Assembly: GCF_000832305.1 (NCBI RefSeq)
Contig: NZ_CP010537.1
Location: 3,534,001 to 3,598,000 of the forward strand
Origin: Cupriavidus basilensis
Lineage (GTDB): Bacteria; Pseudomonadota; Gammaproteobacteria; Burkholderiales; Burkholderiaceae
DNA: 64,000 nucleotides
Direction: 5' to 3'
How positions within the stretch are numbered: position 1 is the stretch's first letter; each line of letters starts with the position of its first letter. The notes under the pieces were generated by a model. The model had not been told where the DNA came from. It searched no databases and saw only the letters and a list, made by a program, of their open reading frames with translations. A program made the translations under genes and the position numbers. Below, piece by piece: positions 1 to 64,000 of the stretch.

Positions 1-1
1 C

Positions 2-1447
2 GATGGCCGGCCGCGCACGCGGCTGCCCGGCGATGGCTCGCCGCTCAAGCTGCCGCGCAACACCTACTACGGCCTGGCCGACCGCGATTTCCGCAAAGAC
101 AGCGCCGACGTCGCCACCATCCGCTTCGAGCACGATTTCAGCCCGGCGCTCAAGTTGCGCAACCAGACGCGCATCGGGCGCACCAGGCAGGACTACCTGT
201 GGACGCGCCCGGACGGCAGCTTCAATGGCAACATCTACTACGACATGGTCTGGCGCCGGACCAACCAGCGCCACGGCGTCTCCACTACGCAGGCCAACCA
301 GACCGACCTGTCGGGCGAGTTCCTCACCGGAGCCATCAAGCACAAGTACGCCTTCGGCGTGGAGTTCTCTCGCGAGAAAAGCGAAAACGACGGCTACACG
401 GTCGCCACCGGCAACAGCCGCTGCCCGAGCGGCCCGGGCGCGGCCAGCGGCTACAACTGCACCACGCTGTACAACCCGGACCCGCATGACCCGTGGAGCG
501 GCCGCATCGCCCGCAACTACAACCCGACCAATCACGCGGCCACGACCGCATCGGTCTATGCGTTCGACTCGATCGCGCTCAGCAAGCAGTGGATGTTGAA
601 TGCGGGATTGCGCTTCGACCACTACCGCGGCGAAGTGCGGACCGCCCGCGCCAACGGCGGCGCTGGCCCGCGCAGCACGCATACGCGTGACGACAACCTC
701 TTCAACTATCAGGTAGGCGTGGTCTACAAGCCGGTGGAAAACGCCAGTGTCTACTTGTCCTACGGCACCTCGTCCACACCCGCCGGCGCGGTGGTCGGCC
801 AGGGCAGCGAGCCGAGCGGGCTGGCGCCGACCAGCGCAGGCTCCGCGTTGTCTCCGGAAAAGAACCGCAGCATCGAGCTCGGCACCAAGTGGGACGTGCT
901 GCGCAAGCGCCTGGCCTTGACGGCCGCCATCTTCCGCGTGGAAACCACCAATGCGCGCATCACCCTGGAAGACGGCCTCGCGGCCATGGCGGGCAACAAG
1001 CGCGTGGACGGCATCGAGCTCGGCTTCTCCGGCAACGTGACGGATCAGTGGGCTGTCTTCGGCGGCTACACCCACCTGAAAAGCGAACTGCGCAACAACG
1101 GCGGATCCGGCGCGGCCTTCGGCGCATCCAACGGCCACGCCTTCCCCAACACGCCGTCGGACAGCTTCAGCCTGTGGAGTACCTATCAGTTCCTCCCCAA
1201 TCTCACGGTCGGCGGCGGCGCGTACTACGTCTCCAAGGTGTGGGGCAGCGAGGCCCGCAACAACTGGGTGCCGTCCTACTGGCGTTTCGACGCCATGGCG
1301 GCCTACCAGCTGAACAAGCACGTGACGCTGCAGCTCAACGTGATGAACCTCGCCGACAAGGTCTATTACAACCAGGCCTACCCGGCGCACTACGCATCGA
1401 TTGCGCCCGGGCGCGCCGCCGTTTTCAACGTCAACCTGCGCTACTGA
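2..1447 (+). CDS. TonB-dependent siderophore receptor, C-terminal part (cut by window start)
   Basis: The frame is open from base 2 without a start, so the N-terminal plug domain lies outside the window. What remains is about 480 residues of a 22-strand outer-membrane barrel that takes up ferric siderophore with TonB energy. Typical barrel features are alternating aromatic/polar strands, a loop with a paired-cysteine motif (CPSGPGAASGYNC) also seen in the next gene, the late motif WRFDAMAAYQLNKHV and a C-terminal strand ending in RY, as expected for BAM recognition. The protein is very similar along its whole length to the complete receptor that follows, so the pair arose by tandem duplication. 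The ligand is unknown; the Fiu/catecholate-type group is a reasonable guess. Confidence 0.93.
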   Translation, partial: DGRPRTRLPGDGSPLKLPRNTYYGLADRDFRKDSADVATIRFEHDFSPALKLRNQTRIGRTRQDYLWTRPDGSFNGNIYYDMVWRRTNQRHGVSTTQANQTDLSGEFLTGAIKHKYAFGVEFSREKSENDGYTVATGNSRCPSGPGAASGYNCTTLYNPDPHDPWSGRIARNYNPTNHAATTASVYAFDSIALSKQWMLNAGLRFDHYRGEVRTARANGGAGPRSTHTRDDNLFNYQVGVVYKPVENASVYLSYGTSSTPAGAVVGQGSEPSGLAPTSAGSALSPEKNRSIELGTKWDVLRKRLALTAAIFRVETTNARITLEDGLAAMAGNKRVDGIELGFSGNVTDQWAVFGGYTHLKSELRNNGGSGAAFGASNGHAFPNTPSDSFSLWSTYQFLPNLTVGGGAYYVSKVWGSEARNNWVPSYWRFDAMAAYQLNKHVTLQLNVMNLADKVYYNQAYPAHYASIAPGRAAVFNVNLRY

Positions 1448-1584
1448 GCCGAGGTTGGCCGTCGTCGTGGCACGCGGGAGCCGCACGTGCCACGGCATGT
1501 ATTCCCGCACGGCGAACCCTGAAATGTAACGTTTTCGCTACATACGCCATGGATGTATGTCTTGACTGACATATAAAATACAAA

Positions 1585-1599
1585 TGATAATTCATCTCA
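1585..1599 (+). promoter_or_regulatory. Candidate Fur box upstream of the second receptor
   Basis: TGATAAT-T-CATCTCA matches the 7-1-7 Fur consensus (TGATAAT-N-ATTATCA) perfectly in the left half and in four of seven positions in the right half. It lies in an AT-rich island about 35 bases before the receptor start, where iron-dependent repression of a siderophore receptor is expected. The site is inferred from pattern only. Confidence 0.5.
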
Positions 1600-1632
1600 T
1601 TCGCAACATCATTCAAGCAATCGGGGAAATTC

Positions 1633-3918
1633 GTGCAGACCGCTTTTGTTGTCCGGAAGAACAAGAAACTTAACGTCATCCCGCGCCTTTCCGGCGCCGT
1701 TGGCATGGCGGTCGCGGCCGCGCCGGTGGCTGCCCAATCCGCCGGCACGACCGTTGCTGCCGTGGAATTGCCGGTGGTAACCGTCAGTGGCGCCAACGAA
1801 AGCGGCTTCAAGGCGGACACCGCATCGTCGATCAAGACACCCGCCGCCCTGCTCGATACGCCCAGGTCGATCACCATCATTCCGCAGGAAGTGATCCAGA
1901 GCACCGGCTCGACCAGCCTGAGCGATGTGCTTCGCACGGTACCCGGCATCTCCTTTGGTGCCGGCGAAGGCGGCAACCCGGTTGGCGACCGGCCCTTTAT
2001 CCGTGGCTACGATGCGCAGGCCAGCACCTTCCTGGATGGCTTCCGCGACATCGGCTCGCAAAGCCGCGAGCTGTTCAACGTCGAATCCGTCGAGGTCACC
2101 AAGGGCCCGGCCGGCGCCTACGACGGCCGCGGCTCGGCCGGCGGCAGCATCAATATCGTCAGCAAGGCGCCCAAGCTGACCAGCTTCGCCGAAGGCAACA
2201 TCGGCGTCGGCAATGCGGACTACAAGCGCGCCACGGTCGACGGCAACTGGAAGTTCGCAGACCACGCGGCTTTCCGCCTGAACGCCATGTATCACGATGC
2301 CGGCGTCGCCGGGCGCGATACCACGCACCAGAATCGCTGGGGCTTTGCGCCCTCCGTGGCCTTCGGCCTGGGTACCGGCACGCGCCTGACGCTGTCCTAC
2401 TACCACATGCAGTCGGACGATATCCCCGACACCGGCATCCCGTACAACAACCCCACCTTCAATCGCCGCACCGATGGCCGCCCGCGCCTGAGCGTCGCCG
2501 GCGACGGCTCGCCGGTGAACGTGCCGCGCAACACCTATTACGGCTTGTCCGATCGCGACTTCCGCAAGGACAAGGCCGACATGGGCACCATCCGCTTCGA
2601 GCACGATTTCAGCCCCGCGCTCAAGTTCCGCAACCAGACCCGTATTGCCAGGACCAGCCAGGACTACATCTGGACCCAGCCGGACGACAGCCAGGGCAAT
2701 CTGTACTACGGCATGATCTGGCGCCGCACCAATACGCGTGTGGCCACCGCCAACACCATTGCCAACCAGACCGACCTGTCGGGCGAGTTCGCCACCGGCA
2801 CGATCAAGCACAAGTACGCTTTCGGCGTGGAGTTCGCGCAAGAGAAGAGCGAGAACGACAGCTACAGCGTGGCGACCGGCAGCAACCGCTGCCCGAGCGG
2901 CCCGGGCGCTGCCGGCGGCTACAACTGCACCACGCTGTACAACCCGAACCCCAACGACCCATGGGCGGGCGCCATCAGCCGTGTGAACAACCCCACCAAC
3001 TCGAAGACCAACACCAGTTCGGTCTACGCCTTCGACTCGATCGAGCTGAACAAGCAGTGGCTGCTCAATGCCGGCGTGCGCTTTGACCGCTACAGCACCG
3101 AGTTCCAGGCCGCCCGCGCCGCCAACGGCACCCGCGCCGAGTACTCGCGTGACGACAACCTGTTCAACTACCAGTTGGGCGTGGTCTACAAGCCAGTGGA
3201 CAACGCCAGTTTCTACGTCTCCTACGGCACCTCGTCGACCCCGGCCGGCTCCTTCCTGGCGCAGGGCAGTGACGGCAACGCACTGGCGCCGGACCGCGCC
3301 GGCAACCGCGGCGACCAGCTCGCGCCGGAAAAGAACCGCGCCTTCGAGATCGGCACCAAGTGGGACGTGCTGCGCAAGCGCCTCGCCTTGACGGCCGCGA
3401 TCTTCCGCGTGGAAACCACCAATGCGCGCATCACGCAGCAGGACGGCACCGCGGTGATGGGCGGCGACAAGCGGGTGGATGGCGTGGAACTCGGCTTCTC
3501 CGGCAACGTGACCGACAAGTGGGCCGTGTTCGGCGGCTATACGCACCTGAAGAGCGAGCTGCGCAAGAACGGCGGTACCGGCGTTGCTTTCGGCGCCACC
3601 GATGGCCAGTCCTTCCCCAACACGCCGGCGGACAGCTTCAGCGTGTGGAGCACGTATCAGATCATCCCCAATCTCACAGTGGGTGGCGGTGCGTACTACG
3701 TGTCCAAGGTGTGGGGCAGCGAAGCCACCAACAAGTGGGTGCCGTCCTACTGGCGCTTTGATGCGATGGCCTCGTATCGCATCAACAAGAACGTGACGGT
3801 GCAGCTCAATGTGTTCAACCTGGCCGACAAGGTCTATTACAACCAGGCCTACGCCAGCCACTACGCATCGATCGCTCCGGGACGCTCCGGCGTCCTGAGC
3901 CTCAACGTGCGCTATTGA
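1633..3918 (+). CDS. TonB-dependent siderophore receptor (complete)
   Basis: This 761-residue outer-membrane receptor imports a ferric siderophore. The GTG start is chosen because a GGGGAA ribosome site lies four bases upstream and a signal peptide follows (RKNKKL, hydrophobic stretch, cut near VAAQS). A TonB box-like ELPVVTVSG comes next, then the plug domain (about residues 60-190, with SIKTPAALLDTPRSI and a PGI/GRG motif region) and the barrel ending in NVRY. Length fits the family. It is the second copy of a tandem pair and is preceded by a candidate Fur box. Resemblance to Fiu/PiuA-type catecholate receptors is by general pattern; the ligand cannot be read from sequence. Confidence 0.96.
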   Translation: MQTAFVVRKNKKLNVIPRLSGAVGMAVAAAPVAAQSAGTTVAAVELPVVTVSGANESGFKADTASSIKTPAALLDTPRSITIIPQEVIQSTGSTSLSDVLRTVPGISFGAGEGGNPVGDRPFIRGYDAQASTFLDGFRDIGSQSRELFNVESVEVTKGPAGAYDGRGSAGGSINIVSKAPKLTSFAEGNIGVGNADYKRATVDGNWKFADHAAFRLNAMYHDAGVAGRDTTHQNRWGFAPSVAFGLGTGTRLTLSYYHMQSDDIPDTGIPYNNPTFNRRTDGRPRLSVAGDGSPVNVPRNTYYGLSDRDFRKDKADMGTIRFEHDFSPALKFRNQTRIARTSQDYIWTQPDDSQGNLYYGMIWRRTNTRVATANTIANQTDLSGEFATGTIKHKYAFGVEFAQEKSENDSYSVATGSNRCPSGPGAAGGYNCTTLYNPNPNDPWAGAISRVNNPTNSKTNTSSVYAFDSIELNKQWLLNAGVRFDRYSTEFQAARAANGTRAEYSRDDNLFNYQLGVVYKPVDNASFYVSYGTSSTPAGSFLAQGSDGNALAPDRAGNRGDQLAPEKNRAFEIGTKWDVLRKRLALTAAIFRVETTNARITQQDGTAVMGGDKRVDGVELGFSGNVTDKWAVFGGYTHLKSELRKNGGTGVAFGATDGQSFPNTPADSFSVWSTYQIIPNLTVGGGAYYVSKVWGSEATNKWVPSYWRFDAMASYRINKNVTVQLNVFNLADKVYYNQAYASHYASIAPGRSGVLSLNVRY

Positions 3919-3983
3919 GCAGCGGCAAGCGCCCGCCAGACCCTGCGCTGCTGACCGGTCATGCAGACCGGCCAGCCCGCACG

Positions 3984-4019
3984 CGGCACACCACCCTTGC
4001 GGCACGGTGTGCCGTTTTT
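3984..4019 (+). terminator. Rho-independent terminator after the receptor genes
   Basis: CGGCACACC and GGTGTGCCG form a perfect 9-bp GC-rich stem around a 13-base loop, followed at once by five T residues. It lies 65 bases past the receptor stop and just before the Sel1 gene, so it should end or attenuate receptor transcription. Confidence 0.85.
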
Positions 4020-4034
4020 ACTTTATCGCCCCGT

Positions 4035-4850
4035 ATGGAAACACCAGAAACACTGGACACACTGGCCACCCTCCCCTTTCGCATCGTCTCTCCCGGAGAG
4101 CTTGACCAGCTTGGCCCCAACGGCCTGGCCGACAAGCTGCGCGAGCCGCCACACCTGGCTCTGCCCTGGCTGGGCGGCGCCGCCGTGCAAGGCAACCTCG
4201 AAGCGCAGATGATTCTTGGCCAGTGGTTTCTCGCAGGCCACGGCGTCGAGCGCGACGCAGCCCGCGCCTTCGCGTGGTTCAAGCACGCCGCGCACGCCGG
4301 CCATGCCGGGGCCTCGAACATGACTGGCCGCTGCTACGAAAACGCCTGGGGCACGCTGCAGGACGATCACGCGGCAGCGCAGTGGTACACGCTCGCGGCG
4401 CAGCGCGGCTCCGACTGGGGCATGTACAACCTGGCAACCGCGCTGGTGCTGGGCCGCGGCATTGCCGCCAGCCGCCCGCAAGCGCTCGACTGGTATCTGC
4501 GGGCCGCCAACATGGGACACGCCAAGTCGCTCAATATCGTGGGCGGCTTCTACGAGGACGGCTGGGAAGTAGAACGCAACGCGGCCGTGGCAATGGATTA
4601 CTACCGCCGCGCCGCCGAAGGCGGCGATTTTCGCGGCCAGTTCAACTACGCCCGCGCGCTGGCGCTATGCGGCCAGCAACACGAGGCCATCCGCTGGGTG
4701 CGGCAAGTGCCGCGCACCGCCAATGCGCCCTTCATCGACAAGATGCTCGCCTTCCTGCGCGACGCGCCCGACGCAGCGCTGAACCAGTTGCATAGCCATG
4801 CGGACGATGCCGCGCAACTCAGCTCACGCGAAACCCGACCTTCAGCGTGA
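4035..4850 (+). CDS. Sel1-repeat (TPR-like) protein
   Basis: The 271-residue protein carries four to five Sel1-like repeats, visible as motifs such as [30 protein letters not shown] and later [20 protein letters not shown] copies, about residues 55-210. Such solenoids act as protein-interaction scaffolds. No signal peptide is seen. The ATG was preferred to upstream in-frame non-ATG starts because it lies after the receptor terminator and begins a normal N-terminus. Genes of this type often sit beside Fiu/PiuA-like receptors together with a PiuC iron dioxygenase; no piuC follows here. Its last 32 bases overlap the convergent dodecin gene. Exact role unknown. Confidence 0.88.
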
Positions 4851-5025
4851 CCTGGAAGTGCGCAACCTTGCCGTCCGCGATGTGCCCGCGTGTCTCAACC
4901 ACTTCGAACCAGTCGATATGCTTGATGGTCTCGCTCGCCTTCTCGATGGCGCTACGGATCGCCGCGTCGCAGCCGTCCGGCGACGAGCCCACGATCTCGA
5001 CCAGTTTGTAGGTGTGGTTTGACAT
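4819..5025 (-). CDS. Dodecin family flavin-binding protein
   Basis: A 68-residue protein of exactly the usual dodecin length. It shows the family pattern: beta strand [10 protein letters not shown], a helix with [13 protein letters not shown], then [13 protein letters not shown] and the final strand [12 protein letters not shown]. Trp39 in the IDWFEV motif corresponds to the tryptophan that stacks on flavin in characterised dodecins. Dodecins form hollow dodecamers that store or buffer flavin (or CoA in some bacteria) in the cytoplasm. The gene converges on the Sel1 gene and overlaps its 3' end by 32 bases. It is likely monocistronic. Confidence 0.93.
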
Positions 5026-5165
5026 GTCCGCCCTCCTTGGCGCGATGGCCGCTGGCTATGAGCCGCACCCGCCAGCTTGGTGCTCCGGATACGTTTCTCC
5101 ATCATAGGCAGCGGGCACGGCAAATCCAAAGTGCGGTGATTCGCCGACAAGATTGCTGACGTGTC

Positions 5166-5190
5166 AAGCGCCGGCCCCGTGCCGGCGCTT
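5166..5190 (-). terminator. Strong hairpin after the LysR gene, no U-tract
   Basis: AAGCGCCGGC and GCCGGCGCTT form a perfect 10-bp stem with a 5-base loop, starting at the LysR stop codon. Position suggests a terminator or 3'-end stabilising hairpin, but no T run follows on the minus strand, so intrinsic termination is uncertain. Confidence 0.45.
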
Positions 5191-6152
5191 CATGCCTGAG
5201 GCTGGCCCGCGCGCCGGCGTGCCGGCTGGTCCGGCACGGCGCGGCGGCGCCCGGCAATGTCCTCGGCGAGCCATTCGACGAAGGCGCGCACCGCCGGCGG
5301 CAGGTGGCGTCCCGCCATGGCCTGTACCTGCAGCGCGCGCTGCTGCATGGCGCGGCTGGCAATCGGCACCAGCACGCGCCGCTCCGCGCGCAGGTTGTTG
5401 CGCACCGCCAGGGAACCCGTCAGGTACACCGCGTCCGTGTATGCCTGGTAGCCCACCAGCGCGCTCAGCGAATTGCTGCTAAGCAATATGCGCGGGCGCA
5501 GCCCTTCCACGCCGCAGGCCAGGTCGAACAGTTGCCGGATGGTGTTGGTCTCGCTGGGCAGCGCCAGCGGATACGCCACCACCTCCTTCAGGCTGGCGCG
5601 CTTGAGCGCGGCCAGCGGATGCTTGCGCGCTACATAGGCATAGACCGGCGCGGCTTCCGAATAGGCGACTTCGATGCCCTCCTGGGCGGCGATGGCGAAC
5701 GTCAGCGCCAGGTCCACCGCACCCTCGCGGACCATGCGCGTGGCGACCGCGGGCGCGCAGACTTCAAGCGAAAAGCTCACGCCGGGAAAACGGCGCTGAA
5801 ACAGCGCCATGGCGTAAGGCATGTAGTCCCGCGCGAAGCCGTCGGTGCAGGCCAGCCTGACTTTGCTGTGCGCCACGCTAAGCAAGCCCTGGAGATCGGC
5901 CTGCAGGGTCTGCGCGTCGAGCAAGGCGCGGCGTCCGTACTGCTGCACCACCAGCCCGGCCTCGGTCAGGCGCATGCCGCGCGGCTCGCGCTCAAAGAGC
6001 GCCGTACCGAGTTCCGCTTCGAGCCGGGCTACCTGCCGGCTGATGGCCGATACCGCCACATGCAACGAGGCAGAGGCCGCGCTGAGCGAGCCGCGCTCCG
6101 CCACTTCAAGGAAATAGGCCAGCGGTACCGCGTGGATCGATGTGAGCTTCAT
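5190..6152 (-). CDS. LysR-family transcriptional regulator
   Basis: A 320-residue regulator of the usual LysR length. The winged helix-turn-helix lies at about residues 8-65 (FLEVAERGSLSAASASLHVAVSAISRQVARLE), followed by the linker helix and the periplasmic-binding-like effector domain (about 95-300). It is divergent from the amidase/Bug receptor pair, separated by 409 bases that hold two inverted repeats, so these genes are its most likely targets. The effector is unknown; an amide or its acid product is a guess from the neighbours. Confidence 0.93.
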   Translation of the reverse strand: MKLTSIHAVPLAYFLEVAERGSLSAASASLHVAVSAISRQVARLEAELGTALFEREPRGMRLTEAGLVVQQYGRRALLDAQTLQADLQGLLSVAHSKVRLACTDGFARDYMPYAMALFQRRFPGVSFSLEVCAPAVATRMVREGAVDLALTFAIAAQEGIEVAYSEAAPVYAYVARKHPLAALKRASLKEVVAYPLALPSETNTIRQLFDLACGVEGLRPRILLSSNSLSALVGYQAYTDAVYLTGSLAVRNNLRAERRVLVPIASRAMQQRALQVQAMAGRHLPPAVRAFVEWLAEDIAGRRRAVPDQPARRRAGQPQA

Positions 6153-6561
6153 GGTTGTGCTTCTGGCAAGCGTGTCTTTGCTTCAGAGGGACTGGCAGCG
6201 CGCTGCCATGCCGCGCCGGCCTTTGCGCAATGATAAGCCTGGCCTGCGCTTGCCTTGCTGATTTTAGAAAGCGGCTTTCTGGCCCGCCGGAGCGCCAATG
6301 GTGCCGAAATGCCGTGCGGCGCGGCCTGAGCGGCAGCTTCTCGCGGAAATGGCACCGCCGCGGTGCGGCTAGCGCGCGGTGCCACGCCACTGGCGGGCGT
6401 GAACTGACAGGCAGAAGCCGGAAATGCTGTTGGCATTGCGACACGCTGTTTGCCGGACCCGGCCCGGCTGCCGTTATCGTTACGCCATGCCCCGGCCGCA
6501 CAAGCAGGCGACAGCGGGGTGCCGACAGAATGCAAAGCGAAGCAAGGAGACCGTAACCCCG
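6153..6561. promoter_or_regulatory. Divergent LysR/amidase intergenic region with two inverted repeats
   Basis: No gene is supported in this 409-base gap. A perfect 16-base palindrome (TGGCAGCGCGCTGCCA, 6193-6208) lies 41 bases before the LysR start, and AGAAAG-CGG-CTTTCT (6266-6280) lies farther on in a local AT-rich patch. Both are candidate LysR sites; which promoter each serves is inference. Confidence 0.45.
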
Positions 6562-7968
6562 ATGGAAGACATCTGCTACCTGGGCGCCGTGGAAATGGCC
6601 CGCGCCATCCGCACCCGCGAACTCGGCGTGCGCGAAGTGGTTGACGCGCATATCGCGCGCATCCTGCGCATCAATCCGGCCATCAACGCCATCGTCACCA
6701 CCACCTTCGACGAGGCACAGGCAGCGGCCGATGCGGCCGACACGGCGCTGGCGCGTGGCGCCGTGCCCGGGCCACTCTTTGGCCTGCCCGTGGCGCACAA
6801 GGATTCCTTTCTGAGCGCAGGCGTGCGCACGACCTTTGGCTCCGCCGTGTACCGGGATTTCGTGCCGGCGCAGGACAGTGCCGTGGTGGCGCGCCAGCGG
6901 GCGGCGGGCGCCATCATGCTGGGCAAGACCAACCTGCCGGAGTTCGGCGCGGGCTCGCACACCTTCAACGCCGTGTTTGGCGCCACGCGCAACCCTTACC
7001 GCAAGGACGTCTCGGCGGGTGGCAGCAGTGGTGGCAGCGCGGCGGCGCTGGCCGCGGGCATGGTCGCGCTGGCCGATGGCTCGGATATGGGCGGTTCGCT
7101 GCGCAACCCGGCCAGCTTCTGCAACGTGGTGGGCTTGCGAGCGTCGATCGGCCGCGTGCCGATGACGCCGGCCAGCCATGCCTTCAACACGCTCACGGTG
7201 GGCGGGCCGATGGGCCGCTCGGTGGCGGATGTGGCGCTGATGTTCAGCGTGCTGGCCGGCGACGATCCGGCCGATCCGCTGGCAATCGCTGCCGACGCCA
7301 GCGATTTCGCCACCCTGCCCCGGATCGATGGCAAGGGCCTGCGCGTGGCGGTCAGCCCGACGCTCGGCGGGCTGCCGTTCGAGCCGGCGGTGAGCCGCAT
7401 GCTGCAGGAGGGGATTCGCCAGTGCCAAGCGCTGGGCTGCACGGTGGATGAGGCGGAGCCGGATTTCAGCGGGGCCGACCACGCCTTCGAGGTGCTGCGC
7501 GCGCTGGCGTTCGCTGCCAACTATGGCGCGGCGCGCGCCAAGCATGGCGAACAGATGAAGGAAACGGTGCGCTGGAACATCGACCTGGGCCTGGCCCAGG
7601 ACGGCGCCGCGATGGCGGAAGCCGCGCGGGCCCACAGCCGCATGTTTGCGCGCATGCAGGCCTTGCTGACGCGTTACGATTTCCTGATCGCGCCGGTGTC
7701 GCAGGTGACGCCGTTCGCCGTTGAAACCGAATATCCGCAGCACATCGAAGGCGTGCCGATGCCTAGCTATATCGGCTGGATGCGCTCGTGCTACCGCATC
7801 ACCATCACGGGCCATCCCGCGATCTCGGTGCCCTGCGGCTTTACCGACGACGGCTTGCCGGTAGGCTTGCAGATCGTCGGCAAGTATCGCGGCGAGCGCG
7901 CGCTGCTGGCATTCGCGCAAATGTTCGAGCAGGCCAACGCCGCCGGGCGCATCCGCCCGGCGTTGTAA
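6562..7968 (+). CDS. Amidase (amidase signature family)
   Basis: A 468-residue cytoplasmic amide hydrolase. The Ser-cisSer-Lys triad of the amidase signature family is visible: Lys80 in PVAHKDSF, Ser155 in AGGSSGGSAAA and the nucleophile Ser179 in GSDMGGSLRNPA. Length is normal. The ATG has an AAGGAG site (6544-6550) eleven bases upstream. It is followed after 97 bases by a Bug-type solute-binding protein, suggesting uptake and hydrolysis of one substrate, and it diverges from a LysR gene. Members of this family act on very different amides, so the substrate is not predictable; it is less likely to be GatA because no gatB or gatC is nearby. Confidence 0.93.
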   Translation: MEDICYLGAVEMARAIRTRELGVREVVDAHIARILRINPAINAIVTTTFDEAQAAADAADTALARGAVPGPLFGLPVAHKDSFLSAGVRTTFGSAVYRDFVPAQDSAVVARQRAAGAIMLGKTNLPEFGAGSHTFNAVFGATRNPYRKDVSAGGSSGGSAAALAAGMVALADGSDMGGSLRNPASFCNVVGLRASIGRVPMTPASHAFNTLTVGGPMGRSVADVALMFSVLAGDDPADPLAIAADASDFATLPRIDGKGLRVAVSPTLGGLPFEPAVSRMLQEGIRQCQALGCTVDEAEPDFSGADHAFEVLRALAFAANYGAARAKHGEQMKETVRWNIDLGLAQDGAAMAEAARAHSRMFARMQALLTRYDFLIAPVSQVTPFAVETEYPQHIEGVPMPSYIGWMRSCYRITITGHPAISVPCGFTDDGLPVGLQIVGKYRGERALLAFAQMFEQANAAGRIRPAL

Positions 7969-8065
7969 GCCGCCGCGGCGGCGCCGGCCAGCGTCCGCGC
8001 ACCGGGCCACATTGACCATTTCGACAACATCGACCACATTGATCGCAACACAAGGGGAAACACAG

Positions 8066-9085
8066 ATGCTTGCAACGCACATGACAAGATGGACGCTGGA
8101 CAAGACCAGCGCCGTGGCCCGATGCATCATGGGCGGTGCCGCCGCCTGCGCGGCACTGGCGGCTGCCGGGCCGGCGCTGGCCCAGACGTACCCGGACAAG
8201 CCGGTCAAGCTGGTCGTGCCGTTTCCCCCGGGCGGCTCCACGGATGTGCTGGCCCGCCTGGTGGCACGCAAGCTGGGCGAAGTGCTGCGGCAATCCGTGG
8301 TGGTGGAGAACAAGGCTGGCGCTGGCACGATCGTCGGTGCCGACTATGTGGCGAAAGCCACGCCTGACGGCTATACCCTGCTGCTCAGTGCCGCCACCAC
8401 GTTCACCGTGAATCCTGTCACGTACTCGCGCCTGCCCTACGACTCGCTCAAGAGCTTCGAGCCGCTCGGCATGGTTGGCTCCACCGCGCTGGTCCTGCTG
8501 GCCAATCCAGCGGTCAAGGCGGACACGCTCAAGCAACTGGTGGCCGAAGCCAAGGCCAAGCCGGGCGGCATGTCTTACGGGTCCTACGGCGCGGGCACCA
8601 CCGCGCACTTCGCGGGCGAAATGATCAACGCGGCGACCGGCATGGGCTTGCTGCACGTACCGTACAAAGGCAGCGCGCCCGCCATGGCCGACCTGATCGG
8701 CAACCAGATCCCGCTGTCGGTCGATACCGTGGTGGCAGCCGCGCCGCAAATCAAGGGCGGCAAGGTCAAGGCCATCGCCGTCACCAGCGCCACGCGCTCG
8801 ATGCTGTTGCCCCAGGTGCCCACGGCGATCGAAAGCGGCTATCCCGGGGTGTCGCTCAGCACCTGGTTTGCCATCGTCGCGCCCAAGGGCATTCCCGCGC
8901 CGGTGCGCCAGACGCTGGACGCCGCCATTGCCAGCATGATGAAGGATCCCGCGCTGCAGCAGAGCATGACTGCCAACGGCTTCGAGCCCGAATACGGCAG
9001 TGCCGGCGAATACCGCGCGCGCGTCACCAGCGAGATCGCGCGCCTGCGCAAGATCGCGCAAGCGGCGAACATCCACGCCGATTGA
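8066..9085 (+). CDS. Bug/TctC-family tripartite tricarboxylate transporter substrate-binding protein
   Basis: A 339-residue periplasmic receptor. A signal peptide ends near ALAQTYP, followed by the hallmark PDKPVKLVVPFPPGGSTD at the mature N-terminus and ADYVAKATPDGYTLL farther on. The start is the ATG with AAGGGGA 7 bases upstream; an upstream in-frame TTG lacks a site. Bug proteins bind carboxylates, amides or aromatic acids and either feed a TctAB permease (none nearby, as is usual for orphan Bugs) or act in sensing. Linkage to the amidase suggests an amide or its acid product as ligand. Confidence 0.94.
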   Translation: MLATHMTRWTLDKTSAVARCIMGGAAACAALAAAGPALAQTYPDKPVKLVVPFPPGGSTDVLARLVARKLGEVLRQSVVVENKAGAGTIVGADYVAKATPDGYTLLLSAATTFTVNPVTYSRLPYDSLKSFEPLGMVGSTALVLLANPAVKADTLKQLVAEAKAKPGGMSYGSYGAGTTAHFAGEMINAATGMGLLHVPYKGSAPAMADLIGNQIPLSVDTVVAAAPQIKGGKVKAIAVTSATRSMLLPQVPTAIESGYPGVSLSTWFAIVAPKGIPAPVRQTLDAAIASMMKDPALQQSMTANGFEPEYGSAGEYRARVTSEIARLRKIAQAANIHAD

Positions 9086-9214
9086 TCGCTATCCGGCGGC
9101 ATCGCAACGGCGCGCTTGGTGTCCGCGCTTGCCGTTGTTTGCGCCGTCCCGGGTGCATTCTGGCGGCGTGTTTGCGGCGTGTTGGCGGACTGTTGCCGTG
9201 ACGCGTAAAACGAT

Positions 9215-9255
9215 CGTATGCGCCGAGAAAGTGTTTGTCCTTTCCGGTGCATACG
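9215..9255 (+). promoter_or_regulatory. Long imperfect hairpin upstream of a small gene
   Basis: The arms CGTATGCGCCGAGAAAG (9215-9231) and CTTTCCGGTGCATACG (9240-9255) pair over about 16 positions with a single bulged A and one G-T wobble around an 8-base loop. It lies 43 bases before the small gene start. No T run follows, so a leader structure or protein-binding site is more likely than a terminator. Confidence 0.5.
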
Positions 9256-9297
9256 TTCTACCTTACGAGTGTGCGCCCTGCCTTTCCGGAGACCGCA

Positions 9298-9549
9298 ATG
9301 GCAATCCGTTCCACCGCCTCACACAGCACCGCGCAGTTGCGACGGCTCGTCGGCCAGTTGCAGGCCGAGGTCGATTCGCTTGATCACCTGGCGATCTTCG
9401 ACGCCGAGACCCAGACCGCGCTGGGCCAGGCGCGCGACCGTCTCACTCAAGGCATCGAGGCGATCGAAGATGCCATCCAGAGCCTGCGCACCCTGCAGCA
9501 GGTGCGCCCCTCGGCCATGCGCAGCCGAAAGACACCGCGCGCTGCCTGA
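9298..9549 (+). CDS. Small hypothetical helical protein
   Basis: An 83-residue protein with a GGAGA site 8 bases before its ATG. The central part (about residues 10-70: QLRRLVGQLQAEVDSLDHLA, then a LGQARDRLTQGIEAIEDAIQSLR-type segment) has heptad-like hydrophobic spacing and should form one or two helices or a coiled coil. No signal peptide, no membrane segment and no family I recognise. It stands alone between the Bug gene and the convergent SDR, after a notable hairpin. Codon use looks genuine, but no homology was checked. Confidence 0.65.
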   Translation: MAIRSTASHSTAQLRRLVGQLQAEVDSLDHLAIFDAETQTALGQARDRLTQGIEAIEDAIQSLRTLQQVRPSAMRSRKTPRAA

Positions 9550-9582
9550 TCCACAGGGGCGCGGCCTTGTTGCCCGCAATGC

Positions 9583-10326
9583 TCAGAATTCCTGCACGGT
9601 CGGGCGCAGCACAATCTCGTTGATATCCACGTCGGCCGGCTGCTCGATCGCGTAGGCGATGGCGCGCGCCACCGAATCGGCCGGGATGGCTTGCTGATAG
9701 AACTCGCCCACCACCTTGGCGCTTTGCGCGTGGGAGCTGCCCAGCTTGAGTTCCGAGTCGACCGCGCCCGGCGAAATCACCGTGGTGCGGATCGCGCCGC
9801 CGGTTTCATGCCGCAGGCCTTCGGAAATGGCGCGCACCGCGAACTTGGTGCCGCTGTACACCGTGCCGCCCGGGCTGAACACCTTGACGCCCGCGACCGA
9901 GGCAATATTGATGAAGTGCCCCGTGCCCTGCTTCTGGAACACTGGCAGCGCGGCGGCAATGCCATACAGTACGCCCTTGATGTTGATGTCGATCATGCGC
10001 TCCCATTCCTCGACCTTGGCCTCGCTCATGGGGGCAATGGCCATGAGGCCCGCGTTGTTGATCATGACATCGATGCGGCCGAAGCTGGCCACGGCCTTTT
10101 GCACCAAGGCCTCGACATCGGCACGCCGGCTCACGTCGGCTACCACCACTTCCACCTTGCCGCCCTTGGCGCGAATCTCGGCCGCCAGCGTTGCCAGGCG
10201 GTCGCCGCGACGCGCAGCCAGCACCAGCGAGGCGCCCGCCGCGCCCAGGTGACGCGCGGTGGCTTCACCCAGCCCGCTGCTGGCGCCGGTGATGACTACA
10301 ACCTTGCTTGCGATGTTCGTGCTCAT
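9583..10326 (-). CDS. SDR-family NAD(P)-dependent oxidoreductase
   Basis: A 247-residue classical short-chain dehydrogenase/reductase. It has the cofactor motif TGASSGLG (residues 14-21), the structural NNAG motif, and the catalytic Ser (INIASVAG) and Tyr-Lys (VYSGTKFAV). Ala-Ala-Arg-Arg after the second strand suggests NADP preference. The ATG has a GGAG site upstream. It lies downstream of a LysR gene on the same strand, and a nested inverted repeat sits in the gap. The pattern resembles YdfG/serine-3-dehydrogenase-like SDRs, but the substrate is unknown. Confidence 0.94.
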   Translation of the reverse strand: MSTNIASKVVVITGASSGLGEATARHLGAAGASLVLAARRGDRLATLAAEIRAKGGKVEVVVADVSRRADVEALVQKAVASFGRIDVMINNAGLMAIAPMSEAKVEEWERMIDINIKGVLYGIAAALPVFQKQGTGHFINIASVAGVKVFSPGGTVYSGTKFAVRAISEGLRHETGGAIRTTVISPGAVDSELKLGSSHAQSAKVVGEFYQQAIPADSVARAIAYAIEQPADVDINEIVLRPTVQEF

Positions 10327-10396
10327 TGTTCACTCCGGAAAACTGCAGGCGCGTTGCCTGCGGATGGGAGTGATTATCTTGGCTGCGCCGATCAAT

Positions 10397-10432
10397 CAAA
10401 ATGGAAACGTTTTGATTTCAGTATTCCATTTT
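10397..10432. promoter_or_regulatory. Nested inverted repeats upstream of the SDR gene
   Basis: AAAATGGA (10398-10405) and TCCATTTT (10425-10432) form an inverted repeat, and CAAAA/TTTTG (10397-10401 and 10410-10414) nest inside it. The AT-rich block lies about 70 bases before the SDR start, a suitable place for the adjacent LysR regulator to bind. Function inferred from position. Confidence 0.45.
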
Positions 10433-10542
10433 ATGGAACTCACGAGCTAGCGGCGCAACCATGCGCCGGCGGCGCCATGCCACCGTCCACGCGTTCAAGC
10501 CAGCGGGAAACAGGAAGCGGGTGCGGGTAACGGGTAGCGCGC

Positions 10543-11454
10543 TCAGCGCGCCGGCACGGCATCCTTGTCGCCGAAATAAGCCACCAGCGCATCGAACACC
10601 AGCCGGATGCGCATCGGCACCGGGCTACGGCGCGAGCGGTAGATGTACAAACCCCACGGCGCGGGCGCAAAGCGGTCCAGCACGCTGACGAGGCGGCCCG
10701 AGCGCAGATGGGGCTGGGCGAGATAGTCAGGCAACTGCCCGTAGGCGAGCCCGGAGAGGATCGCCTCCATTTCGGTCTCCGGGTCGTCGGTAAGAAACGC
10801 TGGCGCGCGCGGATTGAACTGCTCGCCCTGCGCGAAGTACCACGGCCAGGCGCGGCCGCTGCTGCGGTCGATCAGGCCTGTGGTGGGCAGCGCGGCAAGT
10901 TGGGCCAGGTCGACCGGCTTGCCCACGCGCGCCACCAGCTCCGGCGTGCCCACGATATGGAAGCCCACCCGCGTCGTCATGCGCGCCACCAGCCGCTGGT
11001 CGCGGAACATGCCGAGGCGCAGGCCGATGTCGATCTCGTCGTCGACCACATCGGCGACCTGGTCCGAGAGCCGGATGTCGAGCGTGATGCCCGGATGCGC
11101 CAGCGCTACCTCCCGCAGCGCCACCAGCAGATGCTGCCGCCCAAGCGTGCTCGGCGCGGTAATGCGCACGACGCCCTTTAGCTCCGTGTCCGAGCGGCTG
11201 GCCGGATGCGCGAACAGGCTGTCGACATCGACCAGCGCCGCGCGGGCGCGCTCGGCCAGGCGCTCGCCGGCGGCGGTGATGCGGATCTGGCGGGTGTTGC
11301 GGTGGAACAGCGGCTCGCCCACGGCTTCCTCAAGGTCCTTGACCGCGCGGGTGACGGTTTGCGGCGACGTGCCCAGCCGCGTCGCGGCTGCCTTGAACGA
11401 AGCCGACTCCGCTGCCGCGCAGAAGATCCTCAGCATTTCCAGCCGGTTGAGCAT
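10543..11454 (-). CDS. LysR-family transcriptional regulator
   Basis: A 303-residue LysR protein: helix-turn-helix at about residues 5-60 (MLRIFCAAAESASFKAAATR, then SPQTVTRAVKDLEEAVG) and an effector domain containing VVRITAPSTLGRQHL and GLRLGMFRDQRLVARM, typical of the CrgA/DsdC-like subgroup that controls SDR or efflux genes. It is encoded on the same strand as the SDR gene 216 bases downstream, which makes that gene a likely target. Effector unknown. Confidence 0.93.
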   Translation of the reverse strand: MLNRLEMLRIFCAAAESASFKAAATRLGTSPQTVTRAVKDLEEAVGEPLFHRNTRQIRITAAGERLAERARAALVDVDSLFAHPASRSDTELKGVVRITAPSTLGRQHLLVALREVALAHPGITLDIRLSDQVADVVDDEIDIGLRLGMFRDQRLVARMTTRVGFHIVGTPELVARVGKPVDLAQLAALPTTGLIDRSSGRAWPWYFAQGEQFNPRAPAFLTDDPETEMEAILSGLAYGQLPDYLAQPHLRSGRLVSVLDRFAPAPWGLYIYRSRRSPVPMRIRLVFDALVAYFGDKDAVPAR

Positions 11455-11771
11455 GGTGGTGTGCGCCGTGAAAAACGCAGGTGCGTGGGTGATGATGCAA
11501 AAGCGCGATTATAGGAGCCGCCGCGGCATTGAATGAGAACTGCCTCATTGCCACCCTGGTCTATGTAGGTTGCGCATCGCTCGTTCCGCATCGCGCTTCT
11601 GTCTGGCAGAATGCCCGGCTCCCGCGCACGGCCTCCGCCATCCTGCGCGACGGTGCAATGTCCTCTGACGGCTCTCGCTGGCTTTCTCAGGCTTCTTTTT
11701 TGGGCCTTTGCCCGCTTTTTCCGGCTTTTGCCGTTTCTTCAATCTGCAAGCTGTAAGGATTTTTTTCTCGC
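11455..11771. other. Intergenic region with phased T-tracts
   Basis: No gene is supported in this 317-base gap between the LysR gene and the endonuclease. From about 11680 to 11736, T runs follow GGC-like triplets at roughly 10-base spacing (near 11684, 11698, 11708, 11718 and 11728), as in intrinsically curved DNA. An AAGGA ribosome site for the endonuclease lies at 11755-11759. Confidence 0.5.
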
Positions 11772-12506
11772 ATGAAGACGTTTTTTGTCTCGGTGGCGCT
11801 GTGCCTGGCATCTGGCGTGGCCAGCGCTTCCGGTAGCTTTGCCCAATGTCCTCAATTCTTCGCGCAAAGCACGGCCCCCAAGGCGCCGAGCTCGGCCGAG
11901 CTCAAGCTTCGCCCCCTTTGCTATGACGCCTTCGCGGTCATGCACTCGGGCCGCAGCAAGACCCCGCTGTACGTGGCCGAGCGCCTGTCGCGCGCGCAAC
12001 TGATCGATGCCAGGGACGAGGCGCGAACGAATCGCTTCTTCTCCGATGCGCGCCTGCCCCGCGCCGAGCGGGCGGAACTGGACGATTACAAGGGCAATGA
12101 AGGCATCGACCGTGGCCATATGTCGCCTGCGGCCGACCAGCCGACCGCGCAAGCCATGTCGCAATCGTTCACGCTCGCCAACGTGGTACCGCAATACAGC
12201 CAGAACAACCGCAAGGCATGGGCCTCCATCGAAAAGGCCACGCGCAAGTACGCCATGCGCGCGGCCGGCGATGTCTATGTCATCACGGGTCCGGTCTTCA
12301 ACGGCAACGTTCGCACCATCGGCAACGGCAAGGTCTGGGTCCCCACATACCTCTACAAGCTCGTCTACGACCCGTCGACCAACCGCGCCTGGGCGCACTG
12401 GATCGAAAACTCCGACGCCGCCCGGCCGGGCAAGCCGATCTCCTATGGCGAGCTGGTCAAGCGCACCGGCATCGAGTTCCTGCCTGGCGTTCAGCCGGCA
12501 AGCTGA
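11772..12506 (+). CDS. Exported DNA/RNA non-specific endonuclease (NUC1 type)
   Basis: A 244-residue protein with a signal peptide (MKTFFVSVALCLASGVASAS, cut near residue 20) and a beta-beta-alpha metal nuclease domain. The hallmark DRGHM motif is at residues 113-117, with His116 as general base, and the metal-ligand Asn lies in the NVVPQYSQNN segment. Enzymes of this family degrade DNA and RNA outside the cytoplasm for nutrient scavenging or defence. No immunity or inhibitor gene is adjacent, as expected if it is active only after export. The gene appears monocistronic. Confidence 0.93.
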   Translation: MKTFFVSVALCLASGVASASGSFAQCPQFFAQSTAPKAPSSAELKLRPLCYDAFAVMHSGRSKTPLYVAERLSRAQLIDARDEARTNRFFSDARLPRAERAELDDYKGNEGIDRGHMSPAADQPTAQAMSQSFTLANVVPQYSQNNRKAWASIEKATRKYAMRAAGDVYVITGPVFNGNVRTIGNGKVWVPTYLYKLVYDPSTNRAWAHWIENSDAARPGKPISYGELVKRTGIEFLPGVQPAS

Positions 12507-12627
12507 CGGAGCGGGCGGTGTGCCGGGCTGCGCCGCGCCCTGCAGGTCTGCCCGGACGGTGGCACACTTGCGGCTTGCCGGATCTCTGTCCTGCCGATCA
12601 ACGTCACTGAGTGTCAATGGAGCAAGC

Positions 12628-13347
12628 ATGCCTAACCACAGCAACAGCCAATGGATCCGCGTTGAAACCGAAGGCGGCGCCTTCGATGCCTACCTGGCGC
12701 TGCCGCCCACGGGCAAGGCGGCCAATGCACCGGGCATCGTGCTGGTACAGGAAATCTTCGGCGTCAATGAACATATCCGCGCGGTAGCGGACCAGTACGC
12801 CCTCGACGGCTACGTGGTGCTGGCGCCGGACGTGTTCTGGCGCCTGGCGCCGCGCGTGGAGCTCGGCTATGCGGGCGCGGACATGGCGCGCGCGATGGAG
12901 TTGCGCCAGAAGGTGGATGTGGAGCTGGCGGTGAAAGACATCGCCGCCACCGCCAAGGCGCTGCGCGGCCAGCTCGGCGCGGGCGCAAAGATTGCGGCAG
13001 TGGGCTACTGCTTCGGTGGCCTGATGGCCTACCTGAGCGCCGCGCGCGGCCTGGTCGATGCGGCGGTTCCTTACTATGGCGGCGGCATCCAGAACAACCT
13101 GCAGGAAGCCGCCAGTATCAAGGTGCCGGTCCAGTTCCACTACGGCGCGCTTGATGCGCATATCCCGGCCGACGCTGTCGAAAAAGTGCGCGCGGCCGTG
13201 GCCGGCAATCGCCAGGCGGAAATCCACGTCTATGCGCAGGCCGATCACGGCTTCAACTGCTGGGCGCGCGGCTCGTATCATCAGCCGTCCGCCGCGCTGG
13301 CCCATGGCCGAGCCCTGACTTTCCTGGCTGGCGCGCTGTCCGCCTGA
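12628..13347 (+). CDS. Dienelactone hydrolase family protein
   Basis: A 239-residue alpha/beta hydrolase. The dienelactone hydrolase triad is visible as Cys128 (GYCFGG), Asp176 (GALDAHIP) and His207 (QADHGF), with the Glu42 switch in QEIFGVNEHI. Classical members open dienelactone to maleylacetate in chlorocatechol breakdown; many paralogues hydrolyse other esters or lactones. Size is normal. The ATG follows a TGGAG site. No chlorocatechol genes are nearby, so only the family assignment is firm. Confidence 0.94.
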   Translation: MPNHSNSQWIRVETEGGAFDAYLALPPTGKAANAPGIVLVQEIFGVNEHIRAVADQYALDGYVVLAPDVFWRLAPRVELGYAGADMARAMELRQKVDVELAVKDIAATAKALRGQLGAGAKIAAVGYCFGGLMAYLSAARGLVDAAVPYYGGGIQNNLQEAASIKVPVQFHYGALDAHIPADAVEKVRAAVAGNRQAEIHVYAQADHGFNCWARGSYHQPSAALAHGRALTFLAGALSA

Positions 13348-13636
13348 GCCGGCGGCAGCGGCCGCCATCGGGCCGCATGCACGCGCCACGGCCGGGCCGT
13401 GGCGCGCTGCCTCGCTTTATCTTCCCCCTTGCGCCAGGCGTCCTGCCCGGCGTCTCTCGCCTTTCCCCACGCCAGGGCGGCTTGCGCCTGCGCCGGCTCG
13501 CCCATATGCTGGCCCCTCGAAGGCCAACGCCGCAGCCGTGGCATCGTGCTTGTGCCAGGGATGCAATGACGCGATCCGGCCCCGCGGCATCGGCTCTCAA
13601 GACTTGCTGGACCCTAAAACCATAACGGAGACCACC

Positions 13637-15178
13637 ATGCAGTCAGAGCAGCAGCGCGTCCTGCGCAATACCATCCCCGATGCCCTCGCCCGCGCGGTAC
13701 GGCGCAGCCCCGACAAGGTGGCGCTGCGCTTTGGCGAGCGCAGCTGGACCTATCGCGAGCTCGAGGCCGCGGCGGCCAGCGTAGGCGCCGCGCTGCAGCG
13801 GTGGGGCCTGCGCCCCGGCGACCGCGTGGCGGCGTTCGGCAAGAATTCGGATGCCTACGTGCTGCTGTGGCTGGGCTGCCTGCGTGCCGGGCTGATCCAT
13901 GTGCCGGTGAATTTCTCGATGACGCGCGGCGAGGTCGAATACATCGTCGCCCAGTCCGGCGCCAGCGCGCTGTTTGCCGACCCGGCGCTGGCCGCGCATG
14001 TCGAAGGGCTGCCTTGCCCGTTGCTGGGGAGCCTCCATGGCGGCGGCCAGCGCGACGTGCTGACGGCGGCCCAGGGCCCCGCCGGGGAGATTCTCGCCAC
14101 CCTCGACGACGCCATGCCAGCGCAGATCCTCTACACCTCAGGCACCACGTCCGCGCCCAAGGGGGCGGTGCTCACGCATCGCGCCTTGCTGGCCGAATAC
14201 ATGAGCGCCATCGCCACGTGCGACATCAAGCCGGAGGATGACGCGCTGGCTGCGCTGCCGCTCTACCACTCTGCGCAGATGCATGTCTTCCTGATGCCGC
14301 TGCTGCTGATGGGCGGCAGCATTCTGCTGGCGCAAAGCCCCGAGCCAGGCTTCTGCCTGCGCACGGTGCGTGAGGCCGGCATCACCAGCTTCTTTGCGCC
14401 ACCCACCGTATGGATTGCGCTGCTACGCCACGCGGACTTCGATCCGCGCCAGCTGGTCTCGCTGACCAAGGCCTATTACGGTGCCTCGATCATGCCGCTG
14501 CCGGTGCTGCTGGAGTTGCGCGAGCGCCTGCCCGCGCTGGGCTTTTTCAACTGCTACGGACAAAGCGAGATCGGCCCGCTGGCCACGGTGCTCAGCCCCG
14601 AGGAGCACCGCGAGCGGCCCGCTTCGGCCGGGCGGCCCGTGCTGAATGTGGAAACCCGCATCGTCGACGAGAAGATGCAAGACGCCAGACCCGGCGAGCT
14701 CGGCGAGATCGTGCACCGCTCGCCGCAGTTGCTCACCGAGTACTGGGACAAGCCAGAGCAGACCGCTGAGGCCTTCAGCGGCGGCTGGTTCCACTCGGGC
14801 GACCTGGGTTATATGGACGAGGGCGGCTACCTGTATGTGGTGGACCGCATCAAGGACGTGATCAATTCCGGCGGCGTGCTGGTCTCCAGCCGTGAAGTCG
14901 AAGAGTGCCTGTACCAGCATGAGGCCGTGGCGGAAGTCGCCGTCTTCGCGCTGCCGCACCCCAAATGGGTGGAAGCCGTGGCGGCTTGCGTGGTGCTCAA
15001 GCGCGAGACGCGCGCTGAGGAGGAGGCGCTGCTTGCCCATGCCCGCGCCGCGCTTGCCCCGTACAAGGTGCCCAAGCGCATCGTGTTCGTGCCCGACCTG
15101 CCGCGCAACACCGCCGGCAAACTGCTCAAGCGGCAATTGCGCGAGGATTACGCGGACTTGTTCGGGGCGGGCTTGTAG
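13637..15178 (+). CDS. AMP-forming acyl-CoA synthetase/ligase
   Basis: A 513-residue adenylating enzyme that activates a carboxylic acid with ATP and CoA. Motifs in order: the P-loop-like LYTSGTTSAPKGAVLTH, the FNCYGQSE adenine site, GWFHSGDLGYMDEGGYLYV with the catalytic hinge DRIKDVINSGG, and the C-terminal Lys in PRNTAGKLLKRQLRE. The start ATG follows a CGGAG site; the frame is open farther upstream but without a good site. It resembles the FadD3/medium-chain or aromatic acyl-CoA ligase group (no membrane segment, short form). Substrate unknown. A hairpin follows the stop. Confidence 0.93.
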   Translation: MQSEQQRVLRNTIPDALARAVRRSPDKVALRFGERSWTYRELEAAAASVGAALQRWGLRPGDRVAAFGKNSDAYVLLWLGCLRAGLIHVPVNFSMTRGEVEYIVAQSGASALFADPALAAHVEGLPCPLLGSLHGGGQRDVLTAAQGPAGEILATLDDAMPAQILYTSGTTSAPKGAVLTHRALLAEYMSAIATCDIKPEDDALAALPLYHSAQMHVFLMPLLLMGGSILLAQSPEPGFCLRTVREAGITSFFAPPTVWIALLRHADFDPRQLVSLTKAYYGASIMPLPVLLELRERLPALGFFNCYGQSEIGPLATVLSPEEHRERPASAGRPVLNVETRIVDEKMQDARPGELGEIVHRSPQLLTEYWDKPEQTAEAFSGGWFHSGDLGYMDEGGYLYVVDRIKDVINSGGVLVSSREVEECLYQHEAVAEVAVFALPHPKWVEAVAACVVLKRETRAEEEALLAHARAALAPYKVPKRIVFVPDLPRNTAGKLLKRQLREDYADLFGAGL

Positions 15179-15208
15179 GCGATCAAGACTTCAGCAATTT
15201 CAGCAAGG

Positions 15209-15232
15209 CCTCGGCGGCTGCGGCCGACGAGG
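15209..15232 (+). terminator. Hairpin after the acyl-CoA synthetase gene
   Basis: CCTCGGCGGC and GCCGACGAGG form a 10-bp stem with one mismatch and a 4-base loop, 30 bases past the stop. No T run follows, so it is a weak terminator candidate only. Confidence 0.35.
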
Positions 15233-15350
15233 CGGGATTCTCGTCCGGCCACGGGCGCGCTATGCGCTGCCGCCTCCGCGCCCGGGAACCCTTACCCCCT
15301 TACCCGTTACGTTAGACAACGACAATGGAAGATCCGGGCAAGCGCCATCG

Positions 15351-16028
15351 TCAATAAGGCATTGCCACGCCGTTCTGCACCTTGACCCGGTCGCCGTTGC
15401 GCAGGTTGTACGGCGTGGACTGGGTCAGCGTGAGGTAGCCGTTGTCGGTGGTGCGCACGCGGATGCGGTACGCGGGCGGTGCCGTGTTGGCGCGCTTCTC
15501 CACCTCGTTGCCGGCCACCGCGCCGACCACCGCGCCGCCGATGGTCGCCACCGTATTGCCGCGGCCGCCGCCTACCTGGTGGCCGAGCAGGCCGCCAACC
15601 ATGCCGCCGATCAAAGTGCCGGCGACGCCGCCGCTAGCCGGCTGTCCCGGCAACATCTCGATGGATTCAACCTGGCCATAGCGCACGCCGTAGGCATCAT
15701 TGCCGTAGGCGGCTTGCGGCTGGCTCGCCTGGGGATAGCCGGCTTGCGGGTAGCCCTGTTGCGGATAGCTCTCCTGTACCGGCGCCTGCGGGTAGCCCGA
15801 TTGCGGGTAGTCGGCCTGCGGGTAAGCGGGTTGCTGGTATCCCTGCTGCGGATAGGCCACCGGGTAAGCGCCACCCGCCTGCGTGCTGCTGCCGTACGTG
15901 CCCGAATTGCCATAGGCCCCGTAGCCACCATACCCGCCGCCATATGGCGCGCTCACGCAGCCGGCCAGGGCGCCCGCTGCAAGCAAGCCAAGCGCGGCGG
16001 TACGAAGGGGGAAAGAAGGGAAAGGCAT
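15351..16028 (-). CDS. Glycine-zipper outer-membrane lipoprotein with YPQ repeats
   Basis: A 225-residue lipoprotein: signal peptide with the lipobox LAGC (Cys23), a Gly/Tyr-rich tract, a low-complexity segment of imperfect GYPQ/AYPQ/SYPQ units (about residues 55-110), and then a glycine zipper of the 17-kDa antigen/SlyB type (GTLIGGMVGGLLGHQVGG and IGGAVVGAVAGNEVEKR, about 135-180). The C-terminal part ends in an SH3-like YNLRNGDRVKVQNG sequence. Glycine-zipper lipoproteins span or brace the outer membrane. The repeat tract is the unusual part and may vary in length between strains. Confidence 0.9.
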   Translation of the reverse strand: MPFPSFPLRTAALGLLAAGALAGCVSAPYGGGYGGYGAYGNSGTYGSSTQAGGAYPVAYPQQGYQQPAYPQADYPQSGYPQAPVQESYPQQGYPQAGYPQASQPQAAYGNDAYGVRYGQVESIEMLPGQPASGGVAGTLIGGMVGGLLGHQVGGGRGNTVATIGGAVVGAVAGNEVEKRANTAPPAYRIRVRTTDNGYLTLTQSTPYNLRNGDRVKVQNGVAMPY

Positions 16029-16195
16029 CGGGAAAACTCCTGCGGTAGCAACGCGAGTGGGAATGCGCGCGAGTCTAGGGCCGCCGGGGCGTCTCGGGTG
16101 TCACCGAGGCTTGTGATTGGTAACCGCCTGTAACGGGGAATGCCTTCCGGGTTAAAAAAACGCTTTTGCCCGCTTCAGAAATGCTTCACGGGCGC

Positions 16196-16648
16196 TCAGG
16201 CGCGCTCCGCCCCGTCGTCGTTGAAGGCCGTGAGGCGTGCCACGCGGAAGGTGCCACGCAGCGATTCCAGTTCGCTGCGGTGCAGCATGGCCAGCCGGTT
16301 AAGGAAGCGCTCGCCCTTGGCCATCAGGTGGACCTCGACAATGCGGCGGTCATCCGGGTTGGCCTTGCGCTTGACCAGCCCGGCCGCCTCGCAGCGGTTG
16401 ACCAGCGCGACCACGCCGTGCTGCTTGGCCTGCAAGCGCTCGGCAAGCTCGCCGATCGATGCCCAGTCCTTGCCGGCACAGCCGCGGATATGCAGCATCA
16501 GCAGGTATTGCTGCACGGTCAGCCCTTCGCTCTGGGCGGCATCTTCTGAAAACCGCAGGAAACGCCGCAGTTGGTAGCGAAAATCGGAAAGTGCCTCGAA
16601 ATCCCGCTTGGTGAGCGGGGATTTGGATGCGGCAGGCTGGCGGGTCAT
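16196..16648 (-). CDS. MarR-family transcriptional regulator
   Basis: A 150-residue winged-helix regulator. The core LTVQQYLLMLHIRGC, the recognition region (SIGELAERLQAKQHGVVALV) and the wing KANPDDRRIVEVHL are typical of MarR. The ATG at 16648 gives the normal family length; the frame is open much farther upstream but runs into the divergent YggT gene, so a longer start is unlikely. The ribosome site is weak. It is divergent from yggT-like DNA and upstream of the lipoprotein gene on the same strand; targets are unknown. Confidence 0.9.
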   Translation of the reverse strand: MTRQPAASKSPLTKRDFEALSDFRYQLRRFLRFSEDAAQSEGLTVQQYLLMLHIRGCAGKDWASIGELAERLQAKQHGVVALVNRCEAAGLVKRKANPDDRRIVEVHLMAKGERFLNRLAMLHRSELESLRGTFRVARLTAFNDDGAERA

Positions 16649-16850
16649 AAGGGGCAGCGTCTGGGCGCTGAGGAACTTGGCTCGACGCTCATTATAGGGG
16701 CTGCCCCCGGCGGTTCCGCGCACGCGCGGCGGCGTCAGGTTCCGGGGCCAGGCCAGGGTTTCGACCGGCGCTGATGCGGGTATGGCAGAATCTGTGCGTT
16801 CGCAGACACTCCTGACTGCAGACATCACACTTCCACCGGAACCGAAACCG

Positions 16851-17420
16851 ATGTTCTCGGAAATCGCCCTTTTCCTGCTCAATACCGTCTTCAGCTTGTT
16901 CGGCATGGCGCTGCTGCTGCGCCTGTGGATGCAATGGACACGGCTGCCCACGCGCAATCCCGTCTCACAAGGCGTATTCCAGGTCACCGACTGGCTGGTA
17001 CGGCCCTTGCGCCGGTTCATCCCCGGCCTTGGCGGCATCGACTGGGCCACCGTGATCGGTGCCTGGCTGACCGCCCTGGCGTTCCTGCTGCTGGTGCTGC
17101 TGGTCTCCGGTGCCGACCCGCTGGCCTACCTGCCGCTGATCCTGCTGATCGCCCTGCTCAATATGCTGAAGTGGGGCATCAGCATGGTGATGTGGGTCAC
17201 GCTGCTGATGGCGATTCTGTCGTGGGTCAACCCGCACTCCCCCGTCACACCCGCCATCAACCACCTGACCGAGCCGCTGCTGCGCCCGATCCGCCGCGTG
17301 ATTCCGCGCCTGGGCGGCTTCGATATCTCGCCGATGGCGCTTTTCGTGATCGCGCAGATCTTGCTGATGATCATTGCCCGCCTTGGCGCGGGATTGTTCG
17401 GTGCGCGATTTGGCCTCTGA
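16851..17420 (+). CDS. YggT family membrane protein
   Basis: A 189-residue inner-membrane protein with two YggT repeats, each with paired hydrophobic helices (for example FSLFGMALLLRLWMQWTRLP, later LMAILSWVNPHSPVTPAINH and ILLMIIARLGAGLF). The second repeat carries the family motif PLLRPIRRVIPRLGGFDISPM. YggT proteins are linked to cation tolerance, osmotic response or envelope and division organisation, with no settled biochemical role. The internal ATG at 16851 is preferred to one 69 bases upstream because it starts directly at the first membrane helix. No proC or pilT gene is adjacent here. Confidence 0.92.
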   Translation: MFSEIALFLLNTVFSLFGMALLLRLWMQWTRLPTRNPVSQGVFQVTDWLVRPLRRFIPGLGGIDWATVIGAWLTALAFLLLVLLVSGADPLAYLPLILLIALLNMLKWGISMVMWVTLLMAILSWVNPHSPVTPAINHLTEPLLRPIRRVIPRLGGFDISPMALFVIAQILLMIIARLGAGLFGARFGL

Positions 17421-17629
17421 AGGCGTCTGAAGACATCCAAAGACCACTGAAGGTCTTGGAAGACCCATCCGGCAGGGTGTGCCGGCGGATGCCCCGGGCT
17501 CAGGTCCGGGGCATTGTTCATAGTGACGAACAGTGTTTTGGTGATTGGCTCTTTTTCCTAAGCAGATGCAGGCATACATTACGGCCAACGTGGAACACAC
17601 CACGATATGCCCGAAGGAAGAAAAGCATC

Positions 17630-17908
17630 ATGAAGACCCGCGCACAAACCCGCACCCTCGCCGTTTCCCTCCTCTGCGCCATCGGCCTGTCGATGGCCGC
17701 CGCCTCCGCGCACGCCAGCGTGCCGGTTTCCGACCTGGCCCGCCTTGATGGCAGCATCGGCCGCACGGTCGATGCGTTCACCGACGGTGCCCGCAGCGGC
17801 CCGCGCGACCCGTTCACCGATGGCGCCCGCAGCGGCCCGCGTGACCCGTACACCGACGGCGCCCGCGGCGTGAACGAGCCCCGCAGCAGCTTCAGCGACG
17901 GCGCCTGA
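17630..17908 (+). CDS. Small secreted protein with FTDGARSGPRDP tandem repeats
   Basis: A 92-residue protein with an AAGGAAG site upstream and a clear signal peptide (KTRAQTRTLAVSLL and ASAHAS, cut near residue 29). The mature part is about 60 residues and consists mainly of a 12-residue unit, FTDGARSGPRDP, repeated as DAFTDGARSGPRDP, PFTDGARSGPRDP, PYTDGARG and a final SFSDGA. The units alternate acidic and basic residues and contain no cysteine. I recognise no characterised family and can propose no function. The gene stands alone between yggT and a convergent LysR gene. Confidence 0.78.
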   Translation: MKTRAQTRTLAVSLLCAIGLSMAAASAHASVPVSDLARLDGSIGRTVDAFTDGARSGPRDPFTDGARSGPRDPYTDGARGVNEPRSSFSDGA

Positions 17909-17978
17909 GCGCAACCTGGCATTCGCCAGGTGAGGAAGAGACAGTTAGATAGTCAAGTAGTCAGAGATAGTCAGCAAG

Positions 17979-17995
17979 TGCTCACGGTGTGAGCA
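17979..17995. other. Short hairpin between the repeat protein and the LysR gene
   Basis: TGCTCAC-GGT-GTGAGCA is a perfect 7-bp stem with a 3-base loop, 71 bases past the repeat-protein stop, in a gap that also has several AGTCA-type short repeats. No T run follows. It could be a weak terminator for either convergent gene. Confidence 0.35.
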
Positions 17996-18073
17996 ACACT
18001 GTCAGCGCGGACATGGGCAGGCCTGCCAGCCGCCCACCCCCAACCGCAATGACCTCCACAGCCGCGCCAGCCC

Positions 18074-19003
18074 TCACGGGCCGGGCGCGGCTGCGTCGTT
18101 TCGGTCCTGCAGTTCGGAGGCCATCATGGCTTCCACCGCCTCCATGAAGACGCGCACCTTTTGCGGCTGCAGCCGGCGATCAGGCAACAAGGCAAAGACC
18201 CGCAGCGGCGGCGGCGGGTAGTCCGGCAGCACCTTCACCAGCCGTCCTTGGGCGACCTCCGCTTCGCAATAGATCAGCGACAACCGGGCAATGCCAAGGC
18301 CGGCCAGGGCGCCTTGCAACCGCAGCTCGGCGTTGGCGGTCTGCATGCGCGGCCGGATCGGTACCGCCACGCGCTCGCCATCGCGGATAAATTCCCACAT
18401 GCCGTCACCGGGCGTGGTCAGGGTCGGCAGGTTGGCCAGGTCCTCGGGCTGCAGTTGCAGCGGCAGGCCGGCGGCCAGCGCCGGCGCCGCGAACAGGCCG
18501 CGCTCCACGTGATAGATGCGCCGCGCCACGGTCCCGGAATCGGGCAAGTCGGCATCGACCGCGACAAAGGCGACGTCGAATCCATCACGAATGGGATCGA
18601 CCATGCCTTGCGAGATCTCCACCTTCACGTCCAGTGCCGGATGGGCCGCCAGCGTGCGGCAGATCACGCCGCCCAGTTGCTGGGCGCCAAACTCGTACGG
18701 CGCGGCGATGCGCAGCACGCCTTGCACCCGCTCCTCGCGCGCCAGTGTTTCCTGGCGGATCTCACGCAGCCGCGCGAACAAGGGCGCCACGTCGCGGTAC
18801 ACGGCGCTGCCGGCGTCGGTCAGGCGCATGCGCCGGGTTGTGCGCTGGAGCAGCTTGGAGCCGATGGCCGACTCAAGCCGCGCAACCGCCGCCGAGACCC
18901 GGGACTTGGGGCAGTCGAGCTGCTCGGCCGCAGCCGTGAAAGTGCCTTGCTCCACCACGCAGCAGAAGGCTTCCCAATCGTTCCACTGGATTGTCTCGTT
19001 CAC
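18074..19003 (-). CDS. LysR-family transcriptional regulator
   Basis: A 309-residue LysR protein starting with GTG, with AAAGGA about 11 bases upstream. The helix-turn-helix (FCCVVEQGTFTAAAEQLDCP, then KSRVSAAVARLE) and the RTTRRMRLTDAG motif at the end of the DNA-binding domain are typical. The effector domain follows (about 90-295). It diverges from the IclR gene over 141 bases. Neither gene has an obvious adjacent catabolic operon on its own strand, so the regulon is unknown. Confidence 0.92.
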   Translation of the reverse strand: MNETIQWNDWEAFCCVVEQGTFTAAAEQLDCPKSRVSAAVARLESAIGSKLLQRTTRRMRLTDAGSAVYRDVAPLFARLREIRQETLAREERVQGVLRIAAPYEFGAQQLGGVICRTLAAHPALDVKVEISQGMVDPIRDGFDVAFVAVDADLPDSGTVARRIYHVERGLFAAPALAAGLPLQLQPEDLANLPTLTTPGDGMWEFIRDGERVAVPIRPRMQTANAELRLQGALAGLGIARLSLIYCEAEVAQGRLVKVLPDYPPPPLRVFALLPDRRLQPQKVRVFMEAVEAMMASELQDRNDAAAPGP

Positions 19004-19144
19004 CAGGCGATATTTCCTTTACAAGCTATGTTTCCCAAACGCGCGACATTATGCGCGCAGCGGGCGCACCACTGGCGCGCGCCCCGCATTTCCTCTACCC
19101 TTTCGGCCTTTCCGTGTGTATTCGGCGATCAGCCGAACCAACCG

Positions 19145-19993
19145 ATGGCCAGCCCTGCCGCTCCCGACAATTCCGACCACCCGGCCACGGATGCTCCCGT
19201 GGCGCCCGCCGCCGCGCCGGGCCCGGACAAGCCGAGCGATACCTATGTGCAGTCCTTTGCACGCGGGCTCTCGGTCATCCGTGCCTTTGACGCGCAGCAC
19301 CCCGCCCAGACGCTGAGCGAGATCGCGCAGGCCAGCGGCCTGACCCGCGCCGGCGCGCGGCGCATTTTGCTGACCCTGGTCGGCCTGGGCTATGTGCGCG
19401 CCGATGGCCGCCTGTTCCGCCTGACGCCCAAGATCCTCGACCTGGGCTTCGCCTACCTGACCTCGATGCCGTTCTGGAACCTGGCCGAGCCGATCATGGA
19501 GGCGTTGTCGCAGGAGGTGCGTGAAAGCTGCTCGATATCCGTGCTGGACGGCACCGAGATTGTCTACGTGCTGCGGGTGCCAGCGCGCAAGATCATGACG
19601 ATCAACCTGTCCATCGGCAGCCGGCTTCCGGCCTATTGCTCGTCGATGGGCCGCGTGCTGCTGGCCGGCCTGCCGCTTGAGGAGCTCGACCGGGTGCTGG
19701 GCGCCAGCGAACTGCGCGCCCGTACCAGCCGCACCGTCACCGACCCCGCCGAGCTCAAGGCCATCATTGCCGGCATCCGCACGCGCGGCTGGGCCCAGAA
19801 CGACCAGGAGCTGGAAGAAGGACTGGTCTCGCTGGCCGCGCCGATCCGCAACCGTGCCGGCCAGGTCATCGCCGCCATCAATATCAGCGGCCAGGCCAAC
19901 CGCACCAGCGCCGACGACATGGCCAGCAGCTTCCTGCCTGCGCTGCTGGCCGCCTCCGAGAAAATCTCGAACCTGATCAGCCTGCGCAGCTGA
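19145..19993 (+). CDS. IclR-family transcriptional regulator (PcaR/PobR-like)
   Basis: A 282-residue regulator. After a Pro/Ala-rich N-terminus comes the winged helix (about 35-95: FARGLSVIRAFD, LSEIAQASGLTRAGARRILL) and the GAF-like IclR effector domain (about 110-275: SCSISVLDGTEIVYVLRVPA, RLPAYCSSMGRVLLAG, RGWAQNDQELEEGLVSLAAP). The YVQSFARGLSVI opening is characteristic of the PcaR/PobR group that controls beta-ketoadipate or 4-hydroxybenzoate genes. No pca genes are in the window, so it may act in trans. Confidence 0.92.
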   Translation: MASPAAPDNSDHPATDAPVAPAAAPGPDKPSDTYVQSFARGLSVIRAFDAQHPAQTLSEIAQASGLTRAGARRILLTLVGLGYVRADGRLFRLTPKILDLGFAYLTSMPFWNLAEPIMEALSQEVRESCSISVLDGTEIVYVLRVPARKIMTINLSIGSRLPAYCSSMGRVLLAGLPLEELDRVLGASELRARTSRTVTDPAELKAIIAGIRTRGWAQNDQELEEGLVSLAAPIRNRAGQVIAAINISGQANRTSADDMASSFLPALLAASEKISNLISLRS

Positions 19994-20006
19994 TGCGCCA
20001 GCGCGG

Positions 20007-20897
20007 TTAGCGCGCGGGCGTTGCCGGCGCGGGCAGCTCGACGCTGCCGAACTCGGCCGAGCGGGTGCCCGGCAGCGGATGGTTGCTGGCACCGTGGTAG
20101 GCGAAGGCGACCGACAACTTGACCGCTTCGGAAACGTTCTGGCCCGCGCTGTGAAACAGGCGGCTGTCGAACAGCAGCACGTCGCCGCGTTCCAGGGCCA
20201 GCGGCCGCACGCCTTGCAGCATGGCCTGGCTGGCCGGATGCGACTCGATCAGGAATTCGGCCGCATCGAGCTGGCCGGGTTCGAGCGCGACGGTGTGCGA
20301 GCCGGGAATCACGCGCAGCACGCCGTTGCTCTCATCCTCCCTGCCCAGCGCCAGCCACACCGTCACCAGCTCCGGGCGGGCAAATGACCAGTAGCGGGTA
20401 TCACGGTGCCAGCCGGTCTGGCTGCCATAGTGCGGATGCTTGGTCATCACGCAGTTGTGGTGCGCGAGAGTCAGGCGCACCGGCTCGCCCAGCAGGCTCG
20501 CCACCACCTGCCCCACCGCGGGATCGGCGGCCCATGCACGGAACGCATCGTCGCGCCCATAGGCCTGGCGCAAGCGCCGCACCGTGGCCCCTCCGACGGC
20601 GTCGCGGCTTGCGGGCGCGCCGGGATAGCCTAGCTCGGCTTCATATTCGACCGGCGCCGCCGCCGCGGCCAGTTGCGCGCGTGCGACCTGCTCGAGCTGG
20701 TCGCAGACCGCGGGCGGGGCAAAGCCGCGCAGCACGATATAGCCGTCCGCGTGAAAAGCGCGGTTGAGTTCGTTCAAGTCTGCAGCGGTCGGGGCGATGG
20801 CCGAAGCGGTGGAAGTGGCGGAAGCGGTGGAAACCTTGGAAGCCGTGGAAGCCACTTGGGAAGCGGCACCCGGCGGGACAGCAAGCGGGGAGTTCAT
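20007..20897 (-). CDS. Phytanoyl-CoA dioxygenase family protein
   Basis: A 296-residue Fe(II)/2-oxoglutarate oxygenase of the PhyH fold. Iron ligands are visible as His-x-Asp in GWHRDTRYW and the distal His in RLFHSAGQN; a later Arg region should hold 2-oxoglutarate. The ATG gives a normal-length enzyme preceded by an unusual 30-residue Ser/Thr/Ala tract (VASTASKVSTASATSTASA) with no ribosome site close by; a later start near residue 38 is possible. PhyH enzymes hydroxylate diverse small molecules, and nothing here fixes the substrate. It is convergent with the IclR gene, 13 bases apart. Confidence 0.9.
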   Translation of the reverse strand: MNSPLAVPPGAASQVASTASKVSTASATSTASAIAPTAADLNELNRAFHADGYIVLRGFAPPAVCDQLEQVARAQLAAAAAPVEYEAELGYPGAPASRDAVGGATVRRLRQAYGRDDAFRAWAADPAVGQVVASLLGEPVRLTLAHHNCVMTKHPHYGSQTGWHRDTRYWSFARPELVTVWLALGREDESNGVLRVIPGSHTVALEPGQLDAAEFLIESHPASQAMLQGVRPLALERGDVLLFDSRLFHSAGQNVSEAVKLSVAFAYHGASNHPLPGTRSAEFGSVELPAPATPAR

Positions 20898-21067
20898 TGC
20901 AGCGGATGAGGGGTTGGCTGGGCCGACAGCTTCGATAATGCCAGAAGCCGGGCGAATCGGCGCGCCCCGCGTGTGTCGGGTGCCCATTGCGTGCGCAAAC
21001 AGACTGTTCCCGCGCCTGCGCGCGCCGCTACAATGGCCGGGTTCTCCCTCCGACCCGCAGGCTTCAC

Positions 21068-21988
21068 GTGACAGCTCGCCCACGCATCGTCGCATCGCTC
21101 TCCGAGGCGGAAGCCCAGCTTGGCCGCATCGTCCTGGGCAAGCCCCGGCAGATCCGGCTGGCGCTGGCCTGCATGCTGGCACGTGGCCACCTGCTGCTGG
21201 AGGACCTGCCGGGCGTGGGCAAGACCACGCTCGCCCACGCGCTGGCCCGCACGCTGGGGTTGCAGTTCCAGCGCGTGCAGTTCACCAGCGACCTGTTGCC
21301 CGCCGACCTGATCGGCGTCTCCGTCTTCGTGCGCGACAGCGCGGAATTCCGCTTCCATCGCGGCCCCGTGTTCGCGCAGGTGGTGCTTGCCGACGAGATC
21401 AACCGCGCCACCCCCAAGACGCAAAGCGCCTTGCTGGAGGCAATGGCGGAGGGACAGGTCACCCACGACGGCGTCACCCACGCCTTGCCGTCCCCGTTCT
21501 TCGTCATCGCCACGCAGAATCCGCTGGACCAGATCGGCACGCACGCCTTGCCCGAATCGCAGCTCGACCGTTTCACCATGCGCCTGTCGCTGGGTTATCC
21601 CGATCCAGCCTTCGAGCGCGTGCTCTACCTCGGCGGTGCGGCGCCCGCGGCCGGCACGCCCGTGATGGATGCCGAGCAGGTGGCCGCGCTGCAGCAGGCC
21701 GCGGCCCAGGTCTATGCCGGCCCGGCGCTGGTGGACTACGCCCTGGCGCTGGTGCAGGCCACGCGCGCGCACTCCGCCTTTGCCGCCGGGCTGTCGCCGC
21801 GGGCGGGCCTGGCGCTGCTGGCCTGCGCGCGCGCCTGGGCGTTGCTGCACCAGCGCGACAGCGTGCTGCCCGAAGACGTGCAGGCGGTCTTCATGCCGGT
21901 GGCGGGCCACCGGCTGCTGCCGTCCGGCGCAGCCGGCGGTGGCCAGGAGGCGCTTACCCGCCTGCTGGCCGACGTCGCCATTCCCTGA
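21068..21988 (+). CDS. MoxR-type AAA+ ATPase
   Basis: A 306-residue AAA+ ATPase with Walker A GVGKTTLAHAL, Walker B VLADEINRATPKTQSALLEAM, sensor 1 IATQNPLDQIGTHALPESQLDRF and the C-terminal lid. MoxR ATPases work as chaperones that assemble or activate partner complexes. The GTG start is chosen because it yields the normal family N-terminus; no strong ribosome site is visible. It begins a MoxR-DUF58-transglutaminase operon, a classic arrangement in which the ATPase acts with the two membrane proteins. Confidence 0.93.
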   Translation: MTARPRIVASLSEAEAQLGRIVLGKPRQIRLALACMLARGHLLLEDLPGVGKTTLAHALARTLGLQFQRVQFTSDLLPADLIGVSVFVRDSAEFRFHRGPVFAQVVLADEINRATPKTQSALLEAMAEGQVTHDGVTHALPSPFFVIATQNPLDQIGTHALPESQLDRFTMRLSLGYPDPAFERVLYLGGAAPAAGTPVMDAEQVAALQQAAAQVYAGPALVDYALALVQATRAHSAFAAGLSPRAGLALLACARAWALLHQRDSVLPEDVQAVFMPVAGHRLLPSGAAGGGQEALTRLLADVAIP

Positions 21989-21994
21989 CGCCCG

Positions 21995-23041
21995 ATGGCG
22001 CGCGGCCGGCCGTTTTCCTCGCCGGGCACGGCATCTCCGGCCGCGCCTGGCCCCAAGCGGCAGGCGTGGGCGTCGCCACCCTGGCTGCAGCGCCGGCGCC
22101 CACCCCGGCAAGGCGTGGTAACGCTCGACCGCCGTCACCTGTACATCCTGCCCACCCGGGCTGGCCTGGGCTTCGCGGTCTTGCTGATGGCCATGCTGCT
22201 GACCTCGCTGAACTACAACATCAGCCTGGGCTTCGCCCTCACCTTCCTGCTCGGCGGCATCGGCATGGCCTGCATGTGGCACGCCTACCGCAACCTGCTC
22301 GACATGACGGTGGCCGGCGCCAGCGCGGTGCCAGCCTTTGCCGGCGAGCCGGCCGCTTTCAGCCTGCGCATTGCAGGCAGCGACGCGCCGGTGCGCATCG
22401 GCGTGGAGGCAAGCCTGCCGGCCCAGGCTGGCGCGCTACCTGCCCGCCTGAGCCTGGCACGGGATGCCTCCGGCCAGCTGACCTTGCACATGCCCACCAG
22501 CCAGCGCGGCTGGCTGGCGCTGCCGCGCGTCACGCTGTCGAGCCGTTTCCCGCTGGGCCTGTTCCGGGTGTGGAGCTATGCCGACCTGCCGCTGGCGGCG
22601 CTGGTCTACCCAAGGCCGGAACCTGGCGCGCCGCCGCTGCCATTTGCCGCGCAGCCCGACGACGATGGTGCAGCGTCCTTGCCCTCGGACGATGGCACGG
22701 ATCATTTGCGGCGCTACCGCAGCGGCGATCCGTTGCGCCGCATCGCCTGGAAACATAGCGCGCGTACCGGCCGCTGGCTGAGCCGCACCGGCGAGGCCGG
22801 CAGCCTGCCAACCTGCTGGCTGGACTGGCAGGCCCTGCCACAACAGCTCGGCGTTGAGGCGCGGCTATCGCGCCTGTGCGCCTGGGTGGTGGCCGCGGGC
22901 GACACCATGGAAATCGGCCTGCGGCTGCCCGGGGTCGAGATCGCGCCCGGGCGCGGCGGCGCGCATCGCCGCGCCTGCCTCGAGGCCCTGGCCCTGTGGC
23001 CGGGACGCGCCGGTCAAGCCCCGCCGGAGCGCACACCGTGA
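21995..23041 (+). CDS. DUF58 domain-containing membrane protein
   Basis: A 348-residue protein starting 6 bases after moxR. A basic N-terminus precedes two membrane helices (about residues 53-95: GLGFAVLLMAMLLTSLN, then FALTFLLGGIGMACMW). The DUF58 core lies in the last third, with the hallmark PLRRIAWKHSARTG (about 247-260). DUF58 resembles von Willebrand A folds and is thought to bind a partner in the MoxR complex. The stop overlaps the next start (GTGA), giving translational coupling. Confidence 0.93.
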   Translation: MARGRPFSSPGTASPAAPGPKRQAWASPPWLQRRRPPRQGVVTLDRRHLYILPTRAGLGFAVLLMAMLLTSLNYNISLGFALTFLLGGIGMACMWHAYRNLLDMTVAGASAVPAFAGEPAAFSLRIAGSDAPVRIGVEASLPAQAGALPARLSLARDASGQLTLHMPTSQRGWLALPRVTLSSRFPLGLFRVWSYADLPLAALVYPRPEPGAPPLPFAAQPDDDGAASLPSDDGTDHLRRYRSGDPLRRIAWKHSARTGRWLSRTGEAGSLPTCWLDWQALPQQLGVEARLSRLCAWVVAAGDTMEIGLRLPGVEIAPGRGGAHRRACLEALALWPGRAGQAPPERTP

Positions 23042-25071
23042 AGCTGCCGCCGCGCCCCCTTGCGCACGAAGAGCATGGCCTGCTGCTGGGCCAGCTGGCA
23101 TTGGTGCTGGCGCCGCAAGCGCGCAGCCTGCCGGTGACCATCAGCGTCTTGCTGGTCTTGCTGCTGGCGTGGCGCTGGCTGTTGTGGCACCAGCGCGCGC
23201 CGCTGCCCTCGCGCCTGATGCTCGGGATCATCGCGGGGCTGGTGATGCTGGTGGCCGCCGCACTGGTCTGGCAGGCCGGCGGCAACATGGGGCGCGACCT
23301 GTCGGTGGCGTTGCTGGGCGCCTTCGTCGTGCTCAAATTGCTGGAGTGCCGGGTGCTGGCCGATGCCACGCTGGTTACCCAGCTGTGCTTTTACCTGCTG
23401 CTAAGCCTGTACCTGTTCGACCAGCCGTTCTGGCTGGCCTTGTACAGCCTTGCCATTGCCGCCTGGCTGCTGCGCAACTGGCTCTTCCTGGGGCATCCCG
23501 AGGCACGGGGCTATCTTGCCGTGTGGCCGTTGCTCGGCCGCCTGACGCTGATCGGGCTGCCCTGGGCGCTGCTGCTCTTTGTCTTGTTTCCGCGCCTGGA
23601 TCGTCCGCTGTGGCGGCTGCCGCAAGCCGAGGCCGTGGCCACTACCGGCATCAGCGACACCATGAGTCCGGGCAGCGTGAGCCGGCTCACCCAGTCGACC
23701 GAAGTCGCACTGCGCGCCGACGTGCAAGGCGGTCCGTTGCTGGCCAGCGCCCTGTACTGGCGCGCGCTGGTGCTGTGGCAATTCGATGGACAGACCTGGC
23801 GGCCATCGCCCTTGCGCCAGCGGCGCGCGCAGCCGGCGCCAGCCTTGCCGGCGGCCGATGACATGGCTGCGGATGCCGGGCCCGGCGAGACGGTTGGCGA
23901 CGCCCCGGCCAACGGGATCGTCAACTACAGCATCACGCTGGAGCCCAACCAGCACGCGTGGCTGTTCCTGCTCGACCGTGGCCAGGCAATTGCCCCCGGC
24001 GCTGGCGCGGTGATCAATGCCGACGGCGAATTTTTTACGCGCGACCCGGTGGACCGGCGCCTGCGCTACCGCGCGCGTTCGGCTCCGGCTGCGCCGCAGC
24101 CGCTCGATCTGGCGACGCGAGAGCTGGCGCTGGCATTGCCGCCGGGCAACCCGCGCACGCGGGAGCTCGCAGCCGCGTGGGCGGAGCAATACCCGGATCC
24201 CGCCCAGCGCGCGCGGGCCGCGCTGCGGCTGTTTGCCGCCGCGCCGTTCAGCTACACGCTCTTGCCTTCGCCGCTTGGCCACGAGCAGGTCGACAGTTTC
24301 CTGTTCGACACGCGACGCGGTTTTTGCGAGCATTACGCCAGCAGCTTCGTGTTCCTGATGCGCGCAGCCGGTGTGCCGGCGCGCGTGGTCACCGGCTATC
24401 TCGGCGGCGAGTACAACCCCATCGGCGGCAACTACATCGTGCGGCAGGCCGACGCCCACGCATGGGCGGAAATCTGGCTCGAGGGACGCGGCTGGGTGCG
24501 CGTCGATCCCACCAGCGCGGTGGCGCCAAGCCGGGTCGAGCGCGGCATCGACGCCGCGCTGGAAGCCAGCGAGATCGAAGCGCTGCACGCGATGCGAGAC
24601 CCGGGCTGGCTGCGGAACCTGCGCTGGGGCATGGACGGCATGGTCTACACCTGGCAGCGCTGGGTATTGCAATACGATCGCGGCCAGCAGGCCCGGCTGA
24701 TGCAGCAACTCGGCATCGGCGACAGCGTGCCGCAGTTCCTGCTGGGCGGACTGGCGGCGCTGAGCCTGCTGGCGCTCGTGCCACTCGTGCTCAGGCGCCG
24801 CCGGATCGATCCGGTGCAAGCCGCCTACGCGCGCTTCTGCCACCAGCTGTCACGCCACGGTTGCGTGCGCGCACCGTCCGAAGGGCCCCAGGATTTTGCA
24901 GCGCGGGCCGCCCGCGCCCTCCCGGCTGCCGCGCTGGCAGTGCAGGACTTCAGCGATCGCTACACCAGGCTGCGCTACGGCCGCCTGGCGCCGGTGCAGC
25001 GCTCGGCCGAGCTTGCCGAGCTGCGCCAGGCGCTGCGGCGGCTTTGCCGTCACCTCGCTCGCCGAACATAA
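23038..25071 (+). CDS. TgpA-type transglutaminase-like membrane protein (DUF3488/DUF4129)
   Basis: A 677-residue protein with five or six N-terminal membrane helices (about residues 10-185), a periplasmic transglutaminase-like domain and a last helix near 570. The papain-like triad is visible as Cys430 (RRGFCEHYASS), His474 (ADAHAWAEIW) and Asp490 (RVDPTSA). A DUF4129-like tail follows (about 590-670). Homologues such as Pseudomonas TgpA are needed for viability. The GTG overlaps the DUF58 stop by four bases. The reaction in the envelope is unknown; peptide cleavage or cross-linking are both suggested by the fold. Confidence 0.93.
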   Translation: MKLPPRPLAHEEHGLLLGQLALVLAPQARSLPVTISVLLVLLLAWRWLLWHQRAPLPSRLMLGIIAGLVMLVAAALVWQAGGNMGRDLSVALLGAFVVLKLLECRVLADATLVTQLCFYLLLSLYLFDQPFWLALYSLAIAAWLLRNWLFLGHPEARGYLAVWPLLGRLTLIGLPWALLLFVLFPRLDRPLWRLPQAEAVATTGISDTMSPGSVSRLTQSTEVALRADVQGGPLLASALYWRALVLWQFDGQTWRPSPLRQRRAQPAPALPAADDMAADAGPGETVGDAPANGIVNYSITLEPNQHAWLFLLDRGQAIAPGAGAVINADGEFFTRDPVDRRLRYRARSAPAAPQPLDLATRELALALPPGNPRTRELAAAWAEQYPDPAQRARAALRLFAAAPFSYTLLPSPLGHEQVDSFLFDTRRGFCEHYASSFVFLMRAAGVPARVVTGYLGGEYNPIGGNYIVRQADAHAWAEIWLEGRGWVRVDPTSAVAPSRVERGIDAALEASEIEALHAMRDPGWLRNLRWGMDGMVYTWQRWVLQYDRGQQARLMQQLGIGDSVPQFLLGGLAALSLLALVPLVLRRRRIDPVQAAYARFCHQLSRHGCVRAPSEGPQDFAARAARALPAAALAVQDFSDRYTRLRYGRLAPVQRSAELAELRQALRRLCRHLARRT

Positions 25072-25116
25072 CGAGCGCCGGGAGGCATCGGTACTCCGAT
25101 TTGTTTCAGATGATAT

Positions 25117-25132
25117 AATTACATTTGTAATT
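25117..25132. promoter_or_regulatory. Perfect 7-2-7 operator for the MarR/MFS operon
   Basis: AATTACA-TT-TGTAATT is a perfect palindrome in an AT-rich island 49 bases before the MarR start, in otherwise GC-rich DNA. Length and symmetry fit a MarR dimer site, so autoregulation and control of the linked transporter are likely. Inference from position and symmetry. Confidence 0.65.
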
Positions 25133-25180
25133 AAATTGCCGGACCGGCTCCGTTGCTCCGGCATCACCTGACACCCCGCC

Positions 25181-25669
25181 ATGTCCTTCGAAGACCGCAT
25201 TGACCGCTTCTGCGCGGGCCATCCGGAAGCGCCGCGCGACCTGATCCTGGCTTCCCGGCTGCTCATGCGCACCGCACGCCTGCTACGCAGTCACATCGAT
25301 CGCGCGCTGGCGCCCTTCGAGCTGGACCTGCAGCAATACCTCGCCATCAGCCTGCTCGCCACCGACGACAACCAGCCCAGCCTGCCGTCCGAGCTCGGCA
25401 TCACGCTCGACGCCACGCGCACGCAGATGACCCGGCTGATGGACGGCCTCGAAGCGCGCGGCCTGGTGCGCCGGCACGCTTCGGCGCAGGACCGCCGCAG
25501 CACCGAGCTCGTACTGACAGCCGCCGGCCACCGCATGCTGGAGCGTGCCGCCCCAGCCGTGCATGCGGCCTACGCCGAGGCCTGGGGGCCGGTCGGCGAA
25601 AGCGGTCTGGCCGCTGCCACGCGCGCGCTCAACCGGATGCACCAGAACCTGCTGACGCTGGAACCATGA
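25181..25669 (+). CDS. MarR-family transcriptional regulator of the linked efflux pump
   Basis: A 162-residue MarR protein: LDLQQYLAISLLATDDNQ, recognition region LPSELGITLDATRTQMTRLMDGLEARGLV and wing ASAQDRRSTELVLT. It resembles the EmrR/FarR group that represses multidrug or fatty-acid efflux genes. Its stop overlaps the MFS start (ATGA), so both are one transcript, and a perfect 7-2-7 palindrome precedes it. The inducer is presumably a pump substrate. Confidence 0.94.
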   Translation: MSFEDRIDRFCAGHPEAPRDLILASRLLMRTARLLRSHIDRALAPFELDLQQYLAISLLATDDNQPSLPSELGITLDATRTQMTRLMDGLEARGLVRRHASAQDRRSTELVLTAAGHRMLERAAPAVHAAYAEAWGPVGESGLAAATRALNRMHQNLLTLEP

Positions 25670-27240
25670 AAACCGTGTCTGCCTTACGGCCGCTGCGGCT
25701 CGGGCTGCGGTGGCTGCGCCTGCTCAGCCACCAGCAGCGCCAGACCCTGGTGATGCTGCTGCTCGCGCTGGCTACCTCGGTGGAGTTCCTCGAGAACATC
25801 ATGTTCGTGTTCGCGTCGAGCCATATCGTTGGCGGCATCGATGCCGATCCGCGCAGCTTCGCCCTGGTCCAGGCCGCGTACGCGGTGGGCAGCATGTTGA
25901 TGATCCTCAAGCAGCAATGGCTGGCGCAGCGCTTTGGCTATCGCTACTACCTCACCGGCGCGCTGTTGATCTTCATGGCGGGCACGCTGGCAGCGGCCAC
26001 CAGCCATTCGCTGCCACAGCTGGTGGGCGCGCGCTTTGTGCAGGGCGTCGGCGGCGGGGCGCTGTTTACCAGCTGCCGCATTCTGGTCAATGTGATGTTT
26101 GCGCCGGCCGACCGCCCGCGTGCTTCGCGCATCTTCATGCTGGGGATCTTTGCCGCCTCCGCGCTGGCGCCCGCCATGGCAGCCGAGCTGATCGAGCGCG
26201 GCGTGTGGCAGGACGTGTTCTACGGCGTGCTGCCCTTCGCCGCGCTGGCAGCGCTGGGGGCGTGGCTGCTGCTGCCGGACGCCGAGCCGCGCGAGGACGA
26301 TCCCGGCCCCGCGCTGGGCCCCCTGCTGCTATTTGGCGCGGCGGTGGTGACCCTGCAGGCCGCCATGACGCAGGCGCGCTTCGATATCTTCTCGCACCCG
26401 CTGCGGCTGGCGCTGATCTGCGTGGCGGGTGTCGGACTGCTGATGGGGTTTCTCTGGCAGCAATGGCATCACAGCACGCCTGTGCTCCATCTGCGCGCGC
26501 TGCGCAATCCGGTCTACCTGACCGGGCTGGCCATGTATTTTGTTTACTACCTGATCAGCAACCTGAGCGGCTACGTGTTCCCGATCTACGCCGAGCAGGC
26601 GCTCGGGCTGCCGCTGGCGACTACCGGCTGGCTCGACACCTTCGCCGCCACGGTCAGCCTGGCCGGGATCTTCGTCTACCTGCGCCTGGCCCCAAAACTG
26701 CCGCACAAGAAACCGCTGATGGCAAGCGGCCTGCTTCTGATGGCCGGAGCCACGTGGTGGTTTTCGTCGATGCCGCCCAACGCCGGCCCGTCGGCGCTGG
26801 CGTGGGGACTGGTGGGCAAGGGCCTGTTTGGCGTGATGGTCATCATCCCCATTGCCGGCCTCACCTTCCGTTCGCTGGCCGGCGACGATTTCGCCCACGG
26901 CTACCGCAGCAAGAACCTGCTGCGCCAGATCGCCGCGTCCTTCGCGTCCGCACTTGGCGCCGTGCTTTTGCAGAACCGTCAGTTCGCGGTACACACGAGC
27001 CTGACCGGCGCCCTCGGCCAGCACACGGCACAGACGCAGCAGTGGATGGCGATGGCCCAGGCAGCCTTGGGCGCGCGTGGGCTGGATCCGGGCCATGCCT
27101 ATCAGGCCGCGCTGGCGCAGCTTGCCGGCCTGGTCGATACGCAGGCCAGGTTGATTGCCTGCGAGGATCTGTATCGGCTGATCGCGGCGCTTGCCCTGAT
27201 GGCTGCTGTCTTTATGCTGGTGCAACGCCGTCTCGATTGA
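25666..27240 (+). CDS. MFS transporter of the DHA2 type (14 predicted helices)
   Basis: A 524-residue major facilitator with about 14 hydrophobic helices, as in the DHA2 drug:proton antiporters. Helices are visible throughout; the loop-2 region QQWLAQRFGYRYYLTG, the helix-5-type GARFVQGVGGGALFTSCRIL and the long periplasmic loop near the C-terminus (HTAQTQQWMAMAQAALGARG) fit EmrB-like pumps. No EmrA adaptor gene lies nearby, so it may work alone or with a distant one. It is translationally coupled to the MarR repressor, which points to inducible efflux. Confidence 0.92.
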   Translation: MKTVSALRPLRLGLRWLRLLSHQQRQTLVMLLLALATSVEFLENIMFVFASSHIVGGIDADPRSFALVQAAYAVGSMLMILKQQWLAQRFGYRYYLTGALLIFMAGTLAAATSHSLPQLVGARFVQGVGGGALFTSCRILVNVMFAPADRPRASRIFMLGIFAASALAPAMAAELIERGVWQDVFYGVLPFAALAALGAWLLLPDAEPREDDPGPALGPLLLFGAAVVTLQAAMTQARFDIFSHPLRLALICVAGVGLLMGFLWQQWHHSTPVLHLRALRNPVYLTGLAMYFVYYLISNLSGYVFPIYAEQALGLPLATTGWLDTFAATVSLAGIFVYLRLAPKLPHKKPLMASGLLLMAGATWWFSSMPPNAGPSALAWGLVGKGLFGVMVIIPIAGLTFRSLAGDDFAHGYRSKNLLRQIAASFASALGAVLLQNRQFAVHTSLTGALGQHTAQTQQWMAMAQAALGARGLDPGHAYQAALAQLAGLVDTQARLIACEDLYRLIAALALMAAVFMLVQRRLD

Positions 27241-27382
27241 GGCGCGCTTGCTGCAAGACTGGGAGTTGGATGCCGGGGCGCGAGCAGATCTGTCTGCCGC
27301 ACAGGCTACGCGGTGTCGGCCCGAGGGGCTGGAGCAGCGCGTTGGATCTATCTGGTAAATCTGGCTGAATCTGGCTGGCATG

Positions 27383-27401
27383 CCGGAGCGGATCGCTCCG
27401 G
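27383..27401 (+). terminator. Hairpin downstream of the MFS gene
   Basis: CCGGAGCG-GAT-CGCTCCGG is a perfect 8-bp stem with a 3-base loop, 143 bases past the MFS stop. No T run follows. The rest of the gap (27241-27475) holds short AATCTGGCTG direct repeats but no gene I can support. Confidence 0.4.
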
Positions 27402-27475
27402 GGCGTCGCGGCGCGGGACGCGCGCGGCTGTCGCTTTCCGGGAAAGCGTCGGGTCGGCTAGTTAATCGGCTCTAG

Positions 27476-27793
27476 TCAGAACAGAGCGAGCTGGCGCATG
27501 CCAAAGCCGATGGTTTCTTCCACGCGCATGCGGGCGTGAGCGAGCGAGCCCTCCGCACCGGAGTAATTGCCTGCGGCCCAGTGATAGACCACCGGCATGT
27601 CGCCGCGATCGGACAGGCGAACTTCGCCCAGTTTCTCGCCGCGCTCATTGCGGTAGAAATGCGAACGGTAGCCACGCTCCCAGTGCGGGGCTTCGGCTTT
27701 CTTGCGTCGGCGCGGGGTGGGCGAGGCTTGCGGCAGGCGCCGCGCTCTCTCGGTACCCGTGGTCGCGGACGCGCGGGTGAAATCCAACTGCAT
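27476..27793 (-). CDS. Small hypothetical protein, Arg/Lys-rich
   Basis: A 105-residue protein whose ATG follows a good AAGGAAG site. The N-terminal half is basic and Pro/Arg-rich (ASPTPRRRKKAEAPH); the second half looks folded, with WERGYRSHFYRNERGEKLGEV, LSDRGDMPVVYHWAAGNYSG and a final helix MRVEETIGFGMRQLALF. No signal peptide or membrane helix. I recognise no family, but the aromatic pattern and ribosome site argue for a real gene. An overlapping frame on the same strand is rejected as a shadow. Confidence 0.75.
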   Translation of the reverse strand: MQLDFTRASATTGTERARRLPQASPTPRRRKKAEAPHWERGYRSHFYRNERGEKLGEVRLSDRGDMPVVYHWAAGNYSGAEGSLAHARMRVEETIGFGMRQLALF

Positions 27794-28004
27794 AGACTTC
27801 CTTGTGTCATCGAGTCTGCAGGACAATTTCGCATTAATGGCCCGGGATGGTCAAGGCCGTTGCCGCGTGTCCTGCTTCGCAGTCGAGATGATACCTGTTA
27901 CCGCGCGTTCTGGCAGCCCTATTGCACCGGAATTCGGCGTCCACTAAGGCTTGGCGGGCCGACACGTATACCTTCGCGCCGACCCGTCCGCCATTTATGC
28001 GGAG

Positions 28005-28069
28005 GTTAACTCGGGGTTAACTTCGCGGTTAACTCGCTGGCTAACTCCGTGGCCGGCTTTGCAGTTAAC
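28005..28069. repeat. GTTAAC array with about 12-base periodicity
   Basis: GTTAAC occurs at 28005, 28016, 28028 and 28064 with a GCTAAC variant at 28040; successive starts are 11, 12, 12 and 24 bases apart, so one position in the series is blank. The last copy contains the degQ stop codon. A palindromic hexamer repeated once per helical turn, or a little more, may bind a protein cooperatively; it may also be a decayed tandem repeat. Confidence 0.6.
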
Positions 28070-29528
28070 CCAGGTCCAGAGGGATAAAGATACGGGCGTC
28101 GTCGCGTTGCACCAGCAGTGCAACCTGCTTGCCGGACTTCGCTACCAGGGCCCGCAACTGCTCCGCGGAGCCGATCGGCGTGCCGTTGATGGACAGGATG
28201 ACGTCACCAGGCTGGATGCCCACCTTGGCCGCCGGGCCTGCGACATCTTCGACCACCAGCCCGCCGTCTATCCCGCTGTCGCGTTTCTCGGTCGGGCTCA
28301 GCGGGCGGACCGCCAGGCCAAGCTTGCCGCCGGCGTCATTGGCGGGGGTCTTGCCGGCAACTGCCGCATCCTTGGCCGTGCCGACCTTCACCGTCAGGGT
28401 CAGCGGCTCTCCCTTGCGGATCACCTTCAGCGAAGTCTGCGTGCCCGGCGCGAGGTCGGCCACATGCTCAGGCAAGTCTCCGGAATGGTCGATCACGTCG
28501 TTGCCGAGCTGCACGATCACGTCGCCCGGCTTGAGGCCAGCCTTGGCGGCCGGGCTGTCCGGCTCCACCGAGTTGACCAGCGCCCCGCTAGGCTTGGGCA
28601 GCCCGAACGATTGCGCCAGGGCCTGGTTGACCTCCTGCACGCCGATGCCCAGACGACCGCGGGTGACCTTGCCGTGCGCCACCAGCTGCGCCTGCACCTT
28701 GGTGGCTACGTCGATGGGAATCGAGAACGACAACCCCTGGTAACCGCCGGTCTGGCTGTAGATCTGCGAATTGATACCGATTACTTCGCCCCGCTGATTG
28801 AACAGGGGGCCGCCAGAGTTGCCGGGATTAACGGCCACATCGGTCTGGATGAATGGCACATAGGTGTCATCGGGCAAGGAGCGCGATTTCGCACTGACGA
28901 TGCCGCCGGTGACCGTATTCTCGAAACCGTAAGGCGAGCCGATGGCCAGCACCGGCTCACCCACGCGTACGCGTGAGGGGTCGCCCAGGCGCACGGTCGG
29001 CAGATCCCTGGCGTCGATCTTGATCACCGCAACGTCCGTTTGCGCATCCGCGCCCAGCACCTTGGCCTTGAATTCGCGGCGGTCGGTCAGTTTGACCGTC
29101 ACCTCCTGCGCGCCATCCACCACGTGCGCATTGGTCAGGATCAGGCCATCGGGGCTGACGATAAAGCCCGAGCCGAGGCCACGCACAAGTTGCTGCTGGC
29201 CATTCTGCGGCCCTTGGAACTGCGGGCCGAAGCGCTTGAAAAACTGGAAAAGGGGATCGTCCGGGTCCATGCCCTGCTGCACCTGTGCCGAAGTACGCTG
29301 GGCGCGCGCGGTAACACTGATATTGACCACTGCCGGACCGTACTGGTCGACAATGCTCGAGAAGTCGGTGGGCGCGGCAACGGCCAGGGGCTGGGCCGAG
29401 GCCGTTGCAGGCGCCTGAGCGGCATATCCAGGCGTGATGACTTCCTTCTGCAGATAGGTATACCCCCCGGCAAGAGCGGCCAGGGCAGCAATACCAATGG
29501 CTGAGCGTGCAAGCGTCTGGCGAATCAT
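28065..29528 (-). CDS. DegQ/HtrA-type periplasmic serine endoprotease
   Basis: A 487-residue envelope quality-control protease. An N-terminal signal or anchor helix (SAIGIAALAALAGGYTY) precedes a trypsin-like domain with the triad His135 (TNAHVV), Asp165 (TDVAVIKID) and Ser238 (NPGNSGGPLF), then two PDZ domains (about 290-375 and 400-485, each with a carboxylate-binding GLGV-like strand such as RLGIGVQEV and KLGLAVRPL). The order and length fit DegP/DegQ/MucD. AAAGGAAA lies before the ATG. An inverted repeat CCTTAA-N7-TTAAGG (29602-29620) lies about 75 bases upstream and may be regulatory. The choice between degP and degQ cannot be made from sequence. Confidence 0.94.
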   Translation of the reverse strand: MIRQTLARSAIGIAALAALAGGYTYLQKEVITPGYAAQAPATASAQPLAVAAPTDFSSIVDQYGPAVVNISVTARAQRTSAQVQQGMDPDDPLFQFFKRFGPQFQGPQNGQQQLVRGLGSGFIVSPDGLILTNAHVVDGAQEVTVKLTDRREFKAKVLGADAQTDVAVIKIDARDLPTVRLGDPSRVRVGEPVLAIGSPYGFENTVTGGIVSAKSRSLPDDTYVPFIQTDVAVNPGNSGGPLFNQRGEVIGINSQIYSQTGGYQGLSFSIPIDVATKVQAQLVAHGKVTRGRLGIGVQEVNQALAQSFGLPKPSGALVNSVEPDSPAAKAGLKPGDVIVQLGNDVIDHSGDLPEHVADLAPGTQTSLKVIRKGEPLTLTVKVGTAKDAAVAGKTPANDAGGKLGLAVRPLSPTEKRDSGIDGGLVVEDVAGPAAKVGIQPGDVILSINGTPIGSAEQLRALVAKSGKQVALLVQRDDARIFIPLDLG

Positions 29529-29693
29529 GGCGTTTTTCCTTTCTTGGCTACCTCAGGCGTCCGGACTATCTGGACGCGACAGGACCATCCTAAAGGCCGA
29601 TCCTTAAACCAGACTTAAGGAAGCGTAGAAGGCACTGTCGGAATCAAGAAGGGTGCCACCGATGCGGAGGCATTCAAGGTGCGAGGGTAATGT

Positions 29694-29996
29694 TCAAGCA
29701 AGATCGGCGGCTGACGCATCCTGCATCTCTGTCGCCAATTGCACGCAAAAACTCCGCTTCTGCGCGGAAGTCAGCCGCTTCGCCGCCGCTTCGGCCTTTG
29801 AGGCTTCCGAGCGATTGTCGAAGCGCTGCCAGCCCAGGATCCTGATGGGCTTGCGCGATCGCGTATATTTAGCGCCCGTTCCTGCCAGATGCTGGGCGAA
29901 GCGCCGCTCCACATCCGTGGTGATACCGGTGTAGATCGTGTTGCCCTCGCATTCGAGCAGGTAAAGAAACCACGGTGCTTCGCCGTCGGCTGGCAT
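29694..29996 (-). CDS. GIY-YIG nuclease family protein
   Basis: A 100-residue single-domain GIY-YIG protein of the YhbQ/Slx1-like group. The catalytic pattern is seen as FLYLLECEGNTIYTGIT (the GIY and YIG strands, here LYL and YTG), the Arg in DVERRFAQH, and the Glu-containing helix ASKAEAAAKRLTSAQK. Family members cleave branched or damaged DNA or have unknown targets. It lies between degQ and the rRNA operon terminator, transcribed in the same direction as both. Confidence 0.9.
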   Translation of the reverse strand: MPADGEAPWFLYLLECEGNTIYTGITTDVERRFAQHLAGTGAKYTRSRKPIRILGWQRFDNRSEASKAEAAAKRLTSAQKRSFCVQLATEMQDASAADLA

Positions 29997-30095
29997 TCGA
30001 AATGAACTAAAAAAAAGGGGCGGGGCGAGATGGCCGGAACAGCAATTATGCTTGCTGCCATGACTTTCGATCGCTATTTCGATCGCACAAAAGCA

Positions 30096-30127
30096 AAACC
30101 CCCCAGTACTTTCGTACTGGGGGGTTT
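30096..30127 (-). terminator. Terminator of the rRNA operon
   Basis: AAACCCCCCAGTAC and GTACTGGGGGGTTT form a perfect 14-bp stem with a 4-base loop just past the 5S gene; on the minus strand it is followed by TTTTGCTTTT. It is a strong intrinsic terminator where the operon should end. Confidence 0.93.
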
Positions 30128-30136
30128 CAAGGGAGA

Positions 30137-30250
30137 GCCTGGCGATTACCTACTTTCACACGGGTATCCGCACTATCATCGGCGTGGAGTCGTTTCACGG
30201 TCCTGTTCGGGATGGGAAGGGGTGGTTCCAACTCGCTATGGTCACCAGGC
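30137..30250 (-). rRNA. rrf: 5S ribosomal RNA
   Basis: The minus strand gives GCCTGGTGACCATAGCGAGT at the 5' end and closes with AATCGCCAGGC, so the terminal helix pairs. Internal conserved parts (CCCATCCCGAACAGGACCG, GCCGATGATAGTG) are typical of 5S. Ends are estimated from the terminal stem to within a few bases. Confidence 0.95.
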
Positions 30251-30378
30251 ATAAACGGTGGCCGCGCTGAGGGTTGCTCAACGCAGCGAATAGGGATGTA
30301 GTAAGGGGTTGTGCGTATCGGCCAAGCTGCTGCGCAGCGGCACGCGACACTCACACCAGGTAGAAACACACTGGTTAT

Positions 30379-33257
<2,879 letters not shown>

Positions 33258-33559
33258 CTATAACGAGTGTGTCTCAAACTTGCGTTCAAGCCGTGCTCGC
33301 TACAGGATGAGTTCTCGCATTTGTGCCGTATTCCAAGTCATCTTTCGATCACTTAAATACATTTCGGTTGATACAATCACAACCCGGTATCGTGTTTTAC
33401 TACAGCGTCTCATCAACGCTCACGACACCTTTACTACATCCCATATTGTTAAAGAACAGCCGTGCGAAACTTCGTCTCGCAACGTCTTGGCCAAGGCCAA
33501 AGGCAAACGCTCAATCCTAAGCGCTTGCCTTTGACGACCAATCCAAGGTACCAGGTAAT
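33258..33559 (-). other. tRNA-Ala to 23S spacer with boxA
   Basis: This 302-base spacer contains the antitermination element TGTTCTTTAACA on the minus strand (33447-33458), close to the canonical boxA TGCTCTTTAACA. It also should contain the RNase III processing stem that brackets 23S. No protein gene is supported here. Confidence 0.75.
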
Positions 33560-33635
33560 TGGTGGAGGATGACGGGATCGAACCGACGACCCCCTGCTTG
33601 CAAAGCAGGTGCTCTCCCAGCTGAGCTAATCCCCC
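33560..33635 (-). tRNA. tRNA-Ala (anticodon TGC)
   Basis: A 76-base tRNA beginning GGGGGATTAGCTCAGCTGGG with the anticodon loop CTTTGCAA (TGC), the T-loop GGTTCGATCC and an encoded CCA end. It lies in its usual place between tRNA-Ile and 23S. Confidence 0.97.
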
Positions 33636-33683
33636 AAATACTACTGACGCCGGAAGCTCAACATCGAACCACCGTCTATAACT

Positions 33684-33760
33684 TGGTGGGTCTGGTAGGA
33701 CTTGAACCTACGACCCCCGCCTTATCAAGACGGTGCTCTAACCACCTGAGCTACAGACCC
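33684..33760 (-). tRNA. tRNA-Ile (anticodon GAT)
   Basis: A 77-base tRNA beginning GGGTCTGTAGCTCAGGTGGT, with anticodon loop CTTGATAA (GAT), T-loop GGTTCAAGTCC and an encoded CCA end. It follows 16S as in most proteobacterial rRNA operons. Confidence 0.97.
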
Positions 33761-33821
33761 TTGGCTGTAACAGCAAACAAACCGATAAGTGTGAACGCTC
33801 GACTTAAGATGCACGCTCTTG

Positions 33822-35353
<1,532 letters not shown>

Positions 35354-35538
35354 AATACCTGTGTGGTTCCGAAGAACCTCGCTCTTTCGAGCGGTCGCTC
35401 ACTCTCAGAAAACTGACTGGTTACATCCGAAGACATAACCAACATGTTTTACTGTGCGAGCACTTTATAACTTGTAAGCTAAAAGACCGAAGTCTTCCGC
35501 ATCCGCTATCAAGCGCCCACACTTATCGGTTGTTTGTT

Positions 35539-35550
35539 TGTTAAAGAACT
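35539..35550 (-). promoter_or_regulatory. boxA antitermination element in the rRNA leader
   Basis: The minus strand reads AGTTCTTTAACA, one or two bases from the canonical boxA, about 190 bases before 16S and 57 bases after the promoter -10 box. A second copy lies before 23S. Its role in Nus-factor antitermination is known from related operons. Confidence 0.75.
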
Positions 35551-35606
35551 GGCCGCGGTTCGCTTTGCTTACCGCGTCGCTGCGTTTGCTGCAGCAGAGA
35601 AACGAG

Positions 35607-35655
35607 ATTATGAAGCGCGATCATCGTTTCGTCAACAGGTTTTTTTACTTCAGTT
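35607..35655 (-). promoter_or_regulatory. rRNA operon P1 promoter with UP-like element
   Basis: On the minus strand TTGACG (35635-35630) and CATAAT (35612-35607) are separated by exactly 17 bases. An A-rich stretch, GAAGTAAAAAAACC, sits directly upstream of the -35 box as in UP elements. The gap from 16S to the divergent exonuclease gene (35354-35885) holds only this promoter and the leader. Confidence 0.8.
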
Positions 35656-35885
35656 CGCTGCGCTGTTTGCGCCGCCAACCATCCCGCCAACCCCGCAACC
35701 CTTGTCCCGTCTGCTTTGCAGCGGCGTTTCGTGTTGCGAGGGGGCGAATCATAGGGGACCCCCTCGGCCTTGGCAAGCGTTTTCTTGAATTTCTTCGGAA
35801 CGGTCTGTGACACGGTGATGAAGCGGGCTTCCGTGCCTTGGCGCAGGGTCGGGCAGCGGCTACTCCTATCTATTAGAATCAACGG

Positions 35886-37484
35886 ATGCCTGACCTTCCT
35901 ATCTACCAGCCATCGCACCAGCCGGCGGATGCGCCCCGGCATCTGGATGCACAGGCGCTGGCAGCTGCACTTTCACGTCCGATTGTCTTTGTCGACCTGG
36001 AAACGACGGGTGCCGACGGCACCCGCGACCGTATTACCGAGATTGGCGTCGTGGAAGTGGGACCGGATGGTATTGTCGAATGGGACACCCTGATAGACCC
36101 GGGCATTGGCATCCCGCCCTTTATCCAGCAGCTGACCGGCATCACCGACGACATGGTGCGCGGTCGGCCAAGCTTTGAGTCATTGGCGGAAACGCTCGCG
36201 GAGCGGCTGCAAGGCAAGCTCTTCGTGGCGCACAACGCACGTTTCGACTATGGCTTCCTCAAGAATGAGTTTCGCCGCGTCGGTGTCACCTTTCGCGCCG
36301 ATGTCCTGTGCACGTTACGGCTATCGCGCTCGCTGTTTCCCTCGGCGGCGCGCCACGGGCTGGATGCGCTGATCGCCCGGTTCGAGTTGCAGCCCAAAGG
36401 CCGGCACCGGGCTCTCGCCGATGCCGAGCTGTTGTGGCAATTCTGGCAGAAGGTCCACGAGCTCTACACGATGGACCTGGTCGAATCCGCAGTGCAGTCG
36501 CTGATCAAGCGGGCGAGCCTGCCCGCCGGGCTCGAAGAAACCGCGCTGGACGACGTTCCCGACACCCCGGGCGTCTATCTCTTTTATGGCGACCAGGACA
36601 TGCCTCTCTACATAGGGAAGAGCATCCACCTGCGCCAACGCATTGGCGCGCATTTCTCCGGTGATCATCGTGCTGCCCTGGAAATGCGGCTGGCGCGCGC
36701 GGTGCGCCGCGTCGAATGGCGCGAGACCGGCGGTGAGGCCGGCGCGTTGCTGCTGGAGGCGCACCTGATCAAGACGATGCAGCCGCTGCACAACCAGATG
36801 CTGCGCCGGAATGCCGGGCTCTACGCGTGGGAGCTGGCCCCCGGCCTGAGCGCGCCGATATTGCGCTCGGATCGCAACACCGATTTCAGCCGGCACCCTA
36901 ACCTATATGGCGCCTTTCCCAGCCGGGCCAGCGCCCAGGCCCGGCTGGCCGAACTGGCCCAAACCCATCAACTCTGCCAGGTCGCCCTCGCCCTGGAGAA
37001 AACCGCGCGGCAAGGCCTGCCCTGCTTCGCGCATCAACTGCACCGCTGCCTGGGCGCGTGCACCGGCGAAGAGTCCCTCGCAACGCACCGCGAGCGGGCG
37101 GTCACTGCACTGGCCAGCCTGGCGATTCGGCCCTGGCCGTTCGCGGGTGCAGTGGCATGGCGCGAGCAGCACGGCGCCAAGGCGTGGTGGCATGTCCTGG
37201 AAGACTGGTGTTACCTGGGCTCGGTGGCCACGCTGGAGGAGGCACCGGGCTTGTTGTCCTCGCCTGCGCGCTTTGACCTGGACACCTATCAAATCCTGGC
37301 GCCACGGCTGCCGGCCTTGCTCGCCGCTGCCGTTCCACTGGAAGCGGTGCGGCGATTCGAGCTGCAACCACTGGCCGCGCCCCGGGCGGAAACACAGCCG
37401 CAGACTACATCGCCCCGGGCGGCGCCCCACCGGCGCAAGCTGCCAAGCCCAGACCAACAGACCTTGCCTTTCTTCGAGCGCTAG
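35886..37484 (+). CDS. DnaQ-like 3'-5' exonuclease fused to a GIY-YIG (Cho/UvrC-like) domain
   Basis: A 532-residue two-domain nuclease. Residues 32-190 are a DEDDh exonuclease with Asp37/Glu39 (FVDLETTG), Asp122 (HNARFDYGF) and His175/Asp180 (HRALADAE). Residues 225-310 form a GIY-YIG domain like the UvrC N-terminus (GVYLFYGDQDMPLYIGKS, then GEAGALLLEAHLIK). The rest is a Cho-like tail. The fusion is known in proteobacteria and is annotated as an excinuclease Cho homologue, with a presumed role in DNA repair. The gene diverges from the rRNA operon. Confidence 0.93.
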   Translation: MPDLPIYQPSHQPADAPRHLDAQALAAALSRPIVFVDLETTGADGTRDRITEIGVVEVGPDGIVEWDTLIDPGIGIPPFIQQLTGITDDMVRGRPSFESLAETLAERLQGKLFVAHNARFDYGFLKNEFRRVGVTFRADVLCTLRLSRSLFPSAARHGLDALIARFELQPKGRHRALADAELLWQFWQKVHELYTMDLVESAVQSLIKRASLPAGLEETALDDVPDTPGVYLFYGDQDMPLYIGKSIHLRQRIGAHFSGDHRAALEMRLARAVRRVEWRETGGEAGALLLEAHLIKTMQPLHNQMLRRNAGLYAWELAPGLSAPILRSDRNTDFSRHPNLYGAFPSRASAQARLAELAQTHQLCQVALALEKTARQGLPCFAHQLHRCLGACTGEESLATHRERAVTALASLAIRPWPFAGAVAWREQHGAKAWWHVLEDWCYLGSVATLEEAPGLLSSPARFDLDTYQILAPRLPALLAAAVPLEAVRRFELQPLAAPRAETQPQTTSPRAAPHRRKLPSPDQQTLPFFER

Positions 37485-37604
37485 GCGGGGCGACGGCTGA
37501 CCAGTCAGCCCATAGGTCACAAACGGTATACCAAAAACCCCATGAATCACGCACCGCCAAGGTGCGCGACGTCTCGCCACGCCTTCCCGCGAACCCCTCA
37601 TTTG

Positions 37605-37639
37605 CGCCAAATTCTGCTGCATTGCACCAGAATTTGGCG
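37605..37639. promoter_or_regulatory. Perfect 12-base inverted repeat upstream of the amidase
   Basis: CGCCAAATTCTG and CAGAATTTGGCG are exact inverted copies separated by 11 bases, 132 bases before the amidase start. Arms are centred about two helical turns apart, as for a dimeric regulator. No regulator gene is adjacent. An AT-rich stretch suited to a promoter follows (37675-37700). Confidence 0.6.
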
Positions 37640-37770
37640 AATTGCGGGCGTCCAAACATTTGCCTTGCTCTCGGCAATTTAATGAATATAGTATACCGAC
37701 TTTGGAGGCAGCCCCGATTGCCGCCAACCCGGACGCCATAGCAGCGGCCCCCACAATACGGAGCGAATGC

Positions 37771-39279
37771 GTGACGCGGCAAGACATAGCAAGCACCGAC
37801 ACCCGGCCGCCAAAGGCGCGCTTCCTGCCAGTTTGGGAAGCCGCAGCGCTATTGGCCAAAGGCGACACCAGCGCGCAGGACCTGGTGAACTGGTGCGAGG
37901 CGGCCTATGCCGCCTCGCATCGGGAGATCAACGCCCTCATCCTGGCGGATTTCAGCGCCGCGCGCGCCGCGGCCGAGGCCAGCGACCAACGCCGGCGCCG
38001 TGGGGAGCCGCTTGGCTTGCTGGACGGCATTCCCTACTCCATCAAGGAATCCTTCGACGTGGCAGGCTGGCCCACCACGTGCGGCAACCCGGCGCAGCGC
38101 CACAACATTGCGATCAGCGACTCGGCCGTGGTCGAGCGCCTGCGCGCGGCCGGCGCGGTCCTGCTGGGCAAGACCAACGTGCCGATCGGGTTGCGCGACT
38201 GGCAAAGCTACAACGCCATCTACGGCACCACCCGCAACCCGCGCGACCCCGGCCGCACCCCGGGCGGTTCGTCCGGCGGCAGCGCCGCGGCGGTTTGCGC
38301 GGGCATGAGCTTCTTTGACGTGGGCTCCGATATCGGCTCGTCGCTGCGCAACCCGGCGCACTACTGCGGCGTGTTCTCGCACAAGAGCAGCCACGGACTG
38401 GTGCCGCTGCGCGGCCACGGCATCGGCCACGGCTACGGCGAGCAGGAGATCAATGTAGCCGGGCCGCTGGCGCGCAGCGCGCACGACCTGGAACTGCTGC
38501 TGCGGGCGCTGGCTGGCCCGGACGGCATTGAAGCGCAGGCCTATCGCCTGACGCTGCCGCCCTGCGACAAGCGCACGCTTGCCGACTTCCGCGTCGCCGT
38601 GCTGCCTAGCCATCCGCTGTGCGAGGCGGACGGGGAAGTCAGCGACGAAATCGAAAAACTCGGCCGCTGGCTGGAGGGACAGGGCGCCCAGGTTCGCTGG
38701 AACGCGCGCCCGGACTTCGATGCCTCGGCTCTCTGGCACACCTACGTGCTGATGCTGCGGGCTACCACGTCGATCCATATGGACGACGCTGGCTTCGATG
38801 CCGCGCTGGCCCGCGCCGCAGGCGCCGCGCCCGACGACCACAGCTACGCCACGCTGCAATTCACCGGCGCCGGCATCCGGCACCGGCAATGGCTGCAGTT
38901 GCAGCAAGCCCGGGCCACCTTCGCGCAGGCCTGGCAACGCTTTTTTGGCGAGGTCGACGTGTTGCTGTGCCCGGCAGCGGCCACTACCGCCTTTGTGCTG
39001 GATGAAGCCGGCGAGCCGTGGCAGCGCATGCTCCAGGTCAACGGCCGGGCGCAACCGCTCACCAGCCAGCTGTTCTGGGCCGGGCACTCCGGCCTGTGCG
39101 GCCTGCCCTCGACGGTGGCGCCGATCGGCCCGGGCCGCAGTGGCCTGCCGGTGGGCGTGCAGATCGTCGCCGGCAAGTTCGAGGACCTGACCACCTTGCG
39201 TTTTGCCCAGTTGCTGGAAGCAGCGGGTTTTGCCTTCCGGCCACCGCCGGCCTCGGCTCAGTCCCAGTCCCAGTCCTAG
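37771..39279 (+). CDS. Amidase (amidase signature family)
   Basis: A 502-residue amidase with Lys92 (YSIKESFDV), cis-Ser167 (PGGSSGGSAAA) and nucleophile Ser191 (GSDIGSSLRNPA). The GTG start is chosen for its ACGGAG site 7 bases upstream; the frame is open to about 37642 without a better start. The gene is followed after 84 bases by an MFS importer on the same strand, so the pair probably takes up and hydrolyses an amide. It is only distantly similar to the amidase at 6562-7968 (different spacing and active-site flanks), so the two are not recent duplicates. Substrate unknown. Confidence 0.92.
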   Translation: MTRQDIASTDTRPPKARFLPVWEAAALLAKGDTSAQDLVNWCEAAYAASHREINALILADFSAARAAAEASDQRRRRGEPLGLLDGIPYSIKESFDVAGWPTTCGNPAQRHNIAISDSAVVERLRAAGAVLLGKTNVPIGLRDWQSYNAIYGTTRNPRDPGRTPGGSSGGSAAAVCAGMSFFDVGSDIGSSLRNPAHYCGVFSHKSSHGLVPLRGHGIGHGYGEQEINVAGPLARSAHDLELLLRALAGPDGIEAQAYRLTLPPCDKRTLADFRVAVLPSHPLCEADGEVSDEIEKLGRWLEGQGAQVRWNARPDFDASALWHTYVLMLRATTSIHMDDAGFDAALARAAGAAPDDHSYATLQFTGAGIRHRQWLQLQQARATFAQAWQRFFGEVDVLLCPAAATTAFVLDEAGEPWQRMLQVNGRAQPLTSQLFWAGHSGLCGLPSTVAPIGPGRSGLPVGVQIVAGKFEDLTTLRFAQLLEAAGFAFRPPPASAQSQSQS

Positions 39280-39363
39280 ACCCAATCCCACACGGTATAA
39301 CGCGCCCCTGCGCCCAAAAAAACCAGCGCACCGCCCCCGAAGCAACGACACGAAGGAGAGAGC

Positions 39364-40704
39364 ATGTTCACGTGGTTCAAGGATTTATCGACAATGGAGC
39401 GCAAAGGCTTTTACGGCGCGTTCCTCGGTCATGCGGTCGACGTGTTCGACTTCATGATCTATTCCTTCCTGATTTCGACGTTGCTCACCCAGTGGGGCAT
39501 GAGCAAATCGGCCGCCGGCGCCATCGTCACCTGGACCTTGGTGTCGTCACTGGTGGGCGCTATCGGCGCGGGCGTCCTGGCTGACCGCTATGGCCGGGTG
39601 CGCGTGTTGCGCTGGACCATCGTGGTGTTCGCCGTTGCCTGCTTCCTGTGCGGGCTGGCCAACACCCCCGAGCAACTGCTGGCCTTCCGCATGCTCCAGG
39701 GCCTGGGTTTCGGCGGCGAATCCTCGCTGTGCATGGTGCTGGTGACGGAAATGATCCGCAACCCGGCGCACCGCGGTAAATACTCCGGCTTCACCGCCAG
39801 CAGCTACTCCTTCGGCTGGGGCGCGGCGGCCGTTGCCTACGCCATCACCTTCAGCATCTTCCCGGCCGAAACCGCCTGGCGCGTCTGCTTTTTCATGGGC
39901 ATCCTGCCAGCGCTGGTAGTGATCTACCTGCGCCGCAACCTGGAAGAGCCGGAAGTCTTCACCAAGAGCCAGGCCGAACGTGCCGCTGCTGGCGCCGGCA
40001 GCGGGCCCACCGCATGGCAGCAGCTGGCGCGGCTCGGCCGCAGGCCGCTGCTGGGCAAGACCGTACTGTGCAGCCTGCTGTCGGGTGGCATGCTGGGCGC
40101 CTACTATGCGATTGCCACCTGGCTGCCCACGTTCCTCAAGACCGAGCGCGGGCTGTCGGTGTTCGGCACCAGCTCCTACCTCGCGATGACGATCGCTGGC
40201 TCGCTGGTGGGCTACGTGGCCGGTGCCTATGCCACCGACCGCTGGGGCCGCCGCCAGACCTATATCGCCTTTGCCGCCGGCGCCTTTGTCATGGCGCTGG
40301 TCTATATGGTGATCCCGGTCTCCAACACGTCGATGCTGTTCCTGGGCTTCCCGCTGGGCGTGCTGATGCAGGGCGTGTTCGCCGGCATCGGCGCCACCAT
40401 CTCGGAGTCTTATCCCAACGATATCCGCGCCACGGGCTATGGCGTCTCGTACAACGTCGGGCGCGTGATCGGCTCGCTGTTCCCGCTGACGGTGGGCTGG
40501 CTCAGCACCGGCCGCACCTCGCTGCCACTGGCCATCGCGATCGTGGCCGGGGTGGGCTACATGATGGTGATGGGCGCCGCCTTGCTGCTGCCGGAAACCA
40601 AGGGCATGGACCTGGGCCAGGCCGGTGGCGACGACAGCGCGCACGAGCCGTCCGGGGACGCCGACAAGACCGTGCTGGCGCCAACTGTGGGCAAGCCCGC
40701 ATAA
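39364..40704 (+). CDS. MFS transporter, sialate/aromatic-acid symporter type
   Basis: A 446-residue major facilitator with 12 predicted helices. The family marks are the first helix FLGHAVDVFDFMIYSFL, loop-2 motif GVLADRYGRVRVLRW, and the symmetric GAYATDRWGRRQTYI between helices 8 and 9. This pattern fits the NanT/AAHS symporters that import organic acids with protons. An AAGGAG site precedes the ATG. It is in an apparent operon with the amidase upstream, suggesting import of the amide or export of its product. Confidence 0.93.
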   Translation: MFTWFKDLSTMERKGFYGAFLGHAVDVFDFMIYSFLISTLLTQWGMSKSAAGAIVTWTLVSSLVGAIGAGVLADRYGRVRVLRWTIVVFAVACFLCGLANTPEQLLAFRMLQGLGFGGESSLCMVLVTEMIRNPAHRGKYSGFTASSYSFGWGAAAVAYAITFSIFPAETAWRVCFFMGILPALVVIYLRRNLEEPEVFTKSQAERAAAGAGSGPTAWQQLARLGRRPLLGKTVLCSLLSGGMLGAYYAIATWLPTFLKTERGLSVFGTSSYLAMTIAGSLVGYVAGAYATDRWGRRQTYIAFAAGAFVMALVYMVIPVSNTSMLFLGFPLGVLMQGVFAGIGATISESYPNDIRATGYGVSYNVGRVIGSLFPLTVGWLSTGRTSLPLAIAIVAGVGYMMVMGAALLLPETKGMDLGQAGGDDSAHEPSGDADKTVLAPTVGKPA

Positions 40705-40786
40705 GGCGCCTGCGGCCGCTTGCAGCGAGGTGGGCGGCTAGGCTAGGCTGCACGGGAGGGGGCATGCCAGCTCCCCTGGAGCCCCC

Positions 40787-41212
40787 ATGTCTGTCGTTCG
40801 CCGTCTCTCCATCTCCCCTCGCCGTTGGTTGACCCCACTCGCCGCCATCGCCCTGGGCGGCTGCACAAGCGTCGAGCAATCCGCCATGCAGCGCATCCTG
40901 GATTCGTGGCAAGCCGCCCCGATCGAGCAGGCCAAGGCGCAGTGGGGGCCGCCGCAATCCGTGCAGGCCGTGCCGGGCGGCACCGCCTACTTGTGGACCG
41001 AGGACGTGCCACCAGCGCGTGCGCCGGGCGGCGGCCCGCGCGATGCGCGCGCGCCCACGTCACCCGAACCCCTGCTGGTGCCCGGCCTGTGCCATCGCCG
41101 CCTGATCGCTGGCCCCAATGGCCTGGTGATCGGTGGCGACTGGTCCGGCAACGCGTGCTGTGTCACCACCGCGCTAGGCCGCTGCGGCGGGCTGGTCAGG
41201 GCCAACTCCTGA
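40787..41212 (+). CDS. Small predicted lipoprotein, hypothetical
   Basis: A 141-residue protein with a GGAG site before the ATG and a lipoprotein signal peptide ending in the lipobox ALGGC (Cys26). The mature part begins TSVEQSAMQRILDSWQAAPI, a pattern seen in small envelope lipoproteins of Burkholderiales, then QWGPPQSVQAVPGGTAYLW, a Pro/Ala-rich linker and a Cys-containing C-terminus (GLCHRR, GNACC, LGRCGG). Four cysteines in the C-terminal half could form disulphides. Function unknown. Confidence 0.8.
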   Translation: MSVVRRLSISPRRWLTPLAAIALGGCTSVEQSAMQRILDSWQAAPIEQAKAQWGPPQSVQAVPGGTAYLWTEDVPPARAPGGGPRDARAPTSPEPLLVPGLCHRRLIAGPNGLVIGGDWSGNACCVTTALGRCGGLVRANS

Positions 41213-41680
41213 TCGCACCGGCCACCGCGCTGCTCACCGAATTGGTGCACATCGCGCATCGAAGCAGGCGATCTTGCACCAGCGCCGCCAAGCGGCATGC
41301 CACGATCCGGCGCATTTGGAACCCGGCGCTCACCGCTGCCGTTGGCACACCTCTTGCTGAACAAACCATCGAGTAGAAGCGGTTAGCGCCGATGCGCCTC
41401 CCCCAGCGGGCAGGCGCATGCCGGCGCGGGACATTGCTCTCGCGACCATCCGGTCGCACGCCCGGTTGACTCGCATCGCGAGGCATCCGGGCGTTTGGAT
41501 CCGGCCACCAGGCCGGGCACGAGAGAAAAGAGAGCGCCCACGATGTCCCCCATCTTCACGCCCTTATTCCATTTCGCGGACGCCTCTGCCGGCCATGGCG
41601 CCGCTTGCGTCCCGCGTCGTCGCCCGCCTGTCGCCGTGCCCGCCTCGGTTTCCCCCGCAAACATCCGCACAGGAGCCCCC
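41213..41680. other. 468-base intergenic region with no gene seen
   Basis: Frames in this stretch have no credible starts or protein-like composition, and an ATG-led frame reading into the next gene lacks a ribosome site. I see no strong palindrome or terminator. It probably holds the promoter of the ABC-transporter/Rieske operon; AGGAG at 41671-41675 is that operon's first ribosome site. Confidence 0.5.
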
Positions 41681-42676
41681 ATGAAGACGCCTTCCCCATT
41701 GCGCCGCCTGTTGATTACCGGCGCCTGCGCCGCGCTCACGCTCGCCGCCATCCCCGCCACCGCGCTAGCCGCCGACAAGGTGACGTTCCTCACCTCCTGG
41801 TATGCCCAGGCGGAGCATGGCGGCTTTTATCAAGCGGTAGCGAAAGGCATCTACAAGAAGTACGACCTCGATGTCACCGTGCGCATGGGTGGCCCGCAGG
41901 TCAACGGCATGCAGATCCTCACCAGCGGCCAGGCCGACTTCCTGATGGGCTATGACCTGCAGGTGCTCAAGAGCGTGGAGCAAGGCGTGCCGGTGACCAC
42001 CGTGGCAACCTCCTTCCAGACCGACCTGCAAGGCATGATGACCCACGAGGACGTCAAGAGCCTGGCCGACCTGAAGAGCCGCACGGTGCTGGTCTCCACC
42101 TCGGGACGCACCACGTGGTGGCCGTGGCTCAAGGGCAAGTACAGGCTGGAGGAATCCCAGTCGCGCGTCTACACCTTCAACCTGCAGCCCTTCTTTGCCG
42201 ATCCGCAGGCGGCCCAGCAGGCCTATGCCTCTTCCGAAGTGTTCTCGGCCAGCAAGGCAGGTGCCAAGACGCGCTTCTTCCTGTTTGCCGACGATGGCTA
42301 TCCGCCCTACGGCACCACGATCGTCGCCATGCAAAAGACGGTCAAGGAGAAGCCGGACGTGGTCGCGCGCTTCGTCAAGGCGACCATGGAAGGCTGGAAG
42401 AGCTACCTGGCGGACCCTGCCCCGGCCAATGCGCTGATCAAGCAGGAAAACCCCAACATGAAGGACGACCAGCTCGCCTGGGGCGTGGAGAAACTCAAGG
42501 AGTACCACATGGTTGACGGTGGCGACGCGGCCCGCTACGGCATCGGCGTGATGACCGACGCGCGCTGGCAGAAGACGCGCGACTTCATGGTGGGCGCCGG
42601 GCTGCTCAAGGCCGATGCCGACTGGAAACAAGCCTACACCACGCAGTTCGTGAAAGACCTGAAGGTCATGCCCTGA
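41681..42676 (+). CDS. ABC transporter substrate-binding protein (NMT1/SsuA-like)
   Basis: A 331-residue periplasmic receptor. The signal peptide ends near ATALAADK, followed by the NMT1/THI5 motif FLTSWYAQAEHGGFYQAVAK, GGPQVNGMQILTSGQADFLM and later a two-lobed binding fold. Family members bind riboflavin, pyrimidines, sulfonates or other small nitrogen or sulfur compounds. It heads a five-gene operon with a Rieske oxygenase, ATPase, permease and amidohydrolase, so its ligand is presumably the substrate of those enzymes. Confidence 0.94.
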   Translation: MKTPSPLRRLLITGACAALTLAAIPATALAADKVTFLTSWYAQAEHGGFYQAVAKGIYKKYDLDVTVRMGGPQVNGMQILTSGQADFLMGYDLQVLKSVEQGVPVTTVATSFQTDLQGMMTHEDVKSLADLKSRTVLVSTSGRTTWWPWLKGKYRLEESQSRVYTFNLQPFFADPQAAQQAYASSEVFSASKAGAKTRFFLFADDGYPPYGTTIVAMQKTVKEKPDVVARFVKATMEGWKSYLADPAPANALIKQENPNMKDDQLAWGVEKLKEYHMVDGGDAARYGIGVMTDARWQKTRDFMVGAGLLKADADWKQAYTTQFVKDLKVMP

Positions 42677-42725
42677 AGCGCGCGGCCTCGCCGTTCAAGC
42701 TCAACCCCATACAAGGATATTTGAC

Positions 42726-43763
42726 ATGCTGGTCACCCAACAACCCGTCCTGCGCCGCTTCTGGTATGCCCTGATGCCGATCTCGATGCTCGACGATGGC
42801 CCCAAGCCCTTTACCCTGCTGGGCGAAAACCTGGTGCTGTGGAAGGGCGGCGACGGCAAGCCGGCGGCGCTGCAGGACCGCTGCTGCCACCGCACCGCAC
42901 GCCTGTCCAAGGGCTGGGTCAACGAGCGCGGCGACATCGTCTGCGGCTACCACGGCTGGGAATACAACTGCTCGGGCAGCTGCGTGCGGATTCCGCAAGC
43001 GCCGGACAACGCCATTCCCTCTGGCGCGAAAGTGCAGGCCTATCACGTGCAGGAGAAGTACGGCTACGTGTGGGTGGCGCTGGACGATCCGCTGCAGCCC
43101 ATCCCCGATTTCCCCGAGGATGGCGACCCCACCTACCGCCGCATCTTCCAGTTCTACGAGAAGTGGAACACCAGCTCGCTGCGCGTGATGGAGAACGCCT
43201 TCGACAACTCGCACTTCAGCTTCGTGCACCGCGCCAACTTTGGTTTGTCCGAGCAGCCCAAGCCGGAGAAGTACGAGCTGCTGCAGCGCGAGTGGGGCTT
43301 CGAGGCGCAGACGCTGGTGCCGATCCGCAATATCGAGGCGGGTCACCGTGTGACCGGCACCACCGAGCCGATCACGCATCGCCATATGTTCAACCGCTGG
43401 GACCTGCCGTTCACGCGCCGCTTCGGCTGCACCTATCCGGCCAGCGGGCGCCATCACATCATCTACAACTGCGCCACGCCGATCGACGACAAGAGCGTGA
43501 TGCTGTCGCAATGGCTGTACCGCAATGACAGCGAGGAAGACTGCTCGACCCAGGAGCTGATCGACTGGGACGCGCCCATCGTCGCCGAGGACCGCGACAT
43601 CCTGGAAGCCACCGACTACGACGCCTGCGTGGACACGCGCCGCCGCATTGAATTCCATATGGAATCCGACAAGCCCGGCTTGCTGATGCGCAAGATGCTG
43701 ATGGAACTGTTCACCCGGCATGGCGAGAAGGAGACCTTCCGCATTCCCGTGGTTCGCGGTTAA
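42726..43763 (+). CDS. Rieske (2Fe-2S) oxygenase, VanA-like oxygenase component
   Basis: A 345-residue single-component terminal oxygenase. The Rieske cluster ligands are Cys53/His55 (DRCCHRTARLS) and Cys73/His76 (IVCGYHGWEY). The catalytic iron site is seen as the conserved NAFDNSHFSFVHR (about residues 158-170). Size and layout match the vanillate/toluenesulfonate demethylase-like group, which hydroxylates or demethylates N- or O-methyl groups. No reductase gene is in the operon, so electrons must come from elsewhere. Position between SBP and ATPase genes is odd for a catabolic enzyme and ties it to the imported compound. Confidence 0.94.
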   Translation: MLVTQQPVLRRFWYALMPISMLDDGPKPFTLLGENLVLWKGGDGKPAALQDRCCHRTARLSKGWVNERGDIVCGYHGWEYNCSGSCVRIPQAPDNAIPSGAKVQAYHVQEKYGYVWVALDDPLQPIPDFPEDGDPTYRRIFQFYEKWNTSSLRVMENAFDNSHFSFVHRANFGLSEQPKPEKYELLQREWGFEAQTLVPIRNIEAGHRVTGTTEPITHRHMFNRWDLPFTRRFGCTYPASGRHHIIYNCATPIDDKSVMLSQWLYRNDSEEDCSTQELIDWDAPIVAEDRDILEATDYDACVDTRRRIEFHMESDKPGLLMRKMLMELFTRHGEKETFRIPVVRG

Positions 43764-43809
43764 GCCGGAGTTCGGATAGCCCCTGGAACCATTCCATACG
43801 GAGACAGCC

Positions 43810-44724
43810 ATGAGCGTACTCTTTCGCAGTATCACGCAAGCCCCCGCCGCGGCCCCGAGCGCCAGCGGCCGTGCGCCCGACGCCGGCGGCGAGCCCGCTG
43901 GCACCAGCCGGCGCGATGCCGGCGCACCGCTGCTGTTCGCCAACCAGGTCGAGAAGACCTACCCCAACGGCACCGTCGCGCTGGAGCGCGTCAAGCTGGC
44001 GATCAAGCCCGGCGAGTTCGTCTCGCTGCTGGGGCCCTCCGGCTGCGGCAAGAGCACCTTGCTCAAGCTGTTTGCCGGATTGGAAATGCCGTCGGCGGGC
44101 CATATGCGCTGGTGGGGCAACCCATCCCTTCCGAACGGAACAAACGCCGCCACCGACAGCGCCGGCCGCACGCTGGCGATGGTGTTCCAGGAAGCCACGC
44201 TGATGCCGTGGGCGCGCGTGGCCGACAACGTGCGGCTGCCGCTGGACCTGGCCCGCATGCCGCGCGCCGACGCCAACGAGCGCGTGCAGCGCGCGCTGGC
44301 GCTGGTGGGGCTGGGCCGCTTCGCCGCGGTCTTTCCGCGTGAGTTGTCGGGTGGCATGCAGATGCGCGTGTCGATCGCGCGGGCGCTGGCGAACAATCCG
44401 GACCTGCTGCTGATGGACGAACCCTTTGGCGCGCTCGACGAGTTCACCCGCAACAAGCTCGACGCTGACCTGCGCGCGCTGTGGGCCGAGCGCGGCCTCA
44501 CCGTGGTCTTCGTCACCCACAGCATCTATGAGGCGGTCTACCTGTCGAGTCGCGTAGTGGTGATGGCGGCACGGCCGGGCCGCGTGATTGCCGACGTGGC
44601 CATCGAAGGCCCCGTGGTCCGCGATGAGGCCTTCCGTGTTTCGCCCGCCTTCATGCAGTACTGCGCACAGTTGTCAGCGCTGCTCGCGCAGGCCAACACC
44701 GGCGTCGACCCCAACGAGCACTAA
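43810..44724 (+). CDS. ABC transporter ATP-binding protein (SsuB/TauB-like)
   Basis: A 304-residue ATPase with Walker A (GPSGCGKSTLL), Q-loop (VFQEATLMPWARV), signature (LSGGMQMRVSIARAL), Walker B (LLLMDEPFGALDE) and the H-loop (VTHSIYEAVYLS). An N-terminal extension of about 35 Ala/Gly/Pro-rich residues precedes the domain. It follows the Rieske gene by 46 bases and energises the permease downstream. Confidence 0.95.
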   Translation: MSVLFRSITQAPAAAPSASGRAPDAGGEPAGTSRRDAGAPLLFANQVEKTYPNGTVALERVKLAIKPGEFVSLLGPSGCGKSTLLKLFAGLEMPSAGHMRWWGNPSLPNGTNAATDSAGRTLAMVFQEATLMPWARVADNVRLPLDLARMPRADANERVQRALALVGLGRFAAVFPRELSGGMQMRVSIARALANNPDLLLMDEPFGALDEFTRNKLDADLRALWAERGLTVVFVTHSIYEAVYLSSRVVVMAARPGRVIADVAIEGPVVRDEAFRVSPAFMQYCAQLSALLAQANTGVDPNEH

Positions 44725-44768
44725 GCCCGGCAGCAGCATCGGTCCCGCAAACAACAAGGAGCCCCCCC

Positions 44769-45563
44769 ATGAATCCCCCGCTATTGTCGCGCCCCCCGGT
44801 ACAGCGCGTGGCCGCCCCGCTAGCCGTCGGCGTGCTGCTGTTGCTCGCCTGGCAGGCGACATGCACCGTGCTCGCCGTACCCGTGTACCTGGTCCCCACG
44901 CCCACCGCCATCGGCCATGCGCTGGCGGAAGACTGGAGCCTGCTGTGCGGCTCGCTATGGGTGACGCTGCGCATCACCATGCTGGCCTTTGCGCTGGCCG
45001 TGGTGGTCGGCACCGCCGCGGCGTTCATCTTCGTGCAGAGCCGCCTGATCGAGGCCAGCCTGTTTCCCTACGCGATCCTGCTGCAGGTCACGCCGGTGGT
45101 GGCTATCGCGCCGCTGATCATCATCTGGGTCAAGGAGCCGACGCTGGCGCTGGTGATCTGCGCGGCCATGGTGGCCGTGTTCCCGATCATCTCCAACACG
45201 GTGCTGGGACTGCGCAGCGTCAACCCCGGCCTGCTCAACCTGTTCCGCATCAACCGCGCGAGCCGCTGGGATACCTTGCGCCGCCTGCGCATTCCCAGCG
45301 CGCTGCCGTATTTCTTCGGCGGCCTGAGGATCTCCTGCGGCCTCGCGCTGATCGGCGCGGTGGTAGCGGAGTTCGTGGCGGGCACCGGCGGCACGGGCGC
45401 GGGGCTGGCTTACCAGATCCTGCAGGCTGGCTTCGCCCTCAATATCCCGCGCCTGTTTGCCGCGCTGTTCCTGATCACGCTAACCGGCGTCGCGTTGTTC
45501 GGCGCCATGGTCGTGGTATCGCGCATGGCGCTGTCCCACTGGCACGAGAGCGAGCTGGCATGA
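44769..45563 (+). CDS. ABC transporter permease (SsuC-like)
   Basis: A 264-residue inner-membrane protein with about six helices and the binding-protein-dependent permease motif region (LRRLRIPSALPYFFGGLRIS) that couples to the ATPase. A ribosome site AAGGAG lies just before the ATG. Its last codon overlaps the amidohydrolase start (ATGA), so the transporter and the enzyme are translated together. Confidence 0.95.
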   Translation: MNPPLLSRPPVQRVAAPLAVGVLLLLAWQATCTVLAVPVYLVPTPTAIGHALAEDWSLLCGSLWVTLRITMLAFALAVVVGTAAAFIFVQSRLIEASLFPYAILLQVTPVVAIAPLIIIWVKEPTLALVICAAMVAVFPIISNTVLGLRSVNPGLLNLFRINRASRWDTLRRLRIPSALPYFFGGLRISCGLALIGAVVAEFVAGTGGTGAGLAYQILQAGFALNIPRLFAALFLITLTGVALFGAMVVVSRMALSHWHESELA

Positions 45564-47029
45564 CGACCAACACCATCCTGATCCGCAATGCCACCGCCAT
45601 CCTGACCGGCCTTCATGGCAACGGCGAGGGCGAGGGCGAGGGCGAAGGCGAGCGCCATGCCGGCCCGGACCTGCGCGTGGCCGGCCGCACCATCGAGGCC
45701 ATCGGCAAGCTGGCACCGCGCCCCGGCGAACAAGTCATTGATGCCACCGACTGCGTGGTCTACCCGGCCTGGGTCAACACCCATCACCACCTGTTCCAGT
45801 CGCTGCTCAAAGGCGATCCGCCGGGGCTGAACCTGACGCTCACGCCCTGGCTCGGGGCTACGCCTTACCGCTTCCGCGCCGCCTTTGACGAAACCACCTT
45901 CCGGCTCGCCGCCCGCATCGGCCTGATCGAACTGGTACGCAGCGGCTGCGGCACGGTAGCGGACCACAACTATCTCTACTATCCCGGCATGCCCTACGAC
46001 AGCTCGGCCATCCTGTTCGAGGAGGCCGAGGCGCTGGGGCTGCGCTTTGTGCTGTGCCGTGGCGGCGCCACCCGCACGCGGCAGCTGGAGAGCGAACTGC
46101 CGCAGGCGTTGCGCCCCGAAACGCTCGACCAGTTCCTGGGCGATTGCGAACGGCTCACCGCGCGCTACCACCAGCCCGCGCCGGATGCGATGCGGCGCGT
46201 GGTGATGGCGCCAACCACGCCGCTCTACTCCATGTCGCCCGAGGAGTTGCGCACCAGCGCGCGCACCGCGCGCCGGCTTGGCATCCGGCTGCACAGCCAT
46301 TTGTCGGAGACGGTGGAATACCAGAACGCCGCGCGCGACAAGTACCAGACGACACCCGTGGCCTTCTGCGGCGAGCACGAGTGGCTGGGCAGCGACGTCT
46401 GGTTCGCCCATCTGGTGAAACTGGGCGCGGACGAAATCCGCCAGCTCGGCGCAACCGGCACTGGTATCGCGCACTGCCCGCAGAGCAACGGCAGGCTGGG
46501 CAGCGGCATCGCGAACATCCCGGCGCTGGAAGCCGCCGGGGTGCCGGTGTCGATCGGGGTGGACGGCGCCGCCTCCAACGAAGCGGCCGACATGATCTCC
46601 GAGGCGCATGCGGCATGGCTGCTGCAGCGCGCGCGGCGAGGCCATGGCGCCCGCCCGCGCGCCGAGGGTGGCGACCATGAAGGCGGCGCTGACGCCGCGC
46701 GCGTGGAAGACGTCGTGCGCTGGGGCACGGCGGGCGGCGCGGCGGTGCTTGGCCTGGATGCGGTGGGCACGCTGCAGCCGGGCAAGGTGGCCGACCTCGC
46801 CATCTACCGGCTCGACGACCCGCGCTGCTTTGGCCTGCACGATCCGGCCATCGCGCCCGTGGCCAGCGGTGGGCGGCCAGCTCTGCGCGCGCTGCTCGTG
46901 GCTGGCCGCGTGGTGGTGGAGCATGATGCGATTCCGGGGCTGGACCTTGCCGAGCTTGGCGCTGCCGCGCGCGACGCGGTGCTGCGCTTGCAGCACCGCG
47001 CAGCACAATCCGCGGCGCCACATCCTTGA
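45560..47029 (+). CDS. 8-oxoguanine deaminase-like amidohydrolase
   Basis: A 489-residue metal-dependent hydrolase of the cytosine/8-oxoguanine deaminase and AtzB/TrzN group. Metal and active-site motifs are visible: NTHHHLF (about residues 74-80), HSHLSETVEY, VWFAHLVKL, GIAHCPQSNGRLGSG and GVDGAASNEAADM. The last two are characteristic of 8-oxoguanine deaminases and triazine hydrolases. A GE repeat (GEGEGEGEGE) encoded by five GGCGAG units sits near the N-terminus, and a charged insertion (GARPRAEGGDHEGGADA) near residue 365. Linked to the transporter by an ATGA overlap, it likely deaminates or dechlorinates the imported ring compound. Confidence 0.9.
   Translation: MTTNTILIRNATAILTGLHGNGEGEGEGEGERHAGPDLRVAGRTIEAIGKLAPRPGEQVIDATDCVVYPAWVNTHHHLFQSLLKGDPPGLNLTLTPWLGATPYRFRAAFDETTFRLAARIGLIELVRSGCGTVADHNYLYYPGMPYDSSAILFEEAEALGLRFVLCRGGATRTRQLESELPQALRPETLDQFLGDCERLTARYHQPAPDAMRRVVMAPTTPLYSMSPEELRTSARTARRLGIRLHSHLSETVEYQNAARDKYQTTPVAFCGEHEWLGSDVWFAHLVKLGADEIRQLGATGTGIAHCPQSNGRLGSGIANIPALEAAGVPVSIGVDGAASNEAADMISEAHAAWLLQRARRGHGARPRAEGGDHEGGADAARVEDVVRWGTAGGAAVLGLDAVGTLQPGKVADLAIYRLDDPRCFGLHDPAIAPVASGGRPALRALLVAGRVVVEHDAIPGLDLAELGAAARDAVLRLQHRAAQSAAPHP
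45623..45652 (+). repeat. GGCGAG hexanucleotide repeat in the amidohydrolase gene
   Basis: Five tandem units of GGCGAG (the fourth is GGCGAA) encode a Gly-Glu run near the N-terminus. Being in-frame multiples of six, copy-number change would alter length without frameshift. Confidence 0.8.
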
Positions 47030-47035
47030 TCCAGG

Positions 47036-48223
47036 CTAGCCTGGGCGCGGGCCGACGTATGCGGCACGCGGGCGGATCAGCTCGGCATCCGCACGCTGCT
47101 CCAGCGCGTGCGCGATCCAGCCGATGGAGCGGCCAAGCGCGAACATGCCGAAGGCCGCGCCGGGCGGCAGCCGCAGATGCCGGCGCAGCGCCACCAGTGC
47201 AAAATCGATCGATGGCCGCTGCCCCACCAGCGCAAAAGCGTCGTCGATGAACGCTTGCCATTGCGGGTGATGCGGGAGTATCCGTGCCAGCAGGCCGGCG
47301 GCGCGGATGTCGCCGGCGGGGTAGAGATGATGGCCAAACCCCGGCAGGTTCTCGCCGCGGGCAAGCCGCTCGCGCAGCTTCGATGCGGGCTGGGCCTCGC
47401 CGAGTTCGTCCCAGAGAGCCTCCACGCGGGCGGTGGTCCCGCCATGCAGGCCGCCGGTCAGCGCGGCCAGCCCAGCGACCACGGATGCGCGCAGGCTGGC
47501 GCCGGTGGACGCCACGCAGCGGGACGTGAAGCTCGACGCGTTCAGCTCATGGTCGGCGCAGAGCACCAGCGCCATGCGGATCAGGTCCGCGCCCTCTTCG
47601 TCCACCTGCCAGGCGCTGGCGCATTGCCGATGGACCGGCGCGCTGGCGGGCGCCGTGTGCAGCAGGCAGGCCGCCAGCAAACGCACCAGCGCGCCGCAGC
47701 CCTCGGCAAGGCGTTCCGGTGACCTTTGCCACTGCGCCGTGGGGTCGTCTTCGCTGGCGATGGTAAACAGCGGCAGCAGCGCCTCCTCGCTGCGCCGCCC
47801 GGAGAAGGCCGCCTGCATTGCCGCGAGGTGCGCCGGCGCAAGCGGCGCTGCGCCAAACGCCGCGTCCTGGGGGCACTGCCACAGCAATGCGGCCACCGCT
47901 TCCACGGTGTCCGACGCGGCCAACGCAACGGCATCCATACCCCGGTAGTAGAGCCGCCCGTCCTCAATCAAGGTGATCCCCGATTCCAGCACCGGCAAAC
48001 CCCAGCTCAACGTGGCCTTGGCCACCTCGCGAGGCTTGCGGCCACGTGTGCGCTGGCCGGCCAGGCGCGCAACGTCGTCGGCGAGATAGCGGCTCTCGCG
48101 GTGGGTTTCGCCATCGTGCGCGTGCAGCAAGCCACGGCTGACATAGGCATAGAGCGTCTGGCGGGACACGCCAAGCTGGGCGGCGGCTTCGGAGGAAGTC
48201 AGGTAGCGGGGCACGGGCGACAA
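47036..48223 (-). CDS. Citrate synthase family protein with N-terminal helix-turn-helix
   Basis: A 395-residue fusion. Residues 6-60 are an excisionase/MerR-like DNA-binding domain (YLTSSEAAAQLGVSRQTLYA, then YVSRGLLHAHDGETH). The rest is a citrate synthase fold with all catalytic positions visible: His in DHELNASSFT, His in GGLHGGT, and Asp in PSIDFAL; the usual GFGHRVY is GFGHHLY. Fusions of this kind are widespread in Burkholderiales, often beside CoA-transferase genes, and their function is unproven. A metabolite-sensing autoregulator is an attractive inference: a perfect palindrome lies just upstream. It converges on the amidohydrolase gene with 6 bases between. Confidence 0.92.
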   Translation of the reverse strand: MSPVPRYLTSSEAAAQLGVSRQTLYAYVSRGLLHAHDGETHRESRYLADDVARLAGQRTRGRKPREVAKATLSWGLPVLESGITLIEDGRLYYRGMDAVALAASDTVEAVAALLWQCPQDAAFGAAPLAPAHLAAMQAAFSGRRSEEALLPLFTIASEDDPTAQWQRSPERLAEGCGALVRLLAACLLHTAPASAPVHRQCASAWQVDEEGADLIRMALVLCADHELNASSFTSRCVASTGASLRASVVAGLAALTGGLHGGTTARVEALWDELGEAQPASKLRERLARGENLPGFGHHLYPAGDIRAAGLLARILPHHPQWQAFIDDAFALVGQRPSIDFALVALRRHLRLPPGAAFGMFALGRSIGWIAHALEQRADAELIRPRAAYVGPRPG

Positions 48224-48228
48224 AATCG

Positions 48229-48254
48229 ATCAACAAGTTGATTAAGTTAATCAA
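48229..48254. promoter_or_regulatory. Overlapping palindromic operator between citrate synthase-HTH and CoA-transferase genes
   Basis: TTGATTAA-G-TTAATCAA (48238-48254) is a perfect 8-1-8 palindrome, partly overlapped by ATCAAC-AA-GTTGAT (48229-48242). It lies in the divergent promoter region and is likely the target of the DNA-binding domain in the adjacent fusion. Promoter-like TTGATT and TATTAA hexamers for the CoA-transferase overlap it. Regulator assignment is inference. Confidence 0.7.
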
Positions 48255-48323
48255 TATTGACTATTAAAACAAGGAGCCTATGCTGCAAAGCACGAATTCC
48301 TGCCCCCCAACGGAGAACGCACC

Positions 48324-49742
48324 ATGCCCGGCCCCGGAGAATCCATGCTTTCAGCCACGAGTCCCACGACCGCCGCCACCCCTTTCCTTGGTGAGATCTG
48401 GCGCAGCGTGCACGGGGACGCCGCGTGGCTGGAGCACATTGCCGTGGCCGGCGCCGGTCACTTGCCCGCGGTCTTCCCCGTCACCGCCCTGGCCACCGCC
48501 GCCGTCGGCGCAGCCGCCCTGGCCATTGCCGAGTTCATCCACCAGGCCTGCGGGCATACGCTGCGTGTCCAGGTGGATCAACGTCTCGCTTCGCTATGGT
48601 TCGGCACTTCGCTGCGGCCGCAGGGCTGGGAATTGCCGCCGCAATGGGATCCGGTTGCCGGCGACTACCGGGCCAAGGACGGCTGGATCCGTCTTCACAC
48701 CAACGCCCCACATCACCGCGACGCTGCCCTCGCCGTGCTTGGCGTGGCGGCGCAAGCGGACAAGGCCGCCATTGCCCGGGCCGTATCCGGATGGGAAGCC
48801 AGCGCGCTGGAAACCGCCATCGTCGAGAACGGCGGCTGCTCGGCGGCGATGCGCACCGAGGCCGAATGGGCGGCCCATCCGCAGGGGATCGCCGTCAACA
48901 GCGAACCGCTGATGCACTGGACAACGTGCGCTGCGGGGCCTCGGCCAGCCTGGGCCATTGCCCCGGATCGCCCGTTGCGCGGCATCCGCGTGCTGGACCT
49001 GACCCGGATCCTGGCGGGCCCGGTGGCCACCCGCTTCCTGGCCGGCTTTGGCGCCGATGTGCTGCGCATCGACCCACCCGGCTGGGAAGAGCCAGGCACC
49101 GTGCCGGAAGTGGTGCTCGGCAAGCGCTGCGCCCGGCTCGATCTGAAAAGCGCGGCGGACCGGCAGGTGCTGGAGCGGCTGCTGAGCCAGGCCGACGTGA
49201 TGGTGCACGGCTACCGTCCCGAAGCCCTGGCGCGGCTTGGGCTGGATGCGCGGCGGCGCCGCGAGATCAATCCCGCGCTCGTGGATGTGTCGCTCGATGC
49301 CTATGGCTGGAGCGGGCCCTGGAAGGGCCGGCGCGGCTTCGACAGCCTGATCCAGATGAGCACCGGCATTGCCGATGCGGGCATGCGCGCCGCAGGCCTG
49401 GACCATCCCAAGCCGCTGCCGGTGCAGGCCATCGACCACGCCACCGGCTACCTGATGGCAACAGCGGCCATCCGCGGGCTGGCGCAGCGCCTGGCGACGG
49501 GCGCCGGCTGCGAGGTGCGAGCCTCGCTGGCGCGCACGGCGCATCTTTTGGTGGCGGGCACGGTCCTGCAAGGCCAAGCAACAATGCCGGCCCCCGAAAC
49601 GGCGGCCGACCTGGCCGCAGTCGCCGAGAACACCACGTGGGGCCCGGCACGCCGGATCAAGCCGCCCGCCATGGTGCAGGATGCGCCAATGCACTGGGAG
49701 CGCCCGGCCAGCAAGCTGGGTACCGCGCTGGCGCATTGGTAA
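48324..49742 (+). CDS. CaiB/BaiF-type CoA-transferase family protein with unusual domain order
   Basis: A 472-residue class III CoA-transferase-like protein, longer than the usual 380-430. The second half (from RPLRGIRVLDLTRILAGPVA, about residue 216) is the standard large domain with GKRCARLDLKS and the catalytic Asp in GFDSLIQ. The first half contains KDGWIRLHTNAPHHRDAAL and GCSAAMRTEAEWAAHPQG, which look like the small domain that normally follows the large one, so the order appears swapped. The ATG has a GGAG site. It diverges from the citrate synthase-HTH gene and may share its control. Confidence 0.9.
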   Translation: MPGPGESMLSATSPTTAATPFLGEIWRSVHGDAAWLEHIAVAGAGHLPAVFPVTALATAAVGAAALAIAEFIHQACGHTLRVQVDQRLASLWFGTSLRPQGWELPPQWDPVAGDYRAKDGWIRLHTNAPHHRDAALAVLGVAAQADKAAIARAVSGWEASALETAIVENGGCSAAMRTEAEWAAHPQGIAVNSEPLMHWTTCAAGPRPAWAIAPDRPLRGIRVLDLTRILAGPVATRFLAGFGADVLRIDPPGWEEPGTVPEVVLGKRCARLDLKSAADRQVLERLLSQADVMVHGYRPEALARLGLDARRRREINPALVDVSLDAYGWSGPWKGRRGFDSLIQMSTGIADAGMRAAGLDHPKPLPVQAIDHATGYLMATAAIRGLAQRLATGAGCEVRASLARTAHLLVAGTVLQGQATMPAPETAADLAAVAENTTWGPARRIKPPAMVQDAPMHWERPASKLGTALAHW

Positions 49743-49775
49743 GCCACGGCGGCAGGCCGCACCGGCGTGCTCCGC

Positions 49776-50777
49776 TTAGTCGATCTTCGCGCCCGAAGCC
49801 TTGATCACCTGGCCCCAGCGCTTCTGCTCGGCGGCAATGGTCTGGCCGAAGGCCTCCGGGCCCTGCCAGGCTGCCTCGGCGCCTTGCTGCTCCAGCTTGG
49901 CGCGGGTATCGGCTTCGCCCAGCACGGTCTGCAGCGCGCCGGACAGCTTGGCCACCACCTCCTTGGGCGTGCCCGCGGGCGCCAGCATGCCGTAGAAGCC
50001 GACCACCTCGAAGTTCTTCAGCCCGGCCTCTTCCATGGTCGGCACGTCAGGCAAGGCGGGCGAGCGATGCCTGGACGTCACCGCCAGCGCGCGCACCTTG
50101 CCGGCCTTGATGTATTGCGTGAACAGCGGGATCGAGTCGGCCATCATCTGCGCTTGGCCGCCCATCACATCGGTCAGAGCCGGGGCGCTGCCCTTGTAGG
50201 GAATGTGGACGATAAACGTGCCGCTGGCCTGCTTGAACATCTCCGGCATCAGGTGGGAGATACCGCCGTTGCCGCCCGAGGCAAAATTCAGCTTGCCGGG
50301 ATTGGCGCGCGCATAGCCAATGAACTCCTTGAGGTTGCGGGCCGGCACGTTGTTATTGACCACCATGACCAGCGGAATCAGCGCGGTGCGGGCCACCGGC
50401 GCAAAATCCCGCGGCATCACATACGGCAGCTTGGGATAGAGCGCGCCATTGATGGCCATCTGGCCGGTGTTGGCCAGCAACAGCGTGTAGCCGTCCGGCG
50501 CGGCCTTGGCGACGGAATCCGAGCCGATGTTGCCGGCCGCGCCGGCCTTATAGTCCAGCACCACTGACTGGCCCAGGATCGGCTGCAGCTTTTCGGCGAG
50601 GATGCGGGCGTGGGTGTCGACCGGGCCACCCGGCGGGAAGCCCACCACCAGGCGGATCGGTTTTTCCGGCCAGGCGGCAGCAGCGGGGGCCGCGCCCAGT
50701 GCCAGCGGCAGTGCGGCGCAGGCCAGCAGCACCGGCAAGCCGGGCAGGAATCGGTTATTTAATGTGTACTTCGCCAT
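49776..50777 (-). CDS. Bug/TctC-family substrate-binding protein
   Basis: A 333-residue periplasmic receptor with a signal peptide ending near APAAAAWPEK, the Bug mark PEKPIRLVVGFPPGGPVDTH and SVAKAAPDGYTLLLANTG. It converges with the CoA-transferase gene 33 bases away, so the substrate may be a carboxylate that this enzyme activates. No TctAB permease is near. Confidence 0.94.
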   Translation of the reverse strand: MAKYTLNNRFLPGLPVLLACAALPLALGAAPAAAAWPEKPIRLVVGFPPGGPVDTHARILAEKLQPILGQSVVLDYKAGAAGNIGSDSVAKAAPDGYTLLLANTGQMAINGALYPKLPYVMPRDFAPVARTALIPLVMVVNNNVPARNLKEFIGYARANPGKLNFASGGNGGISHLMPEMFKQASGTFIVHIPYKGSAPALTDVMGGQAQMMADSIPLFTQYIKAGKVRALAVTSRHRSPALPDVPTMEEAGLKNFEVVGFYGMLAPAGTPKEVVAKLSGALQTVLGEADTRAKLEQQGAEAAWQGPEAFGQTIAAEQKRWGQVIKASGAKID

Positions 50778-50907
50778 CAGGTCTTTTCTCCTCGTTTATA
50801 TTGCGGCCTTGCGTTGCCGGCGTGCGCCGGGGCGAGTCCTGGCCGGGCTCGTTGCCGCGCTCGTTGCCGGACACCCGCGAACACCCTTAATTGTGACGAT
50901 TTTATTA

Positions 50908-50919
50908 CATGGCGCCATG
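50908..50919. promoter_or_regulatory. Perfect palindrome in the Bug/MASE1 divergent gap
   Basis: CATGGCGCCATG is a 12-base perfect palindrome in a 288-base divergent gap, inside a local AT-rich patch (TTTTATTA on its left). No gene lies in the gap. It may be an operator for either gene; this is inference. Confidence 0.4.
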
Positions 50920-51065
50920 ATAGAAATCCCTGTGCAGGCTTATGATGCCCCTGCCCGGCCGCGCCATTGCGTCAGCCGCTTGCCGGCCTGGCGCGTTCAG
51001 ATAACGGCTGGCCGCCGCGCGCCGGCCTCGCATCCGTGCCCGGGCATCAGCCAAGGAAAGCCAAC

Positions 51066-52379
51066 GTGAAACCAACCAACCGAGCCGTCGTCCTGTTTTT
51101 GTGGGCTGCACTGTACTTCTGCTCCGGCTACATCTCGCACAAGCTCAACGGCCCGTTCTCCGCCACTGGCTATATCTGGCTGCCGGCCGGCGTGACCGTG
51201 GCCGCGTTCATGCTCACGCCGATGCCGCGCTGGCTGCCGGTAGGGCTGGCGTTCTTCGCCGCGCAGATGCTGCTGGGCTGGGTGGAGGGGCGCGACACGC
51301 TGCGCCTGATGCTGTTCTCGCTCGACGAGATCGGCTTTGCGGCAGTGGGCGTGGCGCTGGTCAGGCGCACGCACTTCTCGCTCGAAGGGCTGGCCTTCGT
51401 GCGCGGCGTGCTGATCGCCGGGGTGGTCAGCAGCGCCGCCAGCGCGGCGGTGGGCGCGGGCTGGTTCACGATCATGGAGGACGTGCCGTTCTGGCGCACC
51501 GCGCGCGTCTGGGCCGCGTCCGACCTGGTGGGGGTGCTGATCGTCACGCCGGTGCTGGCGGGCTGGTCGCGCTTTCGCGCCATGCGCTCAGGCGGCATGA
51601 GCGGCGGCGATTTCCTGTTTGGCCTGGGCGCGTTCGCCGCGCTGGTGCTGACCACCTTCTTTATCTTCGACAACAAGAGCCTGGGCCCGCTGCCTGCCGG
51701 CGTGGTGTTTGCGCTGACCTATATCCCCCTGTTCTTCGCTGCAGTGGTAACGCTGCTGTGGGGCGGCCGGGGCGGCTCGGTCGCGGTGGCGATCCTGGCG
51801 CTGTTCGTGCTGGTCAATACCGGCCAGGGCGATGGCCCGTTCGCCGAAAGCGCGGCCCACCATGGCCGCTCGCTGATGGAGGCCCAGCTATACCTGGCCG
51901 TGGCCGCCTTGCTGACGCTGCTGATCAGTACGCTGCGCACCAGCCGCGAGCAACTGCACCTGCAGTCGGCGCAGCGCCAGAATGATGTCAAGCTGGCACT
52001 CGCGGCCAGCGGCCAGCTGGTCTATTGCCTGGACCCGCGCAGCGGCACGCTGCGCTGGAGCGGCGACGTGGAACGCTCGCTAGGGGTGCGAGAAGATGCC
52101 TTCGGCAATCTCGACAATGTACTGGCTCACGTGCATGCCGACGACCGGTCCCGGGTGCGCGACCGCTGGCTGCGCGAGAGCGACGGCGACGGGGGGGGCG
52201 ACGGGGGTAGCGCAACCCGCACCGACCTGCTCTTTCGCCTGATGCTGCCCGCGGGCGACTGCACCATGGTGCTGGACATGAGCAGCCCGCTGCTGGACGG
52301 TGACGAGACCGTGGCGGTCATTGCCGGCGCATGGCGCCTGCAAGGCGCGGCTGTGATCGAGGAGCGCGACGCAGCATGA
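51066..52379 (+). CDS. MASE1-PAS membrane sensor without an output domain
   Basis: A 437-residue protein. GTG has an AAGGAAA site 7 bases upstream. Residues 1-300 carry the MASE1 sensor domain with about eight membrane helices (for example TNRAVVLFLWAALYFCSGYI and GYIWLPAGVTVAAFMLTPMP). Residues 310-425 are a PAS fold (VKLALAASGQLVYCLDPRSG, HADDRSRVRDRW). MASE1-PAS proteins normally continue into GGDEF, EAL or histidine-kinase domains; here translation stops inside the ATGA overlap with the next gene. No remnant of an output domain is visible downstream. It may signal by a partner protein or be a truncated paralogue. Confidence 0.88.
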   Translation: MKPTNRAVVLFLWAALYFCSGYISHKLNGPFSATGYIWLPAGVTVAAFMLTPMPRWLPVGLAFFAAQMLLGWVEGRDTLRLMLFSLDEIGFAAVGVALVRRTHFSLEGLAFVRGVLIAGVVSSAASAAVGAGWFTIMEDVPFWRTARVWAASDLVGVLIVTPVLAGWSRFRAMRSGGMSGGDFLFGLGAFAALVLTTFFIFDNKSLGPLPAGVVFALTYIPLFFAAVVTLLWGGRGGSVAVAILALFVLVNTGQGDGPFAESAAHHGRSLMEAQLYLAVAALLTLLISTLRTSREQLHLQSAQRQNDVKLALAASGQLVYCLDPRSGTLRWSGDVERSLGVREDAFGNLDNVLAHVHADDRSRVRDRWLRESDGDGGGDGGSATRTDLLFRLMLPAGDCTMVLDMSSPLLDGDETVAVIAGAWRLQGAAVIEERDAA

Positions 52380-53611
52380 CGGCTCTCAAGGGCAGCGGCA
52401 CGGGGGCCCTGCTCATCCATGGCTTGGGCGGCACGCAGTTCGACCTCGGCCCGATGCACAAGGCCCTGCGGCGCGCCGGGGTGGAAACCCACGCGGTGAC
52501 GCTGCCAGGACACGCAGGCACGCCCGAGGACCTGGTGCCCGTGCGGGCCGAGCAATGGCTCGACACCGTCACGCAGGCATACGATGAACTGGCCGGGCAG
52601 TACGAAACCTTTCATATCATGGGCATGTGCCTGGGCGGGCTTCTGGCCCTGGCGCTGGCCGAGCGCCGCCAGCACACCAAGGGCCGGCTGATCGCGCTGG
52701 CGGCCCCGGTCTACATCGACGGCTGGTCCACGCCCTGGTACCGCGCGCTGCGGCACCTGGTCTATCACATCCCCACGCTGCCCGCGCGCATGCGGGTGGA
52801 GGAAGACGAGCCGTTCGGCATCAAGAACGACCTGGTGCGCGCCATCGTCAAAGCCAAGTTCGAACGCGGCGACAACTTCCACTACCGCTGGGTGCCGCTG
52901 GCCTGCATCCGCCAGGTGGACCGGCTGCGCGGCTGGGTGCTCGACGGCGCCCACCGCATCGCCTGCCCCACGCTGGTGGTGAACGCGCGCGAGGACGAGC
53001 TGACCAGCCTGCGCTCGGCCGACTTCCTGGAGGCCACGGTCCCCAACGTGCGCAAGGTGGTGGTGGAAAACAGCTATCACATGATCTGCGTGGACAACGA
53101 CCGCGAGCTGGTGGTCAGCAACGTGCTCGAGTTCCTCGGCTTCGACCCGGCGCAGGCGCGCCGCCCGGCGCGGGCCAGGGTAGAAGTGCCCATGACCGGG
53201 GAAGCCGTCGCCGCCGTGGTAAACGAATACCTGCAGGCCCTCACCAGCGGACAATTCGAAGCGCTGTTCCCGCTGCTGGAGCCCGGCGTGCGCTGGCGCC
53301 ACCAGGGCGAGCATCCGCTGGCGGGAAGCTATGACGACCGCGACGCCGTCATCGGCATGTTTGCCAAGCTGGAGGAAATCGCCGGCAAGACGGTGCGCAT
53401 CACCGTCACCGCGCCGCCGCGCATCGAGGGCGCCAGCGCGCAGATCGACGTCGCGGCCTCCTCCGTCATGAACGGCGAGGCCCGGCACAGCCAGGGCACG
53501 CAAACCCTGCGCATGCGCAACGGGCGCATCTCTGCCGTGACCTTCCGGCCGGCCGACAGCGCCGACAACGCGGTGAGCGCCACCGAGCCCCTGCCGGCGC
53601 CTGCGGGCTAG
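52376..53611 (+). CDS. Alpha/beta hydrolase (Cys nucleophile) fused to a SnoaL-like domain
   Basis: A 411-residue fusion. Residues 8-265 are an alpha/beta hydrolase with oxyanion region LLIHGLGGTQFDL, nucleophile elbow GMCLGG (Cys85 where Ser is usual), Asp207 (NAREDELTS) and His235 (NSYHMICVD). Cys in the elbow is known from dienelactone hydrolases and PHA synthases. Residues 275-395 resemble a SnoaL/NTF2-like pocket domain (EYLQALTSGQFEALFPLLEP, YDDRDAVIGMFAKLEE). Its start overlaps the sensor stop. The last base pairs overlap the convergent patatin stop. Substrate unknown; an ester, thioester or lactone is expected. Confidence 0.88.
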   Translation: MTALKGSGTGALLIHGLGGTQFDLGPMHKALRRAGVETHAVTLPGHAGTPEDLVPVRAEQWLDTVTQAYDELAGQYETFHIMGMCLGGLLALALAERRQHTKGRLIALAAPVYIDGWSTPWYRALRHLVYHIPTLPARMRVEEDEPFGIKNDLVRAIVKAKFERGDNFHYRWVPLACIRQVDRLRGWVLDGAHRIACPTLVVNAREDELTSLRSADFLEATVPNVRKVVVENSYHMICVDNDRELVVSNVLEFLGFDPAQARRPARARVEVPMTGEAVAAVVNEYLQALTSGQFEALFPLLEPGVRWRHQGEHPLAGSYDDRDAVIGMFAKLEEIAGKTVRITVTAPPRIEGASAQIDVAASSVMNGEARHSQGTQTLRMRNGRISAVTFRPADSADNAVSATEPLPAPAG

Positions 53612-56004
53612 AACACGCGGCCCAGCTGCAGGTACAGGTTCCATACCCCCTGCGGCGCCGCGGCAAAGCCGAAGTACAGCGGACCGATCGCGCTATTGCC
53701 GCCGATAAACAGGCTGGCGCTGGTCTTGAACGGGCCATTGCCGAAATTCTTGCGCCGCAGCCAGACGTCGCCCGCCTCCAGGCTGGCGCCCACCACGGTG
53801 GTGCGCAGCCCCGGCAGGATGAACTCGCGCAGGTCATTCAGGTAGGTCAGGCGGCCATACAGCAGGTAGTTGCCGGAGAACTGGTCCTGTGCGTAGGCCG
53901 AAAGATGCTGGAAACCGCCCAGCGTAAAGCCCAGGCCACCGCTGACGCTGTTGTCGCTGCGGTGATCGCCATAGGTGGCTGCCGCCTCCGCCGCCAGGTT
54001 CAAGGTGTGGCGGCCGTAGCTGGTGGCCCAGAGCGCCTTGGCATGGGCATCGTTGAAGCGGTTGTCGGTGCCGCCGAAGGCCAGCTCATTGGTTGCCAGC
54101 AGGTAGTAGCCGGTGCGCGGGAATAGCGGATCGTCGAGCTGGTCGATGGTGAGCTGGGCGCGTATGGTCGGCTGGCGTACGCGGGCGTGCGGGAACAGCC
54201 GGCCGGTGTTGATCGGCAGGTTATAGAGGGCCGAGTAGTTGACCTGCTGGTAGTTCACACCCGCCCGGAACTCGCCAAGGCGGCCCAGTGGCACACCCAG
54301 GTCCAGGCCGGCGACGGCGGTCTCGATCCGGTAGGCGGTCAGCGGATCGGTATTGCGGTTGGGCGCGGTGTCGGCGTACAGATCGACGCGCTTGCGCCCG
54401 TATTCCGCGTACGGGGCAAGATAGAAGCCCAGCCGGTCGAACACCGGCTGGCGCAGCTCGGTGCGCCACTTGGCCTGGGTACTGCCCAGCACGATGTCAT
54501 TGCGCCATTCCAGCCCGCCGGGCGTGATCCACGGATAGCGATGCCCCAGTTGCAGGTTGAACCCGCCCTGGCCGTTGAAGGTATTGGACACGCCGAAGCC
54601 GAACAGCAGGAACTGCGGGCCCCAGGACTTTTGCTGCGCCTCGACCTTCAGCACATTACGGCCGTCTTCGGTGACCAGTTCCTGCGCCACGGTCTCGAAA
54701 TCGCCCGACGTGGAGAGCTGCGCCATCTCGCGGTTAAGCGTGACCGCGTCGTAGGTGTCGCCTTCGTTGACGCCCAGGTACTTGCGCACGAAGCTGGCCG
54801 GAATGCGGCCTTGCGACCGGATCTGGATGGCATCGATGCGCACCGGGCCCGCCACCGCCTGGCTGCCCTTGCGCGCCGCCAGGTAGGTCTGCCAGGCGTC
54901 CTCCGGCAGCGTCAGCGACGCGAGCTTGGGCTCGGCCGCCAGCACCGCATTCCAGCCGCCCTGGATGCCGTCGTTGGCGCGCGAGAAATCGGTGAACGAC
55001 AAGTCACCCAGCTGGGGCTCGATCAGCACGTCGCCCGGCTTGAGCAGCGCCTTTTGCGTGGCCACGTTCTGGTTGGTCAGGATGGTGACCATCTGCTGCG
55101 TCACCGCCGCCGGCGAGTCCAGGCTCTCGGGGTCATCCAGCGGCGAGGCGATATTGACCGCGATGATCACGTCGGCGCCCATGTCGCGCGCGAGCTGCAC
55201 CGGCAGGTTGCTGACCAGCCCGCCATCGACCAGCACGCGCCCGTTCACCTTGATCGGCGCGAACAATCCCGGCACGGCCACGCTGGCGCGAATGGCACGC
55301 GGCAGCGAGCCGTGGTCCAGCACGACAGGCACGCCGGTGCCCAGGTCAGTGGCAATGGTGCGAAACGGCGTCGGCAGCTTGTCGAAGGCGTCGTCGGCCG
55401 GCAGATGCGGGGTCAGGTTCTGCAGCAGCGCCAGCAGGCGGTTGCCTTGGACCAGGCCGGTGGGGAACTTGATCTTGCCGTCACCGTAGCCGGCCGAGAT
55501 GCCGATCGGATACTGGAGGTCGTCCTCGCGCTGCGCCTGCGGCAGTTCGGCACGCTCGTTGCGGTCAAAGGCGATATCGCTCAGGTTGATGTGCGACAGC
55601 TTGGCCTCCAGCTCGCCCGCCGACAAGCCGCTGGCGTACAAGCCACCCACCACGGCGCCCATGCTGGTGGCCGCGATGCAGTCGATCGGCACGTGCATCT
55701 TCTCCAGCGCCCGGATCACGCCGATATGCGCGTAGCCGCGCGCACCGCCCCCGGACAGCACCAGGCACACGCGTGCTCGCTTGCCCGGCACGGCGGGGGG
55801 GGCGGCTTGCTCGGCAACTTCGGTGGCGACGTCGGTGGCGACGCCGGCGGTGGATTGCCTGGCCGGCTGCGCAGGGTGATCCGCGGCCCTGGCATGCTGC
55901 GGCCCCAAGGCTAGCGCCGCCAATGCAAGCAGCATCGGCAGCAACTGACAACCTGACACCAGCGTGCGCAAGCGGCGCGCGATGCATGATAGAGAGCGGG
56001 ACAT
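53608..56004 (-). CDS. Patatin-like phospholipase with C-terminal outer-membrane barrel (PlpD-like)
   Basis: A 798-residue exported protein. A signal peptide ending near HARAAD precedes a linker and then the patatin domain (about residues 75-310): oxyanion loop GGGARGYAHIG, nucleophile ATSMGAVVGG and catalytic DGGLVSNLP. Then comes a POTRA-like segment (about 385-465) and a BamA/Omp85-type 16-strand barrel ending in LQLGRVF. This order (patatin, POTRA, barrel) is the PlpD family of secreted lipases. The ATG was chosen over an upstream TTG. It converges on the hydrolase fusion, overlapping by the four bases CTAG. Confidence 0.94.
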   Translation of the reverse strand: MSRSLSCIARRLRTLVSGCQLLPMLLALAALALGPQHARAADHPAQPARQSTAGVATDVATEVAEQAAPPAVPGKRARVCLVLSGGGARGYAHIGVIRALEKMHVPIDCIAATSMGAVVGGLYASGLSAGELEAKLSHINLSDIAFDRNERAELPQAQREDDLQYPIGISAGYGDGKIKFPTGLVQGNRLLALLQNLTPHLPADDAFDKLPTPFRTIATDLGTGVPVVLDHGSLPRAIRASVAVPGLFAPIKVNGRVLVDGGLVSNLPVQLARDMGADVIIAVNIASPLDDPESLDSPAAVTQQMVTILTNQNVATQKALLKPGDVLIEPQLGDLSFTDFSRANDGIQGGWNAVLAAEPKLASLTLPEDAWQTYLAARKGSQAVAGPVRIDAIQIRSQGRIPASFVRKYLGVNEGDTYDAVTLNREMAQLSTSGDFETVAQELVTEDGRNVLKVEAQQKSWGPQFLLFGFGVSNTFNGQGGFNLQLGHRYPWITPGGLEWRNDIVLGSTQAKWRTELRQPVFDRLGFYLAPYAEYGRKRVDLYADTAPNRNTDPLTAYRIETAVAGLDLGVPLGRLGEFRAGVNYQQVNYSALYNLPINTGRLFPHARVRQPTIRAQLTIDQLDDPLFPRTGYYLLATNELAFGGTDNRFNDAHAKALWATSYGRHTLNLAAEAAATYGDHRSDNSVSGGLGFTLGGFQHLSAYAQDQFSGNYLLYGRLTYLNDLREFILPGLRTTVVGASLEAGDVWLRRKNFGNGPFKTSASLFIGGNSAIGPLYFGFAAAPQGVWNLYLQLGRVF

Positions 56005-56349
56005 GGGCAAACCTGGACAATCCGCGGCAAAACGGGACAAGACGGTGAAATCGCCGCGCAGAGTTGGCGGGGAAGGTCGTCACGATAGGGCAATTGCCCG
56101 TCCTTGAACAGCGGCGCATGCACCCGCTAAGTGCCGGTTGCCTAACCTGCGGGGCTCTCGCTGCCCCGTGCACCAAGCCGCCGCGCGGGTTAGCCGTGCA
56201 AACCCTCGGCGCAGAGCAGCTTGATCCACAATTTGCCGGAGTGGATAAACGTATGCCGGATACAACAAAGGGAACGCGGCGGACTGAAGCGGGCGGGCTG
56301 TTGCGCGAAAACCGGTAGCGAAAGCCGGAAGTGAACGCCGCGCCGTACC
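56005..56349. other. 345-base intergenic region with no gene seen
   Basis: No frame here has a credible start or protein-like composition, and I see no strong palindrome or terminator. It should contain the promoter of the patatin gene near 56010-56060. Slightly lower GC than its neighbours is the only notable trait. Confidence 0.45.
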
Positions 56350-57348
56350 CTATTCCAGCTTGATCCCCGCCGACCTGATCAGTGGCCCCCACCTGGCCAC
56401 CTCGGCATCGATGAAGCGCGCGAACGATGCGCTGTCGCCCGCCTCCGGCTGCAGCCCGAGGCCGATCAGCTTGCTGCGCGTCTGCGCATCGGCCAGCACC
56501 GCGTTGGCGTCCCGGTTGAGCTGCTGCACGATGGCCGGCGGCGTGCCCGCCGGCGCGATCAGCCCGAACCAGCCGTAACCCACCACCCCGGGATAGCCTT
56601 GCTCGCCGAACGTGGGCGCGTCCGGATACACCGGCGTGCGCTGCTCGGCGGACACCGCGATCACGCGCAGCTTGCCGGCCTTGATGAATGGCAGCGCGGT
56701 AGTGATGGCGGTCAACGTAGCGTCGACCCGCCCCGCAAGCAACTCGGTGTAGGCCGTGGAGTCGCCGCGGTAATGCACGTTGAGGCCCTTGAATTTCGCC
56801 TGGGCGGCGAAGAGCTCGGCGGTCAGGTGCGGCCCCGAGCCGATGCCCGGCGAGGCGAAGGTCACGCCGTCCTTCTTATCACGCGCCATGCGCACGAAAT
56901 CCGCCACCGTGCGTACCGGCGAATCTGCGTTGACGATCAGGAATATCGGCCCGAGCACGCGCGGCCCCACTGCCACGAAGTCCTTGCGGATGTCGTAATG
57001 CTGGGATAGCCCTGCCGCCGCGTTGATGGCAAACGGCGCCGCCGCCCACAACAGGGTGTAGCCGTCCGGCGTGGCACGCGCGACCTGCTCGTTGGCCACG
57101 CGCGTGCCAGCGCCGGGCTTGTTCTCCACCACGAACTGTTGCTTGTACTTGCGGCTGAGCCCCTCGCTGAGCAAGCGCGCCGAGATGTCGTTGGAGCCGC
57201 CCGGGCCGTAGGGCGATACCAGGCGCACCGGATGCGACGGAAATTCCTCGGCCTGCACCGGCGCCAGCGCACCGCCGCCCGCGGCCAACAGCACGGCATT
57301 GCCGGCCAGGCGCAGCACTTGCCTGCGCTTGTGCGAGTTCAGTGTCAT
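56350..57348 (-). CDS. Bug/TctC-family substrate-binding protein
   Basis: A 332-residue periplasmic receptor with a tat-like N-terminus (HKRRQVLRLAGNAVLL) and a signal peptide ending near APVQAEEF. The Bug mark is seen as PSHPVRLVSPYGPGGSND; VARATPDGYTLLWAAAP follows. AAGGAG lies before the ATG, which overlaps the upstream DUF1254 stop by four bases. It is the last gene of the minus-strand operon. Of the twin-arginine motif only RR is clear, so Tat export is uncertain. Confidence 0.93.
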   Translation of the reverse strand: MTLNSHKRRQVLRLAGNAVLLAAGGGALAPVQAEEFPSHPVRLVSPYGPGGSNDISARLLSEGLSRKYKQQFVVENKPGAGTRVANEQVARATPDGYTLLWAAAPFAINAAAGLSQHYDIRKDFVAVGPRVLGPIFLIVNADSPVRTVADFVRMARDKKDGVTFASPGIGSGPHLTAELFAAQAKFKGLNVHYRGDSTAYTELLAGRVDATLTAITTALPFIKAGKLRVIAVSAEQRTPVYPDAPTFGEQGYPGVVGYGWFGLIAPAGTPPAIVQQLNRDANAVLADAQTRSKLIGLGLQPEAGDSASFARFIDAEVARWGPLIRSAGIKLE

Positions 57349-58685
57349 GACCGCTCCTTGGACGAAGCGGCTGCACCCGCCAGCGGGCGGATCGGCGGAT
57401 AGACAAAGGTCTTGTCGAGATGCGCGGGCTGGGGCACGTAGAGCCGCAGCGTTACGTAGAACGGGCCTGCGGGCGCGGGCAGCCAGTTGCCTTCGTGCGC
57501 CGGGTCGGCCGGCGGCGTGGCCGACAGGCGCAGCCGCAGGCTGCCGTCCGGCGCATGGCGCAAGCTCGGCGAGCGGTCGCCCAGCGAGTAGCGCCCCAGC
57601 GCGTTGTCGACCAGCATGCAGTCGGCCTTGCCATACATGGTGAGCGACCAGAACGCGCCCACCTGCGGCAGCGCACCGGCCGGGAAGACCAGTTCGTAGC
57701 CGACGCGGCCATCGAGCGGCGCGCCCTCGCTGTCGCGGTCGGCCATCACGTACATCGCCTCTTGCACGCCGAGCGCGCCGATATAGTTGCGCGCCACCAG
57801 CGCGCGCTCGGCGAAACGCGTGCCGAACGATTCGCGGATTTCCACCGGCAGGGTCCAGCCGCCGCCGAGGTCGGACGGCAGCGGCGTCGCCAGTTCGGCA
57901 AGCACCGCCTGGATGGCGTCGCCCAGGCGGGCAAGCGCATCGTCGCCAAGCGCGGCCGCGTCGCAATCCGCGCCAATGCCAAAAGGCGCGAAGCCCGCCA
58001 CCAGCCCTGCCTCAGCCGGCGGCGGCGGGTTCTCGCGCAGCGCCTGGTTGACCACCTCGGCATAGCGGCGCGGATCGCCCAGATGCTCGCCAGGCTGCAT
58101 GCCCACATCGAAGGCCCGCGCGGCGCTCGCCCCGGCCAGCGTGCTCAGGCGGAACTGGTCCTGCAGCGCGTGCACGGCCGGCAGGTCGGCTTCGCCATCC
58201 ACCAGCACGCGGCCGAGCAGCCACACCGCATCCGTGGGGCAGGCGATGGCGGTGGCGCCAGCCGGCACGTCGCCCTGCCAGCGCGGGCCATGCAGCAAGA
58301 AGCGGCCGCGCCCGTTGCCCGTGGTGCGGGTGCCGATATAGCCAAAGGGATTGGTATAGAAATCGAGCAGGCCGAGCACGTAGTAGCGGCCCACGCTATC
58401 GGGCACGTCCAGCAGCAGCGGCCCTTGCGACAGGTCCATCCAGGCGTTGCTGTAGAGCGTGTCGTTATTGGGCGTGACCACCTGGCGATGCTGCGGGCCA
58501 AGCAACTGGCGCGTGTGAATGAAATGATTGATCCAGCGCACCGGGACATCGGGCTGCTGCGCGGCGAACACGCCGGCGCTATTGCGGCGCGGGCAGGTGG
58601 CGGCGCGCATGCGCGCCATTTCGTAAAGGGGCAGCGTGTAACGGATGGCGTCGAGAGCGGGCGCGGCGGATACGGTCTGGTGCAT
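57345..58685 (-). CDS. DUF1254/DUF1214 domain protein
   Basis: A 446-residue protein with an N-terminal DUF1254 (NNDTLYSNAWMDLSQGPLLL, RYYVLGLLDFYTNPFGYIG) and a C-terminal DUF1214 (WSLTMYGKADCMLVDN, GDRSPSLRHAPDGSL, NWLPAPAGPFYVTLRLYVPQ). GGAGG with 5-base spacing selects the second ATG; the first, 12 bases upstream, lacks a site. There is no signal peptide, unlike many family members, so this copy looks cytoplasmic. Function unsettled. Its stop overlaps the Bug start. It is one of two copies in the operon. Confidence 0.93.
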   Translation of the reverse strand: MHQTVSAAPALDAIRYTLPLYEMARMRAATCPRRNSAGVFAAQQPDVPVRWINHFIHTRQLLGPQHRQVVTPNNDTLYSNAWMDLSQGPLLLDVPDSVGRYYVLGLLDFYTNPFGYIGTRTTGNGRGRFLLHGPRWQGDVPAGATAIACPTDAVWLLGRVLVDGEADLPAVHALQDQFRLSTLAGASAARAFDVGMQPGEHLGDPRRYAEVVNQALRENPPPPAEAGLVAGFAPFGIGADCDAAALGDDALARLGDAIQAVLAELATPLPSDLGGGWTLPVEIRESFGTRFAERALVARNYIGALGVQEAMYVMADRDSEGAPLDGRVGYELVFPAGALPQVGAFWSLTMYGKADCMLVDNALGRYSLGDRSPSLRHAPDGSLRLRLSATPPADPAHEGNWLPAPAGPFYVTLRLYVPQPAHLDKTFVYPPIRPLAGAAASSKERS

Positions 58686-58709
58686 GGTGGCCTCCATGAT
58701 CTGGTTGAC

Positions 58710-60041
58710 TCAATCGACGCGGCGCACGGCCGGGATGGTGTACTGGCCTTGCAGGAAAGACGGCGCGGGATGGTAGAGCCGCAGGATCAGGTAGAACGCG
58801 CCAGCGGGCGCAGGCAGCCAGTTCTCCTGCTGCTGCGCTCGCGCGTGCGAGATGGGAATCACCAGGCTGCCATCGGCCTCCATGCGCAAGCCCGGCGTGC
58901 GGTCGCCCACGGCGTAGCGGCCGATCTCGTTGGCGCTGAAGTAACGATCCTCGCCGTACAGCGACACCGACCAGAACGCTTGCGCGGGCGGCAGCATGCC
59001 GGGCGCGAAGCGCAGCTCGTAACGGCGACGGCCATCGAGCGGCGCGCCGTCCGCATCGAAATCGGCCATGGCATAAATCGCCTCGTCCGCGCGCAGCGCG
59101 CCCAGGCCCTTCATCGCGGTGCAGGCGCGCTGCAGCCAGTCGTCGCCGTACATGCCCAGCTTCAGGCTGTAGCCCCAGCACTTGCGGCCCTGGCTGCGGG
59201 TATGGGCCTCGATCACCGCCATGCCTTGCGCGTAGGCGCTTTCCAGCCCGGCCACGATGGCCGGGCGCAGCGCCGCGAAATCGATATCGTCTTCCAGCCG
59301 GATGCCGGCCTTGCGCAACAGCGTCAGGATGCCCAGTTCCTCCGCCGCTGGCGGGAACTCGCGCAGCGCGTTGAAGAGGTTGTGGAAGAAGTCCAGCGCC
59401 GGCCGGCCGCTGTCTTGCCACTGGTCCACGCAGCGCGGACGCGCCGCGCCCGGCGTGCGGGTCAGCGCGAAGCCCTGCTCAAAGGCGCGCGCCACCGCCA
59501 GGTCATCCGGCCCCTGCACCAGCACGCGGCCGAGCAGCCAGACCAGCGAGCTCGGGCACGATACCGCGTGCGCGCCGCCGGCCTTCTGGCCCGGGCCGAC
59601 CAGCTCGATCTCGCCGCCTTCGGCAGCGACATTGCGTGGCCCCAGGTTCTCGAAGTTGTTGGTGTGCACGTCGAGCAGCTCGATCACGTAGTAGCGGCCC
59701 GGGTCGGGCAGCGGCGGAATGCGCAGCGTCACCGGGCCATCGGCCAGGTTGACCCAGCCGCAGAAGTACAGCAGGTCGTTGGCCGGGGTGACGATGTCGC
59801 GGTCCTCATGCGTCCACTGGCGCTCGCTGGCGGACAACGTGTTCATCGGCGCGCGGCCATAGCCGGTGGCGGCGCAAACCGAGGTCTGCAGGCGGCAGGT
59901 GCGCAGCGTCTCGATGAGCGCATAGCCGTAGATCACCAGCGGCAGCGCTGCGCCGGCGACCAGCGCCTGCTGGGGGCTGGCGTACGTGGCGGCGGCAAGC
60001 GTGGGGGCGCCGGCGGGGGCGGCGGGAGGGTTCATGTTCAT
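58710..60041 (-). CDS. DUF1254/DUF1214 domain protein
   Basis: A 443-residue paralogue of the next gene downstream on this strand. The N-terminal domain carries TPANDLLYFCGWVNLADGPV and RYYVIELLDVHTNNFENLG; the C-terminal one WSVSLYGEDRYFSANEIGRY and NWLPAPAGAFYLILRLYHPA. AGGAG lies before the ATG. No signal peptide is evident. The 24-base gap to the second copy and the shared domain order suggest the products act together, perhaps as a heteromer. Family function is not established. Confidence 0.92.
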   Translation of the reverse strand: MNMNPPAAPAGAPTLAAATYASPQQALVAGAALPLVIYGYALIETLRTCRLQTSVCAATGYGRAPMNTLSASERQWTHEDRDIVTPANDLLYFCGWVNLADGPVTLRIPPLPDPGRYYVIELLDVHTNNFENLGPRNVAAEGGEIELVGPGQKAGGAHAVSCPSSLVWLLGRVLVQGPDDLAVARAFEQGFALTRTPGAARPRCVDQWQDSGRPALDFFHNLFNALREFPPAAEELGILTLLRKAGIRLEDDIDFAALRPAIVAGLESAYAQGMAVIEAHTRSQGRKCWGYSLKLGMYGDDWLQRACTAMKGLGALRADEAIYAMADFDADGAPLDGRRRYELRFAPGMLPPAQAFWSVSLYGEDRYFSANEIGRYAVGDRTPGLRMEADGSLVIPISHARAQQQENWLPAPAGAFYLILRLYHPAPSFLQGQYTIPAVRRVD

Positions 60042-60052
60042 GTGCGTTGGCT

Positions 60053-60080
60053 CCTGGCGGGTTATTCCTGGCGGGTTATT
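60053..60080 (-). repeat. 14-base tandem duplication between a Bug gene and a DUF1254 gene
   Basis: CCTGGCGGGTTATT is repeated exactly twice in tandem. One copy contains the Bug stop codon (TAA on the minus strand) and the other supplies the CAGG next to the DUF1254 ribosome site. It looks like a recent slippage event at an operon junction. Confidence 0.9.
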
Positions 60081-61095
60081 CGAGGGCGGCGCCGCTCGAC
60101 TTGACAAGGGCGGCCCAGGCGCGGACGTCGTCCTGCATCTGGGCGGCAAAGACAGCGCGCGGCTGCGGGGTGAAACGCATGCCCAGCGTGGCGGCCTGCG
60201 CCTGCATGGCGGGCTCGGCCATGATGGCGTCGACCGCGCGCTCAAGGCGATCGAGGATGGGAGCCGGCGTGCGGGCCGGCGCGAACAGCGCGTACCAGCT
60301 GTCGATGCGAAACGGCACGCCGGACTCGGCGAAGGTGGGCACATCGGGCAGCGCCACCGAGCGCTCCGAGCCGGTCACCGCCAGCGCCCGGACCTTGCCG
60401 CTGCGGATCAACGGCAAGGTGCCGGCCAGGTCCGACATGGCCACCGGCAGCGTGCCGCCCATCACATCGGTCAGCATCGGACTCACGCCTTTGTAGGGAA
60501 TGTGGCGCAGATGGATGCCACTGCTGACGTTGAGGCTCTCGCCGGCCAGGTGGCCGCCCGAGCCCGGACCCCAGGAACCATAGGTGAGGTCGGCGCCTGG
60601 ACGCCTGGCGGCTGCGATCAGCGCCGGCAGGTCCTTGCCCGTGAACGCCGGGCCTGCCACCAGCACGTTGCCGCCGTAGGCCAGCCGGCCCACCGGCACA
60701 AAATCGCGCACGGGATCGTAGGGCAGCCGGGGGAAGATCGCCGGCGCGATGGCATGCGTGGCGGAGATGCCGAGCAACAGCGTGTAGCCGTCCGGCGCGG
60801 CGCGCGCCACCTGGGCTGAGCCGATGGTGCCGGTGGCGCCCGCCACGTTTTCCACCAGCACGGTGCCGCCCAGCGCGGTCGACAGCCTGGCGGCCACCAG
60901 CCGCCCGATGACGTCGGTGCCGCCGCCCGGCGGAAAGGGCACCACCAGGCGGATCGGCTTGTCAGGATACTTCGTGGCTTGCGGTGGTGCGGCGTGCGCC
61001 GGTGTGGCGGCCAGCAACGTCAGCACCGTCATCACGACGGCGGCGAGTGCGCCCGCCGCCGGCACGCGCGCGGTCCTTGCAGCTTGCAAATGCAT
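60076..61095 (-). CDS. Bug/TctC-family substrate-binding protein
   Basis: A 339-residue periplasmic receptor. A long hydrophobic signal peptide (AALAAVVMTVLTLLAATPAHA, shortened here from residues 17-40) is followed by PDKPIRLVVPFPPGGGTD and ARAAPDGYTLLLG, both Bug hallmarks. The ATG has a GGAGA site. It lies between the acyl-CoA ligase and DUF1254 genes, so its ligand is likely the acid that is activated downstream. Confidence 0.94.
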   Translation of the reverse strand: MHLQAARTARVPAAGALAAVVMTVLTLLAATPAHAAPPQATKYPDKPIRLVVPFPPGGGTDVIGRLVAARLSTALGGTVLVENVAGATGTIGSAQVARAAPDGYTLLLGISATHAIAPAIFPRLPYDPVRDFVPVGRLAYGGNVLVAGPAFTGKDLPALIAAARRPGADLTYGSWGPGSGGHLAGESLNVSSGIHLRHIPYKGVSPMLTDVMGGTLPVAMSDLAGTLPLIRSGKVRALAVTGSERSVALPDVPTFAESGVPFRIDSWYALFAPARTPAPILDRLERAVDAIMAEPAMQAQAATLGMRFTPQPRAVFAAQMQDDVRAWAALVKSSGAALE

Positions 61096-61193
61096 GATGG
61101 TTGTCTCCAGTTGTGGTTCCCCATCCGCGCGTCCGGTCTGTGCCGGTAACGGGTTGCGCGGCAGGGTCAAGCTTGCTTGCTACGCCATCGCGG

Positions 61194-63350
61194 TCATGCC
61201 CTCGATCCGCCCGCCGGCAGCAAGGTGATCACGGCATCCGCCGCCACTGCGCCATCGGCGCCGATGATGAATGGGTTGATCTCCAGCGTGTCGAGCCGGG
61301 GACCCAGCGCCGCGGCCACCTTCGACACACGCACCAGCAAGTCGGCAGCCTGTGCCAGCGGCAGCACCGGGTTGCCGCGATGGCCGGCAAACAGTACCGC
61401 CGCGCGGCTGTGCTCGAGCATGGCGCGGGCGCGCTCGGGCGACAACGGCGCCAGGCCAAAGGCCATCTGCCGGAAGATCTCCACCGCGGTGCCGCCGATG
61501 CCGGCCAGCACCACCAGCCCGAACACCGGGTCGCGCCGCACGCCCACCATCAGTTCGCCCCAGCCGCGCACCATGCGGGCCACCAGCGCGCCCTCGAAGG
61601 GCAGGCTGGCATCGGCCCGGGCCAGCGCCGCCTGCATCGCGGCAAAGGCCTTGCGCACCGCGGCGGCGTCCGTCAGGTTGAGCGCCACGCCGCCTGCGTC
61701 GCTCTTGTGCAGCACCTGTGCCGAGCAAAGCTTCACCGCCACCGGGTAGCCGATGCGCTGCGCCAGCGCCACGGCTTCATCGGCGTCGCGCGCGAGTCCG
61801 TGCGCGGCCACCGGCACGCCGGCGTCCGCCAGCAGCCGCATGGCGTCGAACTCGGACAGCGCGCTGGCATCGTCCGGCACATCACGCAGGAGCGCGCCGA
61901 CTGGCGCGGCGGCCTCGGCAACCGGCACGCTCGCGGCGGCTTCCCATGCTGCCGCGCGGGCCAGCGCTGCCACGGCCTCGATGGCGTGGGCCGGTTCGCG
62001 GAACACCAGGCAGCCGTGCGCTTCCAGCCACGCCCGCTTGTCGTCATCGACCACGCCGGAAAGCAGCAGCGGCGCGGCGCGCTTGTCCTCATGCAGCGCG
62101 CGGATGGTGCGCTGCAGTTCTTCCCACAAGCGCGGCGCGTTGGCGCCACCGGCGAGGAAGGCCACCACGCTGCCGTACTCGCCGCAGGTGGCCACGCCGG
62201 CCATCGCGTCGAGCAGCACGGCGGGCTGGGCCACCACCTGCCCCGTCACATCAATCGGGTTGGCGGTGCTGGCAAAGGGGATGCTCTCACGCAGCGCCTT
62301 GGCGGCTGCCGCGGGCATGGGCGGCATGGGCATGCCAAGCTCTTCGGCGCGATCGGCCATCATGATGCCGACGCCGCCGGACACGGTGACGATGGCCACC
62401 GGCGCCACCGCGTCGGCCAGCAACCCGCTCGGGCTGTGCCAGCGCGCCGGCCGGCGCCCGCGTGACAGCGTGTAGCCAAGGCGGAAGAAGTCCTCGATCG
62501 TATGGGCGCGATGCACGCCGTACTCATCGAACACCGCCTGATACACCGCATCTTCTCCTGCCAGGCTGGCCGTGTGCGACTGCGCCGAACGCGCGCCTGC
62601 CTCGGTGGTGCCCACCTTGGTGATCACCACGGGCTTGCCGGCGGCACGCGCGGCGGCCAGCGCCTGGCGCAAGCGCGCGCCATCGCGGCAGCCTTCCATA
62701 TACGCCAGGATCACGCGGGTATCTTTGTCCTGCGCCATCCACTCGATCACATCGGCCACCTGCAGGCCGGCTTCGTTGCCAGTGGTCACCCAATGGCTCA
62801 GGCCCAGCCCGGCCTCGCGCGCCAGCGCAAAGGCGTAGGCGCCGAACGCGCCGCTCTGGCTGACCAGCCCCACGTCGCCCGCAGGCGGCACGCCAGTCAG
62901 CGGGATCGGCGAGAACGTGGCAAACATGCGCTCGCGCAGATTCATCACGCCCAGGCAATTGGGGCCGAGCAGGACCACACCGTGGCGGCGCGCGCTCTCG
63001 GCCAGCGCCACTTGCATGGCCAGGCCCTCATCGCCCACTTCGGCAAAGCCCGAGGTGAAGAAGATCGCGGCGCGCGTGCCGTTTCGCGCCAGTTGCGCCA
63101 TCACGGATTCCGTCGCCACCGCCGGCACCGCGACGATGGCCAGGTCGACGGGCTGGCCAATGGCGGCCAGCGTCGCGTAGGCGGGCAAGCCCTGGATCTC
63201 GCTGGCGGTGGGATGCACGGGAAAAATGCGCCCGGCGTAGCCGAGCTCGCGCAGCAGGCGAATCGGCATGCCACCCACCTTCTCGGGCTGCGTGGACGCG
63301 CCGATGACCGCGACCGAACGCGGTTTCAGCAGGAAATCTAGATCGGGCAT
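61194..63350 (-). CDS. ADP-forming acyl-CoA synthetase (acetate-CoA ligase family)
   Basis: A 718-residue NDP-forming ligase that couples an acid and CoA with ATP to give ADP. Domains in order: CoA-binding Rossmann fold (about 1-130: RSVAVIGASTQPEKVGG), succinyl-CoA-ligase-like core with LLGPNCLGVMN, VSQSGAFGAYAF and the phosphohistidine region SHTASLAGED, then an ATP-grasp domain (about 490-715: VAVKLCSAQVLHKSDAGGVA, VRRDPVFGLVVLAGIGGTAVE). GGAG precedes the ATG. It follows the IclR gene by 116 bases on the same strand. Substrate unknown; feruloyl, acetyl and other acids are used by relatives. Confidence 0.94.
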   Translation of the reverse strand: MPDLDFLLKPRSVAVIGASTQPEKVGGMPIRLLRELGYAGRIFPVHPTASEIQGLPAYATLAAIGQPVDLAIVAVPAVATESVMAQLARNGTRAAIFFTSGFAEVGDEGLAMQVALAESARRHGVVLLGPNCLGVMNLRERMFATFSPIPLTGVPPAGDVGLVSQSGAFGAYAFALAREAGLGLSHWVTTGNEAGLQVADVIEWMAQDKDTRVILAYMEGCRDGARLRQALAAARAAGKPVVITKVGTTEAGARSAQSHTASLAGEDAVYQAVFDEYGVHRAHTIEDFFRLGYTLSRGRRPARWHSPSGLLADAVAPVAIVTVSGGVGIMMADRAEELGMPMPPMPAAAAKALRESIPFASTANPIDVTGQVVAQPAVLLDAMAGVATCGEYGSVVAFLAGGANAPRLWEELQRTIRALHEDKRAAPLLLSGVVDDDKRAWLEAHGCLVFREPAHAIEAVAALARAAAWEAAASVPVAEAAAPVGALLRDVPDDASALSEFDAMRLLADAGVPVAAHGLARDADEAVALAQRIGYPVAVKLCSAQVLHKSDAGGVALNLTDAAAVRKAFAAMQAALARADASLPFEGALVARMVRGWGELMVGVRRDPVFGLVVLAGIGGTAVEIFRQMAFGLAPLSPERARAMLEHSRAAVLFAGHRGNPVLPLAQAADLLVRVSKVAAALGPRLDTLEINPFIIGADGAVAADAVITLLPAGGSRA

Positions 63351-63410
63351 GGCGTTGTCTCCGGATGGCCTTGAATGGCTTGTCTTGTTTTGCGCCTGTG
63401 CCGGCGCTGT

Positions 63411-63460
63411 GTGTGTGGCTTCGTGCCGCTTCGTGTGGCTTCGCATGCCTTGCTCTGCCT
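63411..63460 (-). repeat. Decamer-period repeat between IclR and ligase genes
   Basis: Five successive 10-base blocks share a T(C)GTGTGGCT-like pattern: GTGTGTGGCT, TCGTGCCGCT, TCGTGTGGCT, TCGCATGCCT and TGCTCTGCCT. The exact 10-base phase is striking, though the units drift. Confidence 0.55.
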
Positions 63461-63466
63461 GCCGGG

Positions 63467-64000
63467 CTATTGCCGCAGGCCCGTCATGGATTCGATGGTG
63501 CGGGTCATCTCCATCAGCAGCGGCGCGATCTTCTTCTCCAGCATGCCGCGCCGCATTTGCGAGCCGGCGATCGCGCAGTTGAACAGCAGCGGGCGGTTCA
63601 GGTAGACGATGCGCGAGTACACGCCCACGCCGTGCACGCCGCTGCCGGCGTCGCCTTCATTGATGGCAAAGCCACGCTTGGGGTAATGCGCCACGTTGTG
63701 GCAAATGGTGTCATAGCAGGCGGCGTACTCCTCGGCGCGCTCGTGGCGCGCGGCCTGCATCAGTTGCTCGAACTCGCTCTTGGAAAGCGTGCACAGGAAG
63801 GCACGGCCCATCGCCGTGCTCAGCACCGAGCGCACCGCGCCCACGCCGGGGCGCGCCGCCGTGCCCTCGTGATGCGTGCAGCTCTGCAGGTAGGTCACGT
63901 CCAGCCGATGCGCCACGCCCATCGATACGGCGCCTTCGATACGATCCGCCAGCGCCTGCATCAGCGGGCGTGCCACATGACGCACCGGCAGCCCGGCCAG
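63467..64000 (-). CDS. IclR-family transcriptional regulator (N-terminus beyond window end)
   Basis: At least 178 residues are present; the frame remains open at base 64000 so the DNA-binding domain lies outside. The visible part is the GAF-like IclR effector domain: VAHRLDVTYLQSCTHHEG, RSVLSTAMGRAFLCTLSKSE, KRGFAINEGDAGSGVHGVGV and a final helix MTRTIESMTGLRQ. It is on the same strand as the ligase, Bug and DUF1254 genes and is the likely operon regulator. Confidence 0.92.
   Translation of the reverse strand: MAGLPVRHVARPLMQALADRIEGAVSMGVAHRLDVTYLQSCTHHEGTAARPGVGAVRSVLSTAMGRAFLCTLSKSEFEQLMQAARHERAEEYAACYDTICHNVAHYPKRGFAINEGDAGSGVHGVGVYSRIVYLNRPLLFNCAIAGSQMRRGMLEKKIAPLLMEMTRTIESMTGLRQ

Follow-up and report, generated by a model that had tools for sequence, protein, structure and literature searches.

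A transporter, a Rieske oxygenase and an amidohydrolase of Cupriavidus basilensis are encoded in one operon behind a xanthine riboswitch, and we see about even chances that this operon takes up, oxidizes and deaminates an oxidized pterin-like heterocycle, most likely of the isoxanthopterin type, en route to xanthine. The last enzyme of the set is closely related to a pterin deaminase, which makes salvage of pterins, or of related waste resembling purines, the probable function. The operon resembles the NMT1-motif/xanthine riboswitch regulon described by Yu and Breaker in 2020 (PMC7373994), in which an RF03054 aptamer precedes genes for an NMT1/TauA-like solute-binding protein (SBP), Rieske and 2-oxoglutarate/Fe(II) (2OG) dioxygenases, a PRK12393 amidohydrolase and Tsx. 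That account reports the riboswitch-gene association and takes the genes to serve purine oxidation, with the dioxygenase functions described as unestablished. The initial annotation, which knew no established pathway with exactly this set, overlooked both the riboswitch and its published link to these gene types.

Operon architecture and conservation

All five genes lie on the forward strand of the window, the 64,000-nucleotide stretch of DNA analyzed here, and are separated by 49, 46, 44 and -4 bases. The first encodes the NMT1/THI5-type SBP of an ABC importer (41681-42676; PF09084, 106.6 bits), the second a Rieske non-heme iron oxygenase of the VanA_C type (42726-43763; PF00355, PF19112), the third and fourth the ATPase (43810-44724; PF00005, 118.8 bits) and the permease (44769-45563; PF00528, 82.6 bits) of the importer, and the last an isoxanthopterin-deaminase-like amidohydrolase (45560-47029; PRK12393, NF009059), whose start overlaps the permease gene by 4 bases at an ATGA junction. 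The domains NMT1, Rieske and VanA_C, ABC_tran, BPD_transp_1 and Amidohydro_1 all exceed their curated Pfam cut-offs. The open reading frames, their common direction, the short gaps and the ATGA junction are as initially annotated.

To judge conservation, we used the best 80 of 240 genome-contig stretches encoding a relative. The order SBP, Rieske oxygenase, ATPase, permease, amidohydrolase is kept in 62 of these 80, in some with one or two inserted genes, and the five-gene arrangement is beyond chance. This recurrence in other genomes, a check suggested in the initial annotation, supports the earlier proposal that transporter, oxygenase and deaminase form one unit for a nitrogen heterocycle, and the expectation that later pathway steps are encoded outside the operon is supported as well. 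An amidase and an MFS transporter encoded upstream (37642-40704) were considered as further parts of the unit and rejected, as they are not conserved: among the best 80 loci, an amidase match occurs only in L007 and L008 and an MFS match only in the same two loci plus a 25% match in L042, while L011, L013 and L014 have the operon with neither gene. L009 is uninformative in this respect because its contig begins just before the SBP gene.

The xanthine riboswitch

The initial annotation found no regulator, which is wrong: the leader of the operon contains a xanthine (NMT1-motif) riboswitch aptamer of family RF03054 (41366-41444, forward strand; 50.1 bits against a gathering threshold of 36, E 3.8e-9, cmscan), the only one found in this genome. 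Our own model, R1, which had the window among its 15 training sequences, scores it at 73 bits. R1 matches in 75 of the best 80 related loci, 14 of which contributed training sequences, and in 61 of the 66 loci outside the training; Rfam's own RF03054 model confirmed the match in seven of seven related loci tested. The gene following the 91 riboswitch matches (E <=0.082) encodes an SBP in 62 cases, a reductase in 12, a Tsx channel in eight, a 2OG oxygenase in eight and the amidohydrolase in one. Across the 15 aligned aptamers, 92.8% of the cells in helices P1 and P2 are paired, a percentage reached by none of 500 shuffles, and four pairs show changes on both sides, a number reached by 51 of 500 shuffles. 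In 12 of the 15, the outermost pair of P1 does not form, and the junction nucleotides are invariant, an invariance inflated by the choice of these 15 sequences with a strict motif. Taken together, the case for membership in the xanthine riboswitch family is strong. Other members of RF03054 are reported to bind xanthine and urate and to act as OFF switches (PMC7373994).

The segment between the aptamer and the SBP gene (41445-41680, forward strand) is presumably the expression platform. It is partly conserved among six Cupriavidus-type leaders, hairpins are predicted in the leader of the window itself, and an AGGAG is visible by eye directly before the SBP start. Pairing between the leader and the 3' strand of the aptamer was not supported as a general platform across 75 leaders, as on average 57% of the shuffles did equally well; 11 of the 75 leaders lie at <=5% of shuffles, and the Cupriavidus and Rahnella groups may have such a platform.

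The amidohydrolase

The amidohydrolase scores 757 bits with the NCBIfam model PRK12393 (cut-off 543) and stays below the cut-offs for 8-oxoguanine deaminase (PRK08203; 387 of 532 bits), guanine deaminase (TIGR02967; 102.8 of 375.4) and the triazine and N-ethylammeline chlorohydrolases (150.6 of 609 and 146.4 of 617). Its assignment as 8-oxoguanine deaminase or triazine hydrolase was thus rejected, and with it the dehalogenation step once predicted for the operon lost its support. PRK08203 proteins belong to the same amidohydrolase family, of the COG0402 type, but the true 8-oxoguanine deaminase of this genome is encoded elsewhere (L114:6861-8243, about G000:C1 1556860).

The closest relative of known structure is PDB 2PAJ, reported as isoxanthopterin deaminase (69.1% identity over 473 aa). 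Hall et al. reportedly found in 2010 that, of the compounds screened, purines among them, 2PAJ acts only on isoxanthopterin and pterin-6-carboxylate; that work is not known to deal with the operon context, the riboswitch or the partner oxygenase. Over 469 aa, 2PAJ shares 99.4% identity with an amidohydrolase of Paraburkholderia fungorum (locus L079), its sister in the tree with a support of 100/100, and this gene sits in the same five-gene operon with a riboswitch. At least 97% invariance within the family is found in 183 alignment columns that 2PAJ has in common, comprising metal-site and family residues, and at 64 such positions, where 2PAJ agrees with the family, 7WW2 and 3HPA both deviate. 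The former of these two structures is named 8-oxoguanine deaminase, and the latter is its relative. The motifs NTHHH and VDG.ASN occur in all 81 sequences compared and HSHLSET in 78. On these sequence grounds, the assignment of the enzyme as isoxanthopterin-deaminase-like is fairly strong, although its best in vitro substrate may differ from the natural one. The isoxanthopterin deaminase work of Hall et al. is cited in PMC11121863 and PMC5270733, the latter naming isoxanthopterin and pterin-6-carboxylate as deamination substrates of Sargasso Sea amidohydrolases.

The oxygenases and the importer

The VanA-like nature of the Rieske protein stands, with both domains above their cut-offs and the ligand motifs in place (C-x-H...C-x2-H at residue 53, D-x2-H-x4-H at 160). 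Thirteen of the best 80 related loci lack the Rieske gene and encode a 2OG oxygenase under the riboswitch instead, so that either of two unrelated oxygenase families can fill this place. The operon of the window has no reductase gene, as had been noted, but this does not extend to its relatives, as a VanB-like reductase is encoded <=8.5 kb from the amidohydrolase in 33 of the best 80 loci; the best matches to this partner reductase in the host genome are 42% identical.

The importer consists of SBP, ATPase and permease, as proposed earlier. Its SBP reaches only 43.4 bits with the SsuA model TIGR01728 (cut-off 163.5), and "SsuABC-type" is therefore a loose label. Among PDB entries, the SBP matches 4nmy best (70 bits); next come a formylaminopyrimidine-binding protein with 40 bits and, with 32 bits, THI5/THI13 proteins.

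A possible route from pterins to xanthine

How could these proteins act together? The NMT1-type ABC system would import the pterin, and the amidohydrolase would remove the 2-amino group, converting isoxanthopterin to 2,4,7-trihydroxypteridine. The Rieske enzyme, relying on a reductase whose gene lies outside the operon, would oxygenate the pyrazine ring, and ring contraction to xanthine would be carried out by enzymes that are likewise encoded elsewhere. Xanthine dehydrogenase and urate oxidase of the host would then break xanthine down, and a build-up of xanthine or urate would be bound by the leader RNA, switching expression off, probably at translation. The genes, the riboswitch, their conserved co-occurrence and the exchange of oxygenases are seen in the sequences; within this scheme, we infer the substrate, the step order, the oxidized ring position and the end product. 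No pterin-specific Pfam family was found among the ten window genes compared. Several observations stand against the scheme: the nearest solved relatives of the Rieske protein act on methylxanthines and on saxitoxin-type substrates; an annotated xanthine hydroxylase, HpxD, is 32% identical; the operon has no dedicated reductase; and these genes belong to purine oxidation according to the riboswitch literature (PMC7373994).

With less than even probability, the xanthine-riboswitch regulon as a whole may serve in essence to salvage pterins by way of xanthine. Import and isoxanthopterin deamination would then be joined by pyrazine oxygenation through exchangeable Rieske or 2OG enzymes to tetrahydroxypteridine, followed by ring contraction to xanthine-8-carboxylate and xanthine. 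McNutt is said to have described a pterin-to-xanthine pathway in Alcaligenes in the 1960s, and we know of no gene for pterin ring contraction. If the regulon is pterin salvage, it would provide the genes for McNutt's pathway and explain why xanthine represses genes that make no obvious purine; for the operon itself, the pterin reading would identify genes by which bacteria break down pterins and account for the repression by xanthine. The link to 2PAJ and the interchangeable oxygenase families yield a short list of enzyme assays, by which the role of the operon is now testable. Our literature search, which covered titles and abstract openings, found no description of the Alcaligenes isoxanthopterin pathway or of 2PAJ. 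The main text of PMC7373994 has isoxanthopterin only as a purchased compound, and in a 2018 urine study (PMC5941619) tetrahydroxypteridine and xanthine-8-carboxylate appear merely as alternative assignments of one mass.

Alternative readings

Rather unlikely, in our view, is purine oxidation proper, as favored by Yu and Breaker, in which a purine is imported, a guanine-type base is deaminated, and hypoxanthine or xanthine is hydroxylated by the Rieske or 2OG enzyme without molybdenum to xanthine and urate, both repressing, in line with the riboswitch ligands (PMC7373994). This would fit the annotation of HpxD, a Moco-independent xanthine hydroxylase acting on the purine ring, among VanA-type Rieske proteins; the one annotated HpxD compared (AP028202.1) is 32% identical over 324 aa, but it is neighbored by genes for rubredoxin and an FAD oxidoreductase, and the riboswitch model finds no match at its locus, L119. 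It would also fit the Tsx channel genes near the operon in 13 of the best 80 loci and the xanthine/uracil-type permease genes near it in five related loci. However, the host genome already encodes guanine deaminase (580 bits), 8-oxoguanine deaminase (749 bits), xanthine permease (551 bits), XdhB and urate oxidase, and therefore plain guanine use would be redundant, while xanthine can be burned. Moreover, the deaminase of the operon is from a different family, that of 2PAJ, which is reportedly active on pterins only.

Salvage of N-methylated purines, e.g. 7-methylguanine, is improbable, and N-demethylation, among the steps initially predicted, has lost its leading place. The deaminase would here produce a methylxanthine, which an NdmA-like Rieske enzyme would demethylate to repressing xanthine. 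NdmA, a methylxanthine N1-demethylase, is indeed among the nearest solved relatives of the Rieske protein (126 bits, after SxtDIOX with 135 and SxtT with 129, both of which act on saxitoxin-type substrates), but this similarity is remote. The nearest relative of a 2OG stand-in cluster (c17) is thymine dioxygenase, which oxidizes a methyl group. The rejection of methylxanthines by the riboswitch (PMC7373994) would fit the sensing of a demethylated end product. Against this, no formaldehyde-handling enzyme was found among the 20 recurrent neighbor clusters compared with Pfam, seven listed clusters lying outside this comparison, and nothing points to methylguanines as substrates of this deaminase family.

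That the operon degrades a triazine, man-made or from plants, or another such heterocycle is very improbable: the amidohydrolase is distantly similar to triazine hydrolases (168 bits to 3ls9), but it falls short of the chlorohydrolase models, the riboswitch ties the operon to oxidized purines or look-alikes, and the gene occurs widely, in Burkholderiales, Pseudomonas and Enterobacterales.

In the host genome, a search for creatininase, run without a positive control, found none, and a cytosine-deaminase-like amidohydrolase gave only a 27% match; genes of both types accompany the operon in Rahnella and Klebsiella.

A xanthine riboswitch heads the five-gene operon

The operon at 41681-47029 (+ strand) encodes an NMT1-type solute-binding protein (SBP), a Rieske oxygenase with the ligand motifs of both the cluster and the mononuclear iron, an ABC ATPase, a permease and an amidohydrolase. 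The first four genes are separated by 49, 46 and 44 bases, and the last two overlap by 4 bases; the co-directional arrangement described in the initial annotation is right. What escaped that annotation is a regulatory RNA, the xanthine (NMT1-motif) riboswitch RF03054, which lies upstream at 41366-41444 and scores 50.1 bits, where the gathering threshold is 36. It is the sole copy found in this 8.42 Mb genome of two contigs, and 0 of 14 control genomes contained the element. According to PMC7373994, the class binds xanthine at about 3.7 µM and urate at about 25 µM and turns expression off, probably at the level of translation; a structure is reported in PMC8266621. Behind this riboswitch, PMC7373994 places NMT1/TauA SBPs, Rieske and 2-oxoglutarate/Fe(II) (2OG) dioxygenases, PRK12393 amidohydrolases and Tsx, and it regards the precise functions of the dioxygenases as not established. 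As a member of this published, functionally open regulon, the locus is ordinary; our locus comparison yields a specific, testable substrate for it.

One scan of genome contigs for amidohydrolase relatives gave 240 stretches, the best 80 of which were compared after gene calling and clustering, with key genes cross-checked by tblastn. A covariance model that we built from 15 leader sequences matched the element in 75 of these 80 loci; 14 of the 75 also trained the model, and the independent matches are 61 of 66. Among the misses, the contigs of L009, L051 and L057 start at or past the expected place, and L068 and L084 have no matching SBP gene ahead of the amidohydrolase. Fourteen matches are weak in our model (21.7-28.8 bits, E 0.0015-0.082), six of which (L010, L016, L018) exceed the Rfam gathering score, and Rfam's own model was above that score in 7 of 7 loci tested (11 matches); for L012, L015, L017, L019 and L080 the assignment is that of our model alone. 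The gene following the 91 matches (all E <= 0.082) encodes an SBP in 62 cases, a VanB-type reductase in 12, a Tsx channel in 8, a 2OG oxygenase of cluster c17 in 8 and the amidohydrolase in one, while a 92nd match (E 0.48) appears to be a chance hit.

Within the leader, at 41543-41680, the frame opened by an ATG at 41543 continues uninterrupted into the SBP gene, both in the window and in the related loci L007, L008 and L014, but in L011 and L013 it is a 19-codon ORF; it is possibly a leader peptide.

The amidohydrolase groups with a reported isoxanthopterin deaminase

The amidohydrolase, whose nearest named relative among the best 80 of 240 is that of C. basilensis OR16 (95% identical), passes the NCBIfam model PRK12393. 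It fails the models for 8-oxoguanine deaminase, guanine deaminase and chlorohydrolase. The chemistry initially suggested was right in part: the data support a unit of transport, oxygenation and deamination for a nitrogen heterocycle, and do not support an 8-oxoguanine deaminase or a triazine hydrolase. Among PDB entries, the amidohydrolase matches 2PAJ best (730 bits, 69.1% identity), an entry named only 'putative cytosine/guanine deaminase'. The P. fungorum enzyme of locus L079 shares 99.4% identity with 2PAJ and is its sister in the tree with 100/100 support; this enzyme is encoded in a riboswitch operon with the same five genes. We take 2PAJ to be Sgx9339a, reported by Hall et al. 2010 as an isoxanthopterin deaminase; of the pteridines, purines and pyrimidines in that study, it reportedly accepted isoxanthopterin and pterin-6-carboxylate only. 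Sixty-four positions with an invariance of at least 97% within the family have the same residue in 2PAJ and a different one in each of 7WW2, named 8-oxoguanine deaminase, and its relative 3HPA. PMC5270733 describes deamination of the same two pterins by amidohydrolases of this group from the Sargasso Sea, and PMC11121863 cites Hall et al. 2010 for isoxanthopterin deaminase. Near the N-terminus, a run of GAGGGC-like hexamers (45620-45660) encodes Gly-Glu repeats, a stretch absent from 2PAJ.

Gene order is conserved and the oxygenase is exchanged

The order SBP-Rieske-ATPase-permease-amidohydrolase, which the initial annotation had proposed to seek in other genomes, is kept in 62 of the best 80 of 240 loci, in some with one or two inserted genes; in one of them, L007 on a draft contig, the Rieske and ATPase matches are only partial. 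By tblastn, 64 loci were Rieske-positive, from which L068 and L084 were excluded to give 62, as the 8.5 kb around their amidohydrolase genes encode only distant Rieske proteins (27% and 35% identity). In L084, there is also a permease-ATPase-Rieske-Rieske-SBP set (64-78% identity) without amidohydrolase, 7-11 kb downstream on the other strand. Fourteen loci have a 2OG oxygenase and no Rieske gene within 8.5 kb, namely c17 in 13 and the 2OG cluster c6 in L045. Of the two remaining loci, L051 is cut by the contig end and L062 has a c6-type oxygenase about 9 kb off on the other strand. Judged by these counts, an oxygenase therefore nearly always accompanies the unit, and it can be drawn from two unrelated enzyme families.

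The c17 gene is divergent with its own riboswitch in 8 of the 13 loci and lies directly downstream of the amidohydrolase, inside the riboswitch operon, in the other 5. HxD...H and RxS motifs occur in 13 of 13 c17 proteins, a c17 member has DIOX_N and 2OG-FeII_Oxy domains, and thymine dioxygenase is the best solved match for the two members tried. When only well-supported branches of the amidohydrolase tree are counted, at least two changes are required to explain the c17 state. Rieske and c6 genes occur together in 15 loci and c6 alone in one; in L021 and L023, the Rieske gene is accompanied by genes for a different 2OG enzyme and an additional SBP.

Of the 80 loci, 33 have a gene for a VanB-like reductase within 8.5 kb, and 27 of these 33 also have a Rieske gene; none was found near the operon studied here. 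Its genome contains ten reductase-like matches of at least 88 bits, the best 42% identical. A possible electron donor for the Rieske protein is encoded at L113 (G000:C1:2936000-2955900), where the gene for a VanB-like reductase that shares 42% identity with that of L044 is a few kb away from an XdhB-like gene (320 bits).

A proposed pathway and its alternatives

As the riboswitch binds xanthine and urate and is an OFF switch, xanthine or urate would be expected as the product of the operon's pathway. In Alcaligenes, isoxanthopterin is converted via 2,4,7-trihydroxypteridine, tetrahydroxypteridine and xanthine-8-carboxylate to xanthine. We infer that this pathway fits the operon, whose importer, deaminase and oxygenase, repressed by xanthine, would serve an isoxanthopterin route of this type. 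Possibly, the operon functions in purine oxidation, which is the reading of Yu and Breaker (PMC7373994). Elsewhere, this genome encodes a guanine deaminase (580 bits), a xanthine permease (551 bits), a true 8-oxoguanine deaminase (749 bits), XdhB (1358 bits) and urate oxidase (458 bits). In such a host, a second guanine-to-urate route would be redundant, and a route with xanthine as its end point could feed into enzymes already present. N-demethylation of methylated purines is also possible, and methylxanthines are rejected by the riboswitch class (PMC7373994). Judged by titles and abstract openings, with most subscription journals outside coverage, we found no literature linking the riboswitch operon to isoxanthopterin deaminase, and none on the Rieske/2OG exchange.

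Neighboring gene sets

In Rahnella and Rouxiella (L067, L074, L075, L085, L086) and Klebsiella (L117), a cluster divergent to the riboswitch-SBP-amidohydrolase-2OG operon encodes a VanB-type reductase, a cytosine-deaminase-like amidohydrolase, RidA, a creatininase-family protein, a second NMT1 ABC importer and, where the locus extends far enough, an FAD-binding oxidoreductase. PMC9513972 describes a Variovorax pterin deaminase gene that is followed by an 'endoribonuclease' gene, and this second gene may encode RidA. On a Variovorax plasmid (L120:6127-9074), a Rieske gene (57% identical) lies behind a riboswitch match (29.9 bits), and a second, divergent match (29.7 bits) is followed by an SBP-like gene (25% identity) and a TadA-like deaminase gene; from this arrangement, the deaminase type of the unit may be exchangeable, too.

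In the window, a citrate-synthase-like protein with an N-terminal excisionase/MerR-type helix-turn-helix is encoded at 47036-48223, convergent with the operon. At 30000-36000, the G+C content falls to 52-54% around tRNA-Ala and tRNA-Ile (33560-33760, - strand), a pattern like that of an rRNA operon.
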